Positions 1 through 64,000 of a stretch of 64,000 nt of DNA are shown in pieces. Position 1 is the first letter of the stretch; every line of letters starts with the position of its first letter. The position numbers and the translations under genes were made by a program. Source of the stretch: Lachnospiraceae bacterium MA2020 (GTDB taxonomy: Bacteria; Bacillota; Clostridia; Lachnospirales; Lachnospiraceae); contig JQKK01000006.1 of the NCBI GenBank assembly GCA_000746015.1, positions 1 to 64,000 on the forward strand. The letters are read 5' to 3'. Under the pieces are notes generated by a model, which saw only the letters and a program-made list of their open reading frames with translations, was not told the origin of the DNA and made no database searches.

Positions 1-447
1 CTCGTTCACATATAGTCGCTACACTATATGCAGTTCTCTGATGAACTTCCCTGCTTTTCAACAAGGCACAGACTATATCTTATCCATGGCGAAGTATTCA
101 TCTTCGCTTTAGGCGAAACCACTTCCACACGCTTGTGTGTACTCCCCTCACGAGGGATAGTCGTTGAACCTTCTCCTGTTCAGAGCTTGGCTGCTGATTA
201 CCTATTTTATAAACACTTAGGATTTAACCATATGCCATACAATTACTTTTTTCTGCTTTCGCCACTGTCACGCTTACGCCTGTTTCATCGTTACGTTGTA
301 GTGTAATTGTCTTTAAGGTATTCCAGCATTTCAGTTTCTTTGTTGGTGGATTTTAACCACTCTACATGCAGGTTTCCCTACATGCTAACTATTTTGTAAA
401 CGTTCGCTTACTCACGACCAAAGTCACGAGTGTGCGCTCACAATTTA
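1..447 (-). ncRNA. Group I self-splicing intron (3' end at or beyond window edge)
   Basis: Read on the minus strand, this stretch carries the conserved core of a group I intron. The R element (GGTTCAACGACTA, 158-170) and S element (AAGATATAGTC, 71-81) form the P7 helix through GACTA (158-162) and TAGTC (71-75). A Q-like element (AATCAGCAGCCAAGC) lies at 185-199 and a P-like element (GGGAAACCTGC) near 369-379. Between R and S are small hairpins resembling P7.1/P7.2 and P8, which suggests subgroup IA. A 9-bp stem with tandem G-U pairs at about 411-432 could be P2, and a hairpin at 9-30 could be a P9 element. No homing endonuclease ORF is present. The intron interrupts a PfkB-family gene, and an in-frame TAA stands at its first codon, so the kinase needs splicing. 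I could not assign the exact splice sites; the 5' site should be near 447-450. Confidence 0.85.
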
Positions 448-627
448 ATCAACTACACTTACAAAGGTAGGACGAAGCTCAACATTGGCAATATCCTCTG
501 CAACGTTTCTTGCTACACCTCCGTGAACCTGTATGACCCTTCCGACATTTCTGCCAGCCTCAATATACTGAGTAAGAGGATAACCCTTAATATCTACAAA
601 TGTTGCTCCAAAAACTACAATACCCAT
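448..627 (-). CDS. PfkB-family carbohydrate kinase, 5' exon only
   Basis: The first 60 residues of a ribokinase/PfkB-type sugar kinase start at the ATG at 627 with AAAGGAG just upstream. The N-terminal strand (MGIVVFGATFVDIKG), the GRNVGRV substrate loop and the GGVARNVAEDIA segment typical of this family are all visible. The reading frame stops at a TAA (445-447) directly after TFVSVVD, a place where family members normally continue with a DTG-type motif. The break coincides with the start of a group I intron, so this is an interrupted exon rather than a decayed gene. The second exon lies to the left of the window. The gene sits 37 bp after a tRNA operon terminator. The sugar substrate cannot be told from this fragment. 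Confidence 0.75.
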
Positions 628-666
628 GCAAAACTCCTTTAAAATAAAAAATCTAAATGATAACAG

Positions 667-694
667 AAAAGCCCCGGAATATTTCCGAGGCTTT
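667..694 (-). terminator. Rho-independent terminator of the tRNA operon
   Basis: On the minus strand a GC-rich stem (AAAGCCTCGGAA paired with TTCCGGGGCTTT, one mismatch) with a short loop is followed by TTTTCTGTT, just three bases after the end of tRNA-Met. Confidence 0.85.
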
Positions 695-696
695 AG

Positions 697-770
697 TAGC
701 GAAGGGGGGACTCGAACCCTCGACACCACGGGTATGAACCGTGTGCTCTAGCCAGCTGAGCTACTTCGCC
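697..770 (-). tRNA. tRNA-Met (CAT)
   Basis: A 74-nt cloverleaf with acceptor arms GGCGAAG and CTTCGCT, discriminator A, D-arm AGCTCAGCTGGCTAGAGC, anticodon loop TTCATAC giving CAT, and T-arm GGGTTCGAGTCCC. The CCA end is not encoded. The anticodon CAT can also belong to a tRNA-Ile2 modified to lysidine; elongator Met is the simplest reading. It is cotranscribed with tRNA-Val. Confidence 0.93.
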
Positions 771-790
771 ATATTTATTTTTTTAAGATA

Positions 791-863
791 TGGGACCTAC
801 AGGGCTCGAACCTGTGACCCTCTGCTTGTAAGGCAGATGCTCTCCCAGCTGAGCTAAGATCCC
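791..863 (-). tRNA. tRNA-Val (TAC)
   Basis: A 73-nt cloverleaf with acceptor GGGATCT and AGGTCCC (one G-U pair), discriminator A, anticodon loop CTTACAA giving TAC, and T-loop GGTTCGAGCC. CCA is not encoded. It is the first gene of the two-tRNA operon. Confidence 0.95.
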
Positions 864-920
864 ATAAGCTGTTGCGCTTGTTTTTTCTGTCTTGCTGTTT
901 CCGTGTCGCGCAACAGTGAT

Positions 921-950
921 AATATACCACCATTCATATATACCTGTCAA
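921..950 (-). promoter_or_regulatory. Sigma-A promoter of the tRNA-Val/tRNA-Met operon
   Basis: On the minus strand a perfect -35 TTGACA (945-950) and a -10 TATATT (921-926) are separated by 18 bp, about 50 bp upstream of tRNA-Val. Confidence 0.8.
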
Positions 951-1033
951 CACTTTTTCAAAAAAAATTTTAATTTTTTTCAAAAAAAGAGTGAACGGTG
1001 GTAAAACCCCAGTATTTATCAGTGTTTCAAGAG

Positions 1034-2050
1034 TTAATTGAACCCTACAAACCAATGCACAAGTTTATAGCTTCCTACAGAAATTTTTCTTCCCGGTTTG
1101 CCCGGAAGGTTCATACTGCGGCCAAGGATACCATTCTTAAGCTTAAAGTAAAGCCAAAAGTCTTTTTCTTTAAGATAATTCCAAAGCTCCTTCTTTTTCT
1201 CAAGTGCTTCCTCTGTATTTGCTCTTATAAGCATGATAGAAGAAACACACATCATGATATCAAGATAGCTCTTCATGTAATTTCTGAGCTTTCTGTTTGG
1301 TATATTTCTACCTGCAAAATAATCGATCATGATCTTATTAACCCTTATCTGCTGGTCAACCCTTCCGATCATGACTTTTTCATTTACAGACTGGTCTTCT
1401 CGTCCGATAAAGTATCGGTAGAAATTAACATTTAAATAATACATGGTCTTTACATGTACAAGCGGCTCAAATACAAAGATATTATCAACATAGAAAGTAT
1501 GTGATGGAAGCTTAAGGCCACAATCCTGCAAAAGCCTTGTACGGTAAATAACAGAATGCATGAGAAGATACTGTCCCTTATGGAAGTGCCTCACACCATC
1601 CCATGTTATAAGCTCGTTAGCCGGAAGTGCAAAACGGTAAGTCATTACCTTTTTCTTCTTGGCTCCCTGCTTCTCATAAACGAAATTGCAGACCATCATA
1701 TCAAGAACCCGGTCGCCCCTGATGATATCTTTCAGCGTCTCAAGGACCTTCATATAAGCATCATGGTCAACCCAGTCATCTGAGTCTACAACCTTGAAGT
1801 ACATGCCGGTAGCATTTGCAATACCGGTATTAACAGCTTCACCGTGTCCACCATTAATCTGATGTATCGCCTTACAGATCGTAGGGTACTTTTCCTGATA
1901 CTCGTCAGCAATCTTTGCAGTACCATCCTTAGATCCATCATCAACTATAATGATCTCGACTTCTTCTCCACCATCAAGCAGTGTATCAATGCAGTGTCTC
2001 ATATAGCTTTCAGAATTATAGCAAGGCACCGCAAAAGATATTATTTTCAT
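1034..2050 (-). CDS. Glycosyltransferase family 2
   Basis: A 338-residue GT-A fold glycosyltransferase. The N-terminus has the nucleotide-sugar binding pattern SFAVPCYNSE, then IIIVDDGSKDGT (about residues 34-45) and the metal-binding region KVVDSDDW (about 86-93). No signal peptide is seen and the C-terminal 130 residues are basic, so it probably acts at the cytoplasmic membrane face. The ATG is preceded by AGAGG. It lies 5 bp after the DUF1653 gene at the end of the comEA-to-holA group. The donor and acceptor cannot be deduced, and its position outside the polysaccharide cluster suggests a role of its own. Confidence 0.85.
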   Translation of the reverse strand: MKIISFAVPCYNSESYMRHCIDTLLDGGEEVEIIIVDDGSKDGTAKIADEYQEKYPTICKAIHQINGGHGEAVNTGIANATGMYFKVVDSDDWVDHDAYMKVLETLKDIIRGDRVLDMMVCNFVYEKQGAKKKKVMTYRFALPANELITWDGVRHFHKGQYLLMHSVIYRTRLLQDCGLKLPSHTFYVDNIFVFEPLVHVKTMYYLNVNFYRYFIGREDQSVNEKVMIGRVDQQIRVNKIMIDYFAGRNIPNRKLRNYMKSYLDIMMCVSSIMLIRANTEEALEKKKELWNYLKEKDFWLYFKLKNGILGRSMNLPGKPGRKISVGSYKLVHWFVGFN

Positions 2051-2055
2051 AACTC

Positions 2056-2556
2056 TTAACCTCTTAATCTAGTAGTTTCGTACTTCTCCTGCATTAACAA
2101 AATCTCTCTTACCTGTCTGTATCTCTCCTCAATAGGAGCCTTTTCAACCTCCGTATCAAGAGATACCGCAATTGCATCTATTATATCATCTGTGATAGAA
2201 TTGCGCATTTTGTCAAAGACTTCAAGTTTTGCCTCATAAGTCTCTGCATCCAAAAACTCAAGCAAAAGCGGCGGAACTCCATCAAGTCCGTCATCAGAAG
2301 ATGGCTCCACACTTCCACCCTCTGCATCTCTTATCTTTTCAAACCGGTAAAGCTGAGTAACCTCCGGATACTTTTCATGATCAACCTCACTCATAAACAT
2401 GGTGAGCGGTCTTGCAAAAATATCACCGGGTCTGGCAACCGGAAAATAAATAACCAGTTCCTCAAGAGTCTCAGTATGCTTCGCAAGAGCAACTATCTCA
2501 TACTCGTTATTTTTAAAATGTCTGTAACGTTCACCTTTCCTTGGCTTATCTCTCAT
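2056..2556 (-). CDS. DUF1653 domain protein
   Basis: A 166-residue protein. Residues 5-75 match the DUF1653 pattern, beginning GERYRHFKNNEYEIVALAKH and ending in QLYRFEKI. This small beta-rich domain of unknown function is widespread in bacteria. The C-terminal 80 residues are an acidic, probably helical extension (FLDAETYEAKLEVFDKMRNS) that most members lack. The start overlaps the end of holA by 11 bases with a GGGG-type ribosome site, which indicates translational coupling. Confidence 0.8.
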   Translation of the reverse strand: MRDKPRKGERYRHFKNNEYEIVALAKHTETLEELVIYFPVARPGDIFARPLTMFMSEVDHEKYPEVTQLYRFEKIRDAEGGSVEPSSDDGLDGVPPLLLEFLDAETYEAKLEVFDKMRNSITDDIIDAIAVSLDTEVEKAPIEERYRQVREILLMQEKYETTRLRG

Positions 2557-3544
2557 CTTTTGTCATCCCCTTCGAATATTTGATTATCAGTAGCTCAACA
2601 CTTAGTCTGTCCGTGATCTTACCTGTTTTGACTGACTCCTCCATGTCAATGCAGTCTTCCAGTGCCTGTCTTAAGTAAGCGGCTGTAAATCTTGAAGCAA
2701 GGGACTGATACTTTCCTACAACAAATGGAGGTCTGCCGATCTTAGAAGCTATAGTCTTTTTGTCAGCTCCTTCAGAAGCGAGCACCTTGGTCTCAAGCAA
2801 AGAATTAAACTCTCTTGCTATAAGGAAAAGTATCCTCATAGGCGGCTCTTTTGCCATGATCATTTCGTAGTAAAGATCCATGGCAGCCTTTTGTCTGCCT
2901 GCCGCAATCGCATCTACCAGATCAAAGACCGTATTTGACAAATGAACAGTGCATATCTCCATTATGTCACTGTCTTCTACTACCTCACGGTCTCCGACAT
3001 AAGACACCACCTTCTCAAGCTCACTCGACATGGTCTGCATATCAGTGCCTACCCGCCCGATAAACGCCTCTACAGTACTCTGACGCACCTTCTTGCCATA
3101 CTTCTTAAGCTGAGCTGCTACCCACTGCCTGAGCTCCCTTTCCTCGGGTGTTTTCATCTCGGCAGCATAGCCAGAAGCATTGACAGCCTTATACATCTTG
3201 CCGCGCTTATCGACTTCATCCTCCACAAAGACTATGACAGTCTCAGACGGCACGTTTTTTACATACTCGGCAAGCCTTTCATCAGTCTTTTTAAAAAAGC
3301 CGCTGTCCTTAACTACTATGAGGCGCTTCTCAGCGAGAAACGGCAGAGTATCAGCCAAAGATATAAGCTCTTCAGAATTGACAGAGCGCCCAGAAAAGAC
3401 ACTAAAATTTAGTGTGTCTCCTGGGCGTGAAAGTGCTGCTATGAGTTTGTCTTTATAAAAATTTTTCAGATAAGTCTCTTCGCCGTATAATAAATATACG
3501 CCCTTAAACTCGTGTTTTTCTATATCACTTGCAATCTGTCTCAT
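2546..3544 (-). CDS. holA: DNA polymerase III subunit delta
   Basis: About 332 residues, the usual length for HolA, the clamp-loader subunit that opens the beta sliding clamp. The N-terminal region FKGVYLLYGEETYLKNFYKDK is the typical delta start and is followed by the degenerate AAA+ fold and helical C-terminal domain (RILFLIAREFNSLLETK). I chose the ATG at 3544, preceded by GAGAAG, because the longer TTG start at 3580 has no ribosome site and adds an atypical tail. holA close behind comEC is a common Firmicutes arrangement; here one extra gene lies between them. Confidence 0.92.
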   Translation of the reverse strand: MRQIASDIEKHEFKGVYLLYGEETYLKNFYKDKLIAALSRPGDTLNFSVFSGRSVNSEELISLADTLPFLAEKRLIVVKDSGFFKKTDERLAEYVKNVPSETVIVFVEDEVDKRGKMYKAVNASGYAAEMKTPEERELRQWVAAQLKKYGKKVRQSTVEAFIGRVGTDMQTMSSELEKVVSYVGDREVVEDSDIMEICTVHLSNTVFDLVDAIAAGRQKAAMDLYYEMIMAKEPPMRILFLIAREFNSLLETKVLASEGADKKTIASKIGRPPFVVGKYQSLASRFTAAYLRQALEDCIDMEESVKTGKITDRLSVELLIIKYSKGMTKDER

Positions 3545-3592
3545 AACAATTATCTTCTCACAGCTTGGGCTTTGCGTCAAGTATGAGGAAGA

Positions 3593-4282
3593 TTACTTCT
3601 CCTGCATGCGTGCACCTACAACTGTTGCTCCGATCGTAAGGAAAATTCCAGCCGCTGCCAGACCTGCAAACATGCCTCTTAAATGCCTTGTATCTTCTGC
3701 TGTTTTCTCATTTTTTGTCTTGTCTTTTGCATCGCTATTATTTGTATTGTCAGTATGCTCTGTGACATTTTCTGGGGCTTCTGCGGCCTTCATCTTTTCT
3801 TCATCTATCTCAAAGCTTATCGCATCATCGCCAAAACCTTCATTGAGCCTTTCTTCATCTTCTTCGACAGGCTCTTCTGCTTTATTGGCGGACACTTTTC
3901 TCTCTAAAGACAGCTTCTCAATTTCTGCATTATCTCTGTCTGTCACCGCTGCACCCATTCTGATCACTGCATTGTCCGGCTCTTCGTTTTTTATTTCCGG
4001 GAGCGCATCCCCTTTCACTCGCTCTGGTCGATAACTTTTCTTTCTATATCCGATTCTTGCCGGACCCGCCTTTACTTTTGTATAAATTTCAAATATATTC
4101 ATGCTATTATCTGACTGCCTGTTATTTTGTGACTCTGTCTTTTTATTTGCAGAGTCGCTAAGTCCTCCTTCTCCGCCGCTCACAGCACTCACCGAGATCA
4201 CAATAGCTAAAAAGACTCCCACTACTGCAACCGTTACCTTCGAAAACATACATAAAAAATCGCCACTTATATTTTTATTCAC
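3593..4282 (-). CDS. Unknown membrane protein between comEC and holA
   Basis: A 229-residue protein with no family I recognise. It has a hydrophobic N-terminal segment (about 12-34, FSKVTVAVVGVFLAIVISVS) that can be a signal peptide or membrane anchor, a long polar middle rich in Glu, Asn, Asp and Lys and probably disordered, and a C-terminal hydrophobic helix (about 203-224, FAGLAAAGIFLTIGATVVG) ending in RMQEK. The layout suggests an extracytoplasmic loop held by two helices. The start is a GTG overlapping the comEC stop (GTGA), so translation is coupled to comEC. A role in DNA uptake or cell-envelope physiology would be guesswork. Confidence 0.65.
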   Translation of the reverse strand: MNKNISGDFLCMFSKVTVAVVGVFLAIVISVSAVSGGEGGLSDSANKKTESQNNRQSDNSMNIFEIYTKVKAGPARIGYRKKSYRPERVKGDALPEIKNEEPDNAVIRMGAAVTDRDNAEIEKLSLERKVSANKAEEPVEEDEERLNEGFGDDAISFEIDEEKMKAAEAPENVTEHTDNTNNSDAKDKTKNEKTAEDTRHLRGMFAGLAAAGIFLTIGATVVGARMQEK

Positions 4283-6474
4283 TTTGCTGCTCCTTTTAAA
4301 AATGTTTTTATCCTAATCTTTTTTCCATCTGTCCAAAGGCTTATAGCTCCATCCTCTTTAGTCAGAAATATTTTTGTATTGATCTTTTTAAGCCTATCCA
4401 TAGTCTCTTTATGCGGATGACCATAGGAATTATCCACTCCACTTGATATAAAAGAAATCTTCGGCATAGCCTTTTCAAGAAAGCTATCCTCTGACGAATA
4501 CTTCGAGCCATGATGCGCCACTTCAAGCAGCGTATATCCTCTATCCATCCTTTTCTCCACTTCGTCTTCTCCATTACCTACAACATCTCCCGTCAACAGC
4601 GCCGAAAAAGCTCCGTATCTCACATCAAGTACAGTCGAATACGAATTTACATCTTCATACGTAAAATCTTTTGACGGATGTAAGCACTCAATAACAAGTC
4701 TCCCATCTTTAATCACATCTCCTGCACTTATATACTTAACTCCCACTTTTGCCTCTTTAGCCGTACTTACCAATCTTTTATAATTATCATCGGGACTTTT
4801 TAAGTACGGCATAACAAGCGTTTTTATCGGCAGGCTTTCGCCCTTTTCCATCGTCATCATTTCTTCAAATCCGCTTATATGATCCTTATCCGAATGAGTG
4901 ACAATCGCATAATCGATTTTGTCTATTCCCATGGATTTAAGGCATGGTATCACCCTGTATTTTGCAACATCCTTGACATCAGTACTGCCGCAATCGACCA
5001 GTATGACGCTTCCATCTTCATTTAACAGTAAATTGCATGAACCCTGCCCAATATCGATCATCATGTACTTAAAGCCGCTATGAACCCTGAATGCCATGAG
5101 CATTATCATCACTGCCGCCATTCCCGCTGCCAATGCTCTCTTTTTGCCAATGTTCCTGCACTTTTCAAGACAAAACAGCATCAAAAGCATCAGAAAATAA
5201 TAAAGCACTATTCTGCCCGCCTCCGGTTTTCCCATAACTATTCTGCCCCCGCTCGCATCAGAAATCCTCGCCAGTCTTTCAAACAGTGCAAGTAACAAAT
5301 GGCATATAGCCGCAGCTATCTTTGCCAAAAAACGCAGATGCAGGCTGCAAAATCCTATCACTGCAAGCGCCGAGCACATAAGTATGCCCATCAGCGGTAC
5401 TATCACGATATTTAAAAATACGGAATTAAATGAGATCTGATAAAAAGACAGAAGTATTACGGGCAGCGTAAACAAAGTAACTGACACGCTGCAGATAATC
5501 CCGGATACGATTTTATTATTTGAATAAGGAATTAATTCAGACAGATATGGATTTAATATGCCTATGCCGCTCACTGCGCCAAAAGAAAGCAAAAATCCTG
5601 TATCTCTCGAAAGTAGTGGATCTGATAATAGAATAATTATCATAGATAATGTAAGTGCGCTTAAAATATCATAGCTTCGCCCAATATTTTCAGCTATCAC
5701 ACACAGTATAAACATAATCACAGAGCGCCTAGCCGATGTCGCCCCGCCGCATACTATAGAATAAAGCATAAGAAATGTGCACGATATCGCCGCAGAAGGC
5801 ATCCTCGGCATTTGAAGCCGTTTCAAAAGCGCATAGAGACCAAAGCCAAGTATGCTTATGTGAAGACCCGAAATCGACAAAACATGTGCTATACCAACTC
5901 TTTGATAAAGGCTTTTTATATCACTATCAAGCCCCGTCTTGTCTCCTACTACCATCGCCTTGCATATTCCTGCGTCAGACGGCTTCATCAGTGCATCAAA
6001 AATGCCTGAACATGCCTCCTGCACCTCTTTACACATTTCACATATATGGTCAAAAGAGCGTGACGACGCAATAATCTGAGGTTTGACCATACGGCAGTCA
6101 ATGTCATGTATGCGCCTATACTCAGCCATGTCAAACTGTCCCGGATCACGTGCCTTTTCAAAAGGCTCCAGCTGTCCTTTGACCTTTATCTTCTGACCTA
6201 TTTTGGGTATTTTAGTACTTCCTTCATCAATATAAACAAGCACTCCATGTATTTTATTATTTTCATTGGAATTAAATTCAAGATTATTTTGAAGCTTCTT
6301 TATGTCATGAAGCTCTAGAATATAAGAATTGTTTTGGAACCTGCGATCTTTTACCCTGCCTATAAGCTCTGATCTTGCACTCTCAGCGCTGTACAGCCTT
6401 GGCGGACTTATGGCTGTGGTCATCCAGACCGCAGCCAACACCGCACATCCCATCCACACAAGCGGACGTTTCAC
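4279..6474 (-). CDS. comEC: ComEC/Rec2 DNA internalization channel protein
   Basis: A 731-residue polytopic protein in the normal ComEC size range, with three parts in order: an N-terminal OB-like extracellular domain after one membrane helix, the competence membrane domain with the VLSISGLHISILG signature (about 193-205) and many helices, and a C-terminal metallo-beta-lactamase-like domain starting MMIDIGQGSCNLLL with the metal motif THSDKDH. ComEC carries single-stranded DNA across the membrane in natural transformation. The start is GTG with AGGAG eight bases upstream. It is in a group with comEA and a two-component system. All three expected domains appear intact. Confidence 0.95.
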   Translation of the reverse strand: MKRPLVWMGCAVLAAVWMTTAISPPRLYSAESARSELIGRVKDRRFQNNSYILELHDIKKLQNNLEFNSNENNKIHGVLVYIDEGSTKIPKIGQKIKVKGQLEPFEKARDPGQFDMAEYRRIHDIDCRMVKPQIIASSRSFDHICEMCKEVQEACSGIFDALMKPSDAGICKAMVVGDKTGLDSDIKSLYQRVGIAHVLSISGLHISILGFGLYALLKRLQMPRMPSAAISCTFLMLYSIVCGGATSARRSVIMFILCVIAENIGRSYDILSALTLSMIIILLSDPLLSRDTGFLLSFGAVSGIGILNPYLSELIPYSNNKIVSGIICSVSVTLFTLPVILLSFYQISFNSVFLNIVIVPLMGILMCSALAVIGFCSLHLRFLAKIAAAICHLLLALFERLARISDASGGRIVMGKPEAGRIVLYYFLMLLMLFCLEKCRNIGKKRALAAGMAAVMIMLMAFRVHSGFKYMMIDIGQGSCNLLLNEDGSVILVDCGSTDVKDVAKYRVIPCLKSMGIDKIDYAIVTHSDKDHISGFEEMMTMEKGESLPIKTLVMPYLKSPDDNYKRLVSTAKEAKVGVKYISAGDVIKDGRLVIECLHPSKDFTYEDVNSYSTVLDVRYGAFSALLTGDVVGNGEDEVEKRMDRGYTLLEVAHHGSKYSSEDSFLEKAMPKISFISSGVDNSYGHPHKETMDRLKKINTKIFLTKEDGAISLWTDGKKIRIKTFLKGAAK

Positions 6475-6492
6475 ACTTAAATCTCCTACTTA

Positions 6493-7446
6493 CTATTTAA
6501 TTATATCGAGGTTTTTTTCATAAGCCTTATCAAGTCTTATCTCGTTCCTGAATACCCTGTCAGTCTCACCGTCTATTGAAATCTGGACTTTACTGATGCC
6601 TCTGACTTCACAGAGCGAATTGACTATAGAATAAAAAACAGTCTCTTCTGAAACATTATAAGCCTGATCAACTATCTTGGAATCAAGGTCACAATAGCAT
6701 ATGCCATCACGCACTATGACATTATTTACCTTAGCCTCAGTAGAAACTGTAGGGAAGCATACCTTAGTATCCGGTCCTTCGATCAGATTATCCACTACAA
6801 GTCTCTCCATCGGTATATTGCTTGAGTAAACCACAGTCTCATCATACCTTACAAGTGAAGTACCGCTACTGTCAGCAAAATAAAGGTGAAGCGTTGTCTT
6901 AGCGTAAGAATTGATCTCCTTGCCGGCATTTTCTATGAAAGCCCTCGGAGACATAGCTCCGACCTCTCTTCCATCAGCAAGCACTAAAGGCTCTCCTTCA
7001 ATAGTTACGATCACATATTTAATTCCTTCGATCTGAGTAAAGGTATATACAAGTGCCTGTCTGAAAAGCACTTCTTCTGACGCAGTAAGCTGTCTGTAAT
7101 CACTGTCAAAATTAAGCGTAAGCTGCCCCGTCTCAAGCTTGCAGCCAAGCAGATTAGTCCTGACACCCATTGTTGTCGTCAGTTCCGGTGCTTTCGGCTT
7201 CTTTTTAAGAGCCTCAACGAGATCATTTACAGAAAGTGTTTCCTTTGGCGAAGCGATCTTTTCACCAACGATCTCTATATTTTCTTCACTCAGATAGTAT
7301 GCTTTCCAGTCTTCTTCTGTAGCCTGCTCACCTTCTACTGCTCTTGCCGGTGTCTGAGAGCTGCATGCAGCCAACAGCGACACACTCGCAATAAGTATAG
7401 CAGCGACAGCAGCACCTCTCTGCATTATATTTTTAATCATACACAT
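6493..7446 (-). CDS. GerMN-domain lipoprotein
   Basis: A 317-residue lipoprotein. A hydrophobic signal segment ends in the lipobox LLAAC (Cys at about 28). Two GerMN repeats follow, each with a TEEVLFRQALVYTFTQIEGI-like helix and an ISIDGE-like strand, ending near FRNEIRLDK. GerMN domains occur in the spore germination protein GerM and in lipoproteins such as LpqB that accompany envelope-sensing kinases. Here it overlaps the histidine kinase gene by 14 bases, so it probably works with that kinase as an extracytoplasmic accessory. ATG codons at 7446 and 7440 are both possible starts. Confidence 0.82.
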   Translation of the reverse strand: MCMIKNIMQRGAAVAAILIASVSLLAACSSQTPARAVEGEQATEEDWKAYYLSEENIEIVGEKIASPKETLSVNDLVEALKKKPKAPELTTTMGVRTNLLGCKLETGQLTLNFDSDYRQLTASEEVLFRQALVYTFTQIEGIKYVIVTIEGEPLVLADGREVGAMSPRAFIENAGKEINSYAKTTLHLYFADSSGTSLVRYDETVVYSSNIPMERLVVDNLIEGPDTKVCFPTVSTEAKVNNVIVRDGICYCDLDSKIVDQAYNVSEETVFYSIVNSLCEVRGISKVQISIDGETDRVFRNEIRLDKAYEKNLDIIK

Positions 7447-8887
7447 ACTTAATAGGAATCCTTACTACAAAAGTAGTTCCTTCTCCTTCTATACTAGTCG
7501 CTTTGATAGCTCCTCTATGCAACAATATAGCATTCCTTGTGATGGCAAGTCCAAGACCTGTACCGCCTATCTCTCTGGAATGTGATTTATCAACCCTGTA
7601 AAACCTTTCATAAATATGATCAAGCGATTCCTTAGGAATACCAATGCCTGAATCTGCTACCTTAACAGAAAAAAACTGATGATCAGCTTCCAGCTCGAGT
7701 TTAACCCAACCACCCGGCTTATTGTACTTGATAGCATTTTCGACAAGATTAGATATCGCAAGAGTCATTTTTGTTTCATCGATCTCGGCTATTATTGGCT
7801 TATCAGCCTCAAACATAAGCTCAACATTATTTTTATCAGCTATCGGTCTCAGCCTCTTTATGATCTGCTCCGACATCAGATTAACATCGACACTCGCAAT
7901 ATTTGGCTTGCCCGCTGTCTTATCCATCTTTACAAGAGAAAGAAGATCATTGATGATAGTATTTTCCCTGTCTACTTCATCTGCGATATCGTCCATAAAT
8001 TCCTTGTAAGTCTCTATAGGAACATTGTCAGAACTCCTTATAGAATCAGACAAAACTTTCATAGAAGCAAGCGGTGTCTTAAGCTCATGCGACACATTAG
8101 AAACGAACTCTTCTCTTGAATCATCGACGGTTTTCATTCGTGTCAAAAGCTTACTGAACGCATCCATGATATCTACAGTCTCAATATAATCCGGTATCTT
8201 CTCCTCCGGAACTCCAAAGCCATTGTCAACTGAATTGATGGCTTTAGTGATCTTTACAAACGGCTCTACAAGAAGCCATGAAACAAACGCCGCCAGCAAT
8301 ATGATGAGAAATACTAACGCAACTCTGAGTATTCCGACCTTACGCCTGAGTACATCGACATTGTCTATGATATTTTCTGTGGAAGTACTTAAAAATACCA
8401 CACCCATGACTGCTTTGCTATCGTCATCAGTGATAGGCACTGCTGTTTCTATATAGTGGTTTTTGCTGTCATACTGCTGCACTGTCGAATTATTTTTTGC
8501 ACAGCCTATGATCTCTTTAGACACCATATACTTGCCGACCGACATGTTGTAAGAGTCTGCAACTACGACAAAATTCGAATCTATTACCATGATACGGCCA
8601 TTAAAGAAACTCGAAAAAACGTTAAGTTCCTCCTTGATATCCAATGCCGAATCAGAATCCTTTTCAAGATAATTCGTCTTTACCAGATGATTTGCAAGCA
8701 CCCTCGATTGGTTTAATGCATTTGTTGTCTGTGTGGATAATGCCCTGCTATGATAATTAGCCAAGATACTTTCGCTAACGATACTGATAGAGAAAAACCC
8801 TACCAGCACCACTAAAACGAAAATTCTAAATTTTAAACTCTTTAAGATTTTAGATTTTTGAATAAAAAAAGATATGATAGTTTTCAT
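7433..8887 (-). CDS. Sensor histidine kinase (WalK/PhoR-like)
   Basis: A 484-residue membrane kinase. The first helix is at about 21-43 and the second at about 185-208, enclosing an extracellular sensor domain of some 140 residues that looks like a single Cache/PAS-type fold. A HAMP linker follows, then the dimerisation and phosphoacceptor region VSHELKTPLAS with His267, and an ATPase domain with N-box NLVENAIKYN, DSGIGIP (about 412) and GTGLGLA (about 442). It starts immediately after the response regulator stop. There is no C-terminal receiver domain. The signal is unknown; envelope stress or wall status would fit the WalK-like architecture. Confidence 0.92.
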   Translation of the reverse strand: MKTIISFFIQKSKILKSLKFRIFVLVVLVGFFSISIVSESILANYHSRALSTQTTNALNQSRVLANHLVKTNYLEKDSDSALDIKEELNVFSSFFNGRIMVIDSNFVVVADSYNMSVGKYMVSKEIIGCAKNNSTVQQYDSKNHYIETAVPITDDDSKAVMGVVFLSTSTENIIDNVDVLRRKVGILRVALVFLIILLAAFVSWLLVEPFVKITKAINSVDNGFGVPEEKIPDYIETVDIMDAFSKLLTRMKTVDDSREEFVSNVSHELKTPLASMKVLSDSIRSSDNVPIETYKEFMDDIADEVDRENTIINDLLSLVKMDKTAGKPNIASVDVNLMSEQIIKRLRPIADKNNVELMFEADKPIIAEIDETKMTLAISNLVENAIKYNKPGGWVKLELEADHQFFSVKVADSGIGIPKESLDHIYERFYRVDKSHSREIGGTGLGLAITRNAILLHRGAIKATSIEGEGTTFVVRIPIKYVYD

Positions 8888-9583
8888 TTAACTGTTAACC
8901 CTGAAAAAGTATCCAACACCCCATTTTGTATGTACATAGCGTGGATAGCTTGGGGTTGCCTCAACCTTCTCGCGCAGTCTTCTGATATGAACATCAACCG
9001 TTCTCTCATCTCCCGGATAGTCCTCACCCCAGATGGTAGTAAGAAGATCCTCTCTTGAGAATACCTTGTTTGGATTTCTCGCAAGGAGTACAAAAAGCTC
9101 AAACTCCTTAGCAGTAAGGTTGATCTCTTTATCACCCACATGTACATCTCTAAGCTCGATATCGATTTTAAGCTCACCAAAATCAAGCTTATTAGTTGTG
9201 TCATCAACTTTATTTCTCTTCTCTACACGGCGCATGATAGCCTTGATACGCGCCTTAACCTCAAGAATATTGAATGGCTTTGTGATGTAATCATCAGCGC
9301 CATACTCAAGTCCCATAATCTTGTCAATATCATCGCCCTTTGCTGTAAGCATAACTATAGGAACATCAGAAAACTCACGAATCTGCTGGCATACCTCAAA
9401 GCCTGTGAGCTTTGGAAGCATTACATCGAGAAGAATGATATCATAAGGAACTGCTCCTGCAAGCCTTACAGCTTCTTCTCCATCATATGCGGCATCAGCT
9501 TCCATACCGTCCTGCCTCAGCGCAAACATAATGCCTTTTACAATATTCTTTTCATCATCTACTACAAGAACTCTTTTTCCCAT
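8888..9583 (-). CDS. OmpR/PhoB-family response regulator
   Basis: A 231-residue two-domain regulator. The receiver domain has VVDDEKN (acidic pair at 9-10), the phosphoacceptor Asp53 in ILLDVMLPK, the Thr/Ser position in VMLTAK and Lys in ITKPF. The winged-helix DNA-binding domain has LTAKEFELFVLLARNPNKVF and the recognition segment ERTVDVHIRRLREKVE. I prefer the ATG at 9583 (GKRVLVVDDEK) over an upstream in-frame start that would overlap comEA, although its ribosome site (AGGAT) is modest. It pairs with the kinase that follows. Confidence 0.92.
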   Translation of the reverse strand: MGKRVLVVDDEKNIVKGIMFALRQDGMEADAAYDGEEAVRLAGAVPYDIILLDVMLPKLTGFEVCQQIREFSDVPIVMLTAKGDDIDKIMGLEYGADDYITKPFNILEVKARIKAIMRRVEKRNKVDDTTNKLDFGELKIDIELRDVHVGDKEINLTAKEFELFVLLARNPNKVFSREDLLTTIWGEDYPGDERTVDVHIRRLREKVEATPSYPRYVHTKWGVGYFFRVNS

Positions 9584-9596
9584 AAATCTGCCAATC

Positions 9597-10214
9597 CTAT
9601 ATTTTGATATAATCCTTGATCTTTGCATAAAGGCCAGCCTTTATGCCCGCTACATTTTTGATATCTTCTATATCTTTAAATGAGCCATGCTCACTTCGAT
9701 ATGCTATTATCGCTTCGGCTCTTGAACCACCTATACCACTAAGTGATGTAAGCTCCTCCGCTGTGGCAGTATTGATATTGACCTTGCCATCGTCAGCCTC
9801 ATTTGACACTTCAAGCGCACTGGCGATCTCATCCTTAGACGGGATCTTTATCTGCTCTCCGTCAGATAACAGAGCTGCCTGATTGACAGCATCTTCCGCT
9901 GCTCCCTCAAGGCATCCTCCAGCCATCTCAAGTGCTTCAAATACATGTGAGCCATTTTTCAATGTATAAACCCCGGGGCTTTTGACCGCTCCGCAGACAT
10001 AAACATAGATTTTGCCCACGCTGTCAGCACTTACTTCCTCCCGAAGCTCTTCATATCCCGTATCATCTGATACATCATACTCACTTGCAAGTTCTTCCTC
10101 AAGGTCATCTTTTTCGCATCCACTTAAACAAAGAGCGATAAGCATTACGCACAAAAATACACCGATACGAAATACCATCGCCCTTTTTATCTGCTGCTTC
10201 TGCTTAATTTTCAA
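9597..10214 (-). CDS. comEA: ComEA-like DNA receptor lipoprotein
   Basis: A 205-residue protein with a signal ending in the lipobox LCLSGC, an acidic spacer, an SLBB domain (IYVYVCGAVKSPGVYTLKNG) and a C-terminal helix-hairpin-helix domain (NINTATAEELTSLSGIGGSR). This is the domain order of ComEA, which binds double-stranded DNA outside the membrane and hands it to ComEC. The lipobox is notable because the classical Bacillus ComEA is anchored by a transmembrane helix. The TTG start at 10214 is supported by AGGAG six bases upstream. It is the first gene of the group. Confidence 0.88.
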   Translation of the reverse strand: MKIKQKQQIKRAMVFRIGVFLCVMLIALCLSGCEKDDLEEELASEYDVSDDTGYEELREEVSADSVGKIYVYVCGAVKSPGVYTLKNGSHVFEALEMAGGCLEGAAEDAVNQAALLSDGEQIKIPSKDEIASALEVSNEADDGKVNINTATAEELTSLSGIGGSRAEAIIAYRSEHGSFKDIEDIKNVAGIKAGLYAKIKDYIKI

Positions 10215-10270
10215 TATAAACTCCTGACTGATTTAAAGCCAGACAGTCCCGATTACCACATTACCGTTTT

Positions 10271-10299
10271 ATTCTACTCTTAGAAAATTAAATATGCAA
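10271..10299 (-). promoter_or_regulatory. Sigma-A promoter of the comEA group
   Basis: On the minus strand a -35 TTGCAT (10294-10299) and -10 TAGAAT (10271-10276) are separated by 17 bp, about 60 bp upstream of the comEA start codon. Confidence 0.65.
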
Positions 10300-10340
10300 C
10301 ATTATTTTAAAATTTTTGTAAATATTCACTCAAAACCCAA

Positions 10341-11531
10341 TTAAGACAACACTTTCTTTAAGATATCACACATCTCATCGATATGCTCTTTCTCCATTAT
10401 GAGTGGCGGAACAAGACGAAGTATGTTAGCTCCGGCAGTTATCACTATAAGTCCTGCCTCTCTTGCCTTATCCACTGTATCTCCGACTGGTCTGTCAAGC
10501 TCTATGGCTCTCATAAATCCTGCGCCTCTTGTCTCCTTTATGCATGGCACCTCAGAGGCAAGTTTCTCAAGCTTTTCTTCAAGATAAGGCGTAAGATTTT
10601 TTACATGCTCGACTATACCAAGCTTTTCATACTGGTTAAGTACTTCGAGCACAGCTGCTGTTGCGAGCGGATTGCCGCCGTAGGTTGAGCCATGATCACC
10701 CGGTACGAGTGATTTCTCTGCAACTCTCTCAGTCATAAGGAAAGCCCCCACCGGAACACCGCAGCCGAGAGCCTTTGCAGTTGCCATGATGTCTGGCTTG
10801 ATACCATACTGCTGGAATGCAAACATGCTTCCTGTACGTCCCATACCACACTGCACTTCATCAAGGATGAGTAAAATATCCTTCTCATCGCAGAGCTTTC
10901 TCACACCCTCGATAAACTCTTTCTTCCCAGGATAAATACCGCCTTCGCCCTGCACTGTTTCCATGATCACAGCACAAGTCTTTTCATTCACAAGTGCCTT
11001 AACGCTCTCAAGATCATTGTACTTTGCGAATTTGATATTTCCTATACCCGGACCAAAAGCTTCCCTATAGTGAGCATTTCCTGTTACAGAAAGCGCCCCC
11101 ATTGAACGTCCATGAAATGAATGCTCCATAGCGATTATCTCATAATCACTGGCAGGCTTCTTAGTGTAGGCATATTTAAGAGCTGACTTGATCGCGCCCT
11201 CAATAGCCTCAGTACCGCTGTTTGTAAAGAAAACCCTGTCCATGCCGGATACTTTGTTAAGCTTTTCTGCCGCCTCTACAGATGGCACATTGTAGTAAAG
11301 GTTTGAAGTATGGATGATCTTGTCTATCTGGTTTTTAAGAGCATCATTATACTCTTTATTTCCATATCCAAGCGCAAAAACTGCTATTCCCGCTGCAGCG
11401 TCGAGATATTTATTTCCATCAGTATCATATAGATACATTCCCTCTCCGCGCTCAAAAACTACCGGGTAACGATTATAGGTATGGAGAAAGTTCTTATCTC
11501 CCTTTTCCATGTACTGCTGTGATGTGCTCAA
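10341..11531 (-). CDS. argD: Acetylornithine aminotransferase
   Basis: A 396-residue class III PLP aminotransferase that converts N-acetylglutamate semialdehyde to N-acetylornithine with glutamate as amino donor. The PLP lysine is Lys253 in ATAKALGCG, the ring-nitrogen Asp is in LILDEVQCG (about 224) and the phosphate loop is [11 protein letters not shown] (about 104-114). The start is a TTG overlapping the argB stop (TTGA), with AGGAGG upstream, so argB and argD are translationally coupled. It is the last arg gene of this strand. The closely related ornithine and succinylornithine enzymes are less likely given the neighbours. Confidence 0.95.
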
Positions 11532-12430
11532 TTCTCGTCCTCCTCTTTAACTATAGCCGTACCAATACCTTTCTGTGTAAAGAACTCAAGTAAAAGGCAG
11601 TGCAGAAGTCGTCCATCAAGAATATGCACTCTGCCTACTCCGCCTCTGATAGCGTCTACGCAGTTGCCAAGCTTTGGTATCATGCCTCCTCCGATATAGC
11701 CGCTGTCTAAAAGCTCCTGAGCCTCACTTGCTGTCAGACGTGAGATGAAGCTTGACTTATCGTTAATATCCTTGTAAAGTCCCTCAATATCTGTAAGGAA
11801 TGCAAGCTTTTCTGCCTTCATAGCCTTTGCTATGGCGCAGGCTGCATCGTCTGCATTTATATTGTATGTGTCATAATTTTCATCCATTCCGATAGGAGCT
11901 ACGATCGGTATAAAGTCCTTATCGAGAAGATCTGTCAGGATATCAGGGTTAACCTTTGTAACTTCTCCGACATATCCTATATCTTTTCCGTCAGAAAGCT
12001 TTTTCTTTACTTCAAGAAGTCCTCCGTCCTTGCCGGATACACCGATAGCCTTTACTCCAAGCTTCTGCACAAGCTGCACAAGACCTTTATTCACCTTGTT
12101 GAGAACCATCTCTGCAACTTCCATTGTCTCAGTATCTGTAACTCTGAGACCGTTTACAAACTGCGGCTCCATGCCGACTTTGCCTACCCAGCGGCTGATC
12201 TCCTTGCCGCCGCCATGCACAATTATAGGCTTAAATCCTACAAGCTTAAGAAGTGTAACATCCTTAATAACATTTTCCCTAAGCTCATCAGATGTCATGG
12301 CTGATCCGCCATACTTTACGACTACTATGCTGCCATTAAACTCTCTGATATAAGGAAGTGCCTCAATAAGCACGCTTGCCTTATCCTGCACCTTCTGCAT
12401 CTCTGTTTCTTTCATTGTTCCGGACTCCAT
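11528..12430 (-). CDS. argB: Acetylglutamate kinase
   Basis: A 300-residue amino-acid kinase that phosphorylates N-acetylglutamate, the second step of arginine synthesis and usually the arginine-inhibited one. Visible motifs are VVKYGGSAM near residue 39, [11 protein letters not shown] for the substrate glycine loop, and [12 protein letters not shown] near the nucleotide site. The N-terminal helix ahead of the kinase core ([16 protein letters not shown]) is the type found in arginine-sensitive hexameric enzymes. AGGAGGAAGGAG precedes the ATG. Confidence 0.96.
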
Positions 12431-12448
12431 TTTTTCTCCTTCCTCCTA

Positions 12449-13678
12449 TCAGCTCCTGTAATCTGCATTTATCTTTACATAGTCGTAAGTGAGGTCGCAT
12501 CCCCACGCAGTTGCCTCTTCATTACCCATTTTCATATCGGCGGTCACATGTACGCACTCTTCGCTGAGGATATTTGTTGCATCCTCCTCGCTGTAGTCAG
12601 CCTGCACACCATCCTTAAATATCAGCATCTTGTCATTTTTTCCCTCAAACCAAAGCTCGATATTCTCCGGATCAAACTGAACTCCAGAATAGCCAAGAGC
12701 ACAGAGTATCCTGCCCCAGTTTGCATCATGTCCAAAGATTGCAGCCTTTGTAAGTGATGAAGTGATTACAGACTTTGCAAGTACACGGGCATTTTCCTTT
12801 GTATCAGCGCCCATGACCTGTACTTCAAAAAGTGCTGTAGCACCCTCTCCATCGCCTGCCATCATCTTTGCCAGCTTTGTTGTCACCATGTGAAGTGCTT
12901 CACAAAATGTGTCAAAAGCCTCGCCTTTTTCTGTGATCTCAGCATTTCCTGCCATACCGTTTGCCATCAGGAGAAGTGTGTCATTAGTAGAAGTATCTCC
13001 ATCGACAGATATCATGTTGAAGCTGTCAACGACATCTTTTGAAAGTGCCTCCTGAAGCAGTGGCTGGCTTACAGCTGCATCTGTTGTCACGTAGGCAAGC
13101 ATGGTACACATATTTGGATGGATCATTCCGGAGCCTTTGCTCATACCGCCTATCGTAACTGTCTTTCCATCAAGCTCAAAGCTTACAGCAACCTGCTTGG
13201 AATGAGTATCTGTTGTCATTATCGCCTCTGCTGCCTCAGTACCTGCCTCCAGAGTATCAGAAAGTTTGGGTACAAGCTTTTCTATACCTTCGCTGAGCTT
13301 ATCCATCTTAAGCTGCATACCGATTACTCCGGTAGAGCCTACCAGGACTTCATCCTTTCCGATTCCCAGAAGCTCCGAAGCCTTCTTTGCTGTCTCTTCA
13401 CAGTACTCAAGTCCCTGCTTGCCTGTACATGCATTGGCGATACCTGAGTTTACAACAACTGCCTGTGCGATTCCTCTGCCCTTTACGATGTCTCTGTCCC
13501 AGATGACCGGAGCTGCCTTGACCACATTTGTTGTAAAAGTACCTGCCACATTGCAAGGCTTCTCAGAATAAACCATTGCCATGTCTTTTCTATTCTGATA
13601 CTTAATGCCTGCCTCTGCGCCTGCCGCTTTAAATCCTTTTGCTGCTGTGACTCCGCCATTTATATACTCGATCTTCAT
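12449..13678 (-). CDS. argJ: Bifunctional ornithine acetyltransferase/N-acetylglutamate synthase
   Basis: A 409-residue ArgJ of normal length. It recycles the acetyl group from N-acetylornithine to glutamate and, in bifunctional forms, also makes N-acetylglutamate from acetyl-CoA. The precursor self-cleaves before a threonine in a HPNMATML-type motif; here it reads HPNMCTML with Thr192 as expected nucleophile and Cys191 in place of the usual Ala. Substrate motifs GSTGVIG (about 114) and KGSGMIHPNM are present, and the C-terminus GCDLTYDYVKINADYRS is complete. It overlaps the upstream acetyltransferase gene by ATGA. Confidence 0.95.
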   Translation of the reverse strand: MKIEYINGGVTAAKGFKAAGAEAGIKYQNRKDMAMVYSEKPCNVAGTFTTNVVKAAPVIWDRDIVKGRGIAQAVVVNSGIANACTGKQGLEYCEETAKKASELLGIGKDEVLVGSTGVIGMQLKMDKLSEGIEKLVPKLSDTLEAGTEAAEAIMTTDTHSKQVAVSFELDGKTVTIGGMSKGSGMIHPNMCTMLAYVTTDAAVSQPLLQEALSKDVVDSFNMISVDGDTSTNDTLLLMANGMAGNAEITEKGEAFDTFCEALHMVTTKLAKMMAGDGEGATALFEVQVMGADTKENARVLAKSVITSSLTKAAIFGHDANWGRILCALGYSGVQFDPENIELWFEGKNDKMLIFKDGVQADYSEEDATNILSEECVHVTADMKMGNEEATAWGCDLTYDYVKINADYRS

Positions 13679-14193
13679 TCGTTAAACCTCTCTATATTGT
13701 TTTCGTTTAGTTTAAAGTCGTAATAATTCAGATCCTCTCTCTGCTTCCAGCCGATGCCTTTCCAAAAAGCATTTCCTACATCATTCTGGGTGAAAGCTAT
13801 AAGGGCTACCTTGTTGATCTTTTCCTTCTGAAGCGCATTCATCGCCATGACAACCATAGCCTTACCTATTCCATGCATGCGGTACTTCTCCTCTACACAG
13901 ACGTGGTAAAAAGTCGCGCGTCTGCCATCATGTCCGCAAAGTATCGCGCCTACGATATGACCATCAGCTTCAGCAACTATCGATGTTGCCGGATTTCTTG
14001 CAATAAATTTTGCCACTCCCTCATAGCTGTCATCAATGCTTCTTATCGAAAAGCCCTTGATGGAAAGCCAGAGCTCATGCACTCCCTGATAGTCATCGAT
14101 GGTCATCGTCCTCACACTGAATTTGGTCTCTTTTTCGTTAGTCATAGTTTTCTTACGCAAGCTCCATTTTGTATTTTTGAATTTTTCCCACAT
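13675..14193 (-). CDS. GNAT-family N-acetyltransferase inside the arg operon
   Basis: A 172-residue GNAT protein. The acetyl-CoA-binding segment is EEKYRMHGIGKAMVVMAMNA, with the preceding strand FYHVCVEE and the late GNAT segment FWKGIGWKQRE. I chose the ATG at 14193, which lies 11 bases after the argC stop with AAGGA between them; an in-frame ATG at 14145 would give a protein starting MTNEKETKF. It overlaps argJ by four bases, so it is an integral member of argC-GNAT-argJ-argB-argD. It could supplement N-acetylglutamate formation, but it does not look like a classical ArgA and the substrate is unknown. Confidence 0.85.
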   Translation of the reverse strand: MWEKFKNTKWSLRKKTMTNEKETKFSVRTMTIDDYQGVHELWLSIKGFSIRSIDDSYEGVAKFIARNPATSIVAEADGHIVGAILCGHDGRRATFYHVCVEEKYRMHGIGKAMVVMAMNALQKEKINKVALIAFTQNDVGNAFWKGIGWKQREDLNYYDFKLNENNIERFNE

Positions 14194-14203
14194 TTCCTTA
14201 TCC

Positions 14204-15244
14204 TTACGGTACCATCGGTATAGCCCTGAGACCTTCTGCCTCATCAAAGCCAAACATAATATTCATATTCTGAACAGCCTGTCCTGCGGCACCCTTTACA
14301 AGATTGTCAATAGCGCCCATCATTACAACCCTGTTTGTTCTCTCATCAACCTTAAATCCGATATCTACAAAATTGCTGCCTTCAACAAATCTTGTCTCCG
14401 GTACCTGATCATCCTTCATAAGTCTGATAAACTGCTCATTTCCATAATGCTTCTCGTAAGCTGCCTTGATGTCCTCTGCTGTGACGCCACTCTTAAGTGT
14501 TGCAGTCTCTGTAGCAAATATACCTCTGTTCATAGGCACCAGGTGAGGAGTGAAGTTTATCATGATAGGACTTCCATTTGCATAAGAAAGCTGCTCCTCG
14601 ATCTCCGGTGTATGGCGGTGATTAGTTACTCCATACGCCTTTGCACTTTCATTTACCTCACAGAAAAGATTTGCAACCTTTGCTCCCCTGCCTGCGCCCG
14701 ATACTCCGGAGAGTGCATTTATTATAAGTGTATCTGCATCGATAAGCCCTTCCTTAACAAGTGGATATGCTGTAAGGATGGAGCAGGTTGTAAAGCATCC
14801 CGGGTTTGCCAAAAGCCTTGTACCTGCAATGTCTTTTCGGTTGATCTCGCAAAGACCATACACAGCCTTTTTGATAAGCTCCGGTGACTTGTGCTCAAGC
14901 TTGTACCACTTTTCATAAGTAGCAACATCTTTTATCCTGTAGTCAGCGGAAAGATCGATAAACTTTGCCTTTGCCAGAAGCTCATCTGTAAGTACTGATG
15001 CCAAAAAGCCCTGTGGAGTTGCTGTGAATATCACATCGACCTCATCAGCAAGGCTACTGATATCATCTGCTATACAAGGTGAATCTACTATCTTAAAAAG
15101 GTTTCTATATATAGAAGCGTAATCCTGTCCCGCAAAACTCTTTGAGTAAAGCCACTTTATCTCGACTTCCTTGTGTCCCAAGAGAAGCCTTACTATTTCA
15201 TTTCCTGCATATCCGGTCGCACCAATTATTCCAGCCTTAATCAT
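14204..15244 (-). CDS. argC: N-acetyl-gamma-glutamyl-phosphate reductase
   Basis: A 346-residue NADPH-dependent reductase producing N-acetylglutamate semialdehyde. It has the Rossmann start AGIIGATGYAGNEIVRLL, the catalytic Cys150 in LLANPGCFTT and the substrate region VSGAGRGAK. It is the first gene of the minus-strand arg operon, with TAGGAGG before the ATG, and is divergent from argG. Length and motifs are normal. Confidence 0.96.
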   Translation of the reverse strand: MIKAGIIGATGYAGNEIVRLLLGHKEVEIKWLYSKSFAGQDYASIYRNLFKIVDSPCIADDISSLADEVDVIFTATPQGFLASVLTDELLAKAKFIDLSADYRIKDVATYEKWYKLEHKSPELIKKAVYGLCEINRKDIAGTRLLANPGCFTTCSILTAYPLVKEGLIDADTLIINALSGVSGAGRGAKVANLFCEVNESAKAYGVTNHRHTPEIEEQLSYANGSPIMINFTPHLVPMNRGIFATETATLKSGVTAEDIKAAYEKHYGNEQFIRLMKDDQVPETRFVEGSNFVDIGFKVDERTNRVVMMGAIDNLVKGAAGQAVQNMNIMFGFDEAEGLRAIPMVP

Positions 15245-15600
15245 AGAAACCTCCTAAAATTCCATTTAATATATGTTATTCGACAATTGCATATTTTTTA
15301 ACTTAATGCAACACTTCTAATGTATACCTTTAAAGTGCTAAAGACAAGAATTATCTTAAATCGCGTCAACTTTAACTTTGTATAAATATACATCTATTTT
15401 TATGTTTATGCAATAGTTATGTATAATTTTTATGCACTTTGTTTAGTTTTTGAGGTGTTATATGAATATTTTTCCACTTGCATGTTATTTGATATTGATG
15501 TATAGTGTTTTTTGTAAGCGAAATACAGCGTATATGATGTGTAATATTTGTATACACTAATTCTATAATCTATAAGACATTTTAAAAGGAGAGTTTAACT
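15245..15600. promoter_or_regulatory. Divergent argC/argG control region with ArgR-like palindromes
   Basis: A 356-bp AT-rich region without a gene. It contains several imperfect palindromes built from TGTATA or TTGCAT half sites: TTGCAT...ATGCAA at 15287-15311, TGTATAAATATACA at 15379-15392, an ATGTATAA...TTATGCA element at 15419-15436, and GTGTA...TATACAC at 15539-15557. These resemble Gram-positive ArgR (AhrC) boxes, which carry an ATGCAA-type half site. A -10 TATAAT for argG lies at 15564-15569 with a poor -35, and AAAAGGAGAG precedes the argG ATG. The last palindrome lies just upstream of this -10, where a repressor would block transcription. Confidence 0.55.
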
Positions 15601-16821
15601 ATGGCAGAGAAAGAAAAAGTAATACTTGCTTATTCCGGCGGACTTGATACTACAGCTATCATTCCATGGCTCAAAGAAAACTACAACTATGATGTAGTAT
15701 GCGTATGTATTGACTGTGGTCAGGAAGAAGAGCTCAACGGTCTTGAAGAAAGAGCAAAGTCATGCGGAGCTTCAAAGCTCTACATCGAAGATGTTTGTGA
15801 TGAATTTGCTGATGAGTACATACTTCCATGCGTACAGGCACATGCCGTATATGAAAACAAGTATCTTCTCGGTACTTCTATGGCACGTCCGCTTATCGCA
15901 AAGAGACTTGTAGAGATCGCCCGCAAAGAAAAAGCTGTTGCTATCTGCCATGGTGCTACCGGTAAGGGTAATGACCAGATCCGTTTCGAGCTTGGTATCA
16001 AGGCCCTTGCACCAGACTTAAAGATCATCGCTGCATGGCGCGATCCTAAGTGGACAATGGATTCTCGTGAGTCTGAGATCGAGTACTGCCGCGCACATGG
16101 CATCAATCTTCCATTCTCTGCTGACTCATCATACAGCCGTGACCGTAACCTTTGGCACATCAGCCACGAGGGACTTGAGCTTGAGGATCCTTCTATCGAG
16201 CCAAACTATCCACATCTTCTCGTACTTGGCGTACGTCCTGAGGATGCACCTGATGCAGGTGAGTATGTGACAATGACTTTTGAAAAGGGTGTTCCTACTG
16301 CAGTAAACGGTGAGAAGATGAAGGTTTCTGATATCATCCGTACACTCAACAAGATCGGCGGCAAGCATGGTATCGGTATCATCGATATCGTTGAAAACCG
16401 AGTTGTCGGCATGAAGAGCCGCGGTGTATATGAGACTCCTGGCGGAACTATCCTTTATGCAGCACACGAGCAGCTTGAGGAGCTTATCCTTGACCGCGAG
16501 TGCATGCGTGAGAAAAAGCGTGTCAGTGACGAGCTAGCACAGCTTGTTTACGAAGGCAAGTGGTTTACACCTCTTCGTGAAGCACTTACAGCTTTCATCA
16601 CTTCTACACAGCAGTATGTAACAGGTGAAGTTAAGTTTAAGCTTTACAAAGGAAATATCATAAAGGCTGGTGAGAAGTCACCATATTCACTTTACAATGA
16701 GAGCCTCGCTTCATTTAAGACAGGCGACCTTTACGATCACCACGATGCTCAGGGCTTCATCACTCTCTTTGGTCTTTCTACAAAAGTACGTGCTATGAAA
16801 ATGGCTGAAAACAACAAATAA
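15601..16821 (+). CDS. argG: Argininosuccinate synthase
   Basis: A 406-residue ATP-dependent ligase joining citrulline and aspartate. The PP-loop AYSGGLDTT is at residues 10-18, the ATGKGNDQIRFELG segment contacts aspartate/citrulline, and FSADSSYSRDRNLWHIS is the usual late motif. It is complete. No argH (lyase) or argF follows in this window, so the final steps are encoded elsewhere. It is followed after 23 bp by a LytTR regulator on the same strand. Confidence 0.97.
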   Translation: MAEKEKVILAYSGGLDTTAIIPWLKENYNYDVVCVCIDCGQEEELNGLEERAKSCGASKLYIEDVCDEFADEYILPCVQAHAVYENKYLLGTSMARPLIAKRLVEIARKEKAVAICHGATGKGNDQIRFELGIKALAPDLKIIAAWRDPKWTMDSRESEIEYCRAHGINLPFSADSSYSRDRNLWHISHEGLELEDPSIEPNYPHLLVLGVRPEDAPDAGEYVTMTFEKGVPTAVNGEKMKVSDIIRTLNKIGGKHGIGIIDIVENRVVGMKSRGVYETPGGTILYAAHEQLEELILDRECMREKKRVSDELAQLVYEGKWFTPLREALTAFITSTQQYVTGEVKFKLYKGNIIKAGEKSPYSLYNESLASFKTGDLYDHHDAQGFITLFGLSTKVRAMKMAENNK

Positions 16822-16844
16822 TAGGGTATCGGGGGTATTATTAA

Positions 16845-17591
16845 ATGGCACTTTACATCGCCATACTAGATGATAACCCAGCAGAAAGAAAGCAGTTCGA
16901 GCGGCTTCTCTCAAGAGAGGCGTCAGCTCGGACTTCTTCTGGTGAGGTTATATATATTGACTCTTATGGTAATGAAGAATCACTTAGTTCTATAGTCTTA
17001 AAATATGATCTGATCTTTATAGATATCAGCGACAGCAAACGTGATGGCACGATGATCGCAGCCGATTTCAGAAACAAAGGTTTTACAGCTCCGATCGTAC
17101 TGTGTTCTGATATGATAAAATATGAGATGGAGTACGGCAAAAATCCAACTTTTATCGTGAAGCAAAAACCACTCTGGCAAAGAGATTTTGCAGAGTACAT
17201 CGATCTTGCATCAAAAGAAAAAGCTGACAAGCCGCTGCGCATAGAGTTTAGAAATGAAGTTGACGCCATCTATCTTACACAGGATGAGATTCTCTATGCC
17301 AGACAGCATGACGGGTACATGAATATAACACTGACTGAAGGACGAAAGTTCCAGTATTTAGGCGATCTCTTTAGCCTGGAAAATCTGCTCATGAGCTTTG
17401 ATCCTATATTTCTGGAAATATCAAAAAGCACCGTCCTCAACATGCAATACGTAGTATCTCACTCGATAAACGCATTCAAGATGTCAGACGGTGCTGTACT
17501 TCGTTATAATATTATCCAAAAGCCGGTGATCACCCGCTATTGGAAGCAGTATCTTGACTTCAAACTTGCCAGGAAAAATGAAGAAAATTAA
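16845..17591 (+). CDS. LytTR-family response regulator, orphan
   Basis: A 248-residue regulator with an N-terminal receiver domain (acidic pair ILDDN at 8-11, phosphoacceptor Asp60 in LIFIDIS, Lys in IVKQKP) and a C-terminal LytTR DNA-binding domain from about 140 (EVDAIYLTQDEILYARQHDG and FLEISKSTVLNMQYV). LytTR regulators usually control secreted products or cell-density responses with a HPK10-type kinase, but no kinase gene is beside it. It lies 23 bp after argG and may be read through from the arg promoter. Its stop overlaps the convergent degV gene by four bases. Confidence 0.88.
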   Translation: MALYIAILDDNPAERKQFERLLSREASARTSSGEVIYIDSYGNEESLSSIVLKYDLIFIDISDSKRDGTMIAADFRNKGFTAPIVLCSDMIKYEMEYGKNPTFIVKQKPLWQRDFAEYIDLASKEKADKPLRIEFRNEVDAIYLTQDEILYARQHDGYMNITLTEGRKFQYLGDLFSLENLLMSFDPIFLEISKSTVLNMQYVVSHSINAFKMSDGAVLRYNIIQKPVITRYWKQYLDFKLARKNEEN

Positions 17592-18424
17592 ATAGTTACG
17601 ATAATTCCACCGTCATTGGCATACATTGAGCTTATGCCGGCGGTGTCATTTATAATAGTCCTTGCGAACTCGGCCTTTGCCACATAGCTTGCAAGGACTT
17701 TTTCTGCGCGTTCCTTGCAGTTTACATGTGATATATAAAGTGTCCTGTCCTTTGTATCCGGCACTGCTTCCAGTGACATATCAACCATCTTATCGAGTGC
17801 CTTTTTCATGCCGCGGGCAATCGCCACCTGCTCTATAACACCATGGTTACTCTTGCAGACAGGCTTGATATTGAGCGCTGTCGCAGCAAGTGCCTTCATT
17901 GCTGAAAGTCTTCCATTCTTTCTAAGTGTCTCAAGGCTTTCAAGCACAAAATATGTCTGCTGGCTGCGGGCAAACTCTGTAGTCTTCTCAACTATTTCTT
18001 CAAATGAAAGCCCCTGCTCCGCAAGCTCCGCTGCCTTCATAAGTATCTGTGCTTCGCCGCCTGATGCTGACTCTGAATTAAATACGTGTATCTTTTTCTT
18101 AGGATTCTCCTCAAGATAAAGCTCACGCGCCAGCATTGCACTGTTGTACGATCCGGAAAGATCTGCTGAAAGTGTTGTTACAAACACCGCATCAGCATCT
18201 CCATCAAATGCTTTCATATAGCTCTCAGGAGAAGGGCATGATGACTTAGGACACTTTGGATATTCTGCCACTTTCTTTAAGAACTCTGCCTGGTTAAAAG
18301 TATCATCATCTATAAACGTATCTGATCCAACCATAATAGTCAGCGGTACTCTGACACAATCATGTGTCTCCGCGAAAAAATCCGGAAACTCGCAGCAACT
18401 ATCTGCAACATATTTATACTTCAT
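17588..18424 (-). CDS. DegV-family fatty-acid-binding protein
   Basis: A 278-residue DegV protein. The N-terminus has the typical strand YKYVADSCCEFP, the lipid head-group site region KSSCPSPESYMKAF, and the VFNSESASGGEAQILMKAAEL segment. Family members bind one fatty acid and in Gram-positives such as Staphylococcus (FakB) present it to a fatty acid kinase; no kinase partner is seen here. The gene is monocistronic with its own promoter. Confidence 0.9.
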   Translation of the reverse strand: MKYKYVADSCCEFPDFFAETHDCVRVPLTIMVGSDTFIDDDTFNQAEFLKKVAEYPKCPKSSCPSPESYMKAFDGDADAVFVTTLSADLSGSYNSAMLARELYLEENPKKKIHVFNSESASGGEAQILMKAAELAEQGLSFEEIVEKTTEFARSQQTYFVLESLETLRKNGRLSAMKALAATALNIKPVCKSNHGVIEQVAIARGMKKALDKMVDMSLEAVPDTKDRTLYISHVNCKERAEKVLASYVAKAEFARTIINDTAGISSMYANDGGIIVTI

Positions 18425-18471
18425 AGATATTAATCCTCATTTCCACATCATGTAGTTTTAATTACTACGTC

Positions 18472-18500
18472 AGTATAGCATACAAAACATGCATACACAA
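18472..18500 (-). promoter_or_regulatory. Promoter of the degV-family gene
   Basis: On the minus strand a weak -35 TTGTGT (18495-18500) and a -10 TATACT preceded by TGC (18472-18477) are 17 bp apart. The promoter is back to back with the promoter of the DUF5721 gene. Confidence 0.5.
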
Positions 18501-18505
18501 GCATA

Positions 18506-18535
18506 TTGCATTTTGCCCCTTATTAAACGTATAAT
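18506..18535 (+). promoter_or_regulatory. Promoter of the DUF5721 gene
   Basis: A -35 TTGCAT (18506-18511) and a perfect -10 TATAAT (18530-18535) are separated by 18 bp, 37 bp upstream of the ATG. Confidence 0.6.
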
Positions 18536-18572
18536 GATTGATATTGTTATTATTTATCCAGGAGTTTAATTA

Positions 18573-19043
18573 ATGAAATCATATAAGATTACTGATGTTA
18601 AAAAGTTTATGGGATTGCTTTTTGCCAATCCCACCTTTGATGAATATACGCTTGTTGAAGGTACTATCAAGACTTTCTGTACTTTCAATATAGATGGAGA
18701 TTTTGAGCCGAAGTTTTTTGGCGAGGAAGCCGAAGGCATGAGTGCCGAAAGGTATTCCAAGTGGAAGCGCTTAAGACCTCTTTGCACTGAGATCATCAAA
18801 GGTCACAATACCCCGCTTTTCATGAAGTTTGTTTTCCGCATCAAGCCTTCACAGGTACCATCCTTCGAAAATGATGGCAGTGTCGAATCGCTCCTTTTCA
18901 ACGTGCGCTACGATGACAACACCCTCTCCATCACTTCCGCAATAAATAAGTCAGTTTTCACCATGAACAAAGACACCGATGCGCAGTGGGATGCGATAGC
19001 CCATACATTTCTCGTAAAAGCCGGGATTGGGTTTGAGGAGTGA
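18573..19043 (+). CDS. DUF5721 family protein
   Basis: A 156-residue cytoplasmic protein without signal or membrane segments. The start MKSYKITDVKKFMGLLFANP, the central MSAERYSKWKRLRPLC motif and the QVPSFENDGSVESLLFNVRYD segment match a family (DUF5721) largely confined to Lachnospiraceae and related clostridia. Function is unknown. It is a single-gene unit with AGGAG before the ATG, flanked by degV (divergent) and a radical SAM gene (convergent). Confidence 0.8.
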   Translation: MKSYKITDVKKFMGLLFANPTFDEYTLVEGTIKTFCTFNIDGDFEPKFFGEEAEGMSAERYSKWKRLRPLCTEIIKGHNTPLFMKFVFRIKPSQVPSFENDGSVESLLFNVRYDDNTLSITSAINKSVFTMNKDTDAQWDAIAHTFLVKAGIGFEE

Positions 19044-19062
19044 GGTATTTTGTTTGAATTAT

Positions 19063-19105
19063 GACGAAATGGCAGCAAAGCATACCGTGCTGCTGCCATT
19101 TCGTC
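19063..19105. terminator. 15-bp perfect inverted repeat between convergent genes
   Basis: GACGAAATGGCAGCA (19063-19077) is perfectly repeated in inverse orientation at 19091-19105 around a 13-base loop. It lies between two convergent genes and most likely stops transcription from both sides, although neither flank has a clear run of T. Confidence 0.6.
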
Positions 19106-19136
19106 GCTATTATACAAATTTCATTGCTACATCAGA

Positions 19137-19733
19137 CTACGCAAAATGCCTGATCCTAAGTGGTATGCCGGTTTCTTCCGAAAGCTGCTTGCACTCCTCT
19201 ATATCATCATCAGAGAGGACATCAACAATCGACCACTTCACTTCTTTTACTTGCTCTTTGCATTTCTTTGCAAAGTCGATCATCCTGTCAAACGAATTAC
19301 TGAAACCCGGATGTGTGATTTCCTCATATTCTATACTGTTTGGTGCATTTAAGCTGATGGATACGCTGTCTATAACCTTTGAAAGCTCCCCTACGATATC
19401 TCTGCCATTTTCTGCATTTCCGAGTCCGTTTGTATTAAGACGCGTTTTTAATTTTTTCTCATCTTTTGCGACTTTAGCTGCGCTTAAAAGAATGTCCAAT
19501 GCGCATGTAGGCTCGCCATAACCGCAGAATACAAGCTCATCAAAGCCCGTAAAATCAAACTCTCTGATTGCCTCTATTACAGCCTCTTTGCTCGGATTCT
19601 CCTTGTGCCAGAGCACATCTGCACTACCTATACCGTCTTTCAAGAAACGGATGCAAAATGAACATCTGCAATTGCACTTATTGGTGATGTTAGCATAAAC
19701 CGATTTGCCATACTTATAAATAATATCTGCCAT
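19137..19733 (-). CDS. Radical SAM protein, TatD-associated type
   Basis: A 198-residue radical SAM enzyme. The iron-sulfur cluster ligands are Cys20, Cys24 and Cys27 (CNCRCSFC, a CX3CX2C pattern), followed by FCGYGEPT for SAM binding and KTRLNTNGLG. The short length and overall pattern match the tatD-linked radical SAM family (TIGR04038), which often lies next to or is fused with TatD nucleases; no tatD gene is beside it. The reaction is unknown. It lies 15 bp behind the ECF S-component gene. Confidence 0.85.
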   Translation of the reverse strand: MADIIYKYGKSVYANITNKCNCRCSFCIRFLKDGIGSADVLWHKENPSKEAVIEAIREFDFTGFDELVFCGYGEPTCALDILLSAAKVAKDEKKLKTRLNTNGLGNAENGRDIVGELSKVIDSVSISLNAPNSIEYEEITHPGFSNSFDRMIDFAKKCKEQVKEVKWSIVDVLSDDDIEECKQLSEETGIPLRIRHFA

Positions 19734-19748
19734 TTTTCCTAACCTTTC

Positions 19749-20267
19749 TTAGTCCTGAAACATTGTTCTTTTTATTCTTATCCTGTCAAGTGCTATAGCT
19801 CCCATGTAAAAGAATATCGCACTTCCGATCGACTGTATATGACTTCCAAATATTGCATTTATAAATGCTGCCTTTGTGCCAAACAAAATCGCTTCTGCAT
19901 AATAATATCCTATACTCGAGATAAAAAGTGAAATGATCGGCGCTATGATATTTCTCTTGCATATCAGTGTATCACTTTTGCATGTAAACGGAATCGTGAT
20001 AAGCATCTTGATTATCACAGTAGCGCCGGTCCACATCGGAGCTGTAAGCAGATCTGCTAGACCGCCGCCGATCGCACCTACCGCCATAGCATATGGTGCC
20101 GGAAGCAAAGCAGCAGCCAGGTAGATAACAGCATCTCCAAAATGTATGTAACCGCCATTTGTACCTACCGGAAAATGAAAAATATATGCTGTAAAAATAG
20201 TGGTAAGCGAAATCAATAATCCTGATAATGTCAGTAATCGCAATTTAGAATGATCTTTATTGTTCAT
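19749..20267 (-). CDS. ECF transporter S component, predicted for vitamin B6
   Basis: A 172-residue protein with about five or six membrane helices and the S-component landmarks of the TIGR04002/PdxU type: an N-terminal segment LRLLTLSGLLISLTTIFTAY for contact with the T subunit, GYIHFGDAVIYLAAALLP and AMAVGAIGGGLADLLTAP. The gene overlaps a pyridoxine/pyridoxamine kinase by 11 bases, so pyridoxine is the likely substrate. The shared energising module (EcfA, EcfA', EcfT) must be encoded elsewhere. The substrate assignment rests on context. Confidence 0.78.
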   Translation of the reverse strand: MNNKDHSKLRLLTLSGLLISLTTIFTAYIFHFPVGTNGGYIHFGDAVIYLAAALLPAPYAMAVGAIGGGLADLLTAPMWTGATVIIKMLITIPFTCKSDTLICKRNIIAPIISLFISSIGYYYAEAILFGTKAAFINAIFGSHIQSIGSAIFFYMGAIALDRIRIKRTMFQD

Positions 20268-21093
20268 ATTTTTCCCCTTTCAACACTAATTCATAATCAA
20301 CACCATATTTTCTGCTTCTTGAACCGGTAACAGCGATGGCTTTGCTGATAAACTCAGCTGAAAGAGCTACTGACTGCACTATCGTTTTACCTTTAAGATA
20401 GTTTGCAAACAGTGATGCAGCAAACAGATCACCTGTACCGGAGTAGCTTTTTTTATTGCTCTGGCATCTGAGCAGCTCGGCATCGCCATTGTTTATGACG
20501 AGATTTCCTATCTCACCCTCTCCCCGAAGCGGAAGTCCGGTTACTATCACAGCAGCCTGCTCCTTCTTTTCAATCCTCTCTGCCATTTCAATAGCTTTTG
20601 AGATCAGCCTCTCTTCATCTTTTTCTTCTACTATTTCCCTTGCTTCCCCTCCAGCTAAGAAGCAAAGCTCTGTAAGATTTGGCGTAATTATATCGGCCAT
20701 TGCTGCCAGTTCTTTTATTTTTTTCAAATACCCTCGAGAAAAGTTACTGTATCCTCTGCCCCCATCTCCCATCACCGGATCTACAAGCAATACATTATCT
20801 TCCCTATAAAAGCTTTTCACAAATTCAATTACATGATCAGCCTCCTTTTCATTGAGCATATATCCTGTCAGGATACCGTCAAAACTCTCACCCATCTTTT
20901 TCCACTCAGATGTAAAGAAAGGAATATCATCTGTCATATCCCTCATGTGGTATGATGGGAACCCCGTCTGCGCTGTAAATATCGCAGTAGGCACCGGACA
21001 GACCTCGATCCCCATAGAAGACAATACGGAAATATCAGCCATGAGCGAACACTTCCCAAATCCGGACATATCATTAATTGCAGCTACTTTCAT
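20257..21093 (-). CDS. pdxY: Pyridoxine/pyridoxamine kinase
   Basis: A 278-residue ribokinase-like kinase that phosphorylates B6 vitamers to trap them in the cell. Visible are the N-terminal NDMSGFGKCSL, the VDPVMGDGGRGYS segment typical of PdxK/PdxY, and the anion-hole motif YSGTGDLFAA with the catalytic Asp. It is the first gene of a kinase/transporter/radical SAM group and AAGGAG precedes the ATG. PdxK and PdxY cannot be separated by reading alone. Confidence 0.87.
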   Translation of the reverse strand: MKVAAINDMSGFGKCSLMADISVLSSMGIEVCPVPTAIFTAQTGFPSYHMRDMTDDIPFFTSEWKKMGESFDGILTGYMLNEKEADHVIEFVKSFYREDNVLLVDPVMGDGGRGYSNFSRGYLKKIKELAAMADIITPNLTELCFLAGGEAREIVEEKDEERLISKAIEMAERIEKKEQAAVIVTGLPLRGEGEIGNLVINNGDAELLRCQSNKKSYSGTGDLFAASLFANYLKGKTIVQSVALSAEFISKAIAVTGSRSRKYGVDYELVLKGEKYEQ

Positions 21094-21248
21094 GATTCAC
21101 TAACTCCTTACAATTGTCTTGAGTGCAAATATATAGCATTTTTGGTTATATCAAAATATTCAGATTTATTATTTTTTATATGGTCAGTTATTCATAAGCA
21201 ACAATTGTAATGTTTATCAAAAAATGCCCTTTTTATCATTATATTGTG

Positions 21249-21275
21249 TATAATTTTTATGTAATATGCCGCTAT
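21249..21275 (+). promoter_or_regulatory. Possible sigma-D (FliA-type) promoter of the chemoreceptor
   Basis: A -35-like TATA (21249-21252) and a -10 GCCGCTAT (21268-21275) are separated by 15 bp, close to the Gram-positive sigma-D pattern TAAA-N15-GCCGATAT. The first element overlaps a TATAAT that could alternatively be a sigma-A -10. Chemoreceptor genes are usual sigma-D targets. Confidence 0.45.
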
Positions 21276-21336
21276 ATGTATAGTCATTTGCGTGTTATCT
21301 CATGGCTATTACATAACACTTATGAGGAGGAGCATC

Positions 21337-23382
21337 ATGGCTAAAAGTAAAAAAACTCCAGAACAGCCTAATGAAAAGCGTGTAAAGCGCAGTATAAGCA
21401 CGCTGCTGTTATCTATTCTTCTGCCGGTAGTAATCGTCGGAATTGTGTTTATCATTTTAGTTCTGACAGGACAGGCTAAGAAAACTATCATCAACCAGGC
21501 AAAACAGGACCTGGCTGACGAAACGAGAGCTAATGCGTATAAGTTTGGTATGGATATTCAGGATATTGTCGGAAGAGCTGAAGAAACCACTGACAACATG
21601 GAAATCCTCCATTTTGATAATCTGAAAGAATATCAGGATCTGCTTGAGCACACAATGCACTATTCCGAAAAGGCAAGCGGTGGTCTTTTCATAGGTTGGG
21701 AAGATGACGAATACGTCTTTGGTGACGGACACCGTCAGGACGATATCGGCTGGCTCCCGACTGAGCGTGGATGGTTTAAGGAATCTATGGCCAATGGTTA
21801 TAGGAAGCTTACCGCAACAGCTCCTTACGTAGATGCAATGACCAGTACACTGTGTGTTACTTTCACACGTTTATGTGATACAACTGATGGCAGGCATGGC
21901 GTAGTAGGAATCGATATCTATATCGATGGTATCGCTGATGAAACCGCAGAGCTCAGACCGCTTAAAACAGGTCGCTCAGCTGTCCTTGCTGACGATATGA
22001 TCGTTTCATACTCAAATTCAGAGCTGAATGGAACTAATATTTCAGATTCAGGCGACACTTATCTGCAGGCAGTAAAGGCTTATATAGATACAGGCAATAC
22101 CGAAGTCACAAAGATCAAGAATAAAAAAGGCAGCTACAACTATATCAGCTACACCGTTATACCCGGAACAAGCTGGGTACTCGTATCATCGGTAAGTGAA
22201 AGTGATGTCCTTGCAGATTTGCACAGATTCCAGCTTATCTGCTATATCATCATGGTAATAATGATAATTATCATAGGTATCATAATTACTCTCTCTATCA
22301 ATAAGATCGTTAAAAAGCCTGTTACAGAGCTTTCGCATAAGATCGTACAGATTTCCGGCGGCGACTTTACAATCGAGCTTGAAAAGGGCAACGGTGATGA
22401 GATAGGACTTATCCGAGACGAACTTAGGGACTATGTACACATCATGCGCACCACTATTAACGACATACAGCAAACGTCTATGCAGCTTCTTGAAGAGTCA
22501 AAAGCAAGTAGTGATGCATCCAAGTCAATGACTGATGAGACTCAGGAACAGTCCTCGAATATGTCTCAGATAAAAGAAGCAATGGATGGTATGACCAGCG
22601 CTGTTACAGAGCTTGCCAATAATGCTACAGACCTTGCCGGAGCTGTAAGCGACCTTACTGATAAAGGTCACTCAACTAATGACATCATGAAAGAAATAAT
22701 TGTCTCTGCTGAAGAAGGTCAGAAAGATATGACTGATGTTCAGAGCAATATGCAGCGTATAGTTGACTCCATGAATGACATGAATGATGTTGTTATCGAA
22801 GTTGGTGATTCAGCTAAAAAGATCAATGGCATCATAGAGATGATAAACTCAATCGCAGAGCAGACCAATCTACTTTCATTGAATGCATCAATAGAAGCAG
22901 CAAGAGCAGGTGAAGCTGGCAAAGGCTTTGCCGTAGTTGCAAGTGAGATTGCAAAACTTGCTACCGACAGTAGCGATGCTACGCAGGATATCGCTAAGAT
23001 AATCACAGATATTACAGGACAGATTGATGAACTATCCGACAGATCAAAGAGGAATATGAACTCTATAAATGAAAGCAGCAATGCAGTAAATACTGCCGGT
23101 GAAACATTTGCCAAGATATTTACCGACCTCAATAAAGCCGGCACGACCATGAAGGATATGATAAAGATGATGGCAGATGTAGATGGTATTGCATCATCAG
23201 TTGCAGCTATCTCAGAGCAGCAGTCCGCGAGCTCCGAGGAGGTCTCAGCTACAGTCGAGACGTTAGCTGAAAGTGCAAGCAAGATTGCAGACAAGAGCTC
23301 CAGCGTAAGCAGCTCTGCCGATACTGTATCCGAGTCTGCTGATACTATCAGTGAATCTCTCAGTATCTTTAAGATTAAGTAA
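21337..23382 (+). CDS. Methyl-accepting chemotaxis protein with double Cache sensor
   Basis: A 681-residue chemoreceptor. The first helix is at about 14-37, then an extracellular double-Cache domain of some 245 residues (including [14 protein letters not shown] and [12 protein letters not shown]), a second helix at about 285-308, a HAMP domain, and a long signalling coiled coil with the hairpin tip [19 protein letters not shown]. The C-terminus lacks a CheB/CheR-tethering pentapeptide. I chose the ATG at 21337, which follows GAGGAGGAG; an upstream in-frame ATG lacks one. It is transcribed alone, likely with the flagellar regulon. The ligand is unknown. Confidence 0.93.
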
Positions 23383-23403
23383 TACCATGATCTAATTACC
23401 TTT

Positions 23404-23451
23404 AAGCCATTGAGTATGCATTAAGCAAGTGCAAAACTTAATGGCTTTTTT
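23404..23451 (+). terminator. Rho-independent terminator after the chemoreceptor
   Basis: AAGCCATTGAGT pairs with ACTTAATGGCTT across a 24-base loop, ending in TTTTTT. Confidence 0.7.
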
Positions 23452-23456
23452 ACAGC

Positions 23457-23485
23457 TTGACAGTTTTAACGCAATAGTGTATTAT
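23457..23485 (+). promoter_or_regulatory. Sigma-A promoter of metQ
   Basis: A perfect -35 TTGACA (23457-23462) and -10 TATTAT (23480-23485) lie 17 bp apart, directly after the preceding terminator and about 65 bp before the start codon. The 5' leader is too short for an S-box riboswitch. Confidence 0.8.
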
Positions 23486-23549
23486 CTACGTAAATCATAT
23501 AAGAAAGGTAGGAAATAGACTTTTCTTAATCATAGGGAGGACATTTATT

Positions 23550-24500
23550 ATGAAAAAGAATATTGTATCCGTAGCACTTTCACTTGCTCTTACAGGTGCA
23601 CTTCTTGCAGGCTGCGGCAGCTCGGCTTCAGCTCCAAAGGCTTCAGAAGCAGCTCCTGAGGCAGCAGCTTCAAGCGAGGCAGCATCAGAAGCTCCGGCAG
23701 CAAGCGAAGCCGCTTCAGAGGCAGCTGCTCCTGCAGCAGACGTTGATATCCCTGCTCCAGAGGGAGACGACACAAAGATTTCTATCGGTGTTACATCAGT
23801 ACCTCACGGAGAAATCGTTAATGACGTTGTAAAGCCACTTCTTGAGGGTGCCGGCTGGACTGTAGATGTAGTTGAGTTCAGCGACTATGTACAGCCAAAT
23901 GAAGCTCTTAACAGCGGTGAGCTTGATGCAAACTATTTCCAGACAACACAGTATATGGAAGCTCAGAACAATGAGCGTGGTTTCAAGCTTGTAAATGCCG
24001 GTGAGATCCACCTTGAGCCAATGGGACTTTACTCAAAGAGCATTACATCTCTTGATGATCTTGCAGATGGCGCTACAGTAGCTATACCAAATGATACATC
24101 AAATGGTTCAAGAGCACTTCAGCTTCTTGCTTCAAACGGTCTTATAACTGTAGACTCATCAAAAGAGCTCGTTGCTGTAACAGATATCACAGAGAATCCA
24201 AAGAACATCAACTTCCAGGAGACAGAGGCAGCATTCCTTGCACGCTCACTTGATGATGTTGATGCCGCAGTTATCAATGGTAACTACGCTATCGAGGCTG
24301 GTTTCAATCCTGTAAAAGACGCTATCATCTCTGAGGAGACAACTACTGATGGTATTTCAAAATACTTCAACGATCTTGTTGTTACAGAAGATAATAAGGA
24401 CAGCGTAAAGACTAAGGCTCTCTATGCAGCACTTACATCACAGGGAGTTGCAGACTACATTGAGGAGAAATACCAGGGTTCTGTTATCAAGGCATTCTAA
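23550..24500 (+). CDS. metQ: MetQ/NlpA-family substrate-binding lipoprotein
   Basis: A 316-residue lipoprotein with lipobox LLAGC (Cys22), then a low-complexity linker of about 50 residues rich in Ala, Ser, Glu and Pro, then a type II periplasmic-binding fold starting KISIGVTSVPHGEI. The conserved segments NYFQTTQYM and IAIPNDTSNGSRAL-like AIPNDTSNGSRALQLL are those of methionine-binding MetQ proteins. No MetN ATPase or MetI permease is in the window, so it is a solitary receptor. GGGAGG precedes the ATG. Methionine is the family expectation, not demonstrated. Confidence 0.88.
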   Translation: MKKNIVSVALSLALTGALLAGCGSSASAPKASEAAPEAAASSEAASEAPAASEAASEAAAPAADVDIPAPEGDDTKISIGVTSVPHGEIVNDVVKPLLEGAGWTVDVVEFSDYVQPNEALNSGELDANYFQTTQYMEAQNNERGFKLVNAGEIHLEPMGLYSKSITSLDDLADGATVAIPNDTSNGSRALQLLASNGLITVDSSKELVAVTDITENPKNINFQETEAAFLARSLDDVDAAVINGNYAIEAGFNPVKDAIISEETTTDGISKYFNDLVVTEDNKDSVKTKALYAALTSQGVADYIEEKYQGSVIKAF

Positions 24501-24502
24501 AT

Positions 24503-24538
24503 AAAAAAGAGATTTGGCTTTCGCCAAATCTCTTTTTT
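24503..24538. terminator. Bidirectional terminator between metQ and rplA
   Basis: A perfect 16-bp stem (AAAAAAGAGATTTGGC and its complement) around a TTTC loop, with an A run on one side and a T run on the other, placed between the convergent stop codons of metQ and rplA. Confidence 0.92.
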
Positions 24539-24560
24539 ATTCGTTAAACATGCGCAAAAA

Positions 24561-25250
24561 TTAATATCTAGCGTTGTTGATCTTAACACCAGGGCCCATT
24601 GTAGGAGCAACTGAAATGCTCTTCATGTACTGTCCCTTAAGTGTTGCTGGTCTAGCCTTTACAAGTGCTGCCATAAGTGCATCAAAGTTCTCCTTAAGCT
24701 TATCAGCTGAGAATGATGCCTTTCCGATCGGAACGTGGATGATGTTAGCCTTGTCAAGTCTGTACTCAACCTTACCAGCCTTGATATCGTTAACAGCCTT
24801 AGTAACATCCATAGTTACTGTACCAGCCTTAGGGTTTGGCATAAGTCCCTTAGGACCAAGAACCTTACCAAGACGTCCTACAACGCCCATCATGTCTGGT
24901 GTAGCTACAACTACATCAAAGTCAAGCCATCCATCATTCTGGATCTTTGGAATGAGCTCATCGCCACCAACGTAATCTGCACCTGCAGCCTGTGCCTCGT
25001 CAAGCTTAGCACCCTTAGCAAATACAAGAACCTTGATAGAACGGCCTGTTCCGTTTGGAAGTACAACTGCTCCACGAACCTGCTGATCAGCGTGACGTCC
25101 GTCGCAGCCTGTTCTGATGTGACACTCGATTGTCTCATCAAACTTAGCAACAGCAGCCTTCTTTACAAGCTCCATAGCCTCAGCAGCTTCATACATCTTT
25201 GAACGCTCGATAGCCTTTGCAGCTTCAACGTATTTCTTTCCGTGTCTCAT
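24561..25250 (-). CDS. rplA: 50S ribosomal protein L1
   Basis: A 229-residue L1 of normal length, which builds the mobile stalk at the ribosomal E site. Typical segments are [12 protein letters not shown], the [20 protein letters not shown] region and the signature [18 protein letters not shown]. The start follows AAGGAGGAGC. It is the last gene of the operon; the usual rplJ and rplL do not follow because a bidirectional terminator and metQ end the unit. Confidence 0.98.
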
Positions 25251-25264
25251 TGCTCAGCTCCTCC

Positions 25265-25690
25265 TTATTTCTCTACCTCGACACCCATTGATCTAGCGGT
25301 GCCGGCGATCATGCTCATAGCTGCCTCAAGAGAAGCTGCGTTGAGGTCAGGCATCTTTGTCTCAGCGATCTGCTGAAGGTCTGCCTTTGAAAGAGTAGCA
25401 ACTTTGTTCTTGTTAGGTACTCCAGAAGCCTTCTGAATCTTGCAAGCCTTCTTGATAAGAACTGCTGCTGGTGGAGTCTTTGTAACAAATGTGAAACTTC
25501 TGTCTGTGTAAACAGTGATAACTACAGGGATGATAACATCACCCTTATCAGCTGTTCTTGCGTTGAACTGCTTTGTGAACTCAACGATGTTAACACCGTG
25601 CTGTCCAAGTGCAGGACCAACCGGTGGTGCTGGTGTAGCTTTGCCGGCCTGGATCTGTAATTTAATGTATCCTTCTACTTTCTTAGCCAT
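25265..25690 (-). CDS. rplK: 50S ribosomal protein L11
   Basis: A 141-residue L11, which binds the GTPase-associated region of 23S rRNA. It has the N-terminal proline-rich domain ([19 protein letters not shown]) and the rRNA-binding C-terminal domain. It lies 14 bp upstream of rplA and behind a structured leader. Confidence 0.98.
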
Positions 25691-25726
25691 TGTGGCCCTC
25701 CTTATATAATTGCGGTCATGCCGCCT

Positions 25727-25760
25727 AGTGGTTTAGCGGGTGGAGTTTTTCCCTCCCACT
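25727..25760 (-). promoter_or_regulatory. Putative L1-binding leader ahead of rplK
   Basis: In the nusG-rplK spacer the minus strand reads AGTGGGAGGG, a short loop, CTCCACCCGC, then TAAACCACT. The outer AGTGG/CCACT helix encloses a GC-rich bulged region. This resembles the L1 target on 23S rRNA and the autogenous L1 leaders known in front of rplK-rplA operons. It is a resemblance only. Confidence 0.5.
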
Positions 25761-25789
25761 ATATCAGTTAAACACATCGAAGATGTATT

Positions 25790-26317
25790 TTAACTCAATT
25801 TTGAGATTTCGTCAAAGCTTATTTCTACAGGTGTCTCACGACCAAACAGCTCAACTGTGATAGTTGCTGTCTGCTTGCTCATATCCATACGGGTGATGAC
25901 ACCAACAGTGTCCTTCCAGACGCCTGCAACAACTGCTACAGTGTCTCCCGTACCGAAGTCAACCTGCATAGACTCGCTGTGGATGCCGAGAGTCTTCATC
26001 TCTTCCTCAGTCAAAGGTACTGGCTTACTTCCAGGACCAACAAATCCTGTAACGCCACGTGTGTTTCTTACAACGTACCATGTATCATCATTCATGATCA
26101 TGTGTAAGAGAACATATCCTGGGAAAAGCTTTCTCTCAACAGGCTTTGACTTACCATTAGGTCTTACCTCGGTAACAGTCTGTGTAGGTACGCTTACCTC
26201 AAGGATAGAATCCTGAAGATTACGATTTGCAATAGCCTTATCAATATTCGCTTTGACTTTATTCTCGTATCCGGAATAGGTATGAACTACATACCAACGT
26301 GCCTGTTCTTCTGACAT
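25790..26317 (-). CDS. nusG: Transcription termination/antitermination factor NusG
   Basis: A 175-residue NusG. The NGN domain (RWYVVHTYSGYENKVKANI, LFPGYVLLHM, NTRGVTGFVG) is followed by a KOW domain (FGTGDTVAVVAGVWKDTVG). It binds RNA polymerase and modulates pausing. AAGGA precedes the ATG. It sits in the standard secE-nusG-rplK-rplA order. Confidence 0.97.
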   Translation of the reverse strand: MSEEQARWYVVHTYSGYENKVKANIDKAIANRNLQDSILEVSVPTQTVTEVRPNGKSKPVERKLFPGYVLLHMIMNDDTWYVVRNTRGVTGFVGPGSKPVPLTEEEMKTLGIHSESMQVDFGTGDTVAVVAGVWKDTVGVITRMDMSKQTATITVELFGRETPVEISFDEISKLS

Positions 26318-26356
26318 AGATATCCTTTCACTCTAAAAAATAAATCACAACAGCTT

Positions 26357-26602
26357 TTACTTAAGTATAGCGTTTATACCGTAAAGCACTGCCCTGTCAA
26401 TAACAGCAATGATTGCTCCCATGATTATAGAAACAATAACGACAGCTGCCGTCTGCTTTGTGAGTGTGGCCTTGTCTGGCCAGATAATCTTTCTGAATTC
26501 GGCTTTGATGCCCTTCCAGAATGAAGGCTTTGTGGAGCTTCCTGTCTTGACTGCTGCAGACTTTGTCTCTACAGCTGCTGTACTCTTTTCAGAATCACTC
26601 AT
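26357..26602 (-). CDS. secE: Preprotein translocase subunit SecE
   Basis: An 81-residue single-span SecE. The conserved amphipathic helix FWKGIKAEFRKIIWPDKATL is followed by one membrane helix (VVIVSIIMGAIIAVIDRAVL). The first 30 residues are a polar, Ser/Ala/Thr-rich extension. It stabilises SecY in the translocon. Confidence 0.95.
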   Translation of the reverse strand: MSDSEKSTAAVETKSAAVKTGSSTKPSFWKGIKAEFRKIIWPDKATLTKQTAAVVIVSIIMGAIIAVIDRAVLYGINAILK

Positions 26603-26633
26603 CGTAAAAACCTCATCTTTCTGTCAGAACGAC

Positions 26634-26783
26634 TTACTTTGTTTCCTTGTGTAATGTGTGTGTCTTGCAGAACTTACAATACTTCTTGATTTCCATTCTC
26701 TCTGGATGAGTCTTCTTATCCTTTGTAGTATTGTAGTTACGGTTCTTGCACTCTGTGCAGGCAAGTGTAATTCTTGTACGCAT
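26634..26783 (-). CDS. rpmG: 50S ribosomal protein L33
   Basis: A 49-residue protein beginning [17 protein letters not shown], with a second cysteine pair in [12 protein letters not shown], so it is the zinc-binding (four-Cys) form of L33. GGAGG lies upstream of the ATG. It is the first gene of the rpmG-secE-nusG-rplK-rplA operon, the usual order in clostridia. Confidence 0.95.
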
Positions 26784-26816
26784 GTATTATTTCCTCCGAA
26801 ATCTATATGATTGCAC

Positions 26817-26838
26817 AAAAAAAAGAGGTACGCCTCTT
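26817..26838 (-). terminator. Small terminator-like hairpin in the rpmG leader
   Basis: On the minus strand AAGAGG-CGTA-CCTCTT is followed by TTTTTT, between the -10 box and the rpmG ribosome site. It would end transcripts after fewer than 30 bases, so it may act in early attenuation or pausing, or may be fortuitous. Confidence 0.35.
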
Positions 26839-26849
26839 CTCGCCTCCTA

Positions 26850-26878
26850 AATATAGCACAACCACATTTTATAGTCAA
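26850..26878 (-). promoter_or_regulatory. Sigma-A promoter of the rpmG-secE-nusG-rplK-rplA operon
   Basis: On the minus strand a -35 TTGACT (26873-26878) and -10 TATATT (26850-26855) have a 17-bp spacing. The remaining 250 bp up to the next gene are very AT-rich and contain only an imperfect palindrome. Confidence 0.72.
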
Positions 26879-27033
26879 TAACCATTTAAAAATTCATAGA
26901 GTTTTTCTAATTTGTTTATTCAAAAAATCTCCATTAATTTACATTGTATCTTGTATTCTGTATCATTATGTGGTAAATTATAAGTATCATATGATTATTG
27001 TCTGAAAATAGTATATGTGTGGTAAATATTATT

Positions 27034-27067
27034 AGACATCTCAAATTGATTATGAATTGAGCTGTCT
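27034..27067. repeat. Imperfect palindrome upstream of the FliD-like gene
   Basis: AGACA-T-CTCAAATT and AATTGAG-C-TGTCT form an inverted repeat with one mismatch and a 7-base centre, 66 bp before the start codon. It may be an operator or an mRNA leader hairpin. Confidence 0.45.
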
Positions 27068-27132
27068 ATATTTGTATTTAAATATATTTTATTATTTTCA
27101 AGATTTTTTAATGATCAGGAAAGGAGGAGACT

Positions 27133-28437
27133 ATGACGCGAGCTTCTGTTAGTAATATCTACACAAACTTCATGCTGAACTACACCCAAAGCCTTCGTCC
27201 AAGCAAAAAAAGCTTGAGCTCTCATGAGAAATCTGAATTAAAAGAAGTCTATGACGCAATAGTAAGACAGTCAAAAGACTCTCCTCTTTATATGATCGAC
27301 AGGACCGGAAAATCTCAACGGTATGCTCTGAACCTTAAAGAAGATGCCCAGGAGCTTAAAAAGGCTGTCACCTCTCTTACATCAAGCTACTCAGACAATC
27401 TTTTGGATCAGAAGGTTGCATCCTCTGATAATGAAGATATCATTACTGCTGAGTACATTGGCGGAGCAGAAAGCAAAAATACATCCTTTGATATATCTGT
27501 AAGCAAACTTGCATCCAGCCAGATCAATATAGGCAGGTTCTTTGCAAACAATGATACCATAGGATTGCCGGCAGGTACATACTCTTTTGACCTTGGCATA
27601 AACAACTCCGACTATGAGTTCCAGTTTTCCATACATGCCGGTGATACTAACAGGAACGTTGCTGACAGGCTTACTTCACTCATAACGCGCTCCAATATCG
27701 GTCTCAACGCCTCTGTAATGGATGGCGAGCGCAATACCAGTGCTATCAGACTTGAAAGTAATTCTACCGGTGAAAACGCTGATGGCAGTCTTACTTTCAA
27801 AATCTCAGACGACGCTACAAGCATGAAGTCCGGCACAGTTACATATTTTGGTCTGAACGAAGTGGCTCATGAGCCGACAAATGCTGAATTTACCGTAAAT
27901 GGTGATCGACACAGCGCATACTCCAATACTTTCGTTCTCGATAAAACATATCAGGTAAACTTGAAAGGCATAACAGCAGAGGATGAAAACGTCCACATTG
28001 ACCTAAAGCCAAATCTTGAAGCTCTTACATATAGTGTAAACCATCTTGCAGGCGCATATAATGATTTTATACAGCGTGCCGCAGAGTACACAGAAATGTA
28101 TGGCAGATCCAATAAGATAATGAAAGAGATGAACCACATAGCAATGCGGTATAATCGTTCTCTTGATTCTATTGGGCTAAACATGCAAAAGGACGGTTCT
28201 ATAATGGTGAACGACAACACGCTCCTGCAGATCGCATCGGACGAGGAAGGAAAGAATGATCTTTCAGTACTCGGCGATTTTGCAAACTCACTCATCCACA
28301 AGTCAAACGAAGTATCGCTTGACCCGATGAAATACACAGAGCAAAAACTCGTTACCTATAGAAAGCCAGGTGCATATTTTGCTAATCCATACATGACAAG
28401 CATGTACAGTGGAATGCTCTTTTCAAGCGTCTGCTAG
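27133..28437 (+). CDS. FliD-like flagellar hook-associated protein, orphan
   Basis: A 434-residue protein with the central features of the filament-cap family: a flagellin hook IN-type segment (TSFDISVSKLASSQINIGRF, about 118-137), a second related segment near residue 250, and C-terminal helical regions (LAGAYNDFIQRAAEYTEMYG). It lacks the canonical FliD N-terminus (IRMTGLISGLDTD, present in the true FliD at 32732) and has an unusual start rich in Ser and Lys. No signal peptide is present, as expected for flagellar type III export. AAAGGAGG precedes the ATG. It stands alone with its own terminator. A specialised cap or junction protein is plausible but unproven. Confidence 0.6.
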   Translation: MTRASVSNIYTNFMLNYTQSLRPSKKSLSSHEKSELKEVYDAIVRQSKDSPLYMIDRTGKSQRYALNLKEDAQELKKAVTSLTSSYSDNLLDQKVASSDNEDIITAEYIGGAESKNTSFDISVSKLASSQINIGRFFANNDTIGLPAGTYSFDLGINNSDYEFQFSIHAGDTNRNVADRLTSLITRSNIGLNASVMDGERNTSAIRLESNSTGENADGSLTFKISDDATSMKSGTVTYFGLNEVAHEPTNAEFTVNGDRHSAYSNTFVLDKTYQVNLKGITAEDENVHIDLKPNLEALTYSVNHLAGAYNDFIQRAAEYTEMYGRSNKIMKEMNHIAMRYNRSLDSIGLNMQKDGSIMVNDNTLLQIASDEEGKNDLSVLGDFANSLIHKSNEVSLDPMKYTEQKLVTYRKPGAYFANPYMTSMYSGMLFSSVC

Positions 28438-28450
28438 ATTGTTTATATAC

Positions 28451-28496
28451 ATAAATAAGAAGGAAGGCGATAAAAACCGCCTTCCTTCTTATTTAT
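28451..28496. terminator. Bidirectional terminator between convergent genes
   Basis: A perfect 19-bp inverted repeat (ATAAATAAGAAGGAAGGCG and its complement) with an 8-base loop lies just after the FliD-like gene and just after the convergent O-antigen-ligase-like gene. Confidence 0.85.
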
Positions 28497-28518
28497 GTTG
28501 TGTATTTATATGTAAGTT

Positions 28519-30213
28519 TCAATCATTTTCCCAGATTGCAACACGTCCGATACGTGCCATGCACTCTGCTGCACCTATAACTATAAAAATAGTAGGTGTG
28601 CATATGATCTGCTGATAACAGAAGAAATTGTGTGCCATGTAAGCTGTTATGCACATGATCGCTGCAATAACTTCCGGACAATCCTTAGCCTTCTTAGCGA
28701 ATCTTACTATAGCACCGACAAAAATTCCGATGTAAGCTATTCCGCCCAAAAGACCTATATTTACTATCTGATTGAGGAACTCATTGTGAGCACATGTCAG
28801 TATAGTATTCTCTCCCCACTGATTAAAGAGGAACTCTGAATGATATGTGTATACTGTATAGAAGAATCCATCAGGTCCTGCACCAAAGAGGAATCTGAGC
28901 GGATCATCTGTCATGGTCTGGCGGATAGAGTCAAATGTAACTCTCCATGTACCACCACGGTCAGAACCCCACTTATCATCAAAAAGTAGATACCAGTTGG
29001 TGCTGGAAAGTGATGCAGGAAGCATACCATTTGTATTGAGGATGATGTAAATTATACCTCCAACTATACCTACTACCAAAAGTCCAAAGCATACTCTTCT
29101 TATTATAAGAAGCTTTGAAACATCTAAAGTACCTGCCTTATCTGCTTTACGAGCAAAGAAGTAAAGCACACCAACTATTGCAACAAGTCCCCACATAGCA
29201 TGATGCTGTGTAGCAAATACCATGAGCTCTCCTGTATCTACTGCAGCTTCAGGGTTTGCCATCTGTATAAATCCGATAACTCTCCATGAAAGAAGTGCTA
29301 ACAGTATGATCTCAAGACATCTGAGCAAATACTTATTCTCATTAAACGAGAAATAGAAGATAGTTGCCATAAATGCAACAAACGCATAGAAAGCACTATC
29401 AGAGCCTTGGGTTATCATTGTCATAAATCCAAGAATGACATAGGCTGTGATAACCTTTCTTACAATATAATGCTCAGAATACCAGTAAACAAACAATCCT
29501 ATTGGGAAGATAATGATCACATAGCTTGAATACCATGTTGACTGTCCCAATGTTGAAAGGAACTGAGGTATATACTGCTCATCAAGGTTTGTGTACATGC
29601 CAAGCGGATCTACTCTGAATCTGTTTAACACACCAAACAGATAAACAAGTGCTGATGATGACAGATACAACACAAACATAAAAGTATCCCATCGCCAGAA
29701 TCTTGAAACAAAATAATATATAAGCACAAACGCGATCTGTGCTACAAGTCCCATGTACCAGCCTGTATATCCGCCAAGTATATTATACTGTGCCGGCTCC
29801 AGTATCACTCCGGAAGCCTCCGGAAGATCCTTATTTGTTGAAAGGAAAGTCGATAACAGACACAGCACAAGATATGCAAACACAAACCAGTCCGTAAGCG
29901 AAACTTTCTTTATATTAAACGTCTCTTTGACCTTGCCACGGGCAATGATATCATATAGATACCAACAGAAAAACGCCAGGACAAAACACATAAATCCCGG
30001 GAACAAAAAGCCACCTTCAGAATTTGCCCAAAAATACGTTACTGTCTTAAAGAAGTGCCACTTTGCCTCTCCCATGTTGTAGTACATATCCTCATAGTAA
30101 AGTGGATATACTACCAGCATGAGAAACAGATAAATTGACAGCGTTTCCTTTACAAAGCGCTCCGAAAGAAGCTCTTTCGCCTTCGCGCCTGCGCTCTTCA
30201 ATCTACTACTCAT
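28519..30213 (-). CDS. O-antigen ligase/polymerase-like membrane protein
   Basis: A 564-residue polytopic protein with about a dozen membrane helices and a long outside loop near residues 385-460 (TNGMLPASLSSTNW, RGGTWRVTFDSI, FGAGPDGFF), the position of the Wzy_C/WaaL domain. The segment CAHNEFLNQIVNIGLLGG is the typical HNxFL motif of O-antigen ligases and polymerases. These enzymes polymerise or transfer lipid-linked glycans outside the membrane. I chose the ATG at 30213, which follows AGGAG; a longer frame to 30315 is unsupported. It lies between flagellar genes, not in the polysaccharide cluster. Confidence 0.82.
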   Translation of the reverse strand: MSSRLKSAGAKAKELLSERFVKETLSIYLFLMLVVYPLYYEDMYYNMGEAKWHFFKTVTYFWANSEGGFLFPGFMCFVLAFFCWYLYDIIARGKVKETFNIKKVSLTDWFVFAYLVLCLLSTFLSTNKDLPEASGVILEPAQYNILGGYTGWYMGLVAQIAFVLIYYFVSRFWRWDTFMFVLYLSSSALVYLFGVLNRFRVDPLGMYTNLDEQYIPQFLSTLGQSTWYSSYVIIIFPIGLFVYWYSEHYIVRKVITAYVILGFMTMITQGSDSAFYAFVAFMATIFYFSFNENKYLLRCLEIILLALLSWRVIGFIQMANPEAAVDTGELMVFATQHHAMWGLVAIVGVLYFFARKADKAGTLDVSKLLIIRRVCFGLLVVGIVGGIIYIILNTNGMLPASLSSTNWYLLFDDKWGSDRGGTWRVTFDSIRQTMTDDPLRFLFGAGPDGFFYTVYTYHSEFLFNQWGENTILTCAHNEFLNQIVNIGLLGGIAYIGIFVGAIVRFAKKAKDCPEVIAAIMCITAYMAHNFFCYQQIICTPTIFIVIGAAECMARIGRVAIWEND

Positions 30214-30286
30214 TTCATAATCTCCTAAATATAAATATTTTTTTACATACTTAGTTAGTATAACATACTTATGTGAAATATTTAAA

Positions 30287-30322
30287 GACAAAAAGAAATG
30301 GCGCATCTGCACCATTTCTTTT
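30287..30322 (-). terminator. Terminator of the flaG-fliD-fliS-fliT operon
   Basis: On the minus strand AAAAGAAATGG...CCATTTCTTTT forms a stem with an inner GCA/TGC helix and continues into TTTTT, 11 bases after the last gene. Confidence 0.8.
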
Positions 30323-30333
30323 AAGTATACATT

Positions 30334-30813
30334 TTATTTTTTACTGTCCAAAAAGTAAGGTTCTAACTGCTTATCAAGACCGTTGACCATATACTTATAG
30401 TCATTGAGTACCCTTGCCGACTGACGTCTTGCGCCAAGCTTACGACGTTCATTTTTAAACATCTGTACAACCTTATTTTTATTACGAGCCTCAGTGGTCT
30501 GCACCTTTACAGATTTCTCTGTCACCTCAGTGATAAGCTGCTGCATTCTTTTGATCTCTTCACGATAAGCTTCCTTATTGCCAAGGAGCTCTTCCCTTAC
30601 CTTTTCATATACCGATTCAAAACCATCATCAAGCTTTTCAAGCTCTAAAGCAAGCTCCTCGATAACATCCATATTTTTGCTGAGAGCCTCCATATCCGGC
30701 TCTTCTGCGGAGATTATCGCTGTCTGCTCGGCATCGGTCTCTATGACTTTATCCAGTATTTCAGACTTTTTTTCAAGGCTTTCTATCAAGATAGTTATAT
30801 AAGAATTATTCAT
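30334..30813 (-). CDS. FliT/FlgN-like flagellar export chaperone
   Basis: A 159-residue all-helical, charged protein with heptad-like repeats (IEELALELEKLDDGFESVYEKV) and a basic C-terminal part (FKNERRKLGARRQSARVL). It overlaps fliS by four bases and is the last gene behind fliD and fliS, the position of FliT, the chaperone of the FliD cap protein. Sequence alone only supports the FlgN/FliT type; the FliT role is from position. Confidence 0.7.
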   Translation of the reverse strand: MNNSYITILIESLEKKSEILDKVIETDAEQTAIISAEEPDMEALSKNMDVIEELALELEKLDDGFESVYEKVREELLGNKEAYREEIKRMQQLITEVTEKSVKVQTTEARNKNKVVQMFKNERRKLGARRQSARVLNDYKYMVNGLDKQLEPYFLDSKK

Positions 30814-31211
30814 GCTTCTCCCGCCGTTCTTTCTTCAGAATGACCAACAATCCTCATTACTTCTCTCCAGGTATCACGCATTGATCTCATATGCGTTATG
30901 CATTCTTCAAGAATTTCCTTATCCTTGCCCATATTAGCTTCTACAAGACGCCTTGCGACATACTTATAAACACGCTCAAAATCCTGTGCTACCGGATACT
31001 TCATATCAAGTGTTGCTCTGAACTCCTCGATAATCCTTTCAGCTTTACGAATATTGTTATGTGCCTTTTCTACGTCGCCCTCATCAATTGCCATAGAAGC
31101 AACATTCATGAACTTTATGCATCCATCATAAAGCATGAGTGTAAGCTCCGCAGGAGAAGCTGTCATAATCTTATTTTTATTATACTGTGCATACGCATTT
31201 TGTGCTAACAT
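30810..31211 (-). CDS. fliS: Flagellin export chaperone FliS
   Basis: A 133-residue helical protein starting MLAQNAYAQYNKNKIMTASP with the FliS motif LTLMLYDGCIKFMNVA. FliS binds the flagellin C-terminus and prevents early polymerisation; no flagellin gene is present in this window. I placed the start at the ATG at 31211, supported by AGAGGTGGGG. Confidence 0.94.
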   Translation of the reverse strand: MLAQNAYAQYNKNKIMTASPAELTLMLYDGCIKFMNVASMAIDEGDVEKAHNNIRKAERIIEEFRATLDMKYPVAQDFERVYKYVARRLVEANMGKDKEILEECITHMRSMRDTWREVMRIVGHSEERTAGEA

Positions 31212-31256
31212 AATACCCCACCTCTTTTTAACTCTCAAAAAAGTCTCTACAATAAG

Positions 31257-32732
31257 TTACATACTCAGGAGTCCCGCAAGTGCATTCTGCTTCTCCTGGA
31301 GTCCTGCAAGTGCTGTCTCCATTGCTGCAAACTGCTTGTAATACTTATCTTCAATAGCAGCAATCTTATCCTCCATTGCAGTGATATCTTCCTTCATCTT
31401 GTCATATTCACTCTGAAGGGCTTTGTCATCGTAAACCTTATATCTGCTTCTGGTATTGGTAACACTCGCCATATTCTTATCCATAGCTGTATGGAACTGC
31501 TTGGCAAGTCCTGAGAAAAAGTTCTCCACAACATCAGGGTTATTGATGATCATACTCTTAAGCTTATCCGGCTCGCTCTTTGTATCATCATCCTTTTCAT
31601 TACCATCTATATGGATAGCATTTCTCTCATTTTCTTTTGCAAGGAAATAACTTAAAGTTCCCATGCCAAAATCAGCAAGTGTATACTTAGTACCTGAAGA
31701 ATCAGTATAAGAATAACTCATAGCATCCTTAAAAATGTCTATTACATCTCCCAGATTCTTATCTCTTCTGAGCAATGAGTCCTTTATCTTATTTTCCCAG
31801 TCCTCAACTTCCTTATCAGACAATGCATCTTTCTGCTCTTCTGTAAGTACGTCATAGCCCTTAGCCGCATCAGCATTGTATGCCTTATCCATGGCATTTA
31901 TAAGGGTGTTGTACTCATCAAAGAAAGCTACGATCTTGTTGTAGACTGCATCTACATCCTTGTCTACTGTTATAGTTGATGAGCCTTTATTTGTGGCATT
32001 TATTGTCAGACCGTTTATCTCAAAGGTATTCTTATCGCTTTCATATTCTGCGCCATCAAGTGTTATCTTAGCCTTAGATCCTTTCAGATAGTTTCCGGAG
32101 CTGGTTCCATCTGCATTAACCTTGATTCCAAGACTTTCTGCGAGAGAACCCTCGATTTTAAAATCATTTGAGTCACCGCTTATAAAGAAACGCTGATTCT
32201 TTGCATCGTATGATGCTGTAAGTCCGGTCTCAGAACTTATCTTTGAAGCTATACCTGAAAGTGATGTATCATCACTTATATCTATTGTCTTCTCCTGGCC
32301 TTTATATGTAATCTTTATCGTGCCTGCACTTACGCCATCAATATCACCTATCTTACTTGAAGCATCTGCATACTTATCTCCCGTAAGAGCTGCACCTGTC
32401 AGGTACGATGACTGTGCAAGAGAGGTAACCTCAAGGCTGTGCATACCAGTTACCGCAGTAGCAGATGCCGTTGCTGAAGCAACAGTTGAGTCAGCTACTT
32501 TTGCACCTTTTTCATTAAAGGCACTTGTCATCGTGAATGTATCAAGCTTGCCTTTGAAGAAGTTATAAACCTGAGAGTTCATACTCTTCCATTTTTCCTG
32601 TTTCCATTCCAGCTTTTTCTGCTGATTTTTCTTTTTTGTGACCTTCATACTCTTGGCAGATACTAACTGCTGAACAACGGCATCAGTATCCAAACCTGAG
32701 ATCAGGCCCGTCATTCTAATCTGTCCACCCAT
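31257..32732 (-). CDS. fliD: Flagellar filament capping protein FliD
   Basis: A 491-residue cap protein. The N-terminus IRMTGLISGLDTDAVVQQL and the coiled-coil region rich in KKKNQQKKLEWKQEKWKSMN are diagnostic, followed by the FliD_N/hook IN segments and a C-terminal coiled coil (SEYDKMKEDITAMEDKIAAI). It sits at the filament tip and helps insert flagellin subunits. Located in flaG-fliD-fliS order. Confidence 0.95.
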   Translation of the reverse strand: MGGQIRMTGLISGLDTDAVVQQLVSAKSMKVTKKKNQQKKLEWKQEKWKSMNSQVYNFFKGKLDTFTMTSAFNEKGAKVADSTVASATASATAVTGMHSLEVTSLAQSSYLTGAALTGDKYADASSKIGDIDGVSAGTIKITYKGQEKTIDISDDTSLSGIASKISSETGLTASYDAKNQRFFISGDSNDFKIEGSLAESLGIKVNADGTSSGNYLKGSKAKITLDGAEYESDKNTFEINGLTINATNKGSSTITVDKDVDAVYNKIVAFFDEYNTLINAMDKAYNADAAKGYDVLTEEQKDALSDKEVEDWENKIKDSLLRRDKNLGDVIDIFKDAMSYSYTDSSGTKYTLADFGMGTLSYFLAKENERNAIHIDGNEKDDDTKSEPDKLKSMIINNPDVVENFFSGLAKQFHTAMDKNMASVTNTRSRYKVYDDKALQSEYDKMKEDITAMEDKIAAIEDKYYKQFAAMETALAGLQEKQNALAGLLSM

Positions 32733-32777
32733 AATAATAATTCCTTTCTAAATCAAAAACTAAAACCTCTTTGTTTT

Positions 32778-33197
32778 TTAACGCTTCTCATCAACCATCA
32801 ATCCAGCCATCTCCCAGACCTTAGCCAACATGTCAAGCGTCTTTTCGGGCGGATACTCTTTTAAGACTTTCTTTGTATTTCTATCTACCACCTTGATCAT
32901 CACCCGGTTGGTAGAATCATGGATTCCATAGACTAATTCAGATTCATTTTCCAGCATTTCCTTATTTATCTGGTCTACTTTTTTATGAATCTCATCATTA
33001 ACTGTCTTAGAGTTTCCATGCGCCTCAGCAAGTGGCTCCGGATGCTTTTGCATCTCCTCGTCCACTTCTTTATCTTTCAGAAGCACATCATCGCTAATGA
33101 CTACAGTTACCCGTTTCGCTCTTTCTATAGCATTAGGAACTTTAGCATTTGCACCATCTACTATGTAGCCAACTCCTTCAACGTTCGCTGTTGCCAT
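32778..33197 (-). CDS. flaG: FlaG-family flagellar protein
   Basis: A 139-residue protein. The C-terminal half has the FlaG signature (ELVYGIHDSTNRVMIKVVDRNTKK followed by EYPPEKTLDMLAKVWEMAGL). The N-terminal half is polar and variable. FlaG affects filament length in some bacteria. I placed the start at the ATG at 33197 because AAGGAGG lies ten bases upstream. Confidence 0.87.
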   Translation of the reverse strand: MATANVEGVGYIVDGANAKVPNAIERAKRVTVVISDDVLLKDKEVDEEMQKHPEPLAEAHGNSKTVNDEIHKKVDQINKEMLENESELVYGIHDSTNRVMIKVVDRNTKKVLKEYPPEKTLDMLAKVWEMAGLMVDEKR

Positions 33198-33288
33198 TTC
33201 ATCATCACCTCCTTGTGATACACTATGTAAATCCAACCACTATGCATTGAGTTCCTTCTGCCTGGACATAGTAGTCTCTTCAAAGTAT

Positions 33289-33315
33289 TTATCGGCCAAT
33301 TCCATAAAAAAATAA
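33289..33315 (-). promoter_or_regulatory. Probable sigma-D promoter of flaG-fliD-fliS
   Basis: On the minus strand a perfect GCCGATAA -10 element (33289-33296) lies directly behind the csrA terminator and about 90 bp before flaG. The -35 position 15 bp away reads TTAT instead of TAAA, so the match is one-sided. Confidence 0.45.
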
Positions 33316-33349
33316 TAGCCTTAAGAAAAAAATACTCTTAAGGCTATTA
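33306..33349 (-). terminator. Rho-independent terminator after csrA
   Basis: On the minus strand TAATAGCCTTAAGA pairs perfectly with TCTTAAGGCTATTA around a T-rich loop and is followed by TTTTTTT. It separates the flgM-to-csrA unit from flaG. Confidence 0.9.
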
Positions 33350-33393
33350 CAAAATTTTGTACAATTTTAGAAAAATTTAATGATTTTACCATA

Positions 33394-33609
33394 TCAAATA
33401 AGGTTCTTGAGAGCGTCAACCGCCTCTACATTCATAGAGTTCTTATTAGACTCCTGGATCTCAAGATAGATTTCTTTACGATAGATAGGCACTTCCCTGG
33501 GCGCAGCTATCCCTAGCTTAATCTGGTCACCTCTCACTTCAAGTACAGTCACCTCAATATTGTTATTAATAATGAGTGATTCTCCTTTTTTTCTTGACAA
33601 CGTCAGCAT
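33394..33609 (-). CDS. csrA: Carbon storage regulator CsrA
   Basis: A 71-residue RNA-binding dimer beginning MLTLSRKKGESLIINNNIEV with the RNA-contact motif GDQIKLGIAAPREVPIYRKEI. In flagellated Firmicutes CsrA represses flagellin (hag) translation and is itself held by FliW. It is 63 bp behind fliW, the conserved pairing. Confidence 0.97.
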   Translation of the reverse strand: MLTLSRKKGESLIINNNIEVTVLEVRGDQIKLGIAAPREVPIYRKEIYLEIQESNKNSMNVEAVDALKNLI

Positions 33610-33672
33610 TATTTCCCCGCCTTTCCGGATTTTTCAGCTTCGTATCTGCTCATCACCTAAATATGTGAGCAA

Positions 33673-34131
33673 TTACTTAGCTTTTTCTTTCGCCTGGGCT
33701 AAAATATCATATATAGGGAATTTTACAGGATACTTGTCATCATTGACAATAAGCTGTATAGCTTTCCTGGTTGCAGGATTAATGATCACTGGTGCCATAA
33801 GATTGACTGACATCTTTTTGAGGTCATGTGGTACCGTCACTGTGACCAAAATAAGCACTCCCTCTGTGAACTCTCCCAATGGCAGAAGCAGATCGTCCGG
33901 TACCATAGGATCATAATCCGGACATACAATTTCCGGTGCCATAACTGGAAGAGCAAATGCAGGCTCTTCTAATGATACCAAAAAATTGATAGAATTTCCA
34001 TCAGTGTTTTCAGAATCGTACATTAATGCAAAATTCTGCAGGTCAGGAAAACCTACAATACCCCCTGGAAAGTTGATTATACGGTTATCATCAATAGTTA
34101 CCTTCCCAAAAAGCTTAGTTGTAATTTCCAT
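33673..34131 (-). CDS. fliW: Flagellar assembly factor FliW
   Basis: A 152-residue FliW: MEITTKLFGKVTIDDNRIINF then FPGGIVGFPDLQNFALM, and the conserved VTVPHDLKKMSVNLMAPVII region. FliW binds both flagellin and CsrA, releasing flagellin translation from CsrA when flagellin is exported. GGGGGAG precedes the ATG and csrA follows. Confidence 0.96.
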   Translation of the reverse strand: MEITTKLFGKVTIDDNRIINFPGGIVGFPDLQNFALMYDSENTDGNSINFLVSLEEPAFALPVMAPEIVCPDYDPMVPDDLLLPLGEFTEGVLILVTVTVPHDLKKMSVNLMAPVIINPATRKAIQLIVNDDKYPVKFPIYDILAQAKEKAK

Positions 34132-34168
34132 CGTCTCCCCCTCATTCTGACGTTTTCGTCAAAGAAAT

Positions 34169-35758
34169 TTAAATATAGTTTAAAAGTGTCTGCTGAGTTA
34201 TCTTGCCTATAACGCCTAAAGAACCGCTGTAGGTTATCGAAGCCTCATTTAGCTTGATAATGATATCTGCAAGATCAATATTGATATTGTCAGAAGCCTG
34301 TGCTGTAACAGTAGTAATGTTTTCTGTAAGTCTGTTGGATACAAGAGTGATCCTGTTTTGTATGGTTCCACTCTTTGTTGCTGCCAGATTTACTTTATCA
34401 AAATTAGCTGATGCTTCCTTTGTATTCTCTTCTATAAGAGTATTAAGTCTTGCATAACAGCACTCCTGCTCTTTCTTTGCAGCATTATACACATATTCTA
34501 TGTTCTGACGTTCAGTATCATTGGCATACTTTCCGCCATCCAGCATAGCCTTAAGCTCTTCTACCTTTGCTTCAGCATTATCAACCGCTTTTATCGCATC
34601 CTCAAGTTCATCCAGCTGACGCTTAATCTGTGGATCAAAGGCTTCATTTGCGTTGATATTTACAGGTATTGTCTGGCTCTCACCTACTGCATAATTCATC
34701 TGCTGCTCATGATCATTGTAGGTGAGTACATTTCCTTTTGAATTACCTTCTTTCAGAGCAACGTCTACACAATCAAAATAGTGTTCCGGCTTCAAGTCAC
34801 CTACATTCCATTCGCTCTTTCTATAGTCAATCCTTACAGATGTGCTGTTCATTATTTCTGTCTTTATGCTCTCACCAAATACAAGCATACCTGTTTCAGT
34901 ATTAAGCCAAACCTGATTACCTGATACATCCGTTATATCAGAGTCTTTCGTTACACAAGTTACCGGATAATATGTAGAACTAGAGCCTGCTATATATATT
35001 TGATTTACCAGGAAGGTCCTGCTTGTTCCATCCTTATCCGTATAACCAGTCACTCCTGCACTATCCGGCCTTGTCTGCGTATCATCAAGATTATCATAAG
35101 AAAGCCTTATACGGTAGCAATCCACGTTATTTATACCTGTTTCATCAACAGGTCCTGTGGTTGCATTGCTGATATCGTTGCTCGAAACCAGAGTATCAAG
35201 GAAACTATACGCATCAACATCATCCTTATCAAATGTCTCACGGATCATATAGTCATACTGTGGATTTCCATCACCATTAGTCTTTGCACGGATATTCATA
35301 TCGTGATCCGTAAATGTAAGGCTGTCACCTGTCCTGTATCCGGTAAAAAGATATCTGTCCTCACTTGCACTGTTTCCTATCTTATACAGCTCATCGCAGA
35401 GTGCCTTCTTATTTTCAAGATAGATCTTTCTGTCAGCTACAGTATTAGTACCATTGATACTTGAGGTATATTCTTTCTTAATATTCTCAGCAACCTCTCG
35501 TGCTGTCCTCAGCGCGGTCTCTGTCATGTCAACCCAGCTTGTAGCGTCCGCCAGATTTCTATTTAAGTACTGGTCAAGGTCTGCAAGTGCAGAAGTATAC
35601 TTTAAGTCCCTTATAGCTACAACCGGATCATCTGATGGATCATATACCTTTCTCTCTGTTGCCTGCTGCTTTGAAAGCTTATCTTTATAACGTTTATTAA
35701 GCTGTATATTGTACGCAGCATTATCAGTGATCATATTATTAGTAACTCTACTAGCCAT
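34169..35758 (-). CDS. flgL: Flagellar hook-filament junction protein FlgL
   Basis: A 529-residue flagellin-like protein. The N-terminal domain starts ASRVTNNMITDNAAYNIQLN with KVYDPSDDPVVAIR, and the C-terminal helix ends in TQQTLLNYI. It is longer than typical FlgL (about 300 residues) because of a variable central domain of some 200 residues, which would be exposed on the surface. It is placed directly after two flgK genes. Confidence 0.92.
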   Translation of the reverse strand: MASRVTNNMITDNAAYNIQLNKRYKDKLSKQQATERKVYDPSDDPVVAIRDLKYTSALADLDQYLNRNLADATSWVDMTETALRTAREVAENIKKEYTSSINGTNTVADRKIYLENKKALCDELYKIGNSASEDRYLFTGYRTGDSLTFTDHDMNIRAKTNGDGNPQYDYMIRETFDKDDVDAYSFLDTLVSSNDISNATTGPVDETGINNVDCYRIRLSYDNLDDTQTRPDSAGVTGYTDKDGTSRTFLVNQIYIAGSSSTYYPVTCVTKDSDITDVSGNQVWLNTETGMLVFGESIKTEIMNSTSVRIDYRKSEWNVGDLKPEHYFDCVDVALKEGNSKGNVLTYNDHEQQMNYAVGESQTIPVNINANEAFDPQIKRQLDELEDAIKAVDNAEAKVEELKAMLDGGKYANDTERQNIEYVYNAAKKEQECCYARLNTLIEENTKEASANFDKVNLAATKSGTIQNRITLVSNRLTENITTVTAQASDNINIDLADIIIKLNEASITYSGSLGVIGKITQQTLLNYI

Positions 35759-35777
35759 TTAAAACCCCCCTTAAAAC

Positions 35778-37754
35778 TCATACACCTGTCTCAAGGATCA
35801 GCCTGTCATATATCTGGGCCATTATCGATATCATCTTAGAGCTGAGTGAATAGCTTCTTTGGAACTTGATCATATCAAGCGCTTCTTCTTCATCATCGAC
35901 ACCTGATACAGAAGCTCTCTGAGACTCTATAGATTTTTTCATATTTTCGGTATTATCTGCGAATGTCTTGGCACTGGATGATGCAAATGCCATATCTGAA
36001 AGGACTATAGTCAGGAAATTAGTTGAAGAGCTTCCTCTGAACTCCATCTTGGAAGTATCAGTCTTAATGCTGATAAGCTCTTTTACTATGTCTGCTGCAT
36101 CCTTATTGATATCTGCATCAGTAGTTGTCGTCGACATCTTTGTCACATCATTGACTATCTTTTCATTTACCTGAAGATTGCCGGCTGTCATATTATAGTA
36201 GCTGGTAAGATCTCCGGAAGAGATTATAGTAGTTGCAGCATTAAGATAAGTCGCCGTATCCGGATTAGTCTCTATAAGCTCCCTCTGCCCGGCTTTATCA
36301 GGATCAGGACTTCTGCTGTTCCATACAAAAAAGCTTGTATTTGAAGTATAGGCGCTGGTAGTCGCATCATACTCGCACAGCTTATTACCATTCATATCCT
36401 CACCGGTCTTCTCAATAGTATTAAAGATCCTTGCAAAGTCCCTTACCCACTGATTCATCTGAGACATATAGTAAGGAATTCCCTTATAAGCAACACTTGT
36501 GCCTATCTCGGCCTTTACAGTTCCCGCTGCAATTATATCTGCAACAGATGTAATCTTGTTATTCTGTGTATCCTGACTGATTTTCTTAAAGTTTATAGTC
36601 AGTTTACTATTGGCATCGTCATATTCAAGTTCCCAACCATTATAGAAAAATGATGATCCCTTGAGCTTAATAGTGCCATAATCATTGAGATTCAGCTTTG
36701 AGATTATCTCGTCAAGATTAGTAGATTCGCCCGAATAATCAATGGTCACGGTTGCTGTGGTGCCACTGACGGTAGCTGTTGCAGGTCTTGTAGTACCGCC
36801 AAGGTTTTCACTGTTATTTCCGTCTCTTTCAAGGAACAACGCTGCCAGACTGCCCTTAAGATCTCCACCGGACGGCTTAAAGCTGTTACCGGAGTTCTTC
36901 CAGTAAAGATCATATAATCCGTCAGTATCAGTCTGATTAACCTTATGTGCATCATCCCGTTCTCTGCATTCAAGAGTGTTATACATATAGCCATAGACAA
37001 GTGACTGACCATCACAGACCGTAACGATGAAATTATAAGTACCGGTATCATGTCCGGTAGTCTCATCAATTATCGGAACCTCGCTTGTCTTAACATCTAC
37101 ATATCCTGACAATTCATCAACAAGATTTGCTCTTCTGTCCCGTAAATCATTTGCATTCATTCCGCTGATCTCAAGGACATTTATCTGCTTATTCAGATTG
37201 GCTATCTGTTCAGAGATATTATTGATCCTGTTAACAGCCGCCTTTATCTCATAGTTGACATCCCTCTGGCTCTTTTGCAGATTGCTGTACATAATGTTAA
37301 AATACTCTGCCAGAGCCGCAGCCTTTCCTACAAAAGTTGTTCTTGTAGTAGTAGAGCTTGGATTTGTCGAAAGATCCTCAAGAGCCTTAAAGAAATCCTG
37401 CGAATAGATCGTACCAAATCCCGCTGTGGATGTATCATCCTTAAAATACTTCTCGATAGTAGACGCATATAGCTCAAGTGTCTTGTAATATTGATAGTTA
37501 GACTCGTTATTTCTGTACTTTATATCATAAAAGCTATTGCGTAGCTGCGATATGGAACCGATACTGACACCTGCACCTGCCATACCGTAAGAAGCCGATA
37601 CTCTCAAAGCATCCGCTGCTGAAGTATTGACCTGCTGACGTGAGTACCCATCTGTATCTTTATTTGCTATATTATGTGCAACGGTGTTTTCGGCTGTTGC
37701 TGCTGCATTCAGTCCCGAATACCCGATCATTAGTCCAAAAAACTGTGAAGACAT
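35778..37754 (-). CDS. flgK: Flagellar hook-associated protein FlgK, long paralogue
   Basis: A 658-residue HAP1. N-terminus FGLMIGYSGLNAAATAENTVAHNIANKDTDGYSRQ split in the conserved pattern SGLNAAATAENTVAHNIAN, and C-terminus LDMIKFQRSYSLSSKMISIM, both required for packing at the hook-filament junction. The variable middle is larger than in the neighbouring FlgK and contains a threonine-rich stretch. It lies 20 bp behind the shorter flgK. Confidence 0.92.
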   Translation of the reverse strand: MSSQFFGLMIGYSGLNAAATAENTVAHNIANKDTDGYSRQQVNTSAADALRVSASYGMAGAGVSIGSISQLRNSFYDIKYRNNESNYQYYKTLELYASTIEKYFKDDTSTAGFGTIYSQDFFKALEDLSTNPSSTTTRTTFVGKAAALAEYFNIMYSNLQKSQRDVNYEIKAAVNRINNISEQIANLNKQINVLEISGMNANDLRDRRANLVDELSGYVDVKTSEVPIIDETTGHDTGTYNFIVTVCDGQSLVYGYMYNTLECRERDDAHKVNQTDTDGLYDLYWKNSGNSFKPSGGDLKGSLAALFLERDGNNSENLGGTTRPATATVSGTTATVTIDYSGESTNLDEIISKLNLNDYGTIKLKGSSFFYNGWELEYDDANSKLTINFKKISQDTQNNKITSVADIIAAGTVKAEIGTSVAYKGIPYYMSQMNQWVRDFARIFNTIEKTGEDMNGNKLCEYDATTSAYTSNTSFFVWNSRSPDPDKAGQRELIETNPDTATYLNAATTIISSGDLTSYYNMTAGNLQVNEKIVNDVTKMSTTTTDADINKDAADIVKELISIKTDTSKMEFRGSSSTNFLTIVLSDMAFASSSAKTFADNTENMKKSIESQRASVSGVDDEEEALDMIKFQRSYSLSSKMISIMAQIYDRLILETGV

Positions 37755-37774
37755 ACTACCACCCCTCTGCTACC

Positions 37775-39430
37775 CTACGCCAGCTGACTAAGCAGATTCT
37801 CCAGCATCTCATTTACCACATTAAAATATCTGCTGCTTGCATTGTAAGCATTCTGATATCGGATCATGTGTGTAAGCTCATCGCTGTCAGAAACTCCTAT
37901 AACTGACTGGCGCTCATCCTCATTAGTATTCAACTGTGCTTCAAGCGAATCTTCCATATTTTTATAGAGATTGCCTATATCGGCATAACTCTGTACTATA
38001 CCTGTATAATACTCAGATACTTTAAGCAATGAGATCGTATCCGGAGTAAGTGTTAATCCCGTCGTTATAGTCTTGGAAGATGTAACTTTCAAAGTCTCTC
38101 CCGTAGTCTGGAAGAAATCTCTCAGCATGTCAGCCGTTTCCTGATCCTTTGAAGATTCATCAAGCTTAAGTATGAAACCATTATTCATACTTGCAGGTTC
38201 TTCTAAAAGCTTAGGGTTTACTCTAAGATGGTTTACGCTAAGCTCTGTATCCTGACCATGTACATTGACAGCGCCCTGACTCATAGTGTCAAAAAGTGGC
38301 TGATAATCATCACTTCCGTCAGAATTTCTCATAAGGATACTGTTCACACCATCTGCAATACTGTAAATAAGATAGTCAAACATTGCCATTGAAGAAGCAA
38401 CACTGGAACCGGCTACCCTTTCAAATGAAGCTGTACTTTTGTCCCCACTAACTGTACCGTCATCTGTATAGTCTTCTCCGGAAAGAGTATCGGTGTATTC
38501 AAACATATCAGCATAGCAGCCCCTCTTATCGCCTCTTGCATCTATCAGTGAGCGAAGACTGCCCTTATCTGTCAGATGAAGTGATGAAACCGGTTCGCTC
38601 AGATTAAATACATTCTGATCTCCAAGCGTAGTCCATACAGGAGTATAGAATCCGGCTTCCGGCTCAGTCTCTATAACACCCATTTTATTCAGGATACCTC
38701 TCTTTACAAGATCAGTTCCCTCAAATTGAATATTTACATAGTGAAAACTATCTTCATAAAATGTTATATTGCCATACGATGCCAGCTGATCTATCAGATA
38801 ATTGCGTGCGTCACGCATATCATTTGCTGTCTCAATCCCGCCTGCCTCAATCAGTGCAATCTTCCCATTGAGCTCATAGATCTCCTCAGCTATCTTGTTT
38901 ATAGAGTTGACCTGATCTTTAATCTGCTCATTCAGATTGTCCTGATATTTAGCGAGCCCATTGTAAACAGCCTGTGCTCTCTCGATAAATATATTGGCAT
39001 TTGTAACTACCTGGGCCTGACGCGTTGCATCTTCAGGTTGTCCCTGAAGCGACTCTATCGACTGCTGGAAAGCTGACAGGGCATCCCTGAAAGGGTTACC
39101 TATCATTTCTCCAAAAACAGTATTAATTTCACTTACTGCTTCTCTTTGGGTTGTGTAGTAAGACTCTCTACCAGCAGATTCGCGATATGCCAGATCTAAA
39201 AAATAATCACGTGCTGAACGTACCTTAGTGATGTCAACGCCGAGTCCCACCTGCATAGTAGATGTACCGGCTTCCCCAACGTCAAGATAGATGCGGTTTC
39301 CCTGCTCTACCATCTGCCGCGTATGACCCTTAGTATCAACATTTGCAAGGTTATGCGCTACAGTATTTAAAGCATTCTGACTGGCATTCAGTCCTGAAAC
39401 ACCAGTATAAAAAGACCCCATTAGCGACAT
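37775..39430 (-). CDS. flgK: Flagellar hook-associated protein FlgK, short paralogue
   Basis: A 551-residue HAP1 with N-terminus FYTGVSGLNASQNALNTVAHN and C-terminus LTHMIRYQNAYNASSRYFNV. Motifs YQNAYNAS and VAHNLANVDTKGHTRQ agree better with the FlgK consensus than those of the longer copy. It is the first of the tandem pair, 18 bp after the flgN-type gene. Which copy, or both, forms the junction cannot be told. Confidence 0.92.
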   Translation of the reverse strand: MSLMGSFYTGVSGLNASQNALNTVAHNLANVDTKGHTRQMVEQGNRIYLDVGEAGTSTMQVGLGVDITKVRSARDYFLDLAYRESAGRESYYTTQREAVSEINTVFGEMIGNPFRDALSAFQQSIESLQGQPEDATRQAQVVTNANIFIERAQAVYNGLAKYQDNLNEQIKDQVNSINKIAEEIYELNGKIALIEAGGIETANDMRDARNYLIDQLASYGNITFYEDSFHYVNIQFEGTDLVKRGILNKMGVIETEPEAGFYTPVWTTLGDQNVFNLSEPVSSLHLTDKGSLRSLIDARGDKRGCYADMFEYTDTLSGEDYTDDGTVSGDKSTASFERVAGSSVASSMAMFDYLIYSIADGVNSILMRNSDGSDDYQPLFDTMSQGAVNVHGQDTELSVNHLRVNPKLLEEPASMNNGFILKLDESSKDQETADMLRDFFQTTGETLKVTSSKTITTGLTLTPDTISLLKVSEYYTGIVQSYADIGNLYKNMEDSLEAQLNTNEDERQSVIGVSDSDELTHMIRYQNAYNASSRYFNVVNEMLENLLSQLA

Positions 39431-39448
39431 AATCTACACCTCTCATTC

Positions 39449-39967
39449 TCACTGCCTGGCATCAAAACTCCTAAACGTACTCCCCAGCATACTTCCCGCG
39501 TTTGCCGCAGACTTTGTATAATTATTGGTCTCCGGTGCAGTCCTTATGGACTTCTCCAAAGCCAGATTAAATTCAACCATATCCAGGGACTGACGGATAA
39601 GTGCCCCGTTCTGCTCATTAATCAGCTTTAGTTCACCTACCGTCTTCTTCAATTTGTCCTGCAATACCGCCAGTGCATCGTGCTCTTCAGGTCTATTTTC
39701 CATCATAACTATCAAATCTTTGAGCTTCAAACTTTCAACATCCCTGTTGGTTACATTTGCGATATCCTTCATAAGCTCGCTTCGCTTTTTATCAAGCTCG
39801 TCGACTGCTTCTACCGCCAGCTGTTCTTCTTCCGTGATCTTCTGAAGTTCATTTACATCTCCCTTTACTATAATGGGAGTTTTCCTCTTTGATAATTCCA
39901 GAAGTATAGAGTACTTATCAACTTCCAGATTCAATACGCTAATCAAATCTTCCATTAAACTTGCCAA
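39449..39967 (-). CDS. flgN: FlgN-type flagellar export chaperone
   Basis: A 172-residue helical protein with the FlgN pattern: MEDLISVLNLEVDKYSILLE, PIIVKGDVNELQKITEEEQ, and the C-terminal TKSAANAGSMLGSTFRSFDARQ. FlgN guards FlgK and FlgL, which follow in the operon. The TTG at 39967 has AGAGG nine bases upstream; the ATG at 39955 is an alternative. Confidence 0.88.
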   Translation of the reverse strand: MASLMEDLISVLNLEVDKYSILLELSKRKTPIIVKGDVNELQKITEEEQLAVEAVDELDKKRSELMKDIANVTNRDVESLKLKDLIVMMENRPEEHDALAVLQDKLKKTVGELKLINEQNGALIRQSLDMVEFNLALEKSIRTAPETNNYTKSAANAGSMLGSTFRSFDARQ

Positions 39968-40048
39968 ATCCCTGTACCTCTGCTTTCCTATGTATTATAG
40001 TTTCCCGATATCTGTCATTTATGTGACAGTGATACTCTCATGCCTTTT

Positions 40049-40327
40049 TCATGCAAACTCTGCTAGCTTGGCCATGAGCTTGTCAGCAAAACTCTCATCT
40101 GATACTTCATAAGTACCATTCTGAATCTGTTCTTTCAGCGGAGCCGTCAGCTCTTCCCTGACATCTGAAGCTGCCGCAACCGCTGCCTTTGCTGTCTGCA
40201 GATCAATTCCCCTGTCAGAGAACTCAACCGCGTCTTTTCCGTATGCTGCTGCCTTAGCCGCATTTGCCTTCTTTAACTTCTGTGCTCCGTATACCTGCAT
40301 TATCTGATTATATGCTTCTACTCGCAT
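40049..40327 (-). CDS. flgM: Anti-sigma factor FlgM
   Basis: A 92-residue protein. The N-terminus is basic (MRVEAYNQIMQVYGAQKLKK) and the C-terminal half carries the sigma-binding pattern VREELTAPLKEQIQNGTYEV followed by ADKLMAKL. FlgM holds sigma-D until it is exported through the completed hook. It heads the late flagellar operon behind a sigma-D promoter, an autoregulatory arrangement. AAAGGAGGAG precedes the ATG. Confidence 0.92.
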   Translation of the reverse strand: MRVEAYNQIMQVYGAQKLKKANAAKAAAYGKDAVEFSDRGIDLQTAKAAVAAASDVREELTAPLKEQIQNGTYEVSDESFADKLMAKLAEFA

Positions 40328-40391
40328 AACAGACTCCTCCTTTCCATAAAACTTTGAAAGGCTTTTATATCAGAAAACCTTTTCACATATC

Positions 40392-40418
40392 TTATCGGAC
40401 AAATATTGCTTTTCTTTA
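40392..40418 (-). promoter_or_regulatory. Sigma-D (FliA-type) promoter of the flgM operon
   Basis: On the minus strand TAAA (40415-40418), a 15-bp spacer and TCCGATAA (40392-40399) match the sigma-D consensus TAAA-N15-GCCGATAA at 11 of 12 positions, 65 bp upstream of flgM. Confidence 0.82.
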
Positions 40419-40572
40419 GAGTCACAATCAAAAAAATTTCTGAAAGAATTGTGAATTATGTACAAACTCATATACAGTATACAAAATTCAACATTTCCAA
40501 ACCTTCACAATTTTGCACTCTCTTTTTTGGTAACTTTACGTCATTGACTATTTGCATACAGATATATTACTC

Positions 40573-40637
40573 TATAATTGTAGGATTTTCACAAAATTTA
40601 AAAAATTCCATCATGGAACAATCCGTTGGAATTTTTT
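40573..40637 (+). promoter_or_regulatory. Promoter and attenuator-like leader of the unknown gene at 40661
   Basis: A -10 TATAAT (40573-40578), with a weak TTTGCA 16 bp upstream, is followed by an 11-bp stem AAAAAATTCCA (40600-40610) with TGGAATTTTTT (40627-40637). TTCCA in the left arm can instead pair with a nearer TGGAA (40614-40618), giving two exclusive hairpins, one terminator-like. The rest of 40328-40660 is AT-rich. Confidence 0.45.
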
Positions 40638-40660
40638 GCCTTATATTTATGGAGTTTATA

Positions 40661-41251
40661 TTGAATAACGAATATAAAATAACTCTATCCGCAGAAGCCT
40701 ATACCCGCCTGAGAGAATACGCAGAGCTGCGTGATCTTTCTTTTGACGCTGCCATCATAGATATGGCAGATAAGGCGGGAAGACTGGTGCGCAGCAATAT
40801 GAAGCTGAGACCTGTTGATGCTGTTGAGGTAGAGCATCACCTTGAAGAAGAAAGAAATGGCATCGAAAACCCCTATATCAATTACAAGGTCTTCACCGGC
40901 TATCCACCTGGAACACCTTTCTTTACGATTATGTGGGATTTTGTAGATGTAAATACGAAATATGCTAATCTTTGCAAGCGCTACGGCGGTCCACTGGACT
41001 GTGACGGAGGACGGCGTCACATCATATGCACCTATAAGCATCATGCAAGCTATGAGAATAAATACCAGAGCGTACAGCTGATATTTACCGGGAAAGAAGG
41101 CCACCCGGTCTTTGGTATCGAGTATTGGGAAAACGGGCTAAAAGCAAACACAGAAGTATTTGACTCTATTGTCAGCGCCATAATGGTCTACAAGCGTCTA
41201 GTAGACCGCATCACCGGAGAGACGCAGCAAAACTACATCAGGACAGTATAA
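40661..41251 (+). CDS. Unknown protein with ribbon-helix-helix-like N-terminus
   Basis: A 196-residue cytoplasmic protein I do not recognise. The first 40 residues (YKITLSAEAYTRLREYAELR then FDAAIIDMADKA) resemble a ribbon-helix-helix DNA-binding fold. The remainder has aromatic- and glycine-rich strands (GYPPGTPFFTIMWDFVDV, GRRHIICTYKHHASYENKY, VFGIEYWENG). I chose a TTG start because GGAG lies six bases upstream; an in-frame ATG at 40649 is the alternative. It stands alone between the flagellar operon and the large surface protein, behind an attenuator-like leader. Confidence 0.6.
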   Translation: MNNEYKITLSAEAYTRLREYAELRDLSFDAAIIDMADKAGRLVRSNMKLRPVDAVEVEHHLEEERNGIENPYINYKVFTGYPPGTPFFTIMWDFVDVNTKYANLCKRYGGPLDCDGGRRHIICTYKHHASYENKYQSVQLIFTGKEGHPVFGIEYWENGLKANTEVFDSIVSAIMVYKRLVDRITGETQQNYIRTV

Positions 41252-41284
41252 AATCCCCCCGGATGCATTCACCCGAGGGGATTT
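41251..41284. terminator. Bidirectional terminator
   Basis: AAATCCCC-C-CGG pairs with CCG-A-GGGGATTT around a short loop, between convergent genes. On the minus strand it continues into TTTTAT. A second small stem (TGATCT/AGATCA) lies at 41289-41309. Confidence 0.78.
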
Positions 41285-41315
41285 CGTTGTGATCTAATTT
41301 TCTCAGATCAAGATA

Positions 41316-44300
41316 TTACTTAATTGTGATAGTACCCTTGAAGTTGCCCTGGAATACGATCGTAAGTCCGCCATTAGACTCTGTAGCTGATGCAATGTCT
41401 TTCTTATTGACAGTTATAGTCTTTGTAGGCTTCTTAGGATCAAGTGATGCCTCAGAAAGGTCTTCAGCATCCTTTTTGAAATTAGGCACATCAAGTCTGA
41501 TCTTCTTAGGAATACCATTCTTGAGAACAGTCTTGGACTTGCTTGCATTATACATAGCAAATACATATGCTCCATTTGCATTCTTCATAGTATCGAGTCT
41601 TACTTCTCTAGGTGCTACTTCAACCTTAACGCCTGAAAGATCACTTGCCTTAAGCTTAGTCTTGTCTACAAATACTACCTTCTTAAGTATAACTTCTCCT
41701 GCCTTCTTAGCCTTAGCAGAAACACTCTTGATCTCCTTTTTCTGACCTGTCTTCTTATCTATAAAGATCAAAGCCTTCTTGAGATACTTCTTGAGATTGC
41801 CGCCGGTGTAAGTAAGTGCACTCTTATTGATGCTTACAGTATATGCTACACCACCGATAGTAACTTCGCCTACAGGCTCAATGATACCTGCTATAGGAGC
41901 TGTCTCAGCTGTAGCCTCAGTAACAGTGATCTCACATGCATTCGCAGACGGAACTAAATTAGATGAAGCAGTGATCGTAGCCTTACCTACACCAACGCCT
42001 GTTACAAGACCCTTTTCGTCAACCTTTGCGATCTTCTCATCAGATGATGAGTAAGTAACTGCCTTCTGCTCATCTGTTGCAGCATCAGGAGAAACTGTAG
42101 CTTTGAGCTGAAGTGTGCTGCCCTTTTCGATAGATGCTGTCTTCTTGTCAAGATTTACAGCAATAACTGTAATCTGGCATGTAGCATACGCGCCGCCGTC
42201 GACTGCTGTAGCCTTGATATTTGCAATACCTGTAGCAATAGCTTCTACATTACCATCTTTGTCAACTGTTGCAACTGATTCATCGTCTGTTGTCCACTCA
42301 ACATCTTTATTTAAAGACTCCTCTGGAGTAACCGTAGCATCAAGCTTAACACTCTCACCGATTGCCAGGTTGCAGCCTGCATCGTTCAGGCTTACCACTT
42401 CAGGGATGACGCGGTCGCTGAGATCATCAAAGCCGTACTCAGCGTCAGGGTTCACTGCTACATAGCCTATAGCCGGAGCTAAGCACTCAAATGGAGTTGC
42501 CAAAGTCACAAAGAATATCTCTTCATCAGATACTCCATCAAGATCTGACGCTGTGAAGTAATAGTCACCATTATTATCCTTAAGTGTCTTTTCATCTGCT
42601 GTGATAGTTGCTATTGTTGTAAGCTCGTATCTGTCATAAACAGTTGCTTCAGCCGGTGCAGAGTCAAGTTCAGTAGCATAAAGTCCACAATATGCATGAG
42701 GATCATTTATGTTTTCGTGATATAAACCTGCATCAAACTCGTGACCGATTGATGTAAACTCGCCTATACCTTCTAATGACAGTGGAGAAGCCACTTCATA
42801 ATAAGACTTATGACCCCTGTCACCATGTGATCCAGTCTGATTAAATTCACTTAACAGTACAGGCTCTCTGCCATCCTTTGTAACTCTTACAAAGTAACCT
42901 GTTACATCTTCTGTAGCCAATCCTTCAATTCGAAGTGTAAAGCCTCGAATAAAAGATGAACTCTTAGATGAGCCAGAATTGCTGCTCTCATAATCGCCGC
43001 CGTACTGGTAGCCTGTGATCGTCCATCCTTTGACAGCTTCACCATTTCTGTCAAAAATCTCTACCTCGTAGTTGCCATCCTTCCATACCTTGAGGGCATT
43101 GTTGCCTGATACTAATTCATGATCGATATTTACTACATTAACATCAAGGTACAATCTACCATCTGTCGTTGTTGCAAATTCTGCAACAGGGGAGCCGTTA
43201 ACATATAAATTATCCTTGTCAATCGCATAAATATGTGTATAATGAACAGGCCAGTGACCATTAACATCTTTTCTAAGCAGCGGATCCTGATCTTTTTTGT
43301 AATATCGAACATGATAGTAGCTTGACTCGCTTAATGGGCTTGAGAGAGTGAAGTCCATAGTATAGTTGCCATAAACCTGACCATCTTCTTTGACCTGCTT
43401 ATAGGTCATAGGTTTAGCGCTGATCTCTACTAAACCATTTCTGTCAAACAGTGCAGGATAGAGCTCAGACTTTTCAGGGACTTCATGAACATAGTCTCCA
43501 TTCTCATCCTTTTCTTCACTTATACCAATGTCAAGGCTTAGTGTAGTAGCTCCCAGTGCATAGAATTGCTCACTGGCATCCCACCACCAATCAGGAGCTG
43601 ACTCTTCTTCATAGTTGCAGTACTCTGCTGTAGAGTAATTTCTATATTCATAATACCAGTTGCCTTCTTCGTCCTTATCAAAATTCCAATATCCTGGATA
43701 TCCATGGGAATCATTATCCGCTTCCTTTACAACCGCATAGCAAAACTCCTCGTTATCAGCCAGATCTGCATCAAACTCGATCAGACCATCATCCGGGATT
43801 GTTACAGTCTTAACAATATCTGTATCTTTAGCAAATTCATATCCCGTCAGATCACCTGTCTTAGGATCAAGTTTCTCGTAATAGCGGATAGGTTCAAGCG
43901 TTTTTGTCTCTTCGTCGTAACGATTGATTGCTACTGTGACAGTATCGCCAGCTTTAAGGTTATAAAGATCATTTTTGTCACCCGAGTAAAGATTTGCTTT
44001 TATTTCGAGTTTATTTGTCTTCCAATTGTAAACCGGCTCCTTAATCCTTGCTGATGGTCCTGCGATCCAAACCTTGTTGTCCTCGTTGCCCTCTTCTGCA
44101 TAAGCAAGCTCTACCTCATAGGAGGCATCTGTTGCCCTGACGTTCAGAGGGTATTCTCTGCTGGTTTCAACAAACTTTCCATTCTCATCATACACATCAT
44201 AATCAGTTATATCAGCTGTCTTTTTAAGCTTGTAAACAAAGCCATCATTATACGCGATCACAGCTTCAGGAGTATCTGATGTGAGGTGCTCTTTTATATT

Positions 44301-45557
44301 ATCTGACTGTGATATATAAGGAACAATCTTGTCAGGATCAAGATTTACTCCATCTACAAATACATAGACATAATCACCATTTGCACTGTCAAATGTATTA
44401 TTCTCTATGTCAACCGTGTCAACATATGGCTCTTTCAGTGAATTTGTCTTGACAGCATCTGCTACGGTATAAGTATGATTATTTACTGTAGCCATAAGGT
44501 CGTAGGTTCCATCAAGATACTCAAAGAAATGAACATCTCCATATACATATGAGACATTTCTCGTAAATCCCACCCCGTACTTGGTGTATTGCTCATCTCC
44601 TATAAGTGTAGTGCCAACACTTGCAACTCTTGATCTGCCGACCACCTTGTTGTCCTTGTCAAGTAACTCAAGAGAAACTCCATTTCCATAGTAATCATCT
44701 AAGCCGTATGGAATAATTACCTGAGCTGTCGCTACAGCAGCCCTTTCATCTACATATTTGGTTTTATTAACATATGGCTCCGTTTTATTAACTGAGTCCT
44801 CTTTAAAGGTGATCTTTTTAGTCTCGGTGCAGAATATCTCATGCTCATAGTAATCATCTATCAACTTACTACTATCATTTTCATCATAATGACCAGCAAT
44901 AAAATCTCCGTTCTCCTCATAAACCTTTATTCCTACATCATAAGTTTTGCCAGCCTCTATACCCAAGCTTCTTTCATCATAATCAGATTTATAATCCCTC
45001 TGATAATCATCCTGAGTATTATTTAAATCACTAACCTTAAACAGTACAGGACCTTCTGAAGAATCTACTTGCCCCTCCAAAGTCAAGGTCTGATCATTTA
45101 TAGTCAGATCCATATAAACATATCCGTCAAAATAAGGACTCACTGACGTATTAAGCGGATCTATGTCTACATATGCAAAGAATGGGAACCTGGCCGGTTC
45201 ATCATTATCATCTTCTATAGCATAGTAGGTATCATCATCTGCCAAAGTTAAGGTTGCTGTATAGTCCTCTGATTTGACAAATTTGTGATAATCAGAGTCA
45301 TAGTCTCCTATGGCACCAACATTACCATTGCCGCCTTTTGCACCTTTTCTTACCACAGAGTCAGGTCTGCTTCCTACCACCTCTCCCTTAATAGGCTCAG
45401 GAAATACCTCCCTCTCTCTTTCTACATTGTACCTTCTGGCACTTATGCCACCATCGGTATCTCCCTGCTTTGCTGCAAACGCAACATTGTTCATGGAAAA
45501 TACCATTGCTGCCGACAACATGATCGACAAAGTCTTCTTCCATCTCTTATTGACCAT
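41316..45557 (-). CDS. Very large secreted surface protein with Ig-like (BIG2) domains
   Basis: A 1413-residue protein with a signal peptide (KRWKKTLSIMLSAAMVFSMN, cleavage after VAFA). The long middle part is acidic and rich in Asp, Tyr, Asn and Lys, with many beta-type segments, and has no family I recognise. Two BIG2 domains follow at about 1060-1235 (LAIGESVKLDATVTPEES, VEWTTDDESVATVDKDG; then IEKGSTLQLKATVSPDA, VTYSSSDEKIAKVDEKG), and a basic C-terminal domain ends KGTITIK. No LPXTG, SLH or choline-binding anchor is visible, so attachment is unknown. AGGAGGGC precedes the ATG. It is monocistronic. An adhesin or matrix protein is plausible. Confidence 0.85.
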   Translation of the reverse strand: MVNKRWKKTLSIMLSAAMVFSMNNVAFAAKQGDTDGGISARRYNVEREREVFPEPIKGEVVGSRPDSVVRKGAKGGNGNVGAIGDYDSDYHKFVKSEDYTATLTLADDDTYYAIEDDNDEPARFPFFAYVDIDPLNTSVSPYFDGYVYMDLTINDQTLTLEGQVDSSEGPVLFKVSDLNNTQDDYQRDYKSDYDERSLGIEAGKTYDVGIKVYEENGDFIAGHYDENDSSKLIDDYYEHEIFCTETKKITFKEDSVNKTEPYVNKTKYVDERAAVATAQVIIPYGLDDYYGNGVSLELLDKDNKVVGRSRVASVGTTLIGDEQYTKYGVGFTRNVSYVYGDVHFFEYLDGTYDLMATVNNHTYTVADAVKTNSLKEPYVDTVDIENNTFDSANGDYVYVFVDGVNLDPDKIVPYISQSDNIKEHLTSDTPEAVIAYNDGFVYKLKKTADITDYDVYDENGKFVETSREYPLNVRATDASYEVELAYAEEGNEDNKVWIAGPSARIKEPVYNWKTNKLEIKANLYSGDKNDLYNLKAGDTVTVAINRYDEETKTLEPIRYYEKLDPKTGDLTGYEFAKDTDIVKTVTIPDDGLIEFDADLADNEEFCYAVVKEADNDSHGYPGYWNFDKDEEGNWYYEYRNYSTAEYCNYEEESAPDWWWDASEQFYALGATTLSLDIGISEEKDENGDYVHEVPEKSELYPALFDRNGLVEISAKPMTYKQVKEDGQVYGNYTMDFTLSSPLSESSYYHVRYYKKDQDPLLRKDVNGHWPVHYTHIYAIDKDNLYVNGSPVAEFATTTDGRLYLDVNVVNIDHELVSGNNALKVWKDGNYEVEIFDRNGEAVKGWTITGYQYGGDYESSNSGSSKSSSFIRGFTLRIEGLATEDVTGYFVRVTKDGREPVLLSEFNQTGSHGDRGHKSYYEVASPLSLEGIGEFTSIGHEFDAGLYHENINDPHAYCGLYATELDSAPAEATVYDRYELTTIATITADEKTLKDNNGDYYFTASDLDGVSDEEIFFVTLATPFECLAPAIGYVAVNPDAEYGFDDLSDRVIPEVVSLNDAGCNLAIGESVKLDATVTPEESLNKDVEWTTDDESVATVDKDGNVEAIATGIANIKATAVDGGAYATCQITVIAVNLDKKTASIEKGSTLQLKATVSPDAATDEQKAVTYSSSDEKIAKVDEKGLVTGVGVGKATITASSNLVPSANACEITVTEATAETAPIAGIIEPVGEVTIGGVAYTVSINKSALTYTGGNLKKYLKKALIFIDKKTGQKKEIKSVSAKAKKAGEVILKKVVFVDKTKLKASDLSGVKVEVAPREVRLDTMKNANGAYVFAMYNASKSKTVLKNGIPKKIRLDVPNFKKDAEDLSEASLDPKKPTKTITVNKKDIASATESNGGLTIVFQGNFKGTITIK

Positions 45558-45930
45558 AAGCCCTCCTCATAAAATGAGAAATCCTTCGTGTGCCAGACAC
45601 CCCTCTCATCATAAGTAATGTACACAGCACACATTTTCAGCCGAAATACCCCATCGGCTTAAAAAAGTTACACCCTATATTGTAAACTTTTGTAAAACAA
45701 ATTCAATACTTTTGATGTATTTATATAAACTATTTCTAATTATGTCCCTAAAAAAAAACGCTTATTCATTATTTTTGCATAAATAATATAAAATTGTTTA
45801 CTTTGAAGTCCAATGTGCAGTATATTTCAAATAAATTGTATATATCAAAGCACAAAATCCTCTAATTTTGTATGTACTGATATATATTCTTTTGTCGATC
45901 CAATTGTTTTACATGTAAAAAATTGCAAAG
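45558..45930. promoter_or_regulatory. AT-rich intergenic region with leader hairpins of the surface protein
   Basis: Read on the minus strand, the part nearest the surface-protein gene has a hairpin AGCCGA...TCGGCT (45642-45659 area), a long-range GTGTGC...GCACAC pair and a CTCAT...ATGAG pair that includes the ribosome site. No convincing sigma-A promoter was found; GCCGATGG at the first hairpin is a poor sigma-D candidate. The rest up to 45930 is AT-rich without visible structure or gene. Confidence 0.35.
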
Positions 45931-45932
45931 AA

Positions 45933-45962
45933 AAAGATGGCAGAAACCTCTCCGCCATCTTT
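45933..45962 (-). terminator. Rho-independent terminator after nrdG
   Basis: On the minus strand AAAGATGGC and GCCATCTTT form a stem with an A/G-rich loop and run into TTTTT, a few bases after the nrdG stop. Confidence 0.85.
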
Positions 45963-45967
45963 ATGAT

Positions 45968-46498
45968 TCAATTATTCAATTCATGCAGCACAACCTCACC
46001 ACTTGCTCTGGTTGCCTTCATATCTATGATCCTTTGATTTTCAGAACCTCTGAAATTCAGCATAAGGTTTTTCTTTGAAAGTACAAAAGGACCATCGACA
46101 AGTACATCTATCCTGTCAAGCAGCTCATCAGTGACACCTTCAAAGTATCGTCTGCCGCCCTTTACAAGATCTCTGTCATACAGAAAACCTGTGTATGCCC
46201 AAATAGTCTTGTCAGGGAGCTCTGCCTTGATCCTTTTTACCAACGGCAAAAGCCCTCTTTGATTGCTTTCTTCCATCGGATCTCCACCGAGCAGTGTCAA
46301 GCCGTCATAATATGACTTCGACACCTCGGCAAATATCTCATCCTCAGTTTCCTGAGTGTAGAGATGACCATAATTAAAATCCCATGTTTCTGGCTGAAAG
46401 CATCCCTCGCAATGGTTCGTGCAGCCTGAAACAAACAGACTGACACGGATACCGCTGCCATTAGCTGAATCAGCTTTAAATATCTGTCCTATATTCAT
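45968..46498 (-). CDS. nrdG: Anaerobic ribonucleotide reductase activating protein
   Basis: A 176-residue radical SAM activase with cluster ligands Cys26, Cys30 and Cys33 (GCTNHCEGC). It generates the glycyl radical on NrdD. Its start overlaps the nrdD stop (ATGA), so the two subunits are translationally coupled. The GGDPMEES segment is the SAM-binding glycine region. Confidence 0.95.
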   Translation of the reverse strand: MNIGQIFKADSANGSGIRVSLFVSGCTNHCEGCFQPETWDFNYGHLYTQETEDEIFAEVSKSYYDGLTLLGGDPMEESNQRGLLPLVKRIKAELPDKTIWAYTGFLYDRDLVKGGRRYFEGVTDELLDRIDVLVDGPFVLSKKNLMLNFRGSENQRIIDMKATRASGEVVLHELNN

Positions 46499-48687
46499 AA
46501 TTCGTATTTAGGTGTAGAGAGGTGAAGCACTCTCTCCTTTATCTCCTGTGTACGTCCCTGATTCCAGAACTGAGTTCCAATATATCCACATGTACGACGG
46601 GCAACATTCATCTTTGCCTGATCGCGATTGTGACAATTCGGGCACTCCCATACGAGCTTTCCGGTAGTCTCGTCAGAAATGATATCGATCTCGCCCTCAA
46701 ATCCGCAAACCTGGCAGTAGTCACTCTTAGTATTAAGCTCAGCATACATGATGTTGTTGTAGATATACTGCATTACAGAAAGAACCGCATCAATGTTATT
46801 GTTCATGTTTGGTACTTCCACATAGCTGATAGCTCCGCCCGGTGAAAGCTCCTGGAACTGAGACTCAAACTTGAGCTTCTCAAAAGCGTCGATGTTCTCA
46901 GTAACATGTACATGATAGCTGTTTGTAATGTAGTTCTTATCTGTTACGCCCTCGATCATACCAAAGCGTCTCTGGAGCTTCTTTGCAAACTCATAAGTAG
47001 TAGACTCAAGTGGTGTGCCATAGAGGCTGAAGCTGATATTTGTAGCAGCCTTCCACTCATTACACTTATCGTTGAGGTGACGCATAACCTTAAGCGCAAA
47101 GTCAGTACCCGGCTGCTGTGTATGTGAGCAGCCCTTCATGTAGCGTGTCATCTCACAGATACCTGCGTATCCAAGAGAAATAGTTGAATAATTATCGAAA
47201 AGGAACTTATCAATAGTCTCGCCCTTCTTAAGTCTTGCAAGAGCACCGTACTGCCAGAGGATAGGTGCAACATCAGAAGGTGTACCTATAAGTCTCTCAT
47301 GGCGGCACATAAGTGCCTTGTAGCAAAGCTCAAGTCTCTCATCAAGGAGTTTCCAGAACTTCTCCTCGTCCTTGCCAGATGAGCATGCTACATCAACAAG
47401 GTTGATAGTGCATACGCCCTGATTAAATCTTCCGTAGTACTTGTGAGCACCATTCTCGCCAAGACCAGCTTTATCAGGTGTGAGGAAGCTTCTGCAGCCC
47501 ATGCATGGATATACATCACCCTTGAGCTCCTTCATGATCTTTGCAGAGATATAGTCAGGAACCATTCTCTTTGCAGTACACTTTGCAGCGAGCTCTGTAA
47601 GATACCAATATTTGGAATCCTTAGTAACATTGTCTTCATCAAGTACGTAGATGAGCTTAGGGAAAGCAGGTGTGATCCAGTTGCCTCTCTCGTTCTTAAC
47701 GCCCTTCATACGCTGCTTGAGCATCTCCTCGATGACAAGCGCAAGGTCATCTCTTGTCTGTCCTTCAGGAACTTCATCAAGATACATAAATACAGTAACA
47801 AAAGGAGCCTGTCCGTTTGTAGTCATAAGTGTGATGACCTGATACTGTATAACCTGCACGCCATCTCTGATCTCTTTACGTACACGTATCTCTGCAACAT
47901 CATTTATCTTCTGCTCGTCAGCTTCGATACCAGCTGCCTCAAACTCTTCTCTTACCTGCTTTCTGTAATTCTGACGGCTTACGTCAACAAAAGGCACGAT
48001 ATGAGAAAGTGTGATAGACTGTCCGCCATACTGTGAGCTTGCAACCTGCGCAATGATCTGAGTCGCGATATTGCAGGCTGTCCTGAATGAATGTGGCTTC
48101 TCGATCCTTGTCTCTGAGATAACTGTGCCATTCTGAAGCATATCCTCGAGATTTACAAGGTCGCAGTTGTGGATCTGCTGTGATACATAGTCAAGGTCAT
48201 GTACATGGATGATACCCTTGTCGTTGGCATCCATTACATCCTCAGGCATGAAGAAACGTCTTGCAAGGTCCTTTGATACCTCTCCTGCCATGTAGTCTCT
48301 CTGAGTAGAAGCAAGAACCGGATTCTTATTGGAATTTTCCTGCTTAACATCCTCATTCTTGAAGCTAATAAGGGAAAGGATCTTATCATCAGTTGTGTTG
48401 GACTTACGTACCAGCTCTCTCTTGTAGCGATATGTGATATATTTTCTGGCAAGGTCAAACTTACCGAAATTCATGATCTCATCCTCTACAAGATCCTGGA
48501 TCTCTTCGACGTTCATGGCACGGCTCATTTCCTCGCAGCGCTTCTCAACGTGGCATTCAAGGGTATTAATCTGCTCATCGCTGAGTTTATCGTGCTCTGC
48601 GACTTCTTTATTAGCCTTCTTTACCGCAGCAACGATCTTCTCGCCATTAAACTCTACTTCTTCTCCGTTCCTCTTAATTATATTCAT
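46495..48687 (-). CDS. nrdD: Anaerobic (class III) ribonucleoside-triphosphate reductase
   Basis: A 730-residue NrdD. An ATP-cone domain is at 1-90 (IIKRNGEEVEFNGEKIVAAV), then the catalytic barrel, a C-terminal zinc site (CQVCGFEGE and CPNCHNRDQ), and the glycyl radical site RTCGYIG with Gly701 29 residues from the end. The enzyme makes deoxynucleotides without oxygen and is destroyed by air. AGGAGC precedes the ATG. Expression is likely controlled by NrdR through two boxes about 310 bp upstream and possibly by a structured leader. Confidence 0.97.
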   Translation of the reverse strand: MNIIKRNGEEVEFNGEKIVAAVKKANKEVAEHDKLSDEQINTLECHVEKRCEEMSRAMNVEEIQDLVEDEIMNFGKFDLARKYITYRYKRELVRKSNTTDDKILSLISFKNEDVKQENSNKNPVLASTQRDYMAGEVSKDLARRFFMPEDVMDANDKGIIHVHDLDYVSQQIHNCDLVNLEDMLQNGTVISETRIEKPHSFRTACNIATQIIAQVASSQYGGQSITLSHIVPFVDVSRQNYRKQVREEFEAAGIEADEQKINDVAEIRVRKEIRDGVQVIQYQVITLMTTNGQAPFVTVFMYLDEVPEGQTRDDLALVIEEMLKQRMKGVKNERGNWITPAFPKLIYVLDEDNVTKDSKYWYLTELAAKCTAKRMVPDYISAKIMKELKGDVYPCMGCRSFLTPDKAGLGENGAHKYYGRFNQGVCTINLVDVACSSGKDEEKFWKLLDERLELCYKALMCRHERLIGTPSDVAPILWQYGALARLKKGETIDKFLFDNYSTISLGYAGICEMTRYMKGCSHTQQPGTDFALKVMRHLNDKCNEWKAATNISFSLYGTPLESTTYEFAKKLQRRFGMIEGVTDKNYITNSYHVHVTENIDAFEKLKFESQFQELSPGGAISYVEVPNMNNNIDAVLSVMQYIYNNIMYAELNTKSDYCQVCGFEGEIDIISDETTGKLVWECPNCHNRDQAKMNVARRTCGYIGTQFWNQGRTQEIKERVLHLSTPKYEL

Positions 48688-48747
48688 GTTTTGCTCCTGG
48701 CCTGCCCATATTTATTACAGGCCTGCCCCTCCTTGTATATATTTGTT

Positions 48748-48822
48748 CCTCCTGAGCCACGCATAGCGAAAGCCAGCATTTTGCTGGCCGTTTATCGCTA
48801 AATATTGTGCCCTCGCAGGAGG
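48748..48822 (-). ncRNA. Nested stem-loop in the nrdD leader, candidate cis-regulatory RNA
   Basis: Read on the minus strand, CCTCCTG (48822-48816) pairs with CAGGAGG (48754-48748). Inside it GAG/CTC and CAC/GTG can continue the stem, then AGCGA/TCGCT (48799-48795 with 48769-48765) and a terminal GCCAGCA/TGCTGGC hairpin. The result is a long imperfect hairpin with internal loops that hides an AGGAGGA sequence. It starts 61 bases before the nrdD ATG. A 26-codon frame beginning ATGCGTGGC at the 3' side of the structure ends overlapping the nrdD start. Confidence 0.5.
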
Positions 48823-48933
48823 TGTTTACTAAATCTTGCGTATTTATAATAGCTCATTATCTTCATCTTGTGAAGTGGTCAAGTTGTCCAAAAAAAATTG
48901 CATACCAAAACGGAAAATGTACTTTACGCAGAA

Positions 48934-48967
48934 TTAAGCGCCAGAAAAACTACTCTCTGGCGCTTAA
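48934..48967 (-). other. 12-bp stem-loop early in the nrdD leader
   Basis: TTAAGCGCCAGA (48934-48945) and its exact complement at 48956-48967 enclose a 10-base loop. It lies about 45 bases after the predicted transcription start. It looks terminator-like but no T run follows on either strand. Confidence 0.5.
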
Positions 48968-48996
48968 AACCGCATGTTCTAGCTTTGTGCAAAATT

Positions 48997-49046
48997 ACAA
49001 TATATATTGACTGAGTACAAAATAAATACAATATATAGTATGTCAA
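48997..49046 (-). promoter_or_regulatory. nrdD promoter with tandem NrdR boxes
   Basis: Two near-palindromes, ACAATATATATTGA (48997-49010) and ACAATATATAGTAT (49028-49041), start exactly 31 bp apart, three helical turns, as for NrdR boxes (consensus like ACACTATATATAGTGT). On the minus strand a perfect -35 TTGACA (49041-49046) abuts the second box, which falls in the spacer; a possible -10 TATTTT is 16 bp on, and the first box covers the predicted start. The remaining 70 bp to glnN hold only a TGACA/TGTCA repeat at 49072-49085. Confidence 0.7.
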
Positions 49047-49116
49047 TTCATTCGAACACTACACTATTTTCTGACAATACTGTCATTTCGAACTTAGTGA
49101 ATCCGCTTTAAAGATC

Positions 49117-51228
49117 TTACACTTCAAAAAGAAGATCACCATATGATGGCATTGGCCAGTAATCCTTGTCTACGATCATCTCAAGACGGTCGATAGGCTT
49201 ACGGAGTGCAAGCATGTCTGCCTTGATAACATTGTAGCAGAACTCAGCTCTTTCTCTGCAATCCTCTATATTAAGAGCAGCATTATCATCATCTATAAGC
49301 TTCTGAAGTGCAGCCTTAGCCTTTACTGTAAGATCTGATACTTCATATAGTATCTCACGTGCAGCGCTGTCATCAGCACCCACATCACTAAGTGACTTAA
49401 CGGTATCTGCAAGAGTCTTGCTGTACTTAAGGCAGGAAGGAATGAGTGACTTAGAAGCCATATCGATCATAGTACGTGCCTCGATATTTACCTCTTTTGC
49501 ATAAAACTCGTACTTGATCTCCTGTCTTGATACAAGCTCCTGCTCTGTAAATATACTAAATCTGTCAAAAAGCTTTATTGCCTTATCAGTTGTAAGGCAT
49601 CCTACAGCATCTACTGTAGATACAAGGTTAGGAAGACCGCGTCTTTCTGCTTCCTTTACCCAGCCTTCTGAGTAGCCGTTTCCATTGAATACGATCCTCT
49701 GATGTGCTGTAGCATACTCCTTGATGAGATCATGTACTGCCATATCAAAGTCTTCTGCTTTTTCAAGGATATCACATGCATCTGCAAAAGCTTCTGCAGC
49801 GATAGTATTGAGAACGATGTTTGGTCCTGCTATGGAAGCTGATGAGCCAACCATTCTGAACTCAAACTTGTTTCCTGTGAACGCAAAAGGTGATGTACGG
49901 TTTCTGTCAGTAGCATCCTTCATAAAGTCCGGAAGTGTTGCTACGCCGGTCGAAAGTGTCTCACCCTGCTTTGAGCTTGTAGCCATACCTGTTGATATAA
50001 GCTGTGAAAGCACGTCTTCAAGCTGCTCTCCAAGGAAAACTGAAACGATAGCCGGAGGTGCTTCATTAGCTCCAAGTCTGTAGTCATTTCCTACTCCGGA
50101 TGCTGACTCTCTAAGGAGGTCTGCATGTTCGTCAACAGCCTTGAGAAGGCATGTAAGTACGAGAAGGAACTGGATATTCTCGTGAGGAGTAGCACCAGGC
50201 TCAAGAAGATTGATGCCGTCATCTGTAACAATACTCCAGTTGTTGTGCTTACCGGAACCATTTACACCTGCAAATGGCTTCTCATGTAAAAGACACATCA
50301 TGCCCTGTCTTTCAGCAACCTTTTTCATAACTTCCATAGTGAGCTGATTCTGATCGACAGCTACATTACAGTCTGTGTAGATAGGAGCAAGCTCGTGCTG
50401 ACCCGGAGCAACTTCGTTGTGCTGTGTCTTTGCTGTGATACCAAGCTTCCAAAGCTCCTCGTTGAGAGCCTTCATGAAAGAAGCAACTCTTTCTCTGATA
50501 GTACCAAAGTACTGATCATCAAGCTCCTGTCCCTTTGGAGGCATAGCACCAAAAAGTGAATGTCCGGTATAAATAAGATCCTTTCTCTTAAGGAATCTGT
50601 CTCTGTCTACAAGGAAATACTCCTGCTCAGCGCCAACTGATGGTGTAACACGCTTTGAAGTAGTATTGCCAAAAAGACGGATGAGGCGAAGTGCCTCCGT
50701 ATTGAGCGCCTCTATAGAACGAAGCAAAGGAGTCTTCATATCGAGAGACTCGCCTGTGTAGGAGCAGAATGCTGTCGGGATGCAAAGTATACCGCCTGCT
50801 GCATCATGACGCACGAATGCCGGTGAAGTACAATCCCATGCCGTATATCCTCTGGCTTCAAATGTTGAACGTATGCCGCCTGATGGGAAAGATGATGCAT
50901 CCGGCTCACTTCTGACAAGCTCTTTACCTGAAAACTCAATAAGTACAGAGCCGTCTTTCCTTGCAGGTGAGATGAAAGCATCATGCTTCTCAGCAGTGAT
51001 ACCTGTCAAAGGCTGGAACCAGTGTGTATAATGAGTAGCGCCGCGCTCGATAGCCCACTCCTTCATAGCCTCTGCAACGATGTCAGCAAGATCGCCATTA
51101 AGCTCCTTACCTTCATCAATAGTGCGCCTAAGCTCTTTATAAGCCTTCTTAGGCAGCCTCTGCTGCATCACTGTGTCATTAAATACGTCTTCACCAAAGA
51201 TTGCTGCAATATCAATTTTTTCGCTCAT
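49117..51228 (-). CDS. glnN: Type III glutamine synthetase
   Basis: A 703-residue GlnN-type enzyme that makes glutamine from glutamate, ammonia and ATP. The large size, the N-terminal FGEDVFNDTVMQQRLPK, the catalytic segments SVGAEQEYFLVDRD, HNEVAPGQHELAPIY, GVNGSGKHNNWSI and the late NRTSPFAFTGNKFEFR are those of the GSIII family of Bacteroides and clostridia. I chose the ATG at 51228, preceded by GGAGGAG. It is transcribed alone behind a long leader. GSIII is usually dodecameric and nitrogen-regulated. Confidence 0.95.
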   Translation of the reverse strand: MSEKIDIAAIFGEDVFNDTVMQQRLPKKAYKELRRTIDEGKELNGDLADIVAEAMKEWAIERGATHYTHWFQPLTGITAEKHDAFISPARKDGSVLIEFSGKELVRSEPDASSFPSGGIRSTFEARGYTAWDCTSPAFVRHDAAGGILCIPTAFCSYTGESLDMKTPLLRSIEALNTEALRLIRLFGNTTSKRVTPSVGAEQEYFLVDRDRFLKRKDLIYTGHSLFGAMPPKGQELDDQYFGTIRERVASFMKALNEELWKLGITAKTQHNEVAPGQHELAPIYTDCNVAVDQNQLTMEVMKKVAERQGMMCLLHEKPFAGVNGSGKHNNWSIVTDDGINLLEPGATPHENIQFLLVLTCLLKAVDEHADLLRESASGVGNDYRLGANEAPPAIVSVFLGEQLEDVLSQLISTGMATSSKQGETLSTGVATLPDFMKDATDRNRTSPFAFTGNKFEFRMVGSSASIAGPNIVLNTIAAEAFADACDILEKAEDFDMAVHDLIKEYATAHQRIVFNGNGYSEGWVKEAERRGLPNLVSTVDAVGCLTTDKAIKLFDRFSIFTEQELVSRQEIKYEFYAKEVNIEARTMIDMASKSLIPSCLKYSKTLADTVKSLSDVGADDSAAREILYEVSDLTVKAKAALQKLIDDDNAALNIEDCRERAEFCYNVIKADMLALRKPIDRLEMIVDKDYWPMPSYGDLLFEV

Positions 51229-51327
51229 TTGCTCCTCCAAACTTGGATTGGTATTCATTTTTTCATACGAGAGCTATGATATCACATAATTTCCTCATAG
51301 TCGATACATAAATACTTTTAAACGCAG

Positions 51328-51361
51328 CAATGGGAGCACAGAGAACCCTGCGCCCCCACTG
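51328..51361 (-). other. Long hairpin in the glnN leader
   Basis: On the minus strand CAGTGGG pairs with CCCATTG, continuing inward with GC/GC and CAG/CTG helices around a 6-base loop. It lies about 50 bases after the predicted start and 100 before the ATG. It is GC-rich against an AT-rich background, followed by GTTTAAAAGT. It may be an attenuator, an mRNA stabiliser, or a terminator for readthrough from the polysaccharide genes. Confidence 0.5.
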
Positions 51362-51414
51362 CCTTGAGAGAGGTTTTATTAAAAATGTATAGAAAATCGT
51401 AATTCCTAGATACT

Positions 51415-51443
51415 ATTGTACCCTCTTAGAATTGTTTGTACAA
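51415..51443 (-). promoter_or_regulatory. Sigma-A promoter of glnN
   Basis: On the minus strand -35 TTGTAC (51438-51443) and -10 TACAAT (51415-51420) are separated by 17 bp, giving a leader of about 180 bases. Confidence 0.6.
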
Positions 51444-51488
51444 TACTACAACTTAATGTTTATTATTATGTACAAATTTTTCTATTTA

Positions 51489-52415
51489 CTATATCCTTAT
51501 CCATCCATCAATTGTCTTGATATCACTGTCCTTATCAGATAGATATGCCTTTGGATATATTACTATCGCATCGTCATGAGGATTCAAAAGACCAGCCCAT
51601 TCTGAAAATGTAGAATTAGCTGTGACTATATGATGGCATCTGCTCATAAGGAGCATATCTTTATAGCTGTCTGAACCCGAATTATATGAAACAATCGTCT
51701 TTTCCTCAAGCCAGCTGAACTCTTTCATTAAAAATTCTTTATCGTCTGAAAAAAGGAAAAACTTAGGATTTCTCGCCTTATCTCTGATGATATCTATCGC
51801 CCGTCTGTAATAGTCCATCCCAAGACTCAGAAACCCCTGGCTCTTTCCGACTGTCAGATAATCGCCGCGTCTCACATGTACTGCTACAGAATCGGATCCT
51901 TCTATCATACTGAGCACTTCTCTATTCTGCGCATCGAGATTTTTTGTATCAAATGAGAGCATCTGTCTGAGAAGGGGAAGATTATCCTTGTAATAGTCCT
52001 CTTTTAAAAAGTAGCCTGTGATGTATGTATTTTTTGATGTGTCGATGTTGTCTACAAGTGCCTTAAGCGTATTTTCATCTTCGCGCCCCGTCTCAGAGAG
52101 CCGCTGCCCTTCAAAGTGCTTTCCCATGAAAAGCCTCGTCAGACGATTGACAACATATATTGCCTGACTTGTCTGTGGGAGCTGCCCTGAGCACTTGTAT
52201 ATCTGCCACTTGTTTGCTCTGTCAAGCTTAAAGTACGGATTATCATCACGCTCAAAAAGGCGCAGCAGCTCAAAGCCCTGATGCGCCTTATTCCATTCAT
52301 ACCATGTAGTATCCGCAAGCACCTGCTCAGACGGATATTTTTTCCTCAGATAAGTATAAAAAGCATACTGGAACATCTGATTTCCAAGTCCGCTTGTAAA
52401 TCGGAGAATGATCAT
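51489..52415 (-). CDS. GT11 alpha-1,2-fucosyltransferase-like enzyme
   Basis: A 308-residue GT-B fold glycosyltransferase. The N-terminal SGLGNQMFQYAFYTYLRKK and the VAVHVRRGDYL motif are diagnostic for family GT11, whose members transfer fucose from GDP-fucose in an alpha-1,2 linkage; C-terminal ANSTFSEWAGLL also fits. I placed the start at the ATG at 52415, which overlaps the upstream GT2 stop by ATGA; the frame continues upstream but is out of family. It is the last gene of the polysaccharide cluster. No GDP-fucose synthesis genes are in the window. Confidence 0.9.
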   Translation of the reverse strand: MIILRFTSGLGNQMFQYAFYTYLRKKYPSEQVLADTTWYEWNKAHQGFELLRLFERDDNPYFKLDRANKWQIYKCSGQLPQTSQAIYVVNRLTRLFMGKHFEGQRLSETGREDENTLKALVDNIDTSKNTYITGYFLKEDYYKDNLPLLRQMLSFDTKNLDAQNREVLSMIEGSDSVAVHVRRGDYLTVGKSQGFLSLGMDYYRRAIDIIRDKARNPKFFLFSDDKEFLMKEFSWLEEKTIVSYNSGSDSYKDMLLMSRCHHIVTANSTFSEWAGLLNPHDDAIVIYPKAYLSDKDSDIKTIDGWIRI

Positions 52416-53335
52416 CTCATTTTTACCTTTCCAAGTCTCATATGTAAAACATAGTAGCCAAATGCCTTTGAAAACAGCTTCCATGTCTTTTGAGAAGGGC
52501 TTCGAAGCCATAAGCTCACACAAGTCTTAAAATCTTTGGCAGCTCTTCTGAATGCATCTTTTGTCAGCCCTGCATTTTCCTCTACCCACTCCATCATGGT
52601 CAGCTTCAGATCGCACTCTTCAAGCATGTAATTGCGTGCAAGCACACGGGAATTCCATGTATCGCCGCCACTTTTGCGGATGACGCGGTGTGCAGCCATC
52701 ACATCATCAAATCTGTATATCTTCCCCTGTAAAAGAAGGAATGTGAATATAATTCCATCATCAATAAAATCATGCGCTCTATAGAGGATGGAATAGTCCA
52801 TCTTTCCATTCTTATAGATATTGCGGCATACATTTGATGCAGTCTGTCCCGGCCATGGGCCTGCCTTCTGCCAGTCTTCAAATGTGTAGTCACCGCTCCA
52901 GCTATAGAGCTTTTCTTTTCTCTCATCTGATGAAGGCTTACTGTTTTCATCAATTATCCTAAAAGAGTGTGTCGTGCCGGTATACTCCGGATGTGCATCA
53001 AGAAAATCTACCTGCTTTTGAAGCTTATTCTCATCTGTCCAGAAATCATCACCTTCAAGATATGCAAGATAGTCTCCCTGGCACTCCATTGATGTCAGAT
53101 ATACATTTAATGTAGGTCTGCCAAGATTCTTCTCTCGCAATATAAGACGAAACACCCCTGGATTCTTTGACGCATAATCTTTAAGTATATCGCAGGTATC
53201 GTCAGTCGAGCAGTCATCTCCAACCACGATCTCATACGCAAAATTCACCTTCTGCATGAGTATGCCGTCGAGTGCCTCTCTTATGTATTTTCCATGATTA
53301 TATGTTATCAATACGATAGATAATTTTGGTCGCAT
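52412..53335 (-). CDS. Glycosyltransferase family 2
   Basis: A 307-residue GT-A enzyme. N-terminus LSIVLITYNHGKYIREALDGIL, VVGDDCSTDDT for the nucleotide, and LEGDDFWTDENK for the metal site. The C-terminal part ends with a hydrophobic-basic tail (FGYYVLHMRLGKVKMR), likely a membrane contact. GAGGCG precedes the ATG. It lies 12 bp after the ABC transporter gene. Confidence 0.88.
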   Translation of the reverse strand: MRPKLSIVLITYNHGKYIREALDGILMQKVNFAYEIVVGDDCSTDDTCDILKDYASKNPGVFRLILREKNLGRPTLNVYLTSMECQGDYLAYLEGDDFWTDENKLQKQVDFLDAHPEYTGTTHSFRIIDENSKPSSDERKEKLYSWSGDYTFEDWQKAGPWPGQTASNVCRNIYKNGKMDYSILYRAHDFIDDGIIFTFLLLQGKIYRFDDVMAAHRVIRKSGGDTWNSRVLARNYMLEECDLKLTMMEWVEENAGLTKDAFRRAAKDFKTCVSLWLRSPSQKTWKLFSKAFGYYVLHMRLGKVKMR

Positions 53336-53347
53336 ATTTTCGCCTCA

Positions 53348-55099
53348 TCATATAGTTGCCTTATCCACAAGATTGAGCTTTCCCTTCTCTACCCGGAAGA
53401 TATACTCACAATTCTTAATAGTAGTAAGGCGGTGCGCAATTATGAGAAGTGTCTTCTTGCCGTGAAGTCTCTCTATTGCGTCCATTACTGCTTTCTCTGT
53501 ATCATTATCCAAAGCACTTGTTGCCTCGTCAAGTACCAATATTTCCGGATTGCCGTAAAGCGCCCTTGCTATACCTATCCTCTGGCGCTGTCCCCCGGAA
53601 AGTCTGACTCCTCGCTCACCTACCTCGGTATCAAGTCCATCTGGAAGTGAACGTACAAAGTCGGCAAGCTGCGCTTCCTCCAGAGCATTCCATACTGCCT
53701 CTTCGTCGATCTTGTCACTCTCTATACCAAAAGCTACATTGCATCTGATACTCTCATCTGCAAGATAGATTGCCTGAGGTATATACGCAAGTCTCTCTGC
53801 CCAGCGAAGCGGATTCTCATGTACATTCATATTGCCGTACATGATACGTCCCTGCTTTGGGAAAAGTATACCAAGTATAACATCAGCCATAGTTGACTTG
53901 CCGGCTCCACTCGGTCCTATAAGACCGATCGATGTACCAAGTGGTATATCAAAGCTAACATCATTTAAGACTGTTTCTTCAAATCCCGGATAGCTGTAGC
54001 TGATATGCTCTACGCTTATCTTCTCAGCTTTTTCGTTTATATCTGTCAGAGGTGCCTTGTCCTCGATCTCGACGCCTATCATATCCTCAGTCTCTTTCAA
54101 GTCATGGTAGATCAGATCGATAGATGGCTTGAGGAAAGTGATGCCGTTCATATAATTGCTTATCTTTCCAACAGATGGCAAAAGCTTAAACGCTGCAACC
54201 GCAAAAGCGGCAAGCTTCGGAAGTATGCTGTCAAGACTTGTACCATTCTGAAGCTTAAATACAAGCACAAGCAATATGCTTGCCACACAGACAGACTCTA
54301 TAAGATACTTTGGAACTGTTCCAAAGAAATTAGTGTTTATAAGCGCTGTCATTTTCTTCTCGCCACAGCTTATAAACGCATTTACAAAGTACTTCTCCCG
54401 GTGAAGTATCTTGATATCTTTTACTGCACCAAGAGCCTGATTGATAGCCTGATGCATCTTGCCGTCATATTTCTGATTTTGCTGACCGTATGCATGCACC
54501 CTTTTCTTGGTAAGCACTCTGAAAGAGCCCATGCACACTACTAAAATACCCGCAACTGCTATAGACATGACAGGATCGTTTATCAGAAGATACGCTATCA
54601 GAAGCATTGAAAGAAGTCCCTCAGAGGAAACGTTCAAAACTGACAGTATAAGCTGAAAAAGCCTGTCGGTATCGAGCATTATGTTTCTTATCATGTCCGA
54701 TGTATTGTGGTCTAAGTGGTAGGTATAAGGCTTTTTTAAGTAGCAGTCTATGAGCCGTCCTGCGCACTTAAGCTGATTTTTATAGATAAATGAATACTGG
54801 CAGTAATACATGACCGTGAGGTATATATTCTTTACAAAATACATCACGATAATGACCATTACCAGAAATATAAAGAAATCAGTCACTGACTTCATGTGAA
54901 GTGTGCCATATATAGTGGCAAGCACAGGATTGGTCTCTACGACCTCCGGCTTTGATATGAGCTGTATAAGCGGCATTATGAGCGATACTCCTACAAGCTC
55001 AAGCATTGCACCGATAAATATGGCTATCAGCAGGATACACATCTGCCTTTTCTGCTTCCTGTCAAATATATAATCAAGTTTATTTAATATGTCTTTCAT
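53348..55099 (-). CDS. ABC transporter, permease fused to ATPase (PglK/flippase-like)
   Basis: A 583-residue half-transporter: six membrane helices in residues 1-330, then the ATPase with Walker A GPSGAGKST, signature LSGGQRQRIGIARAL, Walker B ILVLDEATSALD and a switch His in IIAHRLTT. Single-chain exporters of this type within glycosyltransferase clusters flip lipid-linked oligosaccharides, as PglK does, or export the product. The ATG at 55099 overlaps the preceding gene's stop (ATGA), so I prefer it to the TTG at 55108. No Wzx-type flippase is in the cluster, which supports the flippase reading. Confidence 0.87.
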   Translation of the reverse strand: MKDILNKLDYIFDRKQKRQMCILLIAIFIGAMLELVGVSLIMPLIQLISKPEVVETNPVLATIYGTLHMKSVTDFFIFLVMVIIVMYFVKNIYLTVMYYCQYSFIYKNQLKCAGRLIDCYLKKPYTYHLDHNTSDMIRNIMLDTDRLFQLILSVLNVSSEGLLSMLLIAYLLINDPVMSIAVAGILVVCMGSFRVLTKKRVHAYGQQNQKYDGKMHQAINQALGAVKDIKILHREKYFVNAFISCGEKKMTALINTNFFGTVPKYLIESVCVASILLVLVFKLQNGTSLDSILPKLAAFAVAAFKLLPSVGKISNYMNGITFLKPSIDLIYHDLKETEDMIGVEIEDKAPLTDINEKAEKISVEHISYSYPGFEETVLNDVSFDIPLGTSIGLIGPSGAGKSTMADVILGILFPKQGRIMYGNMNVHENPLRWAERLAYIPQAIYLADESIRCNVAFGIESDKIDEEAVWNALEEAQLADFVRSLPDGLDTEVGERGVRLSGGQRQRIGIARALYGNPEILVLDEATSALDNDTEKAVMDAIERLHGKKTLLIIAHRLTTIKNCEYIFRVEKGKLNLVDKATI

Positions 55100-56199
55100 C
55101 TGTTCCAAACCTTATACTTAAGTAGCTCAAGCATCTTTTTGCGATTCATTCCCGGATAGAAATAGTCCTCAAGTATGCCGGCATCTTTTTTGTTATTAGG
55201 GCCTTTTCGCGTCAGTTCATACAGCTTTATCTCATTGCCGGGTACCTTAAGCTTAATATTGGCATCTGCCGGTCTGAGTACCAGACCGTATGTTGCCTCA
55301 ACATGGTATGGCAGCGAACGTACTGACAGTACATATCTCATCTTTATAGCATCATCTCTGTACTTAAGCCCGTATATATCGGACTCATACGGCAGAAGTG
55401 CATTTTCAAAATACGCATCATATATTGCCTCAGAATTTGATATATCTGAGAAAATATAATCCCTATGCTTTCCGGTTGCAAGCGGCACCTGCAGGTCAGT
55501 ATTTGCCTTTACTGAATGCTCACCAGCGTCAAAGAAGTTGGTCGTATATGAAACTCTCGGATAAAGGAAAAGCCTGTCTGTTTCTATAAGAAACTTGATC
55601 GCATACTTGAGCCATGAACTCTCAGGCCAGTCTGCTGCATCAGACGGCATACCATTGCCATGAAGGTCCTCTCCGTCATGCTCTTTCTGCCACTCACGAA
55701 ACTCTTTCCACTGCTCTTTTGACCATGCCTGTCCCCAGCTTGATGCGATCTGCAAAAACCAGTTATCAAAGCCATCATCGATCGGCTCAAACGGCATGCG
55801 GGCAAAAACATTGAATCTGTGATTATAAAGCGAAATACCGCCTATATCATCATTTCCATCTGAGAACTCAAGTGCAGCCTTTGCAAAGCCATAAAAATAT
55901 GGCGATACAAAAAGGTCATCTTCAAGCATTATGATACTGCCATACTCCTCTGTCAGATCTCCGCACTCAAGCACATGCGCCTTAAGTCCCATACGCACAT
56001 CATGCGTGATGATCCTTTTTTCACCGTGCTCCCATACAAAGTCCTCAGCAGTTTTCTCCACTTCAGCCACATCGCTTTTATCTATACTTATGACAAGTGG
56101 TATATCTTTTTCTTCATAATCTGCTGCTGCCAAAGAACCCAGCACCCTCTTGAGCGCATCAGCTCTATTGTAAGCAACAACTACTATCGCTGGTTTCAT
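55096..56199 (-). CDS. Glycosyltransferase, GT-A fold
   Basis: A 367-residue enzyme. N-terminus [20 protein letters not shown] and [17 protein letters not shown] resemble GNT-I-type and related family 2-like transferases, in which the EDD triad binds the nucleotide-sugar metal. The Trp-rich region [20 protein letters not shown] is often found in bacterial surface-glycan transferases. It overlaps both neighbours by ATGA. The sugar is unknown. Confidence 0.8.
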
Positions 56200-56879
56200 T
56201 TCAAAGCCTCCAACAAATCTTTTACATCTGCAAAGTCAGCTCCGTGGGACTTTATCCAATCTTCGCCTTTATCCCACCACTTAGTTTTTTCAAGTTGTTC
56301 TATAGTGTTTTCATCAAATCTGTATTTAATGACCTTCGCCGGTACTCCTACAGAAATACTGTACGGCGGAAGATCTTTAGTCACGACCGCACCTGTGCCT
56401 ACGACTGCGCCGTTTCCGATAGTCACACCATCCATTATGCGGACGTGATTGCCTATCCAGACGTCGTTTCCTATCCTGATCTCCCCCTTCTTTTCATCAA
56501 AAATATGCTCTCTTGCATATGAAAAACCAAAAACCGGGGTAGGATCAGTGAATGCCGGATGCATGGCTGCTATCTTTGTCGTTGGATGTGAGCCTATCAC
56601 TGTCGATACATCCGCTCCTATAGAAGTGTATCTGCCTATGATAGTATCCGTAAAGTCGCCATTTTTATTGATATAAGAGCCAAATCCAAGCCTTCCATTT
56701 ACAAATGAAGTGCTCTTGCCAAGATAATTGCGCCCCTCAAACTCTGCTCTCCTGAAATATGAATGTGAGTCAAAACGGCTTTTTGTCCGCATCTCAAGAA
56801 GTGTCTTTTTTACCTCAAAGACGCTCGCGCGATAAATTGCACTTAAAAGCCGCTCAAGCTTTTTGCCAAAAAGTCCCAT
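56196..56879 (-). CDS. CatB-related hexapeptide-repeat O-acetyltransferase
   Basis: A 227-residue left-handed beta-helix acyltransferase. Hexapeptide turns are seen from about 75, with [24 protein letters not shown] followed by [29 protein letters not shown], here given as two parts of one segment. The active-site His is in VIGSHPTTK. Relatives acetylate sugars of surface polysaccharides or xenobiotics; the cluster favours a polysaccharide role. GAAGAGGG precedes the ATG. Confidence 0.87.
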
Positions 56880-56881
56880 TT

Positions 56882-57697
56882 TCAGCCCTCTTCTGCTACT
56901 CTCTTCTGTCCCCTCATCTTGCGCTGTATCTTTCTGATCCAGTATTTAAGCCACCCGGGGAAATAGTCCATGCCAAACTGTCTTATATTAATGGACCACA
57001 TATTTTTCTTTATCTCTTCATCGGACGGTGTTGCAATGCCCCTCTCCCTGCGGATTGCTATGGACTCTAGATAAGTATCTTTAAGTCTCACGCTTGAAAC
57101 ACCTGTCTTGCTTACCTTTGCTATAAGAACTCCTGTGTCAGAATAAACTGCACCTGCTTTATAGCCTTGGAGAAGGAAATTGTAGTCTGCGCCGATCTTC
57201 CACTTCAGATCAAAAGGATACTTTTCGAGTAATTCTTTCTTTGCAAAAACGCTCTGATGTGAAAACGGCATCCTCTGCTCTATAAGCTCAGGACACTTGC
57301 GGAAATAGTGAAACTCACCAAACTCTTCCTCTGCAGTATCTCCAAAAAGAAGGTCGGAAGCTGACCAGTCGCGTCCTTCAAATATCGTTGAAAGAACACT
57401 ATCAGAGAAGTACGCATCTCCGGAGTTCATGAAATTTATCCATTCACCCTTTGCCTCCCTGACTGCTATGTTCATAGCATCATAAAGACCCTTATCATTC
57501 TCAGAGATTATCCTGTAAGATATTCCCTTCTTTTCAAAATCTTCCCTATAGCTCTCAGCTACACGCTTTGTACCGTCAGTAGATCCGCCATCTTTTATGA
57601 TATATTCAAAGTCCGTATACGTCTGTGAAAGCACTGACTCGATAGTTGCTGATATATACTTTTCTTCGTTATAGCATATCGTTATTATAGTTATCAT
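56882..57697 (-). CDS. Glycosyltransferase family 2
   Basis: A 271-residue GT-A enzyme of the WcaA/colanic-acid type: [32 protein letters not shown] (with KDGGS instead of the usual VDDGS) and [11 protein letters not shown] at the metal site. The acceptor region includes [15 protein letters not shown], common in family 2 enzymes of capsule clusters. I chose the ATG at 57697, which follows GGAG; the longer frame overlaps the previous gene. Confidence 0.87.
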
Positions 57698-57710
57698 TTT
57701 GCTCCGGCCC

Positions 57711-58808
57711 TTATCTAAGTTTTTCATAAAGCTTTGCCACTATAGGCTCCCAGCGGAAGTCATGCCATGTGTAGTCTGCTATCTCTACCGCCCTTGCCTC
57801 CCAGTCTGCCTCTGAGTTCATGAGTCTGACAAAAGAGCCGGAAAGTGCCATCGTATCGTCTACCGGCACGATATATCCAAATTTGCCGTCATTATAAATA
57901 TCACGTCCAGCAGGAACTCCCGTTGTTGTCACCAGAAAGTCGCCATTAGCCGCTGCCTCAAGCAATACTATACCAAAGCTCTCACTTCTGGACGGAAGTG
58001 TAAATATCTTTGCCTTCCTGTAATAGCTGTTGAGCTCTTTTTTATCTGTGATCGGTCCTGTAAAGATTATCCTGTCTTTAAGATCTGCATGGCGAGCCAT
58101 AAAGCTGTCAATAAATCCTCTGAAACTCGGCTCTATAGGTCCTACAAGCACAAGCTTCCAGTCATTTTGTGCCGCTGCGCCTGCAAAAGCATTTAAGAGC
58201 ACGTCTGTAGCCTTGGGATATGTGCCAAGATTACCTACTGTAAGGATAATATTCTCCTTGCCAAACTCATTAACAGGCTTTTCGTCATCTGAATAAAAGC
58301 CATTTGGTATATAAATGACCTTTGAGCCGTACTTCTTCTCAAGCCACTCACTTATGACCGTTGTCTCAACTGATATAACATCAGCAAGCTTCATAGTCAT
58401 TCGCTTTATAAATCCCACAGGATTCCACATGAGAAGCCTTCTGTAGCCGTTTAAGTCCATATCAAGCTTGAGATAGCCCTTTCCTTCCGGCTTTTTACGA
58501 AACTTATATATGAGAAGATATACAAACGATGACAGATTCAGATGGTATACGTTGAGGACATCGATCGCATGGGCATTCTTCCATACGTACTTTGCACCCG
58601 CAATGATAGGAGATATAGGATTTTTCTTTAAGAACTGTATCTTAAGTCCCTTTACTTCCTTTTCAAGATACGGATAAGACTCCTCGTTTTTGTATGATAC
58701 CATGACGGACTTCACGCCATAGTCACGATTTAACATATATGGGATCATCCCAACATCTTTTAACAGATGAACATTTTCTAATCTTGTAAAAAGCGTTACA
58801 AATACCAT
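57711..58808 (-). CDS. Glycosyltransferase family 4
   Basis: A 365-residue GT-B enzyme. The C-terminal half has ENIILTVGNLGTYPKATDVLL, IIFTGPITDKKELNSYYRKA and FTLPSRSESFGIVLLEAAA, the nucleotide-binding signature with the EX7E pair of retaining GT4 enzymes. The ATG at 58808 follows GGGAGGCGG. Its start is only 35 bp from the divergent gene at 58844, so its promoter must lie inside that gene. Confidence 0.88.
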   Translation of the reverse strand: MVFVTLFTRLENVHLLKDVGMIPYMLNRDYGVKSVMVSYKNEESYPYLEKEVKGLKIQFLKKNPISPIIAGAKYVWKNAHAIDVLNVYHLNLSSFVYLLIYKFRKKPEGKGYLKLDMDLNGYRRLLMWNPVGFIKRMTMKLADVISVETTVISEWLEKKYGSKVIYIPNGFYSDDEKPVNEFGKENIILTVGNLGTYPKATDVLLNAFAGAAAQNDWKLVLVGPIEPSFRGFIDSFMARHADLKDRIIFTGPITDKKELNSYYRKAKIFTLPSRSESFGIVLLEAAANGDFLVTTTGVPAGRDIYNDGKFGYIVPVDDTMALSGSFVRLMNSEADWEARAVEIADYTWHDFRWEPIVAKLYEKLR

Positions 58809-58843
58809 TGCCGCCTCCCTCATAAACGAATATAATAAGTAAT

Positions 58844-59719
58844 ATGAAAACAAATCTTATTATACTTAATTATAACGATGCAGAGCGAACACGCAAGCTT
58901 GCATCCGAAACTTCAAAATATGATATTTTTGACCATGTGGTCGTAGTTGACAATGCATCGACGGACGACTCTTATGAAAAGCTAAAAGAGATCTGCTCTG
59001 AAAAAATAGCAGTCATCAAATCGCCTGTCAACGGTGGCTACGCCAAGGGTAATAACTATGGGTGTCTTTATGCCCTTGAGCACTTTTCACCCGATATACT
59101 CTTCATAGCCAACCCTGATGTCTCTTTCAGCGAAGAGACTGCATCTGCCATGGCTGACGCCCTTAAGCTCTATCCAAAACTTGGAGTTGTGGCTCCACTT
59201 GTCAATCAGGGCTGTAATGTATGGAATGCTCCATCATTCATCGGTATGATAGAGAGCCTTTTTCTTGTATGGTTCACCCTTGATAAAAAGCTTATCCGCA
59301 GGCGCATACTATCGTCAAATGAGCCACTGGTAAAGGTCGGAGTCGTTGAAGGGTCATTTTATGCCCTTTCTGCCGAGAGCTATAAACGTGTCTGTGGCTT
59401 TGACGAAAGGACTTTTCTCTATGCCGAGGAGATCATACTCTCAAGCCGTATGAATGCTAACGACTACTATATCGGTGTTTTGAAAAATGAGCGCTACGAT
59501 CACCTGCACTCAGCAAGTATCCGAAAGCACTACAATTCTTCAAAAGCACGAACATTCCCGCATTTTGTAAAGAGTTTCAAGATATACAATCGTCACTATC
59601 TGAAAACTTCCAAAACGCAGGATCTGATATATGATATATGCTGCTCAGCCGCTTACGTTGAAAGGCTCGTGTACGACTTTGTCATGAGGATTAAACAAGA
59701 GATGCTAAATCTGATATAG
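58844..59719 (+). CDS. Glycosyltransferase family 2 (rhamnosyltransferase-like), opposite strand
   Basis: A 291-residue GT-A enzyme with LIILNYNDAERTRKLASETS, VVVDNASTDDSYEKL, NGGYAKGNNYG and FIANPDVSFSE, the pattern of dTDP-rhamnosyl and related transferases, followed by VEGSFYALSAESYKRVCGFDE-type residues here split as EGSFYALSAESYKR and CGFDERTFLYAEE. It is the only plus-strand gene of the polysaccharide cluster, has no clear ribosome site, starts 35 bp from a divergent gene and overlaps the convergent GT4 gene by 29 bp. Confidence 0.85.
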   Translation: MKTNLIILNYNDAERTRKLASETSKYDIFDHVVVVDNASTDDSYEKLKEICSEKIAVIKSPVNGGYAKGNNYGCLYALEHFSPDILFIANPDVSFSEETASAMADALKLYPKLGVVAPLVNQGCNVWNAPSFIGMIESLFLVWFTLDKKLIRRRILSSNEPLVKVGVVEGSFYALSAESYKRVCGFDERTFLYAEEIILSSRMNANDYYIGVLKNERYDHLHSASIRKHYNSSKARTFPHFVKSFKIYNRHYLKTSKTQDLIYDICCSAAYVERLVYDFVMRIKQEMLNLI

Positions 59720-60803
59720 TATCTACCATATGCTCCCATGAAAAGCGCCTTGCGTCAACGCGTATATTTGCTTCAAAATCAACTCCGGAATTCTTTAGCT
59801 CGTAGAAATGCCTTACTGCCCTTGATAGATCACGGGCATCTTCGCTGCGACAAAGAACTCCGGTCTTTTCGTCTGTGACAACCTCTGGAAGCCCGCCGAC
59901 TCTGGTAGCTATCACCGGCTTCTCAAAGCCAAAAGCTATCTGAGCTATGCCGCTCTGTGTCGCATCTGTATACGGAAGCACTACCGCATCGCATGATACA
60001 AAATATTTCTCTACCTCGCGGTCCGGTGTATATCCGTCATGTATCTCAACTCTTTCCCCTATGCCAAGCTTATCTATGAGCTCGTCATACTCAGGTCTTG
60101 AGCCGCCAAAATCTCCCACGACTTTCAGATATACATCATCAAGCTCCTTCAGGGCTTCGAGAATATACTTAAGCCCCTTGTAAGGACGCACAAATCCAAA
60201 GAAAAGAAGTGTCTTTTTATCTGACTCTACAGCTTTCTCTGTATGAAAATTAAAGGCGCTGTATGTAGGATGCATGTTTACTGCATACTTTGCTTTTTTG
60301 ACTATCGTACAAAGCTCAGCAGCTTCTTTCTCTGAATGAAGTACAAAGTAGTCCCCTCTTTTCAATGTCATTTTAGTAAGTAATCTGTCAAGTGGGAATC
60401 TCTCATGTGGAAATACATTGTGACATGTAAACATTACCTTTGCACGGATCAATCTTGTAAGCATGATATAGCATGGTGCAAAGTAAGGGTGCCACCACTC
60501 TACTATGACAAGATCAGGCTTGAGAGCATTGATCCTGCCTGCAGTGGCTATTATATTAAACGGATTTGCAGTATTAAGCCAGTAGCGCGTATCCATAAAC
60601 TTAAAACTATCGTTTGTATAGTCTCTCTGCTCTTTTTTGAAAAGCAGCTTCGGATACTGCATCGAATATGAGACCACAGTTGTGTCGTATCTCTCACTCA
60701 GCGAACGCGCTAAGATACCCGTATAATGGGAAATTCCCCCTTTATACGGGTACACAGGGCCTACGATTACTATTTTTTTATCAGTCTTTTTTGTGACTTT
60801 CAT
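59691..60803 (-). CDS. Glycosyltransferase family 4
   Basis: A 370-residue GT-B enzyme. It begins KIVIVGPVYPYKGGISHYTG, with LLFFGFVRPYKGLKYILEAL in the middle and CDAVVLPYTDATQSGIAQIA for the donor site. The ATG at 60803 follows GAGGAAG; it overlaps the upstream gene by 23 bases. The C-terminal end overlaps the convergent plus-strand transferase by 29 bp. Confidence 0.88.
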   Translation of the reverse strand: MKVTKKTDKKIVIVGPVYPYKGGISHYTGILARSLSERYDTTVVSYSMQYPKLLFKKEQRDYTNDSFKFMDTRYWLNTANPFNIIATAGRINALKPDLVIVEWWHPYFAPCYIMLTRLIRAKVMFTCHNVFPHERFPLDRLLTKMTLKRGDYFVLHSEKEAAELCTIVKKAKYAVNMHPTYSAFNFHTEKAVESDKKTLLFFGFVRPYKGLKYILEALKELDDVYLKVVGDFGGSRPEYDELIDKLGIGERVEIHDGYTPDREVEKYFVSCDAVVLPYTDATQSGIAQIAFGFEKPVIATRVGGLPEVVTDEKTGVLCRSEDARDLSRAVRHFYELKNSGVDFEANIRVDARRFSWEHMVDTISDLASLV

Positions 60804-61764
60804 TAAGCACTTCCTCATCATACTTAGCGCCTGCTTCGATGCGGCGTATCCTGTACTGGATATCCTCAAGTATCTTGCGGTTGGCGGCGATTATGTCAGC
60901 CTGCAGTCCCATGATGAAGGTCGAGAACCCAAGCATCATCAATGTGCTTGCAAGTATAAGGGACTGTATATGTCCAACTCCCTGGCCTTTTGTATAGAAC
61001 ATCACAAATCTGCCTGCAAGTACCAGTCCTATGATAAATGGAATAGCACCTACTATTGTGAAGAATGTCAGAGGACGATACATCATATAGGCACGCGCTA
61101 TAGTAAGGATAGACTTCTTGATATAGCCGCCCATTGTGCTGAAAAGTCTTGACTTTCTAAGCTCTCTGTTTGTGCTGATAGGTACGGATGTTATCGCCAT
61201 CTTATTACGGCCTGCCTGCACAATGGTTTCGAGAGTATATGTATAATTGTTTATAACATTGATATGCATTGCCGCATCACGCGAAAATGCTCTAAATCCA
61301 CTTGGTGCATCAGGTATATCTGTTGCAGATGCCTTACGCACTACAAAGCTTCCAAGATGCTGAAGCTTCTTTTTAAGTGGTGAGAAATCCGGTGTGTCGT
61401 CTATCGGACGCTCTCCGATGACTATCTCTGCCTCATGGTTGAGGATAGGACGCACAAGCTTCTCTATATCTGCGCCGCAGTACTGATTATCTGCGTCTGT
61501 ATTAACGATGATATCTGCGCCATTTCTAAGACAGGCATCAAGTCCTGCTATGAATCCTTTTGCAAGACCCTTATTCTTGACAAATGATACGACGTAATTA
61601 ACACCCCATCTTTTTGCAACCTCTACGGTATCATCTGTACTACCGTCGTTGATGATAAGGTACTCTATCTCGTCTATGCCGTCGATATGCTTTGGAAGAT
61701 CGTTCAGCGCAACCTCCAGTGTCTTTGCCTCATTAAGACAAGGTATCTGTATTATGAGTTTCAT
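60781..61764 (-). CDS. Membrane glycosyltransferase family 2 (DPM1/polyprenyl-phosphate type)
   Basis: A 327-residue protein. The GT-A domain has LIIQIPCLNEAKTLEVALND, YLIINDGSTDDTVEV and IIVNTDADNQYCG. Two membrane helices follow at about 233-255 and 265-290, then a basic, helical tail. This is the architecture of enzymes that load a sugar onto polyprenyl phosphate or transfer it on the membrane. GAGGAG precedes the ATG. It is the first glycosyltransferase of the cluster, directly behind the U32 gene. Confidence 0.88.
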   Translation of the reverse strand: MKLIIQIPCLNEAKTLEVALNDLPKHIDGIDEIEYLIINDGSTDDTVEVAKRWGVNYVVSFVKNKGLAKGFIAGLDACLRNGADIIVNTDADNQYCGADIEKLVRPILNHEAEIVIGERPIDDTPDFSPLKKKLQHLGSFVVRKASATDIPDAPSGFRAFSRDAAMHINVINNYTYTLETIVQAGRNKMAITSVPISTNRELRKSRLFSTMGGYIKKSILTIARAYMMYRPLTFFTIVGAIPFIIGLVLAGRFVMFYTKGQGVGHIQSLILASTLMMLGFSTFIMGLQADIIAANRKILEDIQYRIRRIEAGAKYDEEVLNESHKKD

Positions 61765-61766
61765 TT

Positions 61767-62999
61767 TTAGTTGAGCTCCTCTTTTCGTCTAAGCAGGTCC
61801 TGAACATCAGGTATCTTTGAAAGCTTCACATAGAGCTTCTGCTTTGGATGTGGTGCAGACTCCATAATACCATGCTCATCGCTTCTTATTGACTCTACAG
61901 TGACAAACTCGTTTACAAAGTTTGGCTTCATTATCTCTATCGTTTCGCCAACACTGAACTTATTTTTCTGATGGATCACTGCCTCGCCATTTTCATTAAT
62001 ACCCTCTATGATACCAAGGAAAGTATAATCTGTCGAATAGGTATTATTTGTATATATCTGAGACTCCTCATTTGGCTTTCCAAACCAGAAACCTGTGCAG
62101 AAATCTCTTGTTGTACACTTGCGGATTTCTTCTTTATACCAGTCCATATTTGCCTGATATTTCTCAGGAGATTCCTTAAAGTCGTCTATAGCTCGTCTGT
62201 ATGTCCTTGCAGTTGCTGCAACATAGAGGGCTGTCTTCATTCTTCCCTCGATCTTGAAGCTGTCAACTCCGGCATCAATAAGCTCCGGAATATGCTCAAT
62301 CATGCAGAGATCTTTTGAGTTAAAGATAAATGTTCCTCTGTCATTCTCCTCGATAGGAAGATACTCGCCCGGACGGTTTACTTCAGCTACCGCATACTTC
62401 CAACGGCACGGATGCTTGCACTCGCCGTGATTTGCATCATGCCCTGTGAAGTAATTTGAAAGAAGGCATCTTCCAGAATATGAGATGCACATAGCTCCAT
62501 GTACAAAAGACTCTATCTCAAGATCATCAGGGATATGAGCTCTGATGTCCTTTACTTCTGCCAAAGAAAGCTCGCGGGCAGAAACTACACGCTTTGCTCC
62601 CATCTTGTGCCAGAACTGGAATGTACGATAATTTGTATTATTTGCCTGTGTACTGATATGAAGATCGATCTCAGGGCAGTTTTCCTGCGCAAGAGTAAAC
62701 ATACCCGGATCTGCCACGATCAAAGCATCAGGCCCGATCTCTCTGATCTCCTTAAAATACCTGGCAGCCTCCTCTAAATCATTGTCATGTGCAAGGATAT
62801 TAGCTGTTACGTATACCTTTACACCCTTTTTGTGCGCAAACTCAATGCCTTCTGACATCTCCTCAGCTGTAAAATTCTTTGCACCGGCTCTGAGTCCCAT
62901 TGTCTCTCCACCGATAAATACAGCATCTGCGCCAAAAGTTACTGCCGTCTTAAGTTCTTCAAGTCCCTTTGAAGGGATAAGTAATTCCACATTTCTCAT
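61767..62999 (-). CDS. Peptidase U32 family protein
   Basis: A 410-residue U32 protein (YrrO/YhbU-type). It starts VELLIPSKGLEELKTAVTFGADAV and carries the family signature ESFVHGAMCISYSGRCLLSN with downstream conserved cysteines (GECKHPCRWKY). Members are now mostly linked to tRNA or ubiquinone hydroxylation (TrhP/RlhA relatives) rather than proteolysis; in clostridia the tRNA role is likeliest. It lies five bases after the O-methyltransferase gene. Confidence 0.92.
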   Translation of the reverse strand: MRNVELLIPSKGLEELKTAVTFGADAVFIGGETMGLRAGAKNFTAEEMSEGIEFAHKKGVKVYVTANILAHDNDLEEAARYFKEIREIGPDALIVADPGMFTLAQENCPEIDLHISTQANNTNYRTFQFWHKMGAKRVVSARELSLAEVKDIRAHIPDDLEIESFVHGAMCISYSGRCLLSNYFTGHDANHGECKHPCRWKYAVAEVNRPGEYLPIEENDRGTFIFNSKDLCMIEHIPELIDAGVDSFKIEGRMKTALYVAATARTYRRAIDDFKESPEKYQANMDWYKEEIRKCTTRDFCTGFWFGKPNEESQIYTNNTYSTDYTFLGIIEGINENGEAVIHQKNKFSVGETIEIMKPNFVNEFVTVESIRSDEHGIMESAPHPKQKLYVKLSKIPDVQDLLRRKEELN

Positions 63000-63004
63000 A
63001 AATC

Positions 63005-63646
63005 TTAATTCCTAACTGCTAATGTAACACCGTCTCCAAGTGGCAATATCACCGAAGTGAATCTCTCATCATGGTTCATTTTATACAAAAAGTCGCGCAT
63101 GCGCTTATGTATAGTCCTGTCGCGTCTTGTCACAGCAAACTTTGACTCGATGATATCTCCATCCTGCAGGCAATTATCCGCTGCCACTATACCGCCATTT
63201 TTCAGAAGTCTTGCGGCCTCCTCAAGATAGTAGGGATACTGGGCCTTTGCCGCATCTATAAATACCATATCAAAATACGGCTCAAGCGTCGGAAGTATAT
63301 CCTCTGCATTGCCTGTAAGCAACGTTATCTTATCTTTATAGCCCGAAAGCTCCATATTGCTCTTTGCTATGGGTATCCTTTTTTCATAATTTTCTATAGT
63401 TGTAATATGTGTATCCTCGCCGCTGTACTCAGCCATGAGGATAGACGAAAAACCTACCGCTGCGCCAATCTCAAGTATCTTCTTAGGCTTATGGGCAGCA
63501 AGCAGAAATTTAAGGAGAGTCTGTGTCTCTCTCCTTATGATGGGAACCCGGTTTTCGCGCGCTGTGCTTTCCAATTCATTTAAAAATGGCGTATTCCCGG
63601 TGTTCAGGGAGTTAATATACGCCACACATCTTTCATTTACTATCAC
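63005..63646 (-). CDS. SAM-dependent O-methyltransferase (COG4122 type)
   Basis: A 213-residue class I methyltransferase. MIVNERCVAYINSLNTG is the usual start, ILEIGAAVGFSSILMAEY is motif I, and FDMVFIDAAKAQYPYYLEEA is the catechol-OMT-like motif. In Firmicutes this gene next to U32 and MltG corresponds to TrmR (YrrM), a tRNA wobble-uridine methyltransferase, and U32 partners act on the same tRNA position. I chose a GTG start at 63646 by family alignment; an ATG at 63679 is also in frame. Confidence 0.87.
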   Translation of the reverse strand: MIVNERCVAYINSLNTGNTPFLNELESTARENRVPIIRRETQTLLKFLLAAHKPKKILEIGAAVGFSSILMAEYSGEDTHITTIENYEKRIPIAKSNMELSGYKDKITLLTGNAEDILPTLEPYFDMVFIDAAKAQYPYYLEEAARLLKNGGIVAADNCLQDGDIIESKFAVTRRDRTIHKRMRDFLYKMNHDERFTSVILPLGDGVTLAVRN

Positions 63647-64000
63647 TATTTTCTTTACTTTCTTCCGTGCCACTATCATCTTCTGCCATGACTGCCATCA
63701 TTTCTTCCGCAGTCATCGACGTACTGAGTGTATATGTGCCGCTCTGCAGCTTGCCATGATATGCTGACAGCCTCTCCTGCACACTGAAAAGCTTGGCATC
63801 CCTTATAAGGCCATGATCTTCAAGTATCTTGCCGATACTCTTGACACTGCTGCCCATCGGGATCGTGACAACAACATCTACTCCATTCTCACTCGAAACA
63901 GGTGTCTCTGAAAACACCCTGTACCCAAACGAGTATGCTGTCTTGCCATAGTCTAATATCAACATTAGTAATGCTATAAAGATCAGCAGGCGAACTGACA
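63633..64000 (-). CDS. MltG-like (YceG-type) short membrane protein, 5' end outside window
   Basis: The last 122 residues or so of a protein. A hydrophobic helix (RLLIFIALLMLILDYG) at the window edge is followed by a LysM/YceG-like segment (VTIPMGSSVKSIGKILEDHG and LQSGTYTLSTSMTAEEM) and a Ser/Glu-rich tail. It resembles the N-terminal LysM-like part of MltG endolytic transglycosylases but ends before the catalytic domain, a short form often found ahead of the O-methyltransferase and U32 genes in clostridia. The stop overlaps the O-methyltransferase start. Confidence 0.72.
   Translation of the reverse strand, partial: SVRLLIFIALLMLILDYGKTAYSFGYRVFSETPVSSENGVDVVVTIPMGSSVKSIGKILEDHGLIRDAKLFSVQERLSAYHGKLQSGTYTLSTSMTAEEMMAVMAEDDSGTEESKENSDSK

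Follow-up and report, generated by a model that had tools for sequence, protein, structure and literature searches.

A CdISt1-like IStron very probably occupies a PfkB-family kinase gene and an agmatine deiminase gene in Lachnospiraceae bacterium MA2020

Introduction

The window analyzed in this work is a stretch of 64,000 nucleotides of Lachnospiraceae bacterium MA2020 (contig JQKK01000006.1; C5:1-64000), whose base 1 is a contig end in a genome of 3.72 Mb assembled into 49 contigs. On the minus strand of this edge, the reading frame of a PfkB-family kinase runs into a group I intron, which raises the question of what kind of insert the kinase gene carries. The first-pass annotation proposed a group I intron standing by itself, with no homing endonuclease, considered a kinase remarkable as a host, and took the stop codon at the start of the intron as a hint of a possible switch. 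IStrons, in the description given in parts of the 2014 survey by Tourasse and co-workers (PMC4227781), are composites of a group I intron and an insertion sequence.

Results

The kinase frame stops at a group I intron

The 5' exon of the kinase gene (448..627, minus strand) is an open stretch of 60 codons that begins with MGIVVFGATF and ends with FVSVVD, its last bases being GTTGAT. It matches the Pfam PfkB profile weakly (positions 4-59, 16.1 bits against a cut-off of 25.8, E 0.0074), and all 60 residues align with the same-genus homologues at 73-85% identity (7 of the 7 found). The final five bases, TTGAT (448..452, minus strand), form the insertion motif directly 5' of the element, which is common to the second copy described below, and they are followed by TAA (445..447, minus strand), which is the opening codon of the intron and continues the kinase frame. 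Only 447 bases of the insert lie in the window, where it is cut off at the contig end (base 1).

These 447 bases (1..447, minus strand) were identified as the 5' part of an IStron, a group I (IA2-type) intron, from the Rfam family RF00028, the second copy, and an alignment with C. difficile and other loci. The catalytic core from P2 to P9 (49..389, minus strand) covers positions 1-253 of the RF00028 model with 64.4 bits (cut-off, 50; E 5e-14), and the end of contig C3 has the second match of the genome (64.2 bits), which is also above the cut-off of 50. A two-part core pattern with 26 fixed bases has a single match in the window and none in 100 shuffles. At Rfam's own cut-offs, the whole window contains this intron and two tRNAs (697-770 and 791-863, both on the minus strand) only; no riboswitch was found in it. 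The covariance search thus agrees with the first-pass annotation that the 60-codon frame stops exactly where a group I intron begins, with UAA as its first codon.

The internal guide strand UAGUUA (386..391, minus strand) forms a duplex with UGAU|UA that spans the 5' splice site and contains a U-1·G pair. Minimum-energy and centroid folds concur in a P1 helix with the U·G pair at this site, and folding of the 131 bases around the 5' junction resulted in an energy of -41.9, compared with a shuffle mean of -27.4 (z -4.43). The fold also places the left-end subterminal palindrome CTCGTGAC-TTTG-GTCGTGAG (411..430, minus strand) within the P1 stem of the RNA, above the splice-site pairing, which matches the description of group A IStrons in parts of the 2014 survey (PMC4227781); the same core is present at the right end of contigs C6 and C7. 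After P9.2, the sequence contains the motif GAACGA (2..7, minus strand), at which the IS part begins in IStrons according to the same parts of the survey (PMC4227781), and the stretch beyond this motif is unassembled. In the open reading frame list, no homing endonuclease frame of the LAGLIDADG, HNH, or GIY-YIG type was noticed in the 447 assembled intron bases.

An alignment of 10 introns was built from the two copies of this genome, one C. difficile element, and seven other loci. The eight outside rows are not a random sample, because they were chosen by a TnpB match in the same locus (in L128, TnpB lies upstream of the intron), and the Ruminococcus row is without about 110 columns. The consensus contains 104 predicted pairs; in 51 of them, at least one sequence has both bases changed and the pairing preserved. 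These counts come from a free fold, independent of the group I model and without a shuffle control.

A second copy and two right halves

The copies in C5 and C3 are identical at 448 of 452 bases, TTGAT counted, and the two contigs break off at exactly the same base, as expected because assembly breaks at repeats. The second copy lies in an agmatine deiminase gene that is unrelated to the kinase, and TTGAT precedes the element at both copies (2/2). Two of the four differences are in the left-end hairpin: one lies in its loop, and the other exchanges U-A and U·G, with pairing kept.

A search of the genome for the TnpB C-terminal domain identified seven places, four of which are cut off at contig ends. 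Among these, C6 begins and C7 ends with a C-terminal TnpB piece of 94 residues. The fragment corresponds to positions 270-360 of the 360 positions of NCBIfam IS200_TnpB (165.9 bits; whole-protein cut-off, 425) and passed the cut-off of guided_TnpB (109.4; cut-off, 100). As the former match begins at position 270 of 360, about 270 TnpB residues are unassembled. Both contigs have the same layout, namely, the last residues of TnpB, a stop codon, about 100 bases of right end closing in CACGTGACTTTAGTCATGTGAGGTTCAG, and then the host frame. At C6 and C7 alike, the right end closes in GAGGTTCAG with the 3' exon next, and the TCAG 3' end is present. The sequence GTGACTTTAGTCATG is common to these right ends and the left end of C3, and the window copy reads GTGACTTTGGTCGTG.

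The kinase 3' exon was found on C7, outside the window, and resumes where exon 1 stops (PfkB, profile 64-293, 107.6 bits). Similarly, the agmatine deiminase is divided into PAD_porph positions 1-122 in the C3 exon and 126-321 in the C6 exon. Both 3' exons are open and without frameshifts. Since the two left halves and the two right halves match by exon, C5 pairs with C7 and C3 pairs with C6; these joins are deduced from the exons and not from continuous sequence. The intron match and the two profile segments of the kinase (4-59 and 64-293) agree with the earlier proposal of a group I intron inside a PfkB kinase gene. The second exon that it expected 100-500 bp to the left exists, but on C7, given that the contig ends there. 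The kinase belongs to the PfkB family, with no firm assignment to a subfamily; the best NCBIfam model for its 3' exon, ribokinase, scored 91.6 bits, below the cut-off of 299.65. Downstream of the kinase lies a gene for a LicT-type antiterminator (352.1 bits; cut-off, 300).

Searches for the middle of the element with Pfam Y1_Tnp, OrfB_IS605, and right-end DNA found nothing that joins these contig ends. The N-terminal part of TnpB and any TnpA were not found among these matches, and the OrfB_IS605 and Y1_Tnp matches of the genome (five Y1) lie elsewhere. If the element were sized like that of C. difficile (1.9 kb) or that at the Ruminococcus locus L132 (about 2.1 kb), the missing middle would amount to about 1-1.3 kb; the element at L111 is longer, about 2.7 kb. 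The other two TnpB pieces cut off by contig ends, on C21 and C31, do not match the right end of this element and are not part of it.

As a separate observation, C21 and C31 (L024, L025) together with C24 and C28 (L037, L035) probably contain a second repeated IS200/IS605-type element. The signs of it are the C21 and C31 pieces of TnpB, each 180 residues long and cut at a contig end, and a pair of Y1 genes on C24 and C28, each of which ends 295 bases before the contig end, one being in two frames. RF00028 had no match at the ends of these four contigs.

The right end of the IStron folds into a palindrome hairpin and a stem enclosing a second hairpin, with a small third hairpin in the five rows, out of seven, that were cut long enough, and 14 of its 26 pairs changed on both sides somewhere. 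This fold is compatible with a TnpB guide-RNA scaffold; a search of two loci at E values of up to 0.1 matched no Rfam family to the right end.

Relatives possess uninterrupted genes

The genus sample comprised 48 genomes, including that of the host, of which 22 have a completeness of 90% or more and a contamination of no more than 5%. Matches to the 3' exons at E values of up to 1e-40 identified the kinase in 7 and the deiminase in 9 other genomes. All 16 homologues possess one open frame that is uninterrupted across the site (one kinase locus meets a contig end further on), and against each of them exons 1 and 2 of the host adjoin without loss or gain of a residue. The insertions show no target duplication. 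In the homologue L277, for example, residues 1-60 of kinase exon 1 correspond to residues 37-96 and residues 1-249 of exon 2 to residues 97-345. The kinase 3' exon shares 63-68% identity with its seven homologues.

The 447-base intron DNA was found in none of the 47 other genus genomes (E up to 1e-6). Within a family sample of 397 genomes, including that of the host, the intron was present at length in the host genome only, and two other genomes had partial core matches (69-73% over 135-181 bases).

Divergence of the first deiminase exon

Exon 1 of the deiminase (L002, 948-1442, on C3; exon 2, L020, 389-1063, on C6) contains extra residues that are absent from the genus homologues. It shares 42-47% identity with the six closest genus homologues, compared with 72-75% for exon 2, and these six share 65-77% in exon 1 among themselves (in the eight pairs reported). 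By the asymmetry between the two exons, the host ranks 1st of 36 rows, with 25 points, and L320 is close, with 22. Its end branch is 1.5 in the exon 1 tree (median, 0.35) and 0.23 in a tree built from the latter portion of exon 2.

One explanation would be that the IStron came with a foreign 5' exon through repair of a TnpB cut and co-conversion of the flank; if true, RNA-guided cutting would reshape host genes. We consider this very unlikely, and it was not upheld. Apart from the closeness of L320, the GC contents of exon 1 (0.444) and exon 2 (0.454) are alike, with no difference in base composition, and in nspC, upstream of the deiminase, the host is also more divergent than its relatives are from each other. 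An AU test on exon 1 did not reject the grouping of the host with its genus (p 0.25). No donor of exon 1 was seen among the matching family genomes (71/397, E up to 1e-25, own included), in which the top identity was 53%. The divergence remains a weak observation.

Survey of other loci

The two-part intron pattern was found in 104 stretches of a genome collection and at least 120 of a viral collection. BLAST at E values of up to 1e-5 matched 134 of 224 pattern loci to the intron and 14 to the TnpB end. Several loci deserve mention as side observations. L071 (CAJOMU010000030.1, from about 2064 down to 205, minus strand), labelled uncultured Synergistales, contains an intron, an open TnpB frame of 437 codons, ATTAT before the element (by eye), and a right end with a palindrome, GGAGGCTCAG. 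This locus resembles an IStron from outside the Firmicutes and Fusobacteria, the only phyla given in parts of the 2014 survey (PMC4227781); the Synergistales label comes from the record title alone. The main text of the survey does not contain the word Synergist. A literature search for IStron and Synergist returned no relevant paper among the matches listed. L062, also Synergistales, has an intron match and TnpB.

The record CAJOGN010000001.1 (258 kb, Lachnospiraceae Sheep_2_mag_58; L049, L061, L073, L075, L094, L113, and L114) has eleven intron-pattern matches among the matches listed and is possibly a large intron-rich phage. Two loci of Ileibacterium valens (L087 and L104) contain introns that are 76-78% identical to the window intron over 333-348 bases, adjoining open frames that by eye resemble genes for a type II topoisomerase A subunit and for a hydrolase.

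Discussion

Nature of the insert

The insert is very probably, at about 95%, a group A, CdISt1-like IStron, that is, a 5' group IA2 intron fused to an IS200/IS605-type element with tnpB, with copies in the PfkB kinase and agmatine deiminase genes whose messages splicing is predicted to restore. This reading is drawn from the sequence, in which both ends, both exon pairs, the frame, the uninterrupted relatives, the intron fold, and the TnpB C-terminus are seen. All the group A features that can be read here are present: TTGAT, the TCAG end, the TnpB C-terminus, palindromes at both ends, and an exact empty site. In parts of the 2014 survey (PMC4227781), group A IStrons insert after TTGAT, ATTAT, or TTTAT, end in TCAG, and have IS200/IS605-type ORFs, subterminal palindromes, and an IS part after GAACGA or a similar motif past P9.2. 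ORF A, the Y1 transposase, is often truncated or missing in known members of group A.

The contig-edge intron that seemed to be an orphan kinase switch is thereby reinterpreted as half of a repeated splicing transposon. In practical terms, where a group I intron follows TTGAT and reaches GAACGA at a contig end, the TnpB half should be sought. Partial IStron copies at scaffold ends do occur, with 115 recorded in the parts of the survey cited here (PMC4227781).

By analogy with its family, the element would have inserted after TTGAT by means of a Y1 (TnpA-type) transposase working at its palindromic ends. Its RNA would self-splice at TTGAU|UAA and UCAG|N and restore both host messages, in which case the kinase and the deiminase would probably be made from the spliced message. 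TnpB with the right-end RNA, for which the start of the 3' exon would serve as guide, may cut the empty site, so that the element is retained. A study from 2024 reportedly describes a conflict between IStron introns and TnpB guide RNAs. The in-frame UAA may keep ribosomes out of the intron, which is the explanation offered in parts of the 2014 survey for the UAA, UAG, or UGA first codon of most IStrons (PMC4227781).

Alternative explanations

The first-pass proposal of a stand-alone intron without a mobility gene, acting as a splicing switch for the kinase, accounts for two observations: within the window the insert shows an intron only, and the in-frame UAA ties full-length kinase to splicing, a dependence that the annotation stated correctly. 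However, the insert leads into a repeat whose far end consists of TnpB and a right end of the IS200/IS605 type, the same element is present in an unrelated gene, and no riboswitch accompanies it at Rfam's own cut-offs, so that this proposal is highly improbable. The report of "no homing endonuclease" arose because the contig breaks there; the element encodes TnpB. Nor is the kinase a remarkable host: in the survey text cited (PMC4227781, in part), IStrons follow a short motif and occupy genes of many different functions, 118 of 202 insertions being intragenic and 64 of these in frame. The UAA is no evidence of a switch either, because most IStrons start with a stop codon according to that text. 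A regulatory role for the kinase is no more than possible.

Mis-joined contigs or a contaminating intron, with a kinase gene that is really uninterrupted, would fit the four contig ends at which the repeat interrupts the assembly. Yet exon and intron are continuous inside C5 and C3, and each left-end exon continues exactly and in frame at one right end (2/2 pairs), which makes this explanation scarcely credible. Loss of splicing, with inactivation of both host genes, is less improbable than either of these and still unlikely. The middle of the element is missing and the copies differ at 4 of 452 positions, whereas the core, P1, and the splice-site pair are intact, the two differences in the left-end hairpin leave it paired, both 3' exons are open, and that of the kinase remains similar to its seven homologues. 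The preferred reading is thus the CdISt1-like IStron, which is an added example of a described kind of element and not a new kind of genetic switch.

Comparison with known elements

In the plasmid collection, the intron DNA has matches in 29 records, and 3 of these matches cover at least 80% of it. The best one is to a plasmid of C. difficile, with which the 447-base query shares 73.1% identity over 97% of its length. The element on this plasmid, of about 1.9 kb, has an annotated tnpB of 1.1 kb, a TTGAT|TAA start, and a GAGGTTCAG end. Its left-end palindrome, GCACACTCGTGACTTTAGTCATGAGT, equals that of the C3 copy, the window copy differing by two bases, and it has a GAACRA motif after P9.2 and the right end CATGNGAGGTTCAG. 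From species and features we infer that it is CdISt1, a name that the record does not carry. The phage collection contains 250 matching records, mostly to the core only, one of which covers at least 80%.

The element described here shares with CdISt1 of Clostridioides difficile (group A, IS200/IS605-type) the TTGAT target, the TAA start, the IA2 intron, and tnpB. It differs in its Lachnospiraceae host, in about 27% nucleotide divergence, in the kinase and agmatine deiminase as host genes, and in copy number, two compared with 9-24 for CdISt1 in parts of the 2014 survey (PMC4227781). To the known CdISt1-like IStrons it adds one from a genus of Lachnospiraceae, whose two insertions are clean and in frame and whose host genes have uninterrupted counterparts in sister species. 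The apparently complete IStron at L132, from a Ruminococcus metagenome, has the same left-end palindrome, the right end GAGGTTCAG, a TnpB C-terminus with 69% identity, and open frames for Y1 TnpA and TnpB. Unlike the present element, it has ATGAT before the insertion (by eye), an intron without about 110 alignment columns, and two N near the right end.

ISDra2/IS8301 of Deinococcus radiodurans has a TTGAT target, palindromic ends, and two ORFs as well, by its description in parts of the survey (PMC4227781) and not by sequence, but it is an IS without an intron. Group B IStrons (BcISt1, C. botulinum; IS607-type) are also composites of intron and tnpB, whereas their GG-ending sites and CGG end (PMC4227781, in part) are both absent from the element here. 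Stand-alone bacterial group I introns with homing endonucleases share the ribozyme fold and the in-frame stop codon at the start; in contrast, the assembled part of the present element shows no homing endonuclease, and the element combines an IS200/IS605-type mobility part with a loose 5-base target.
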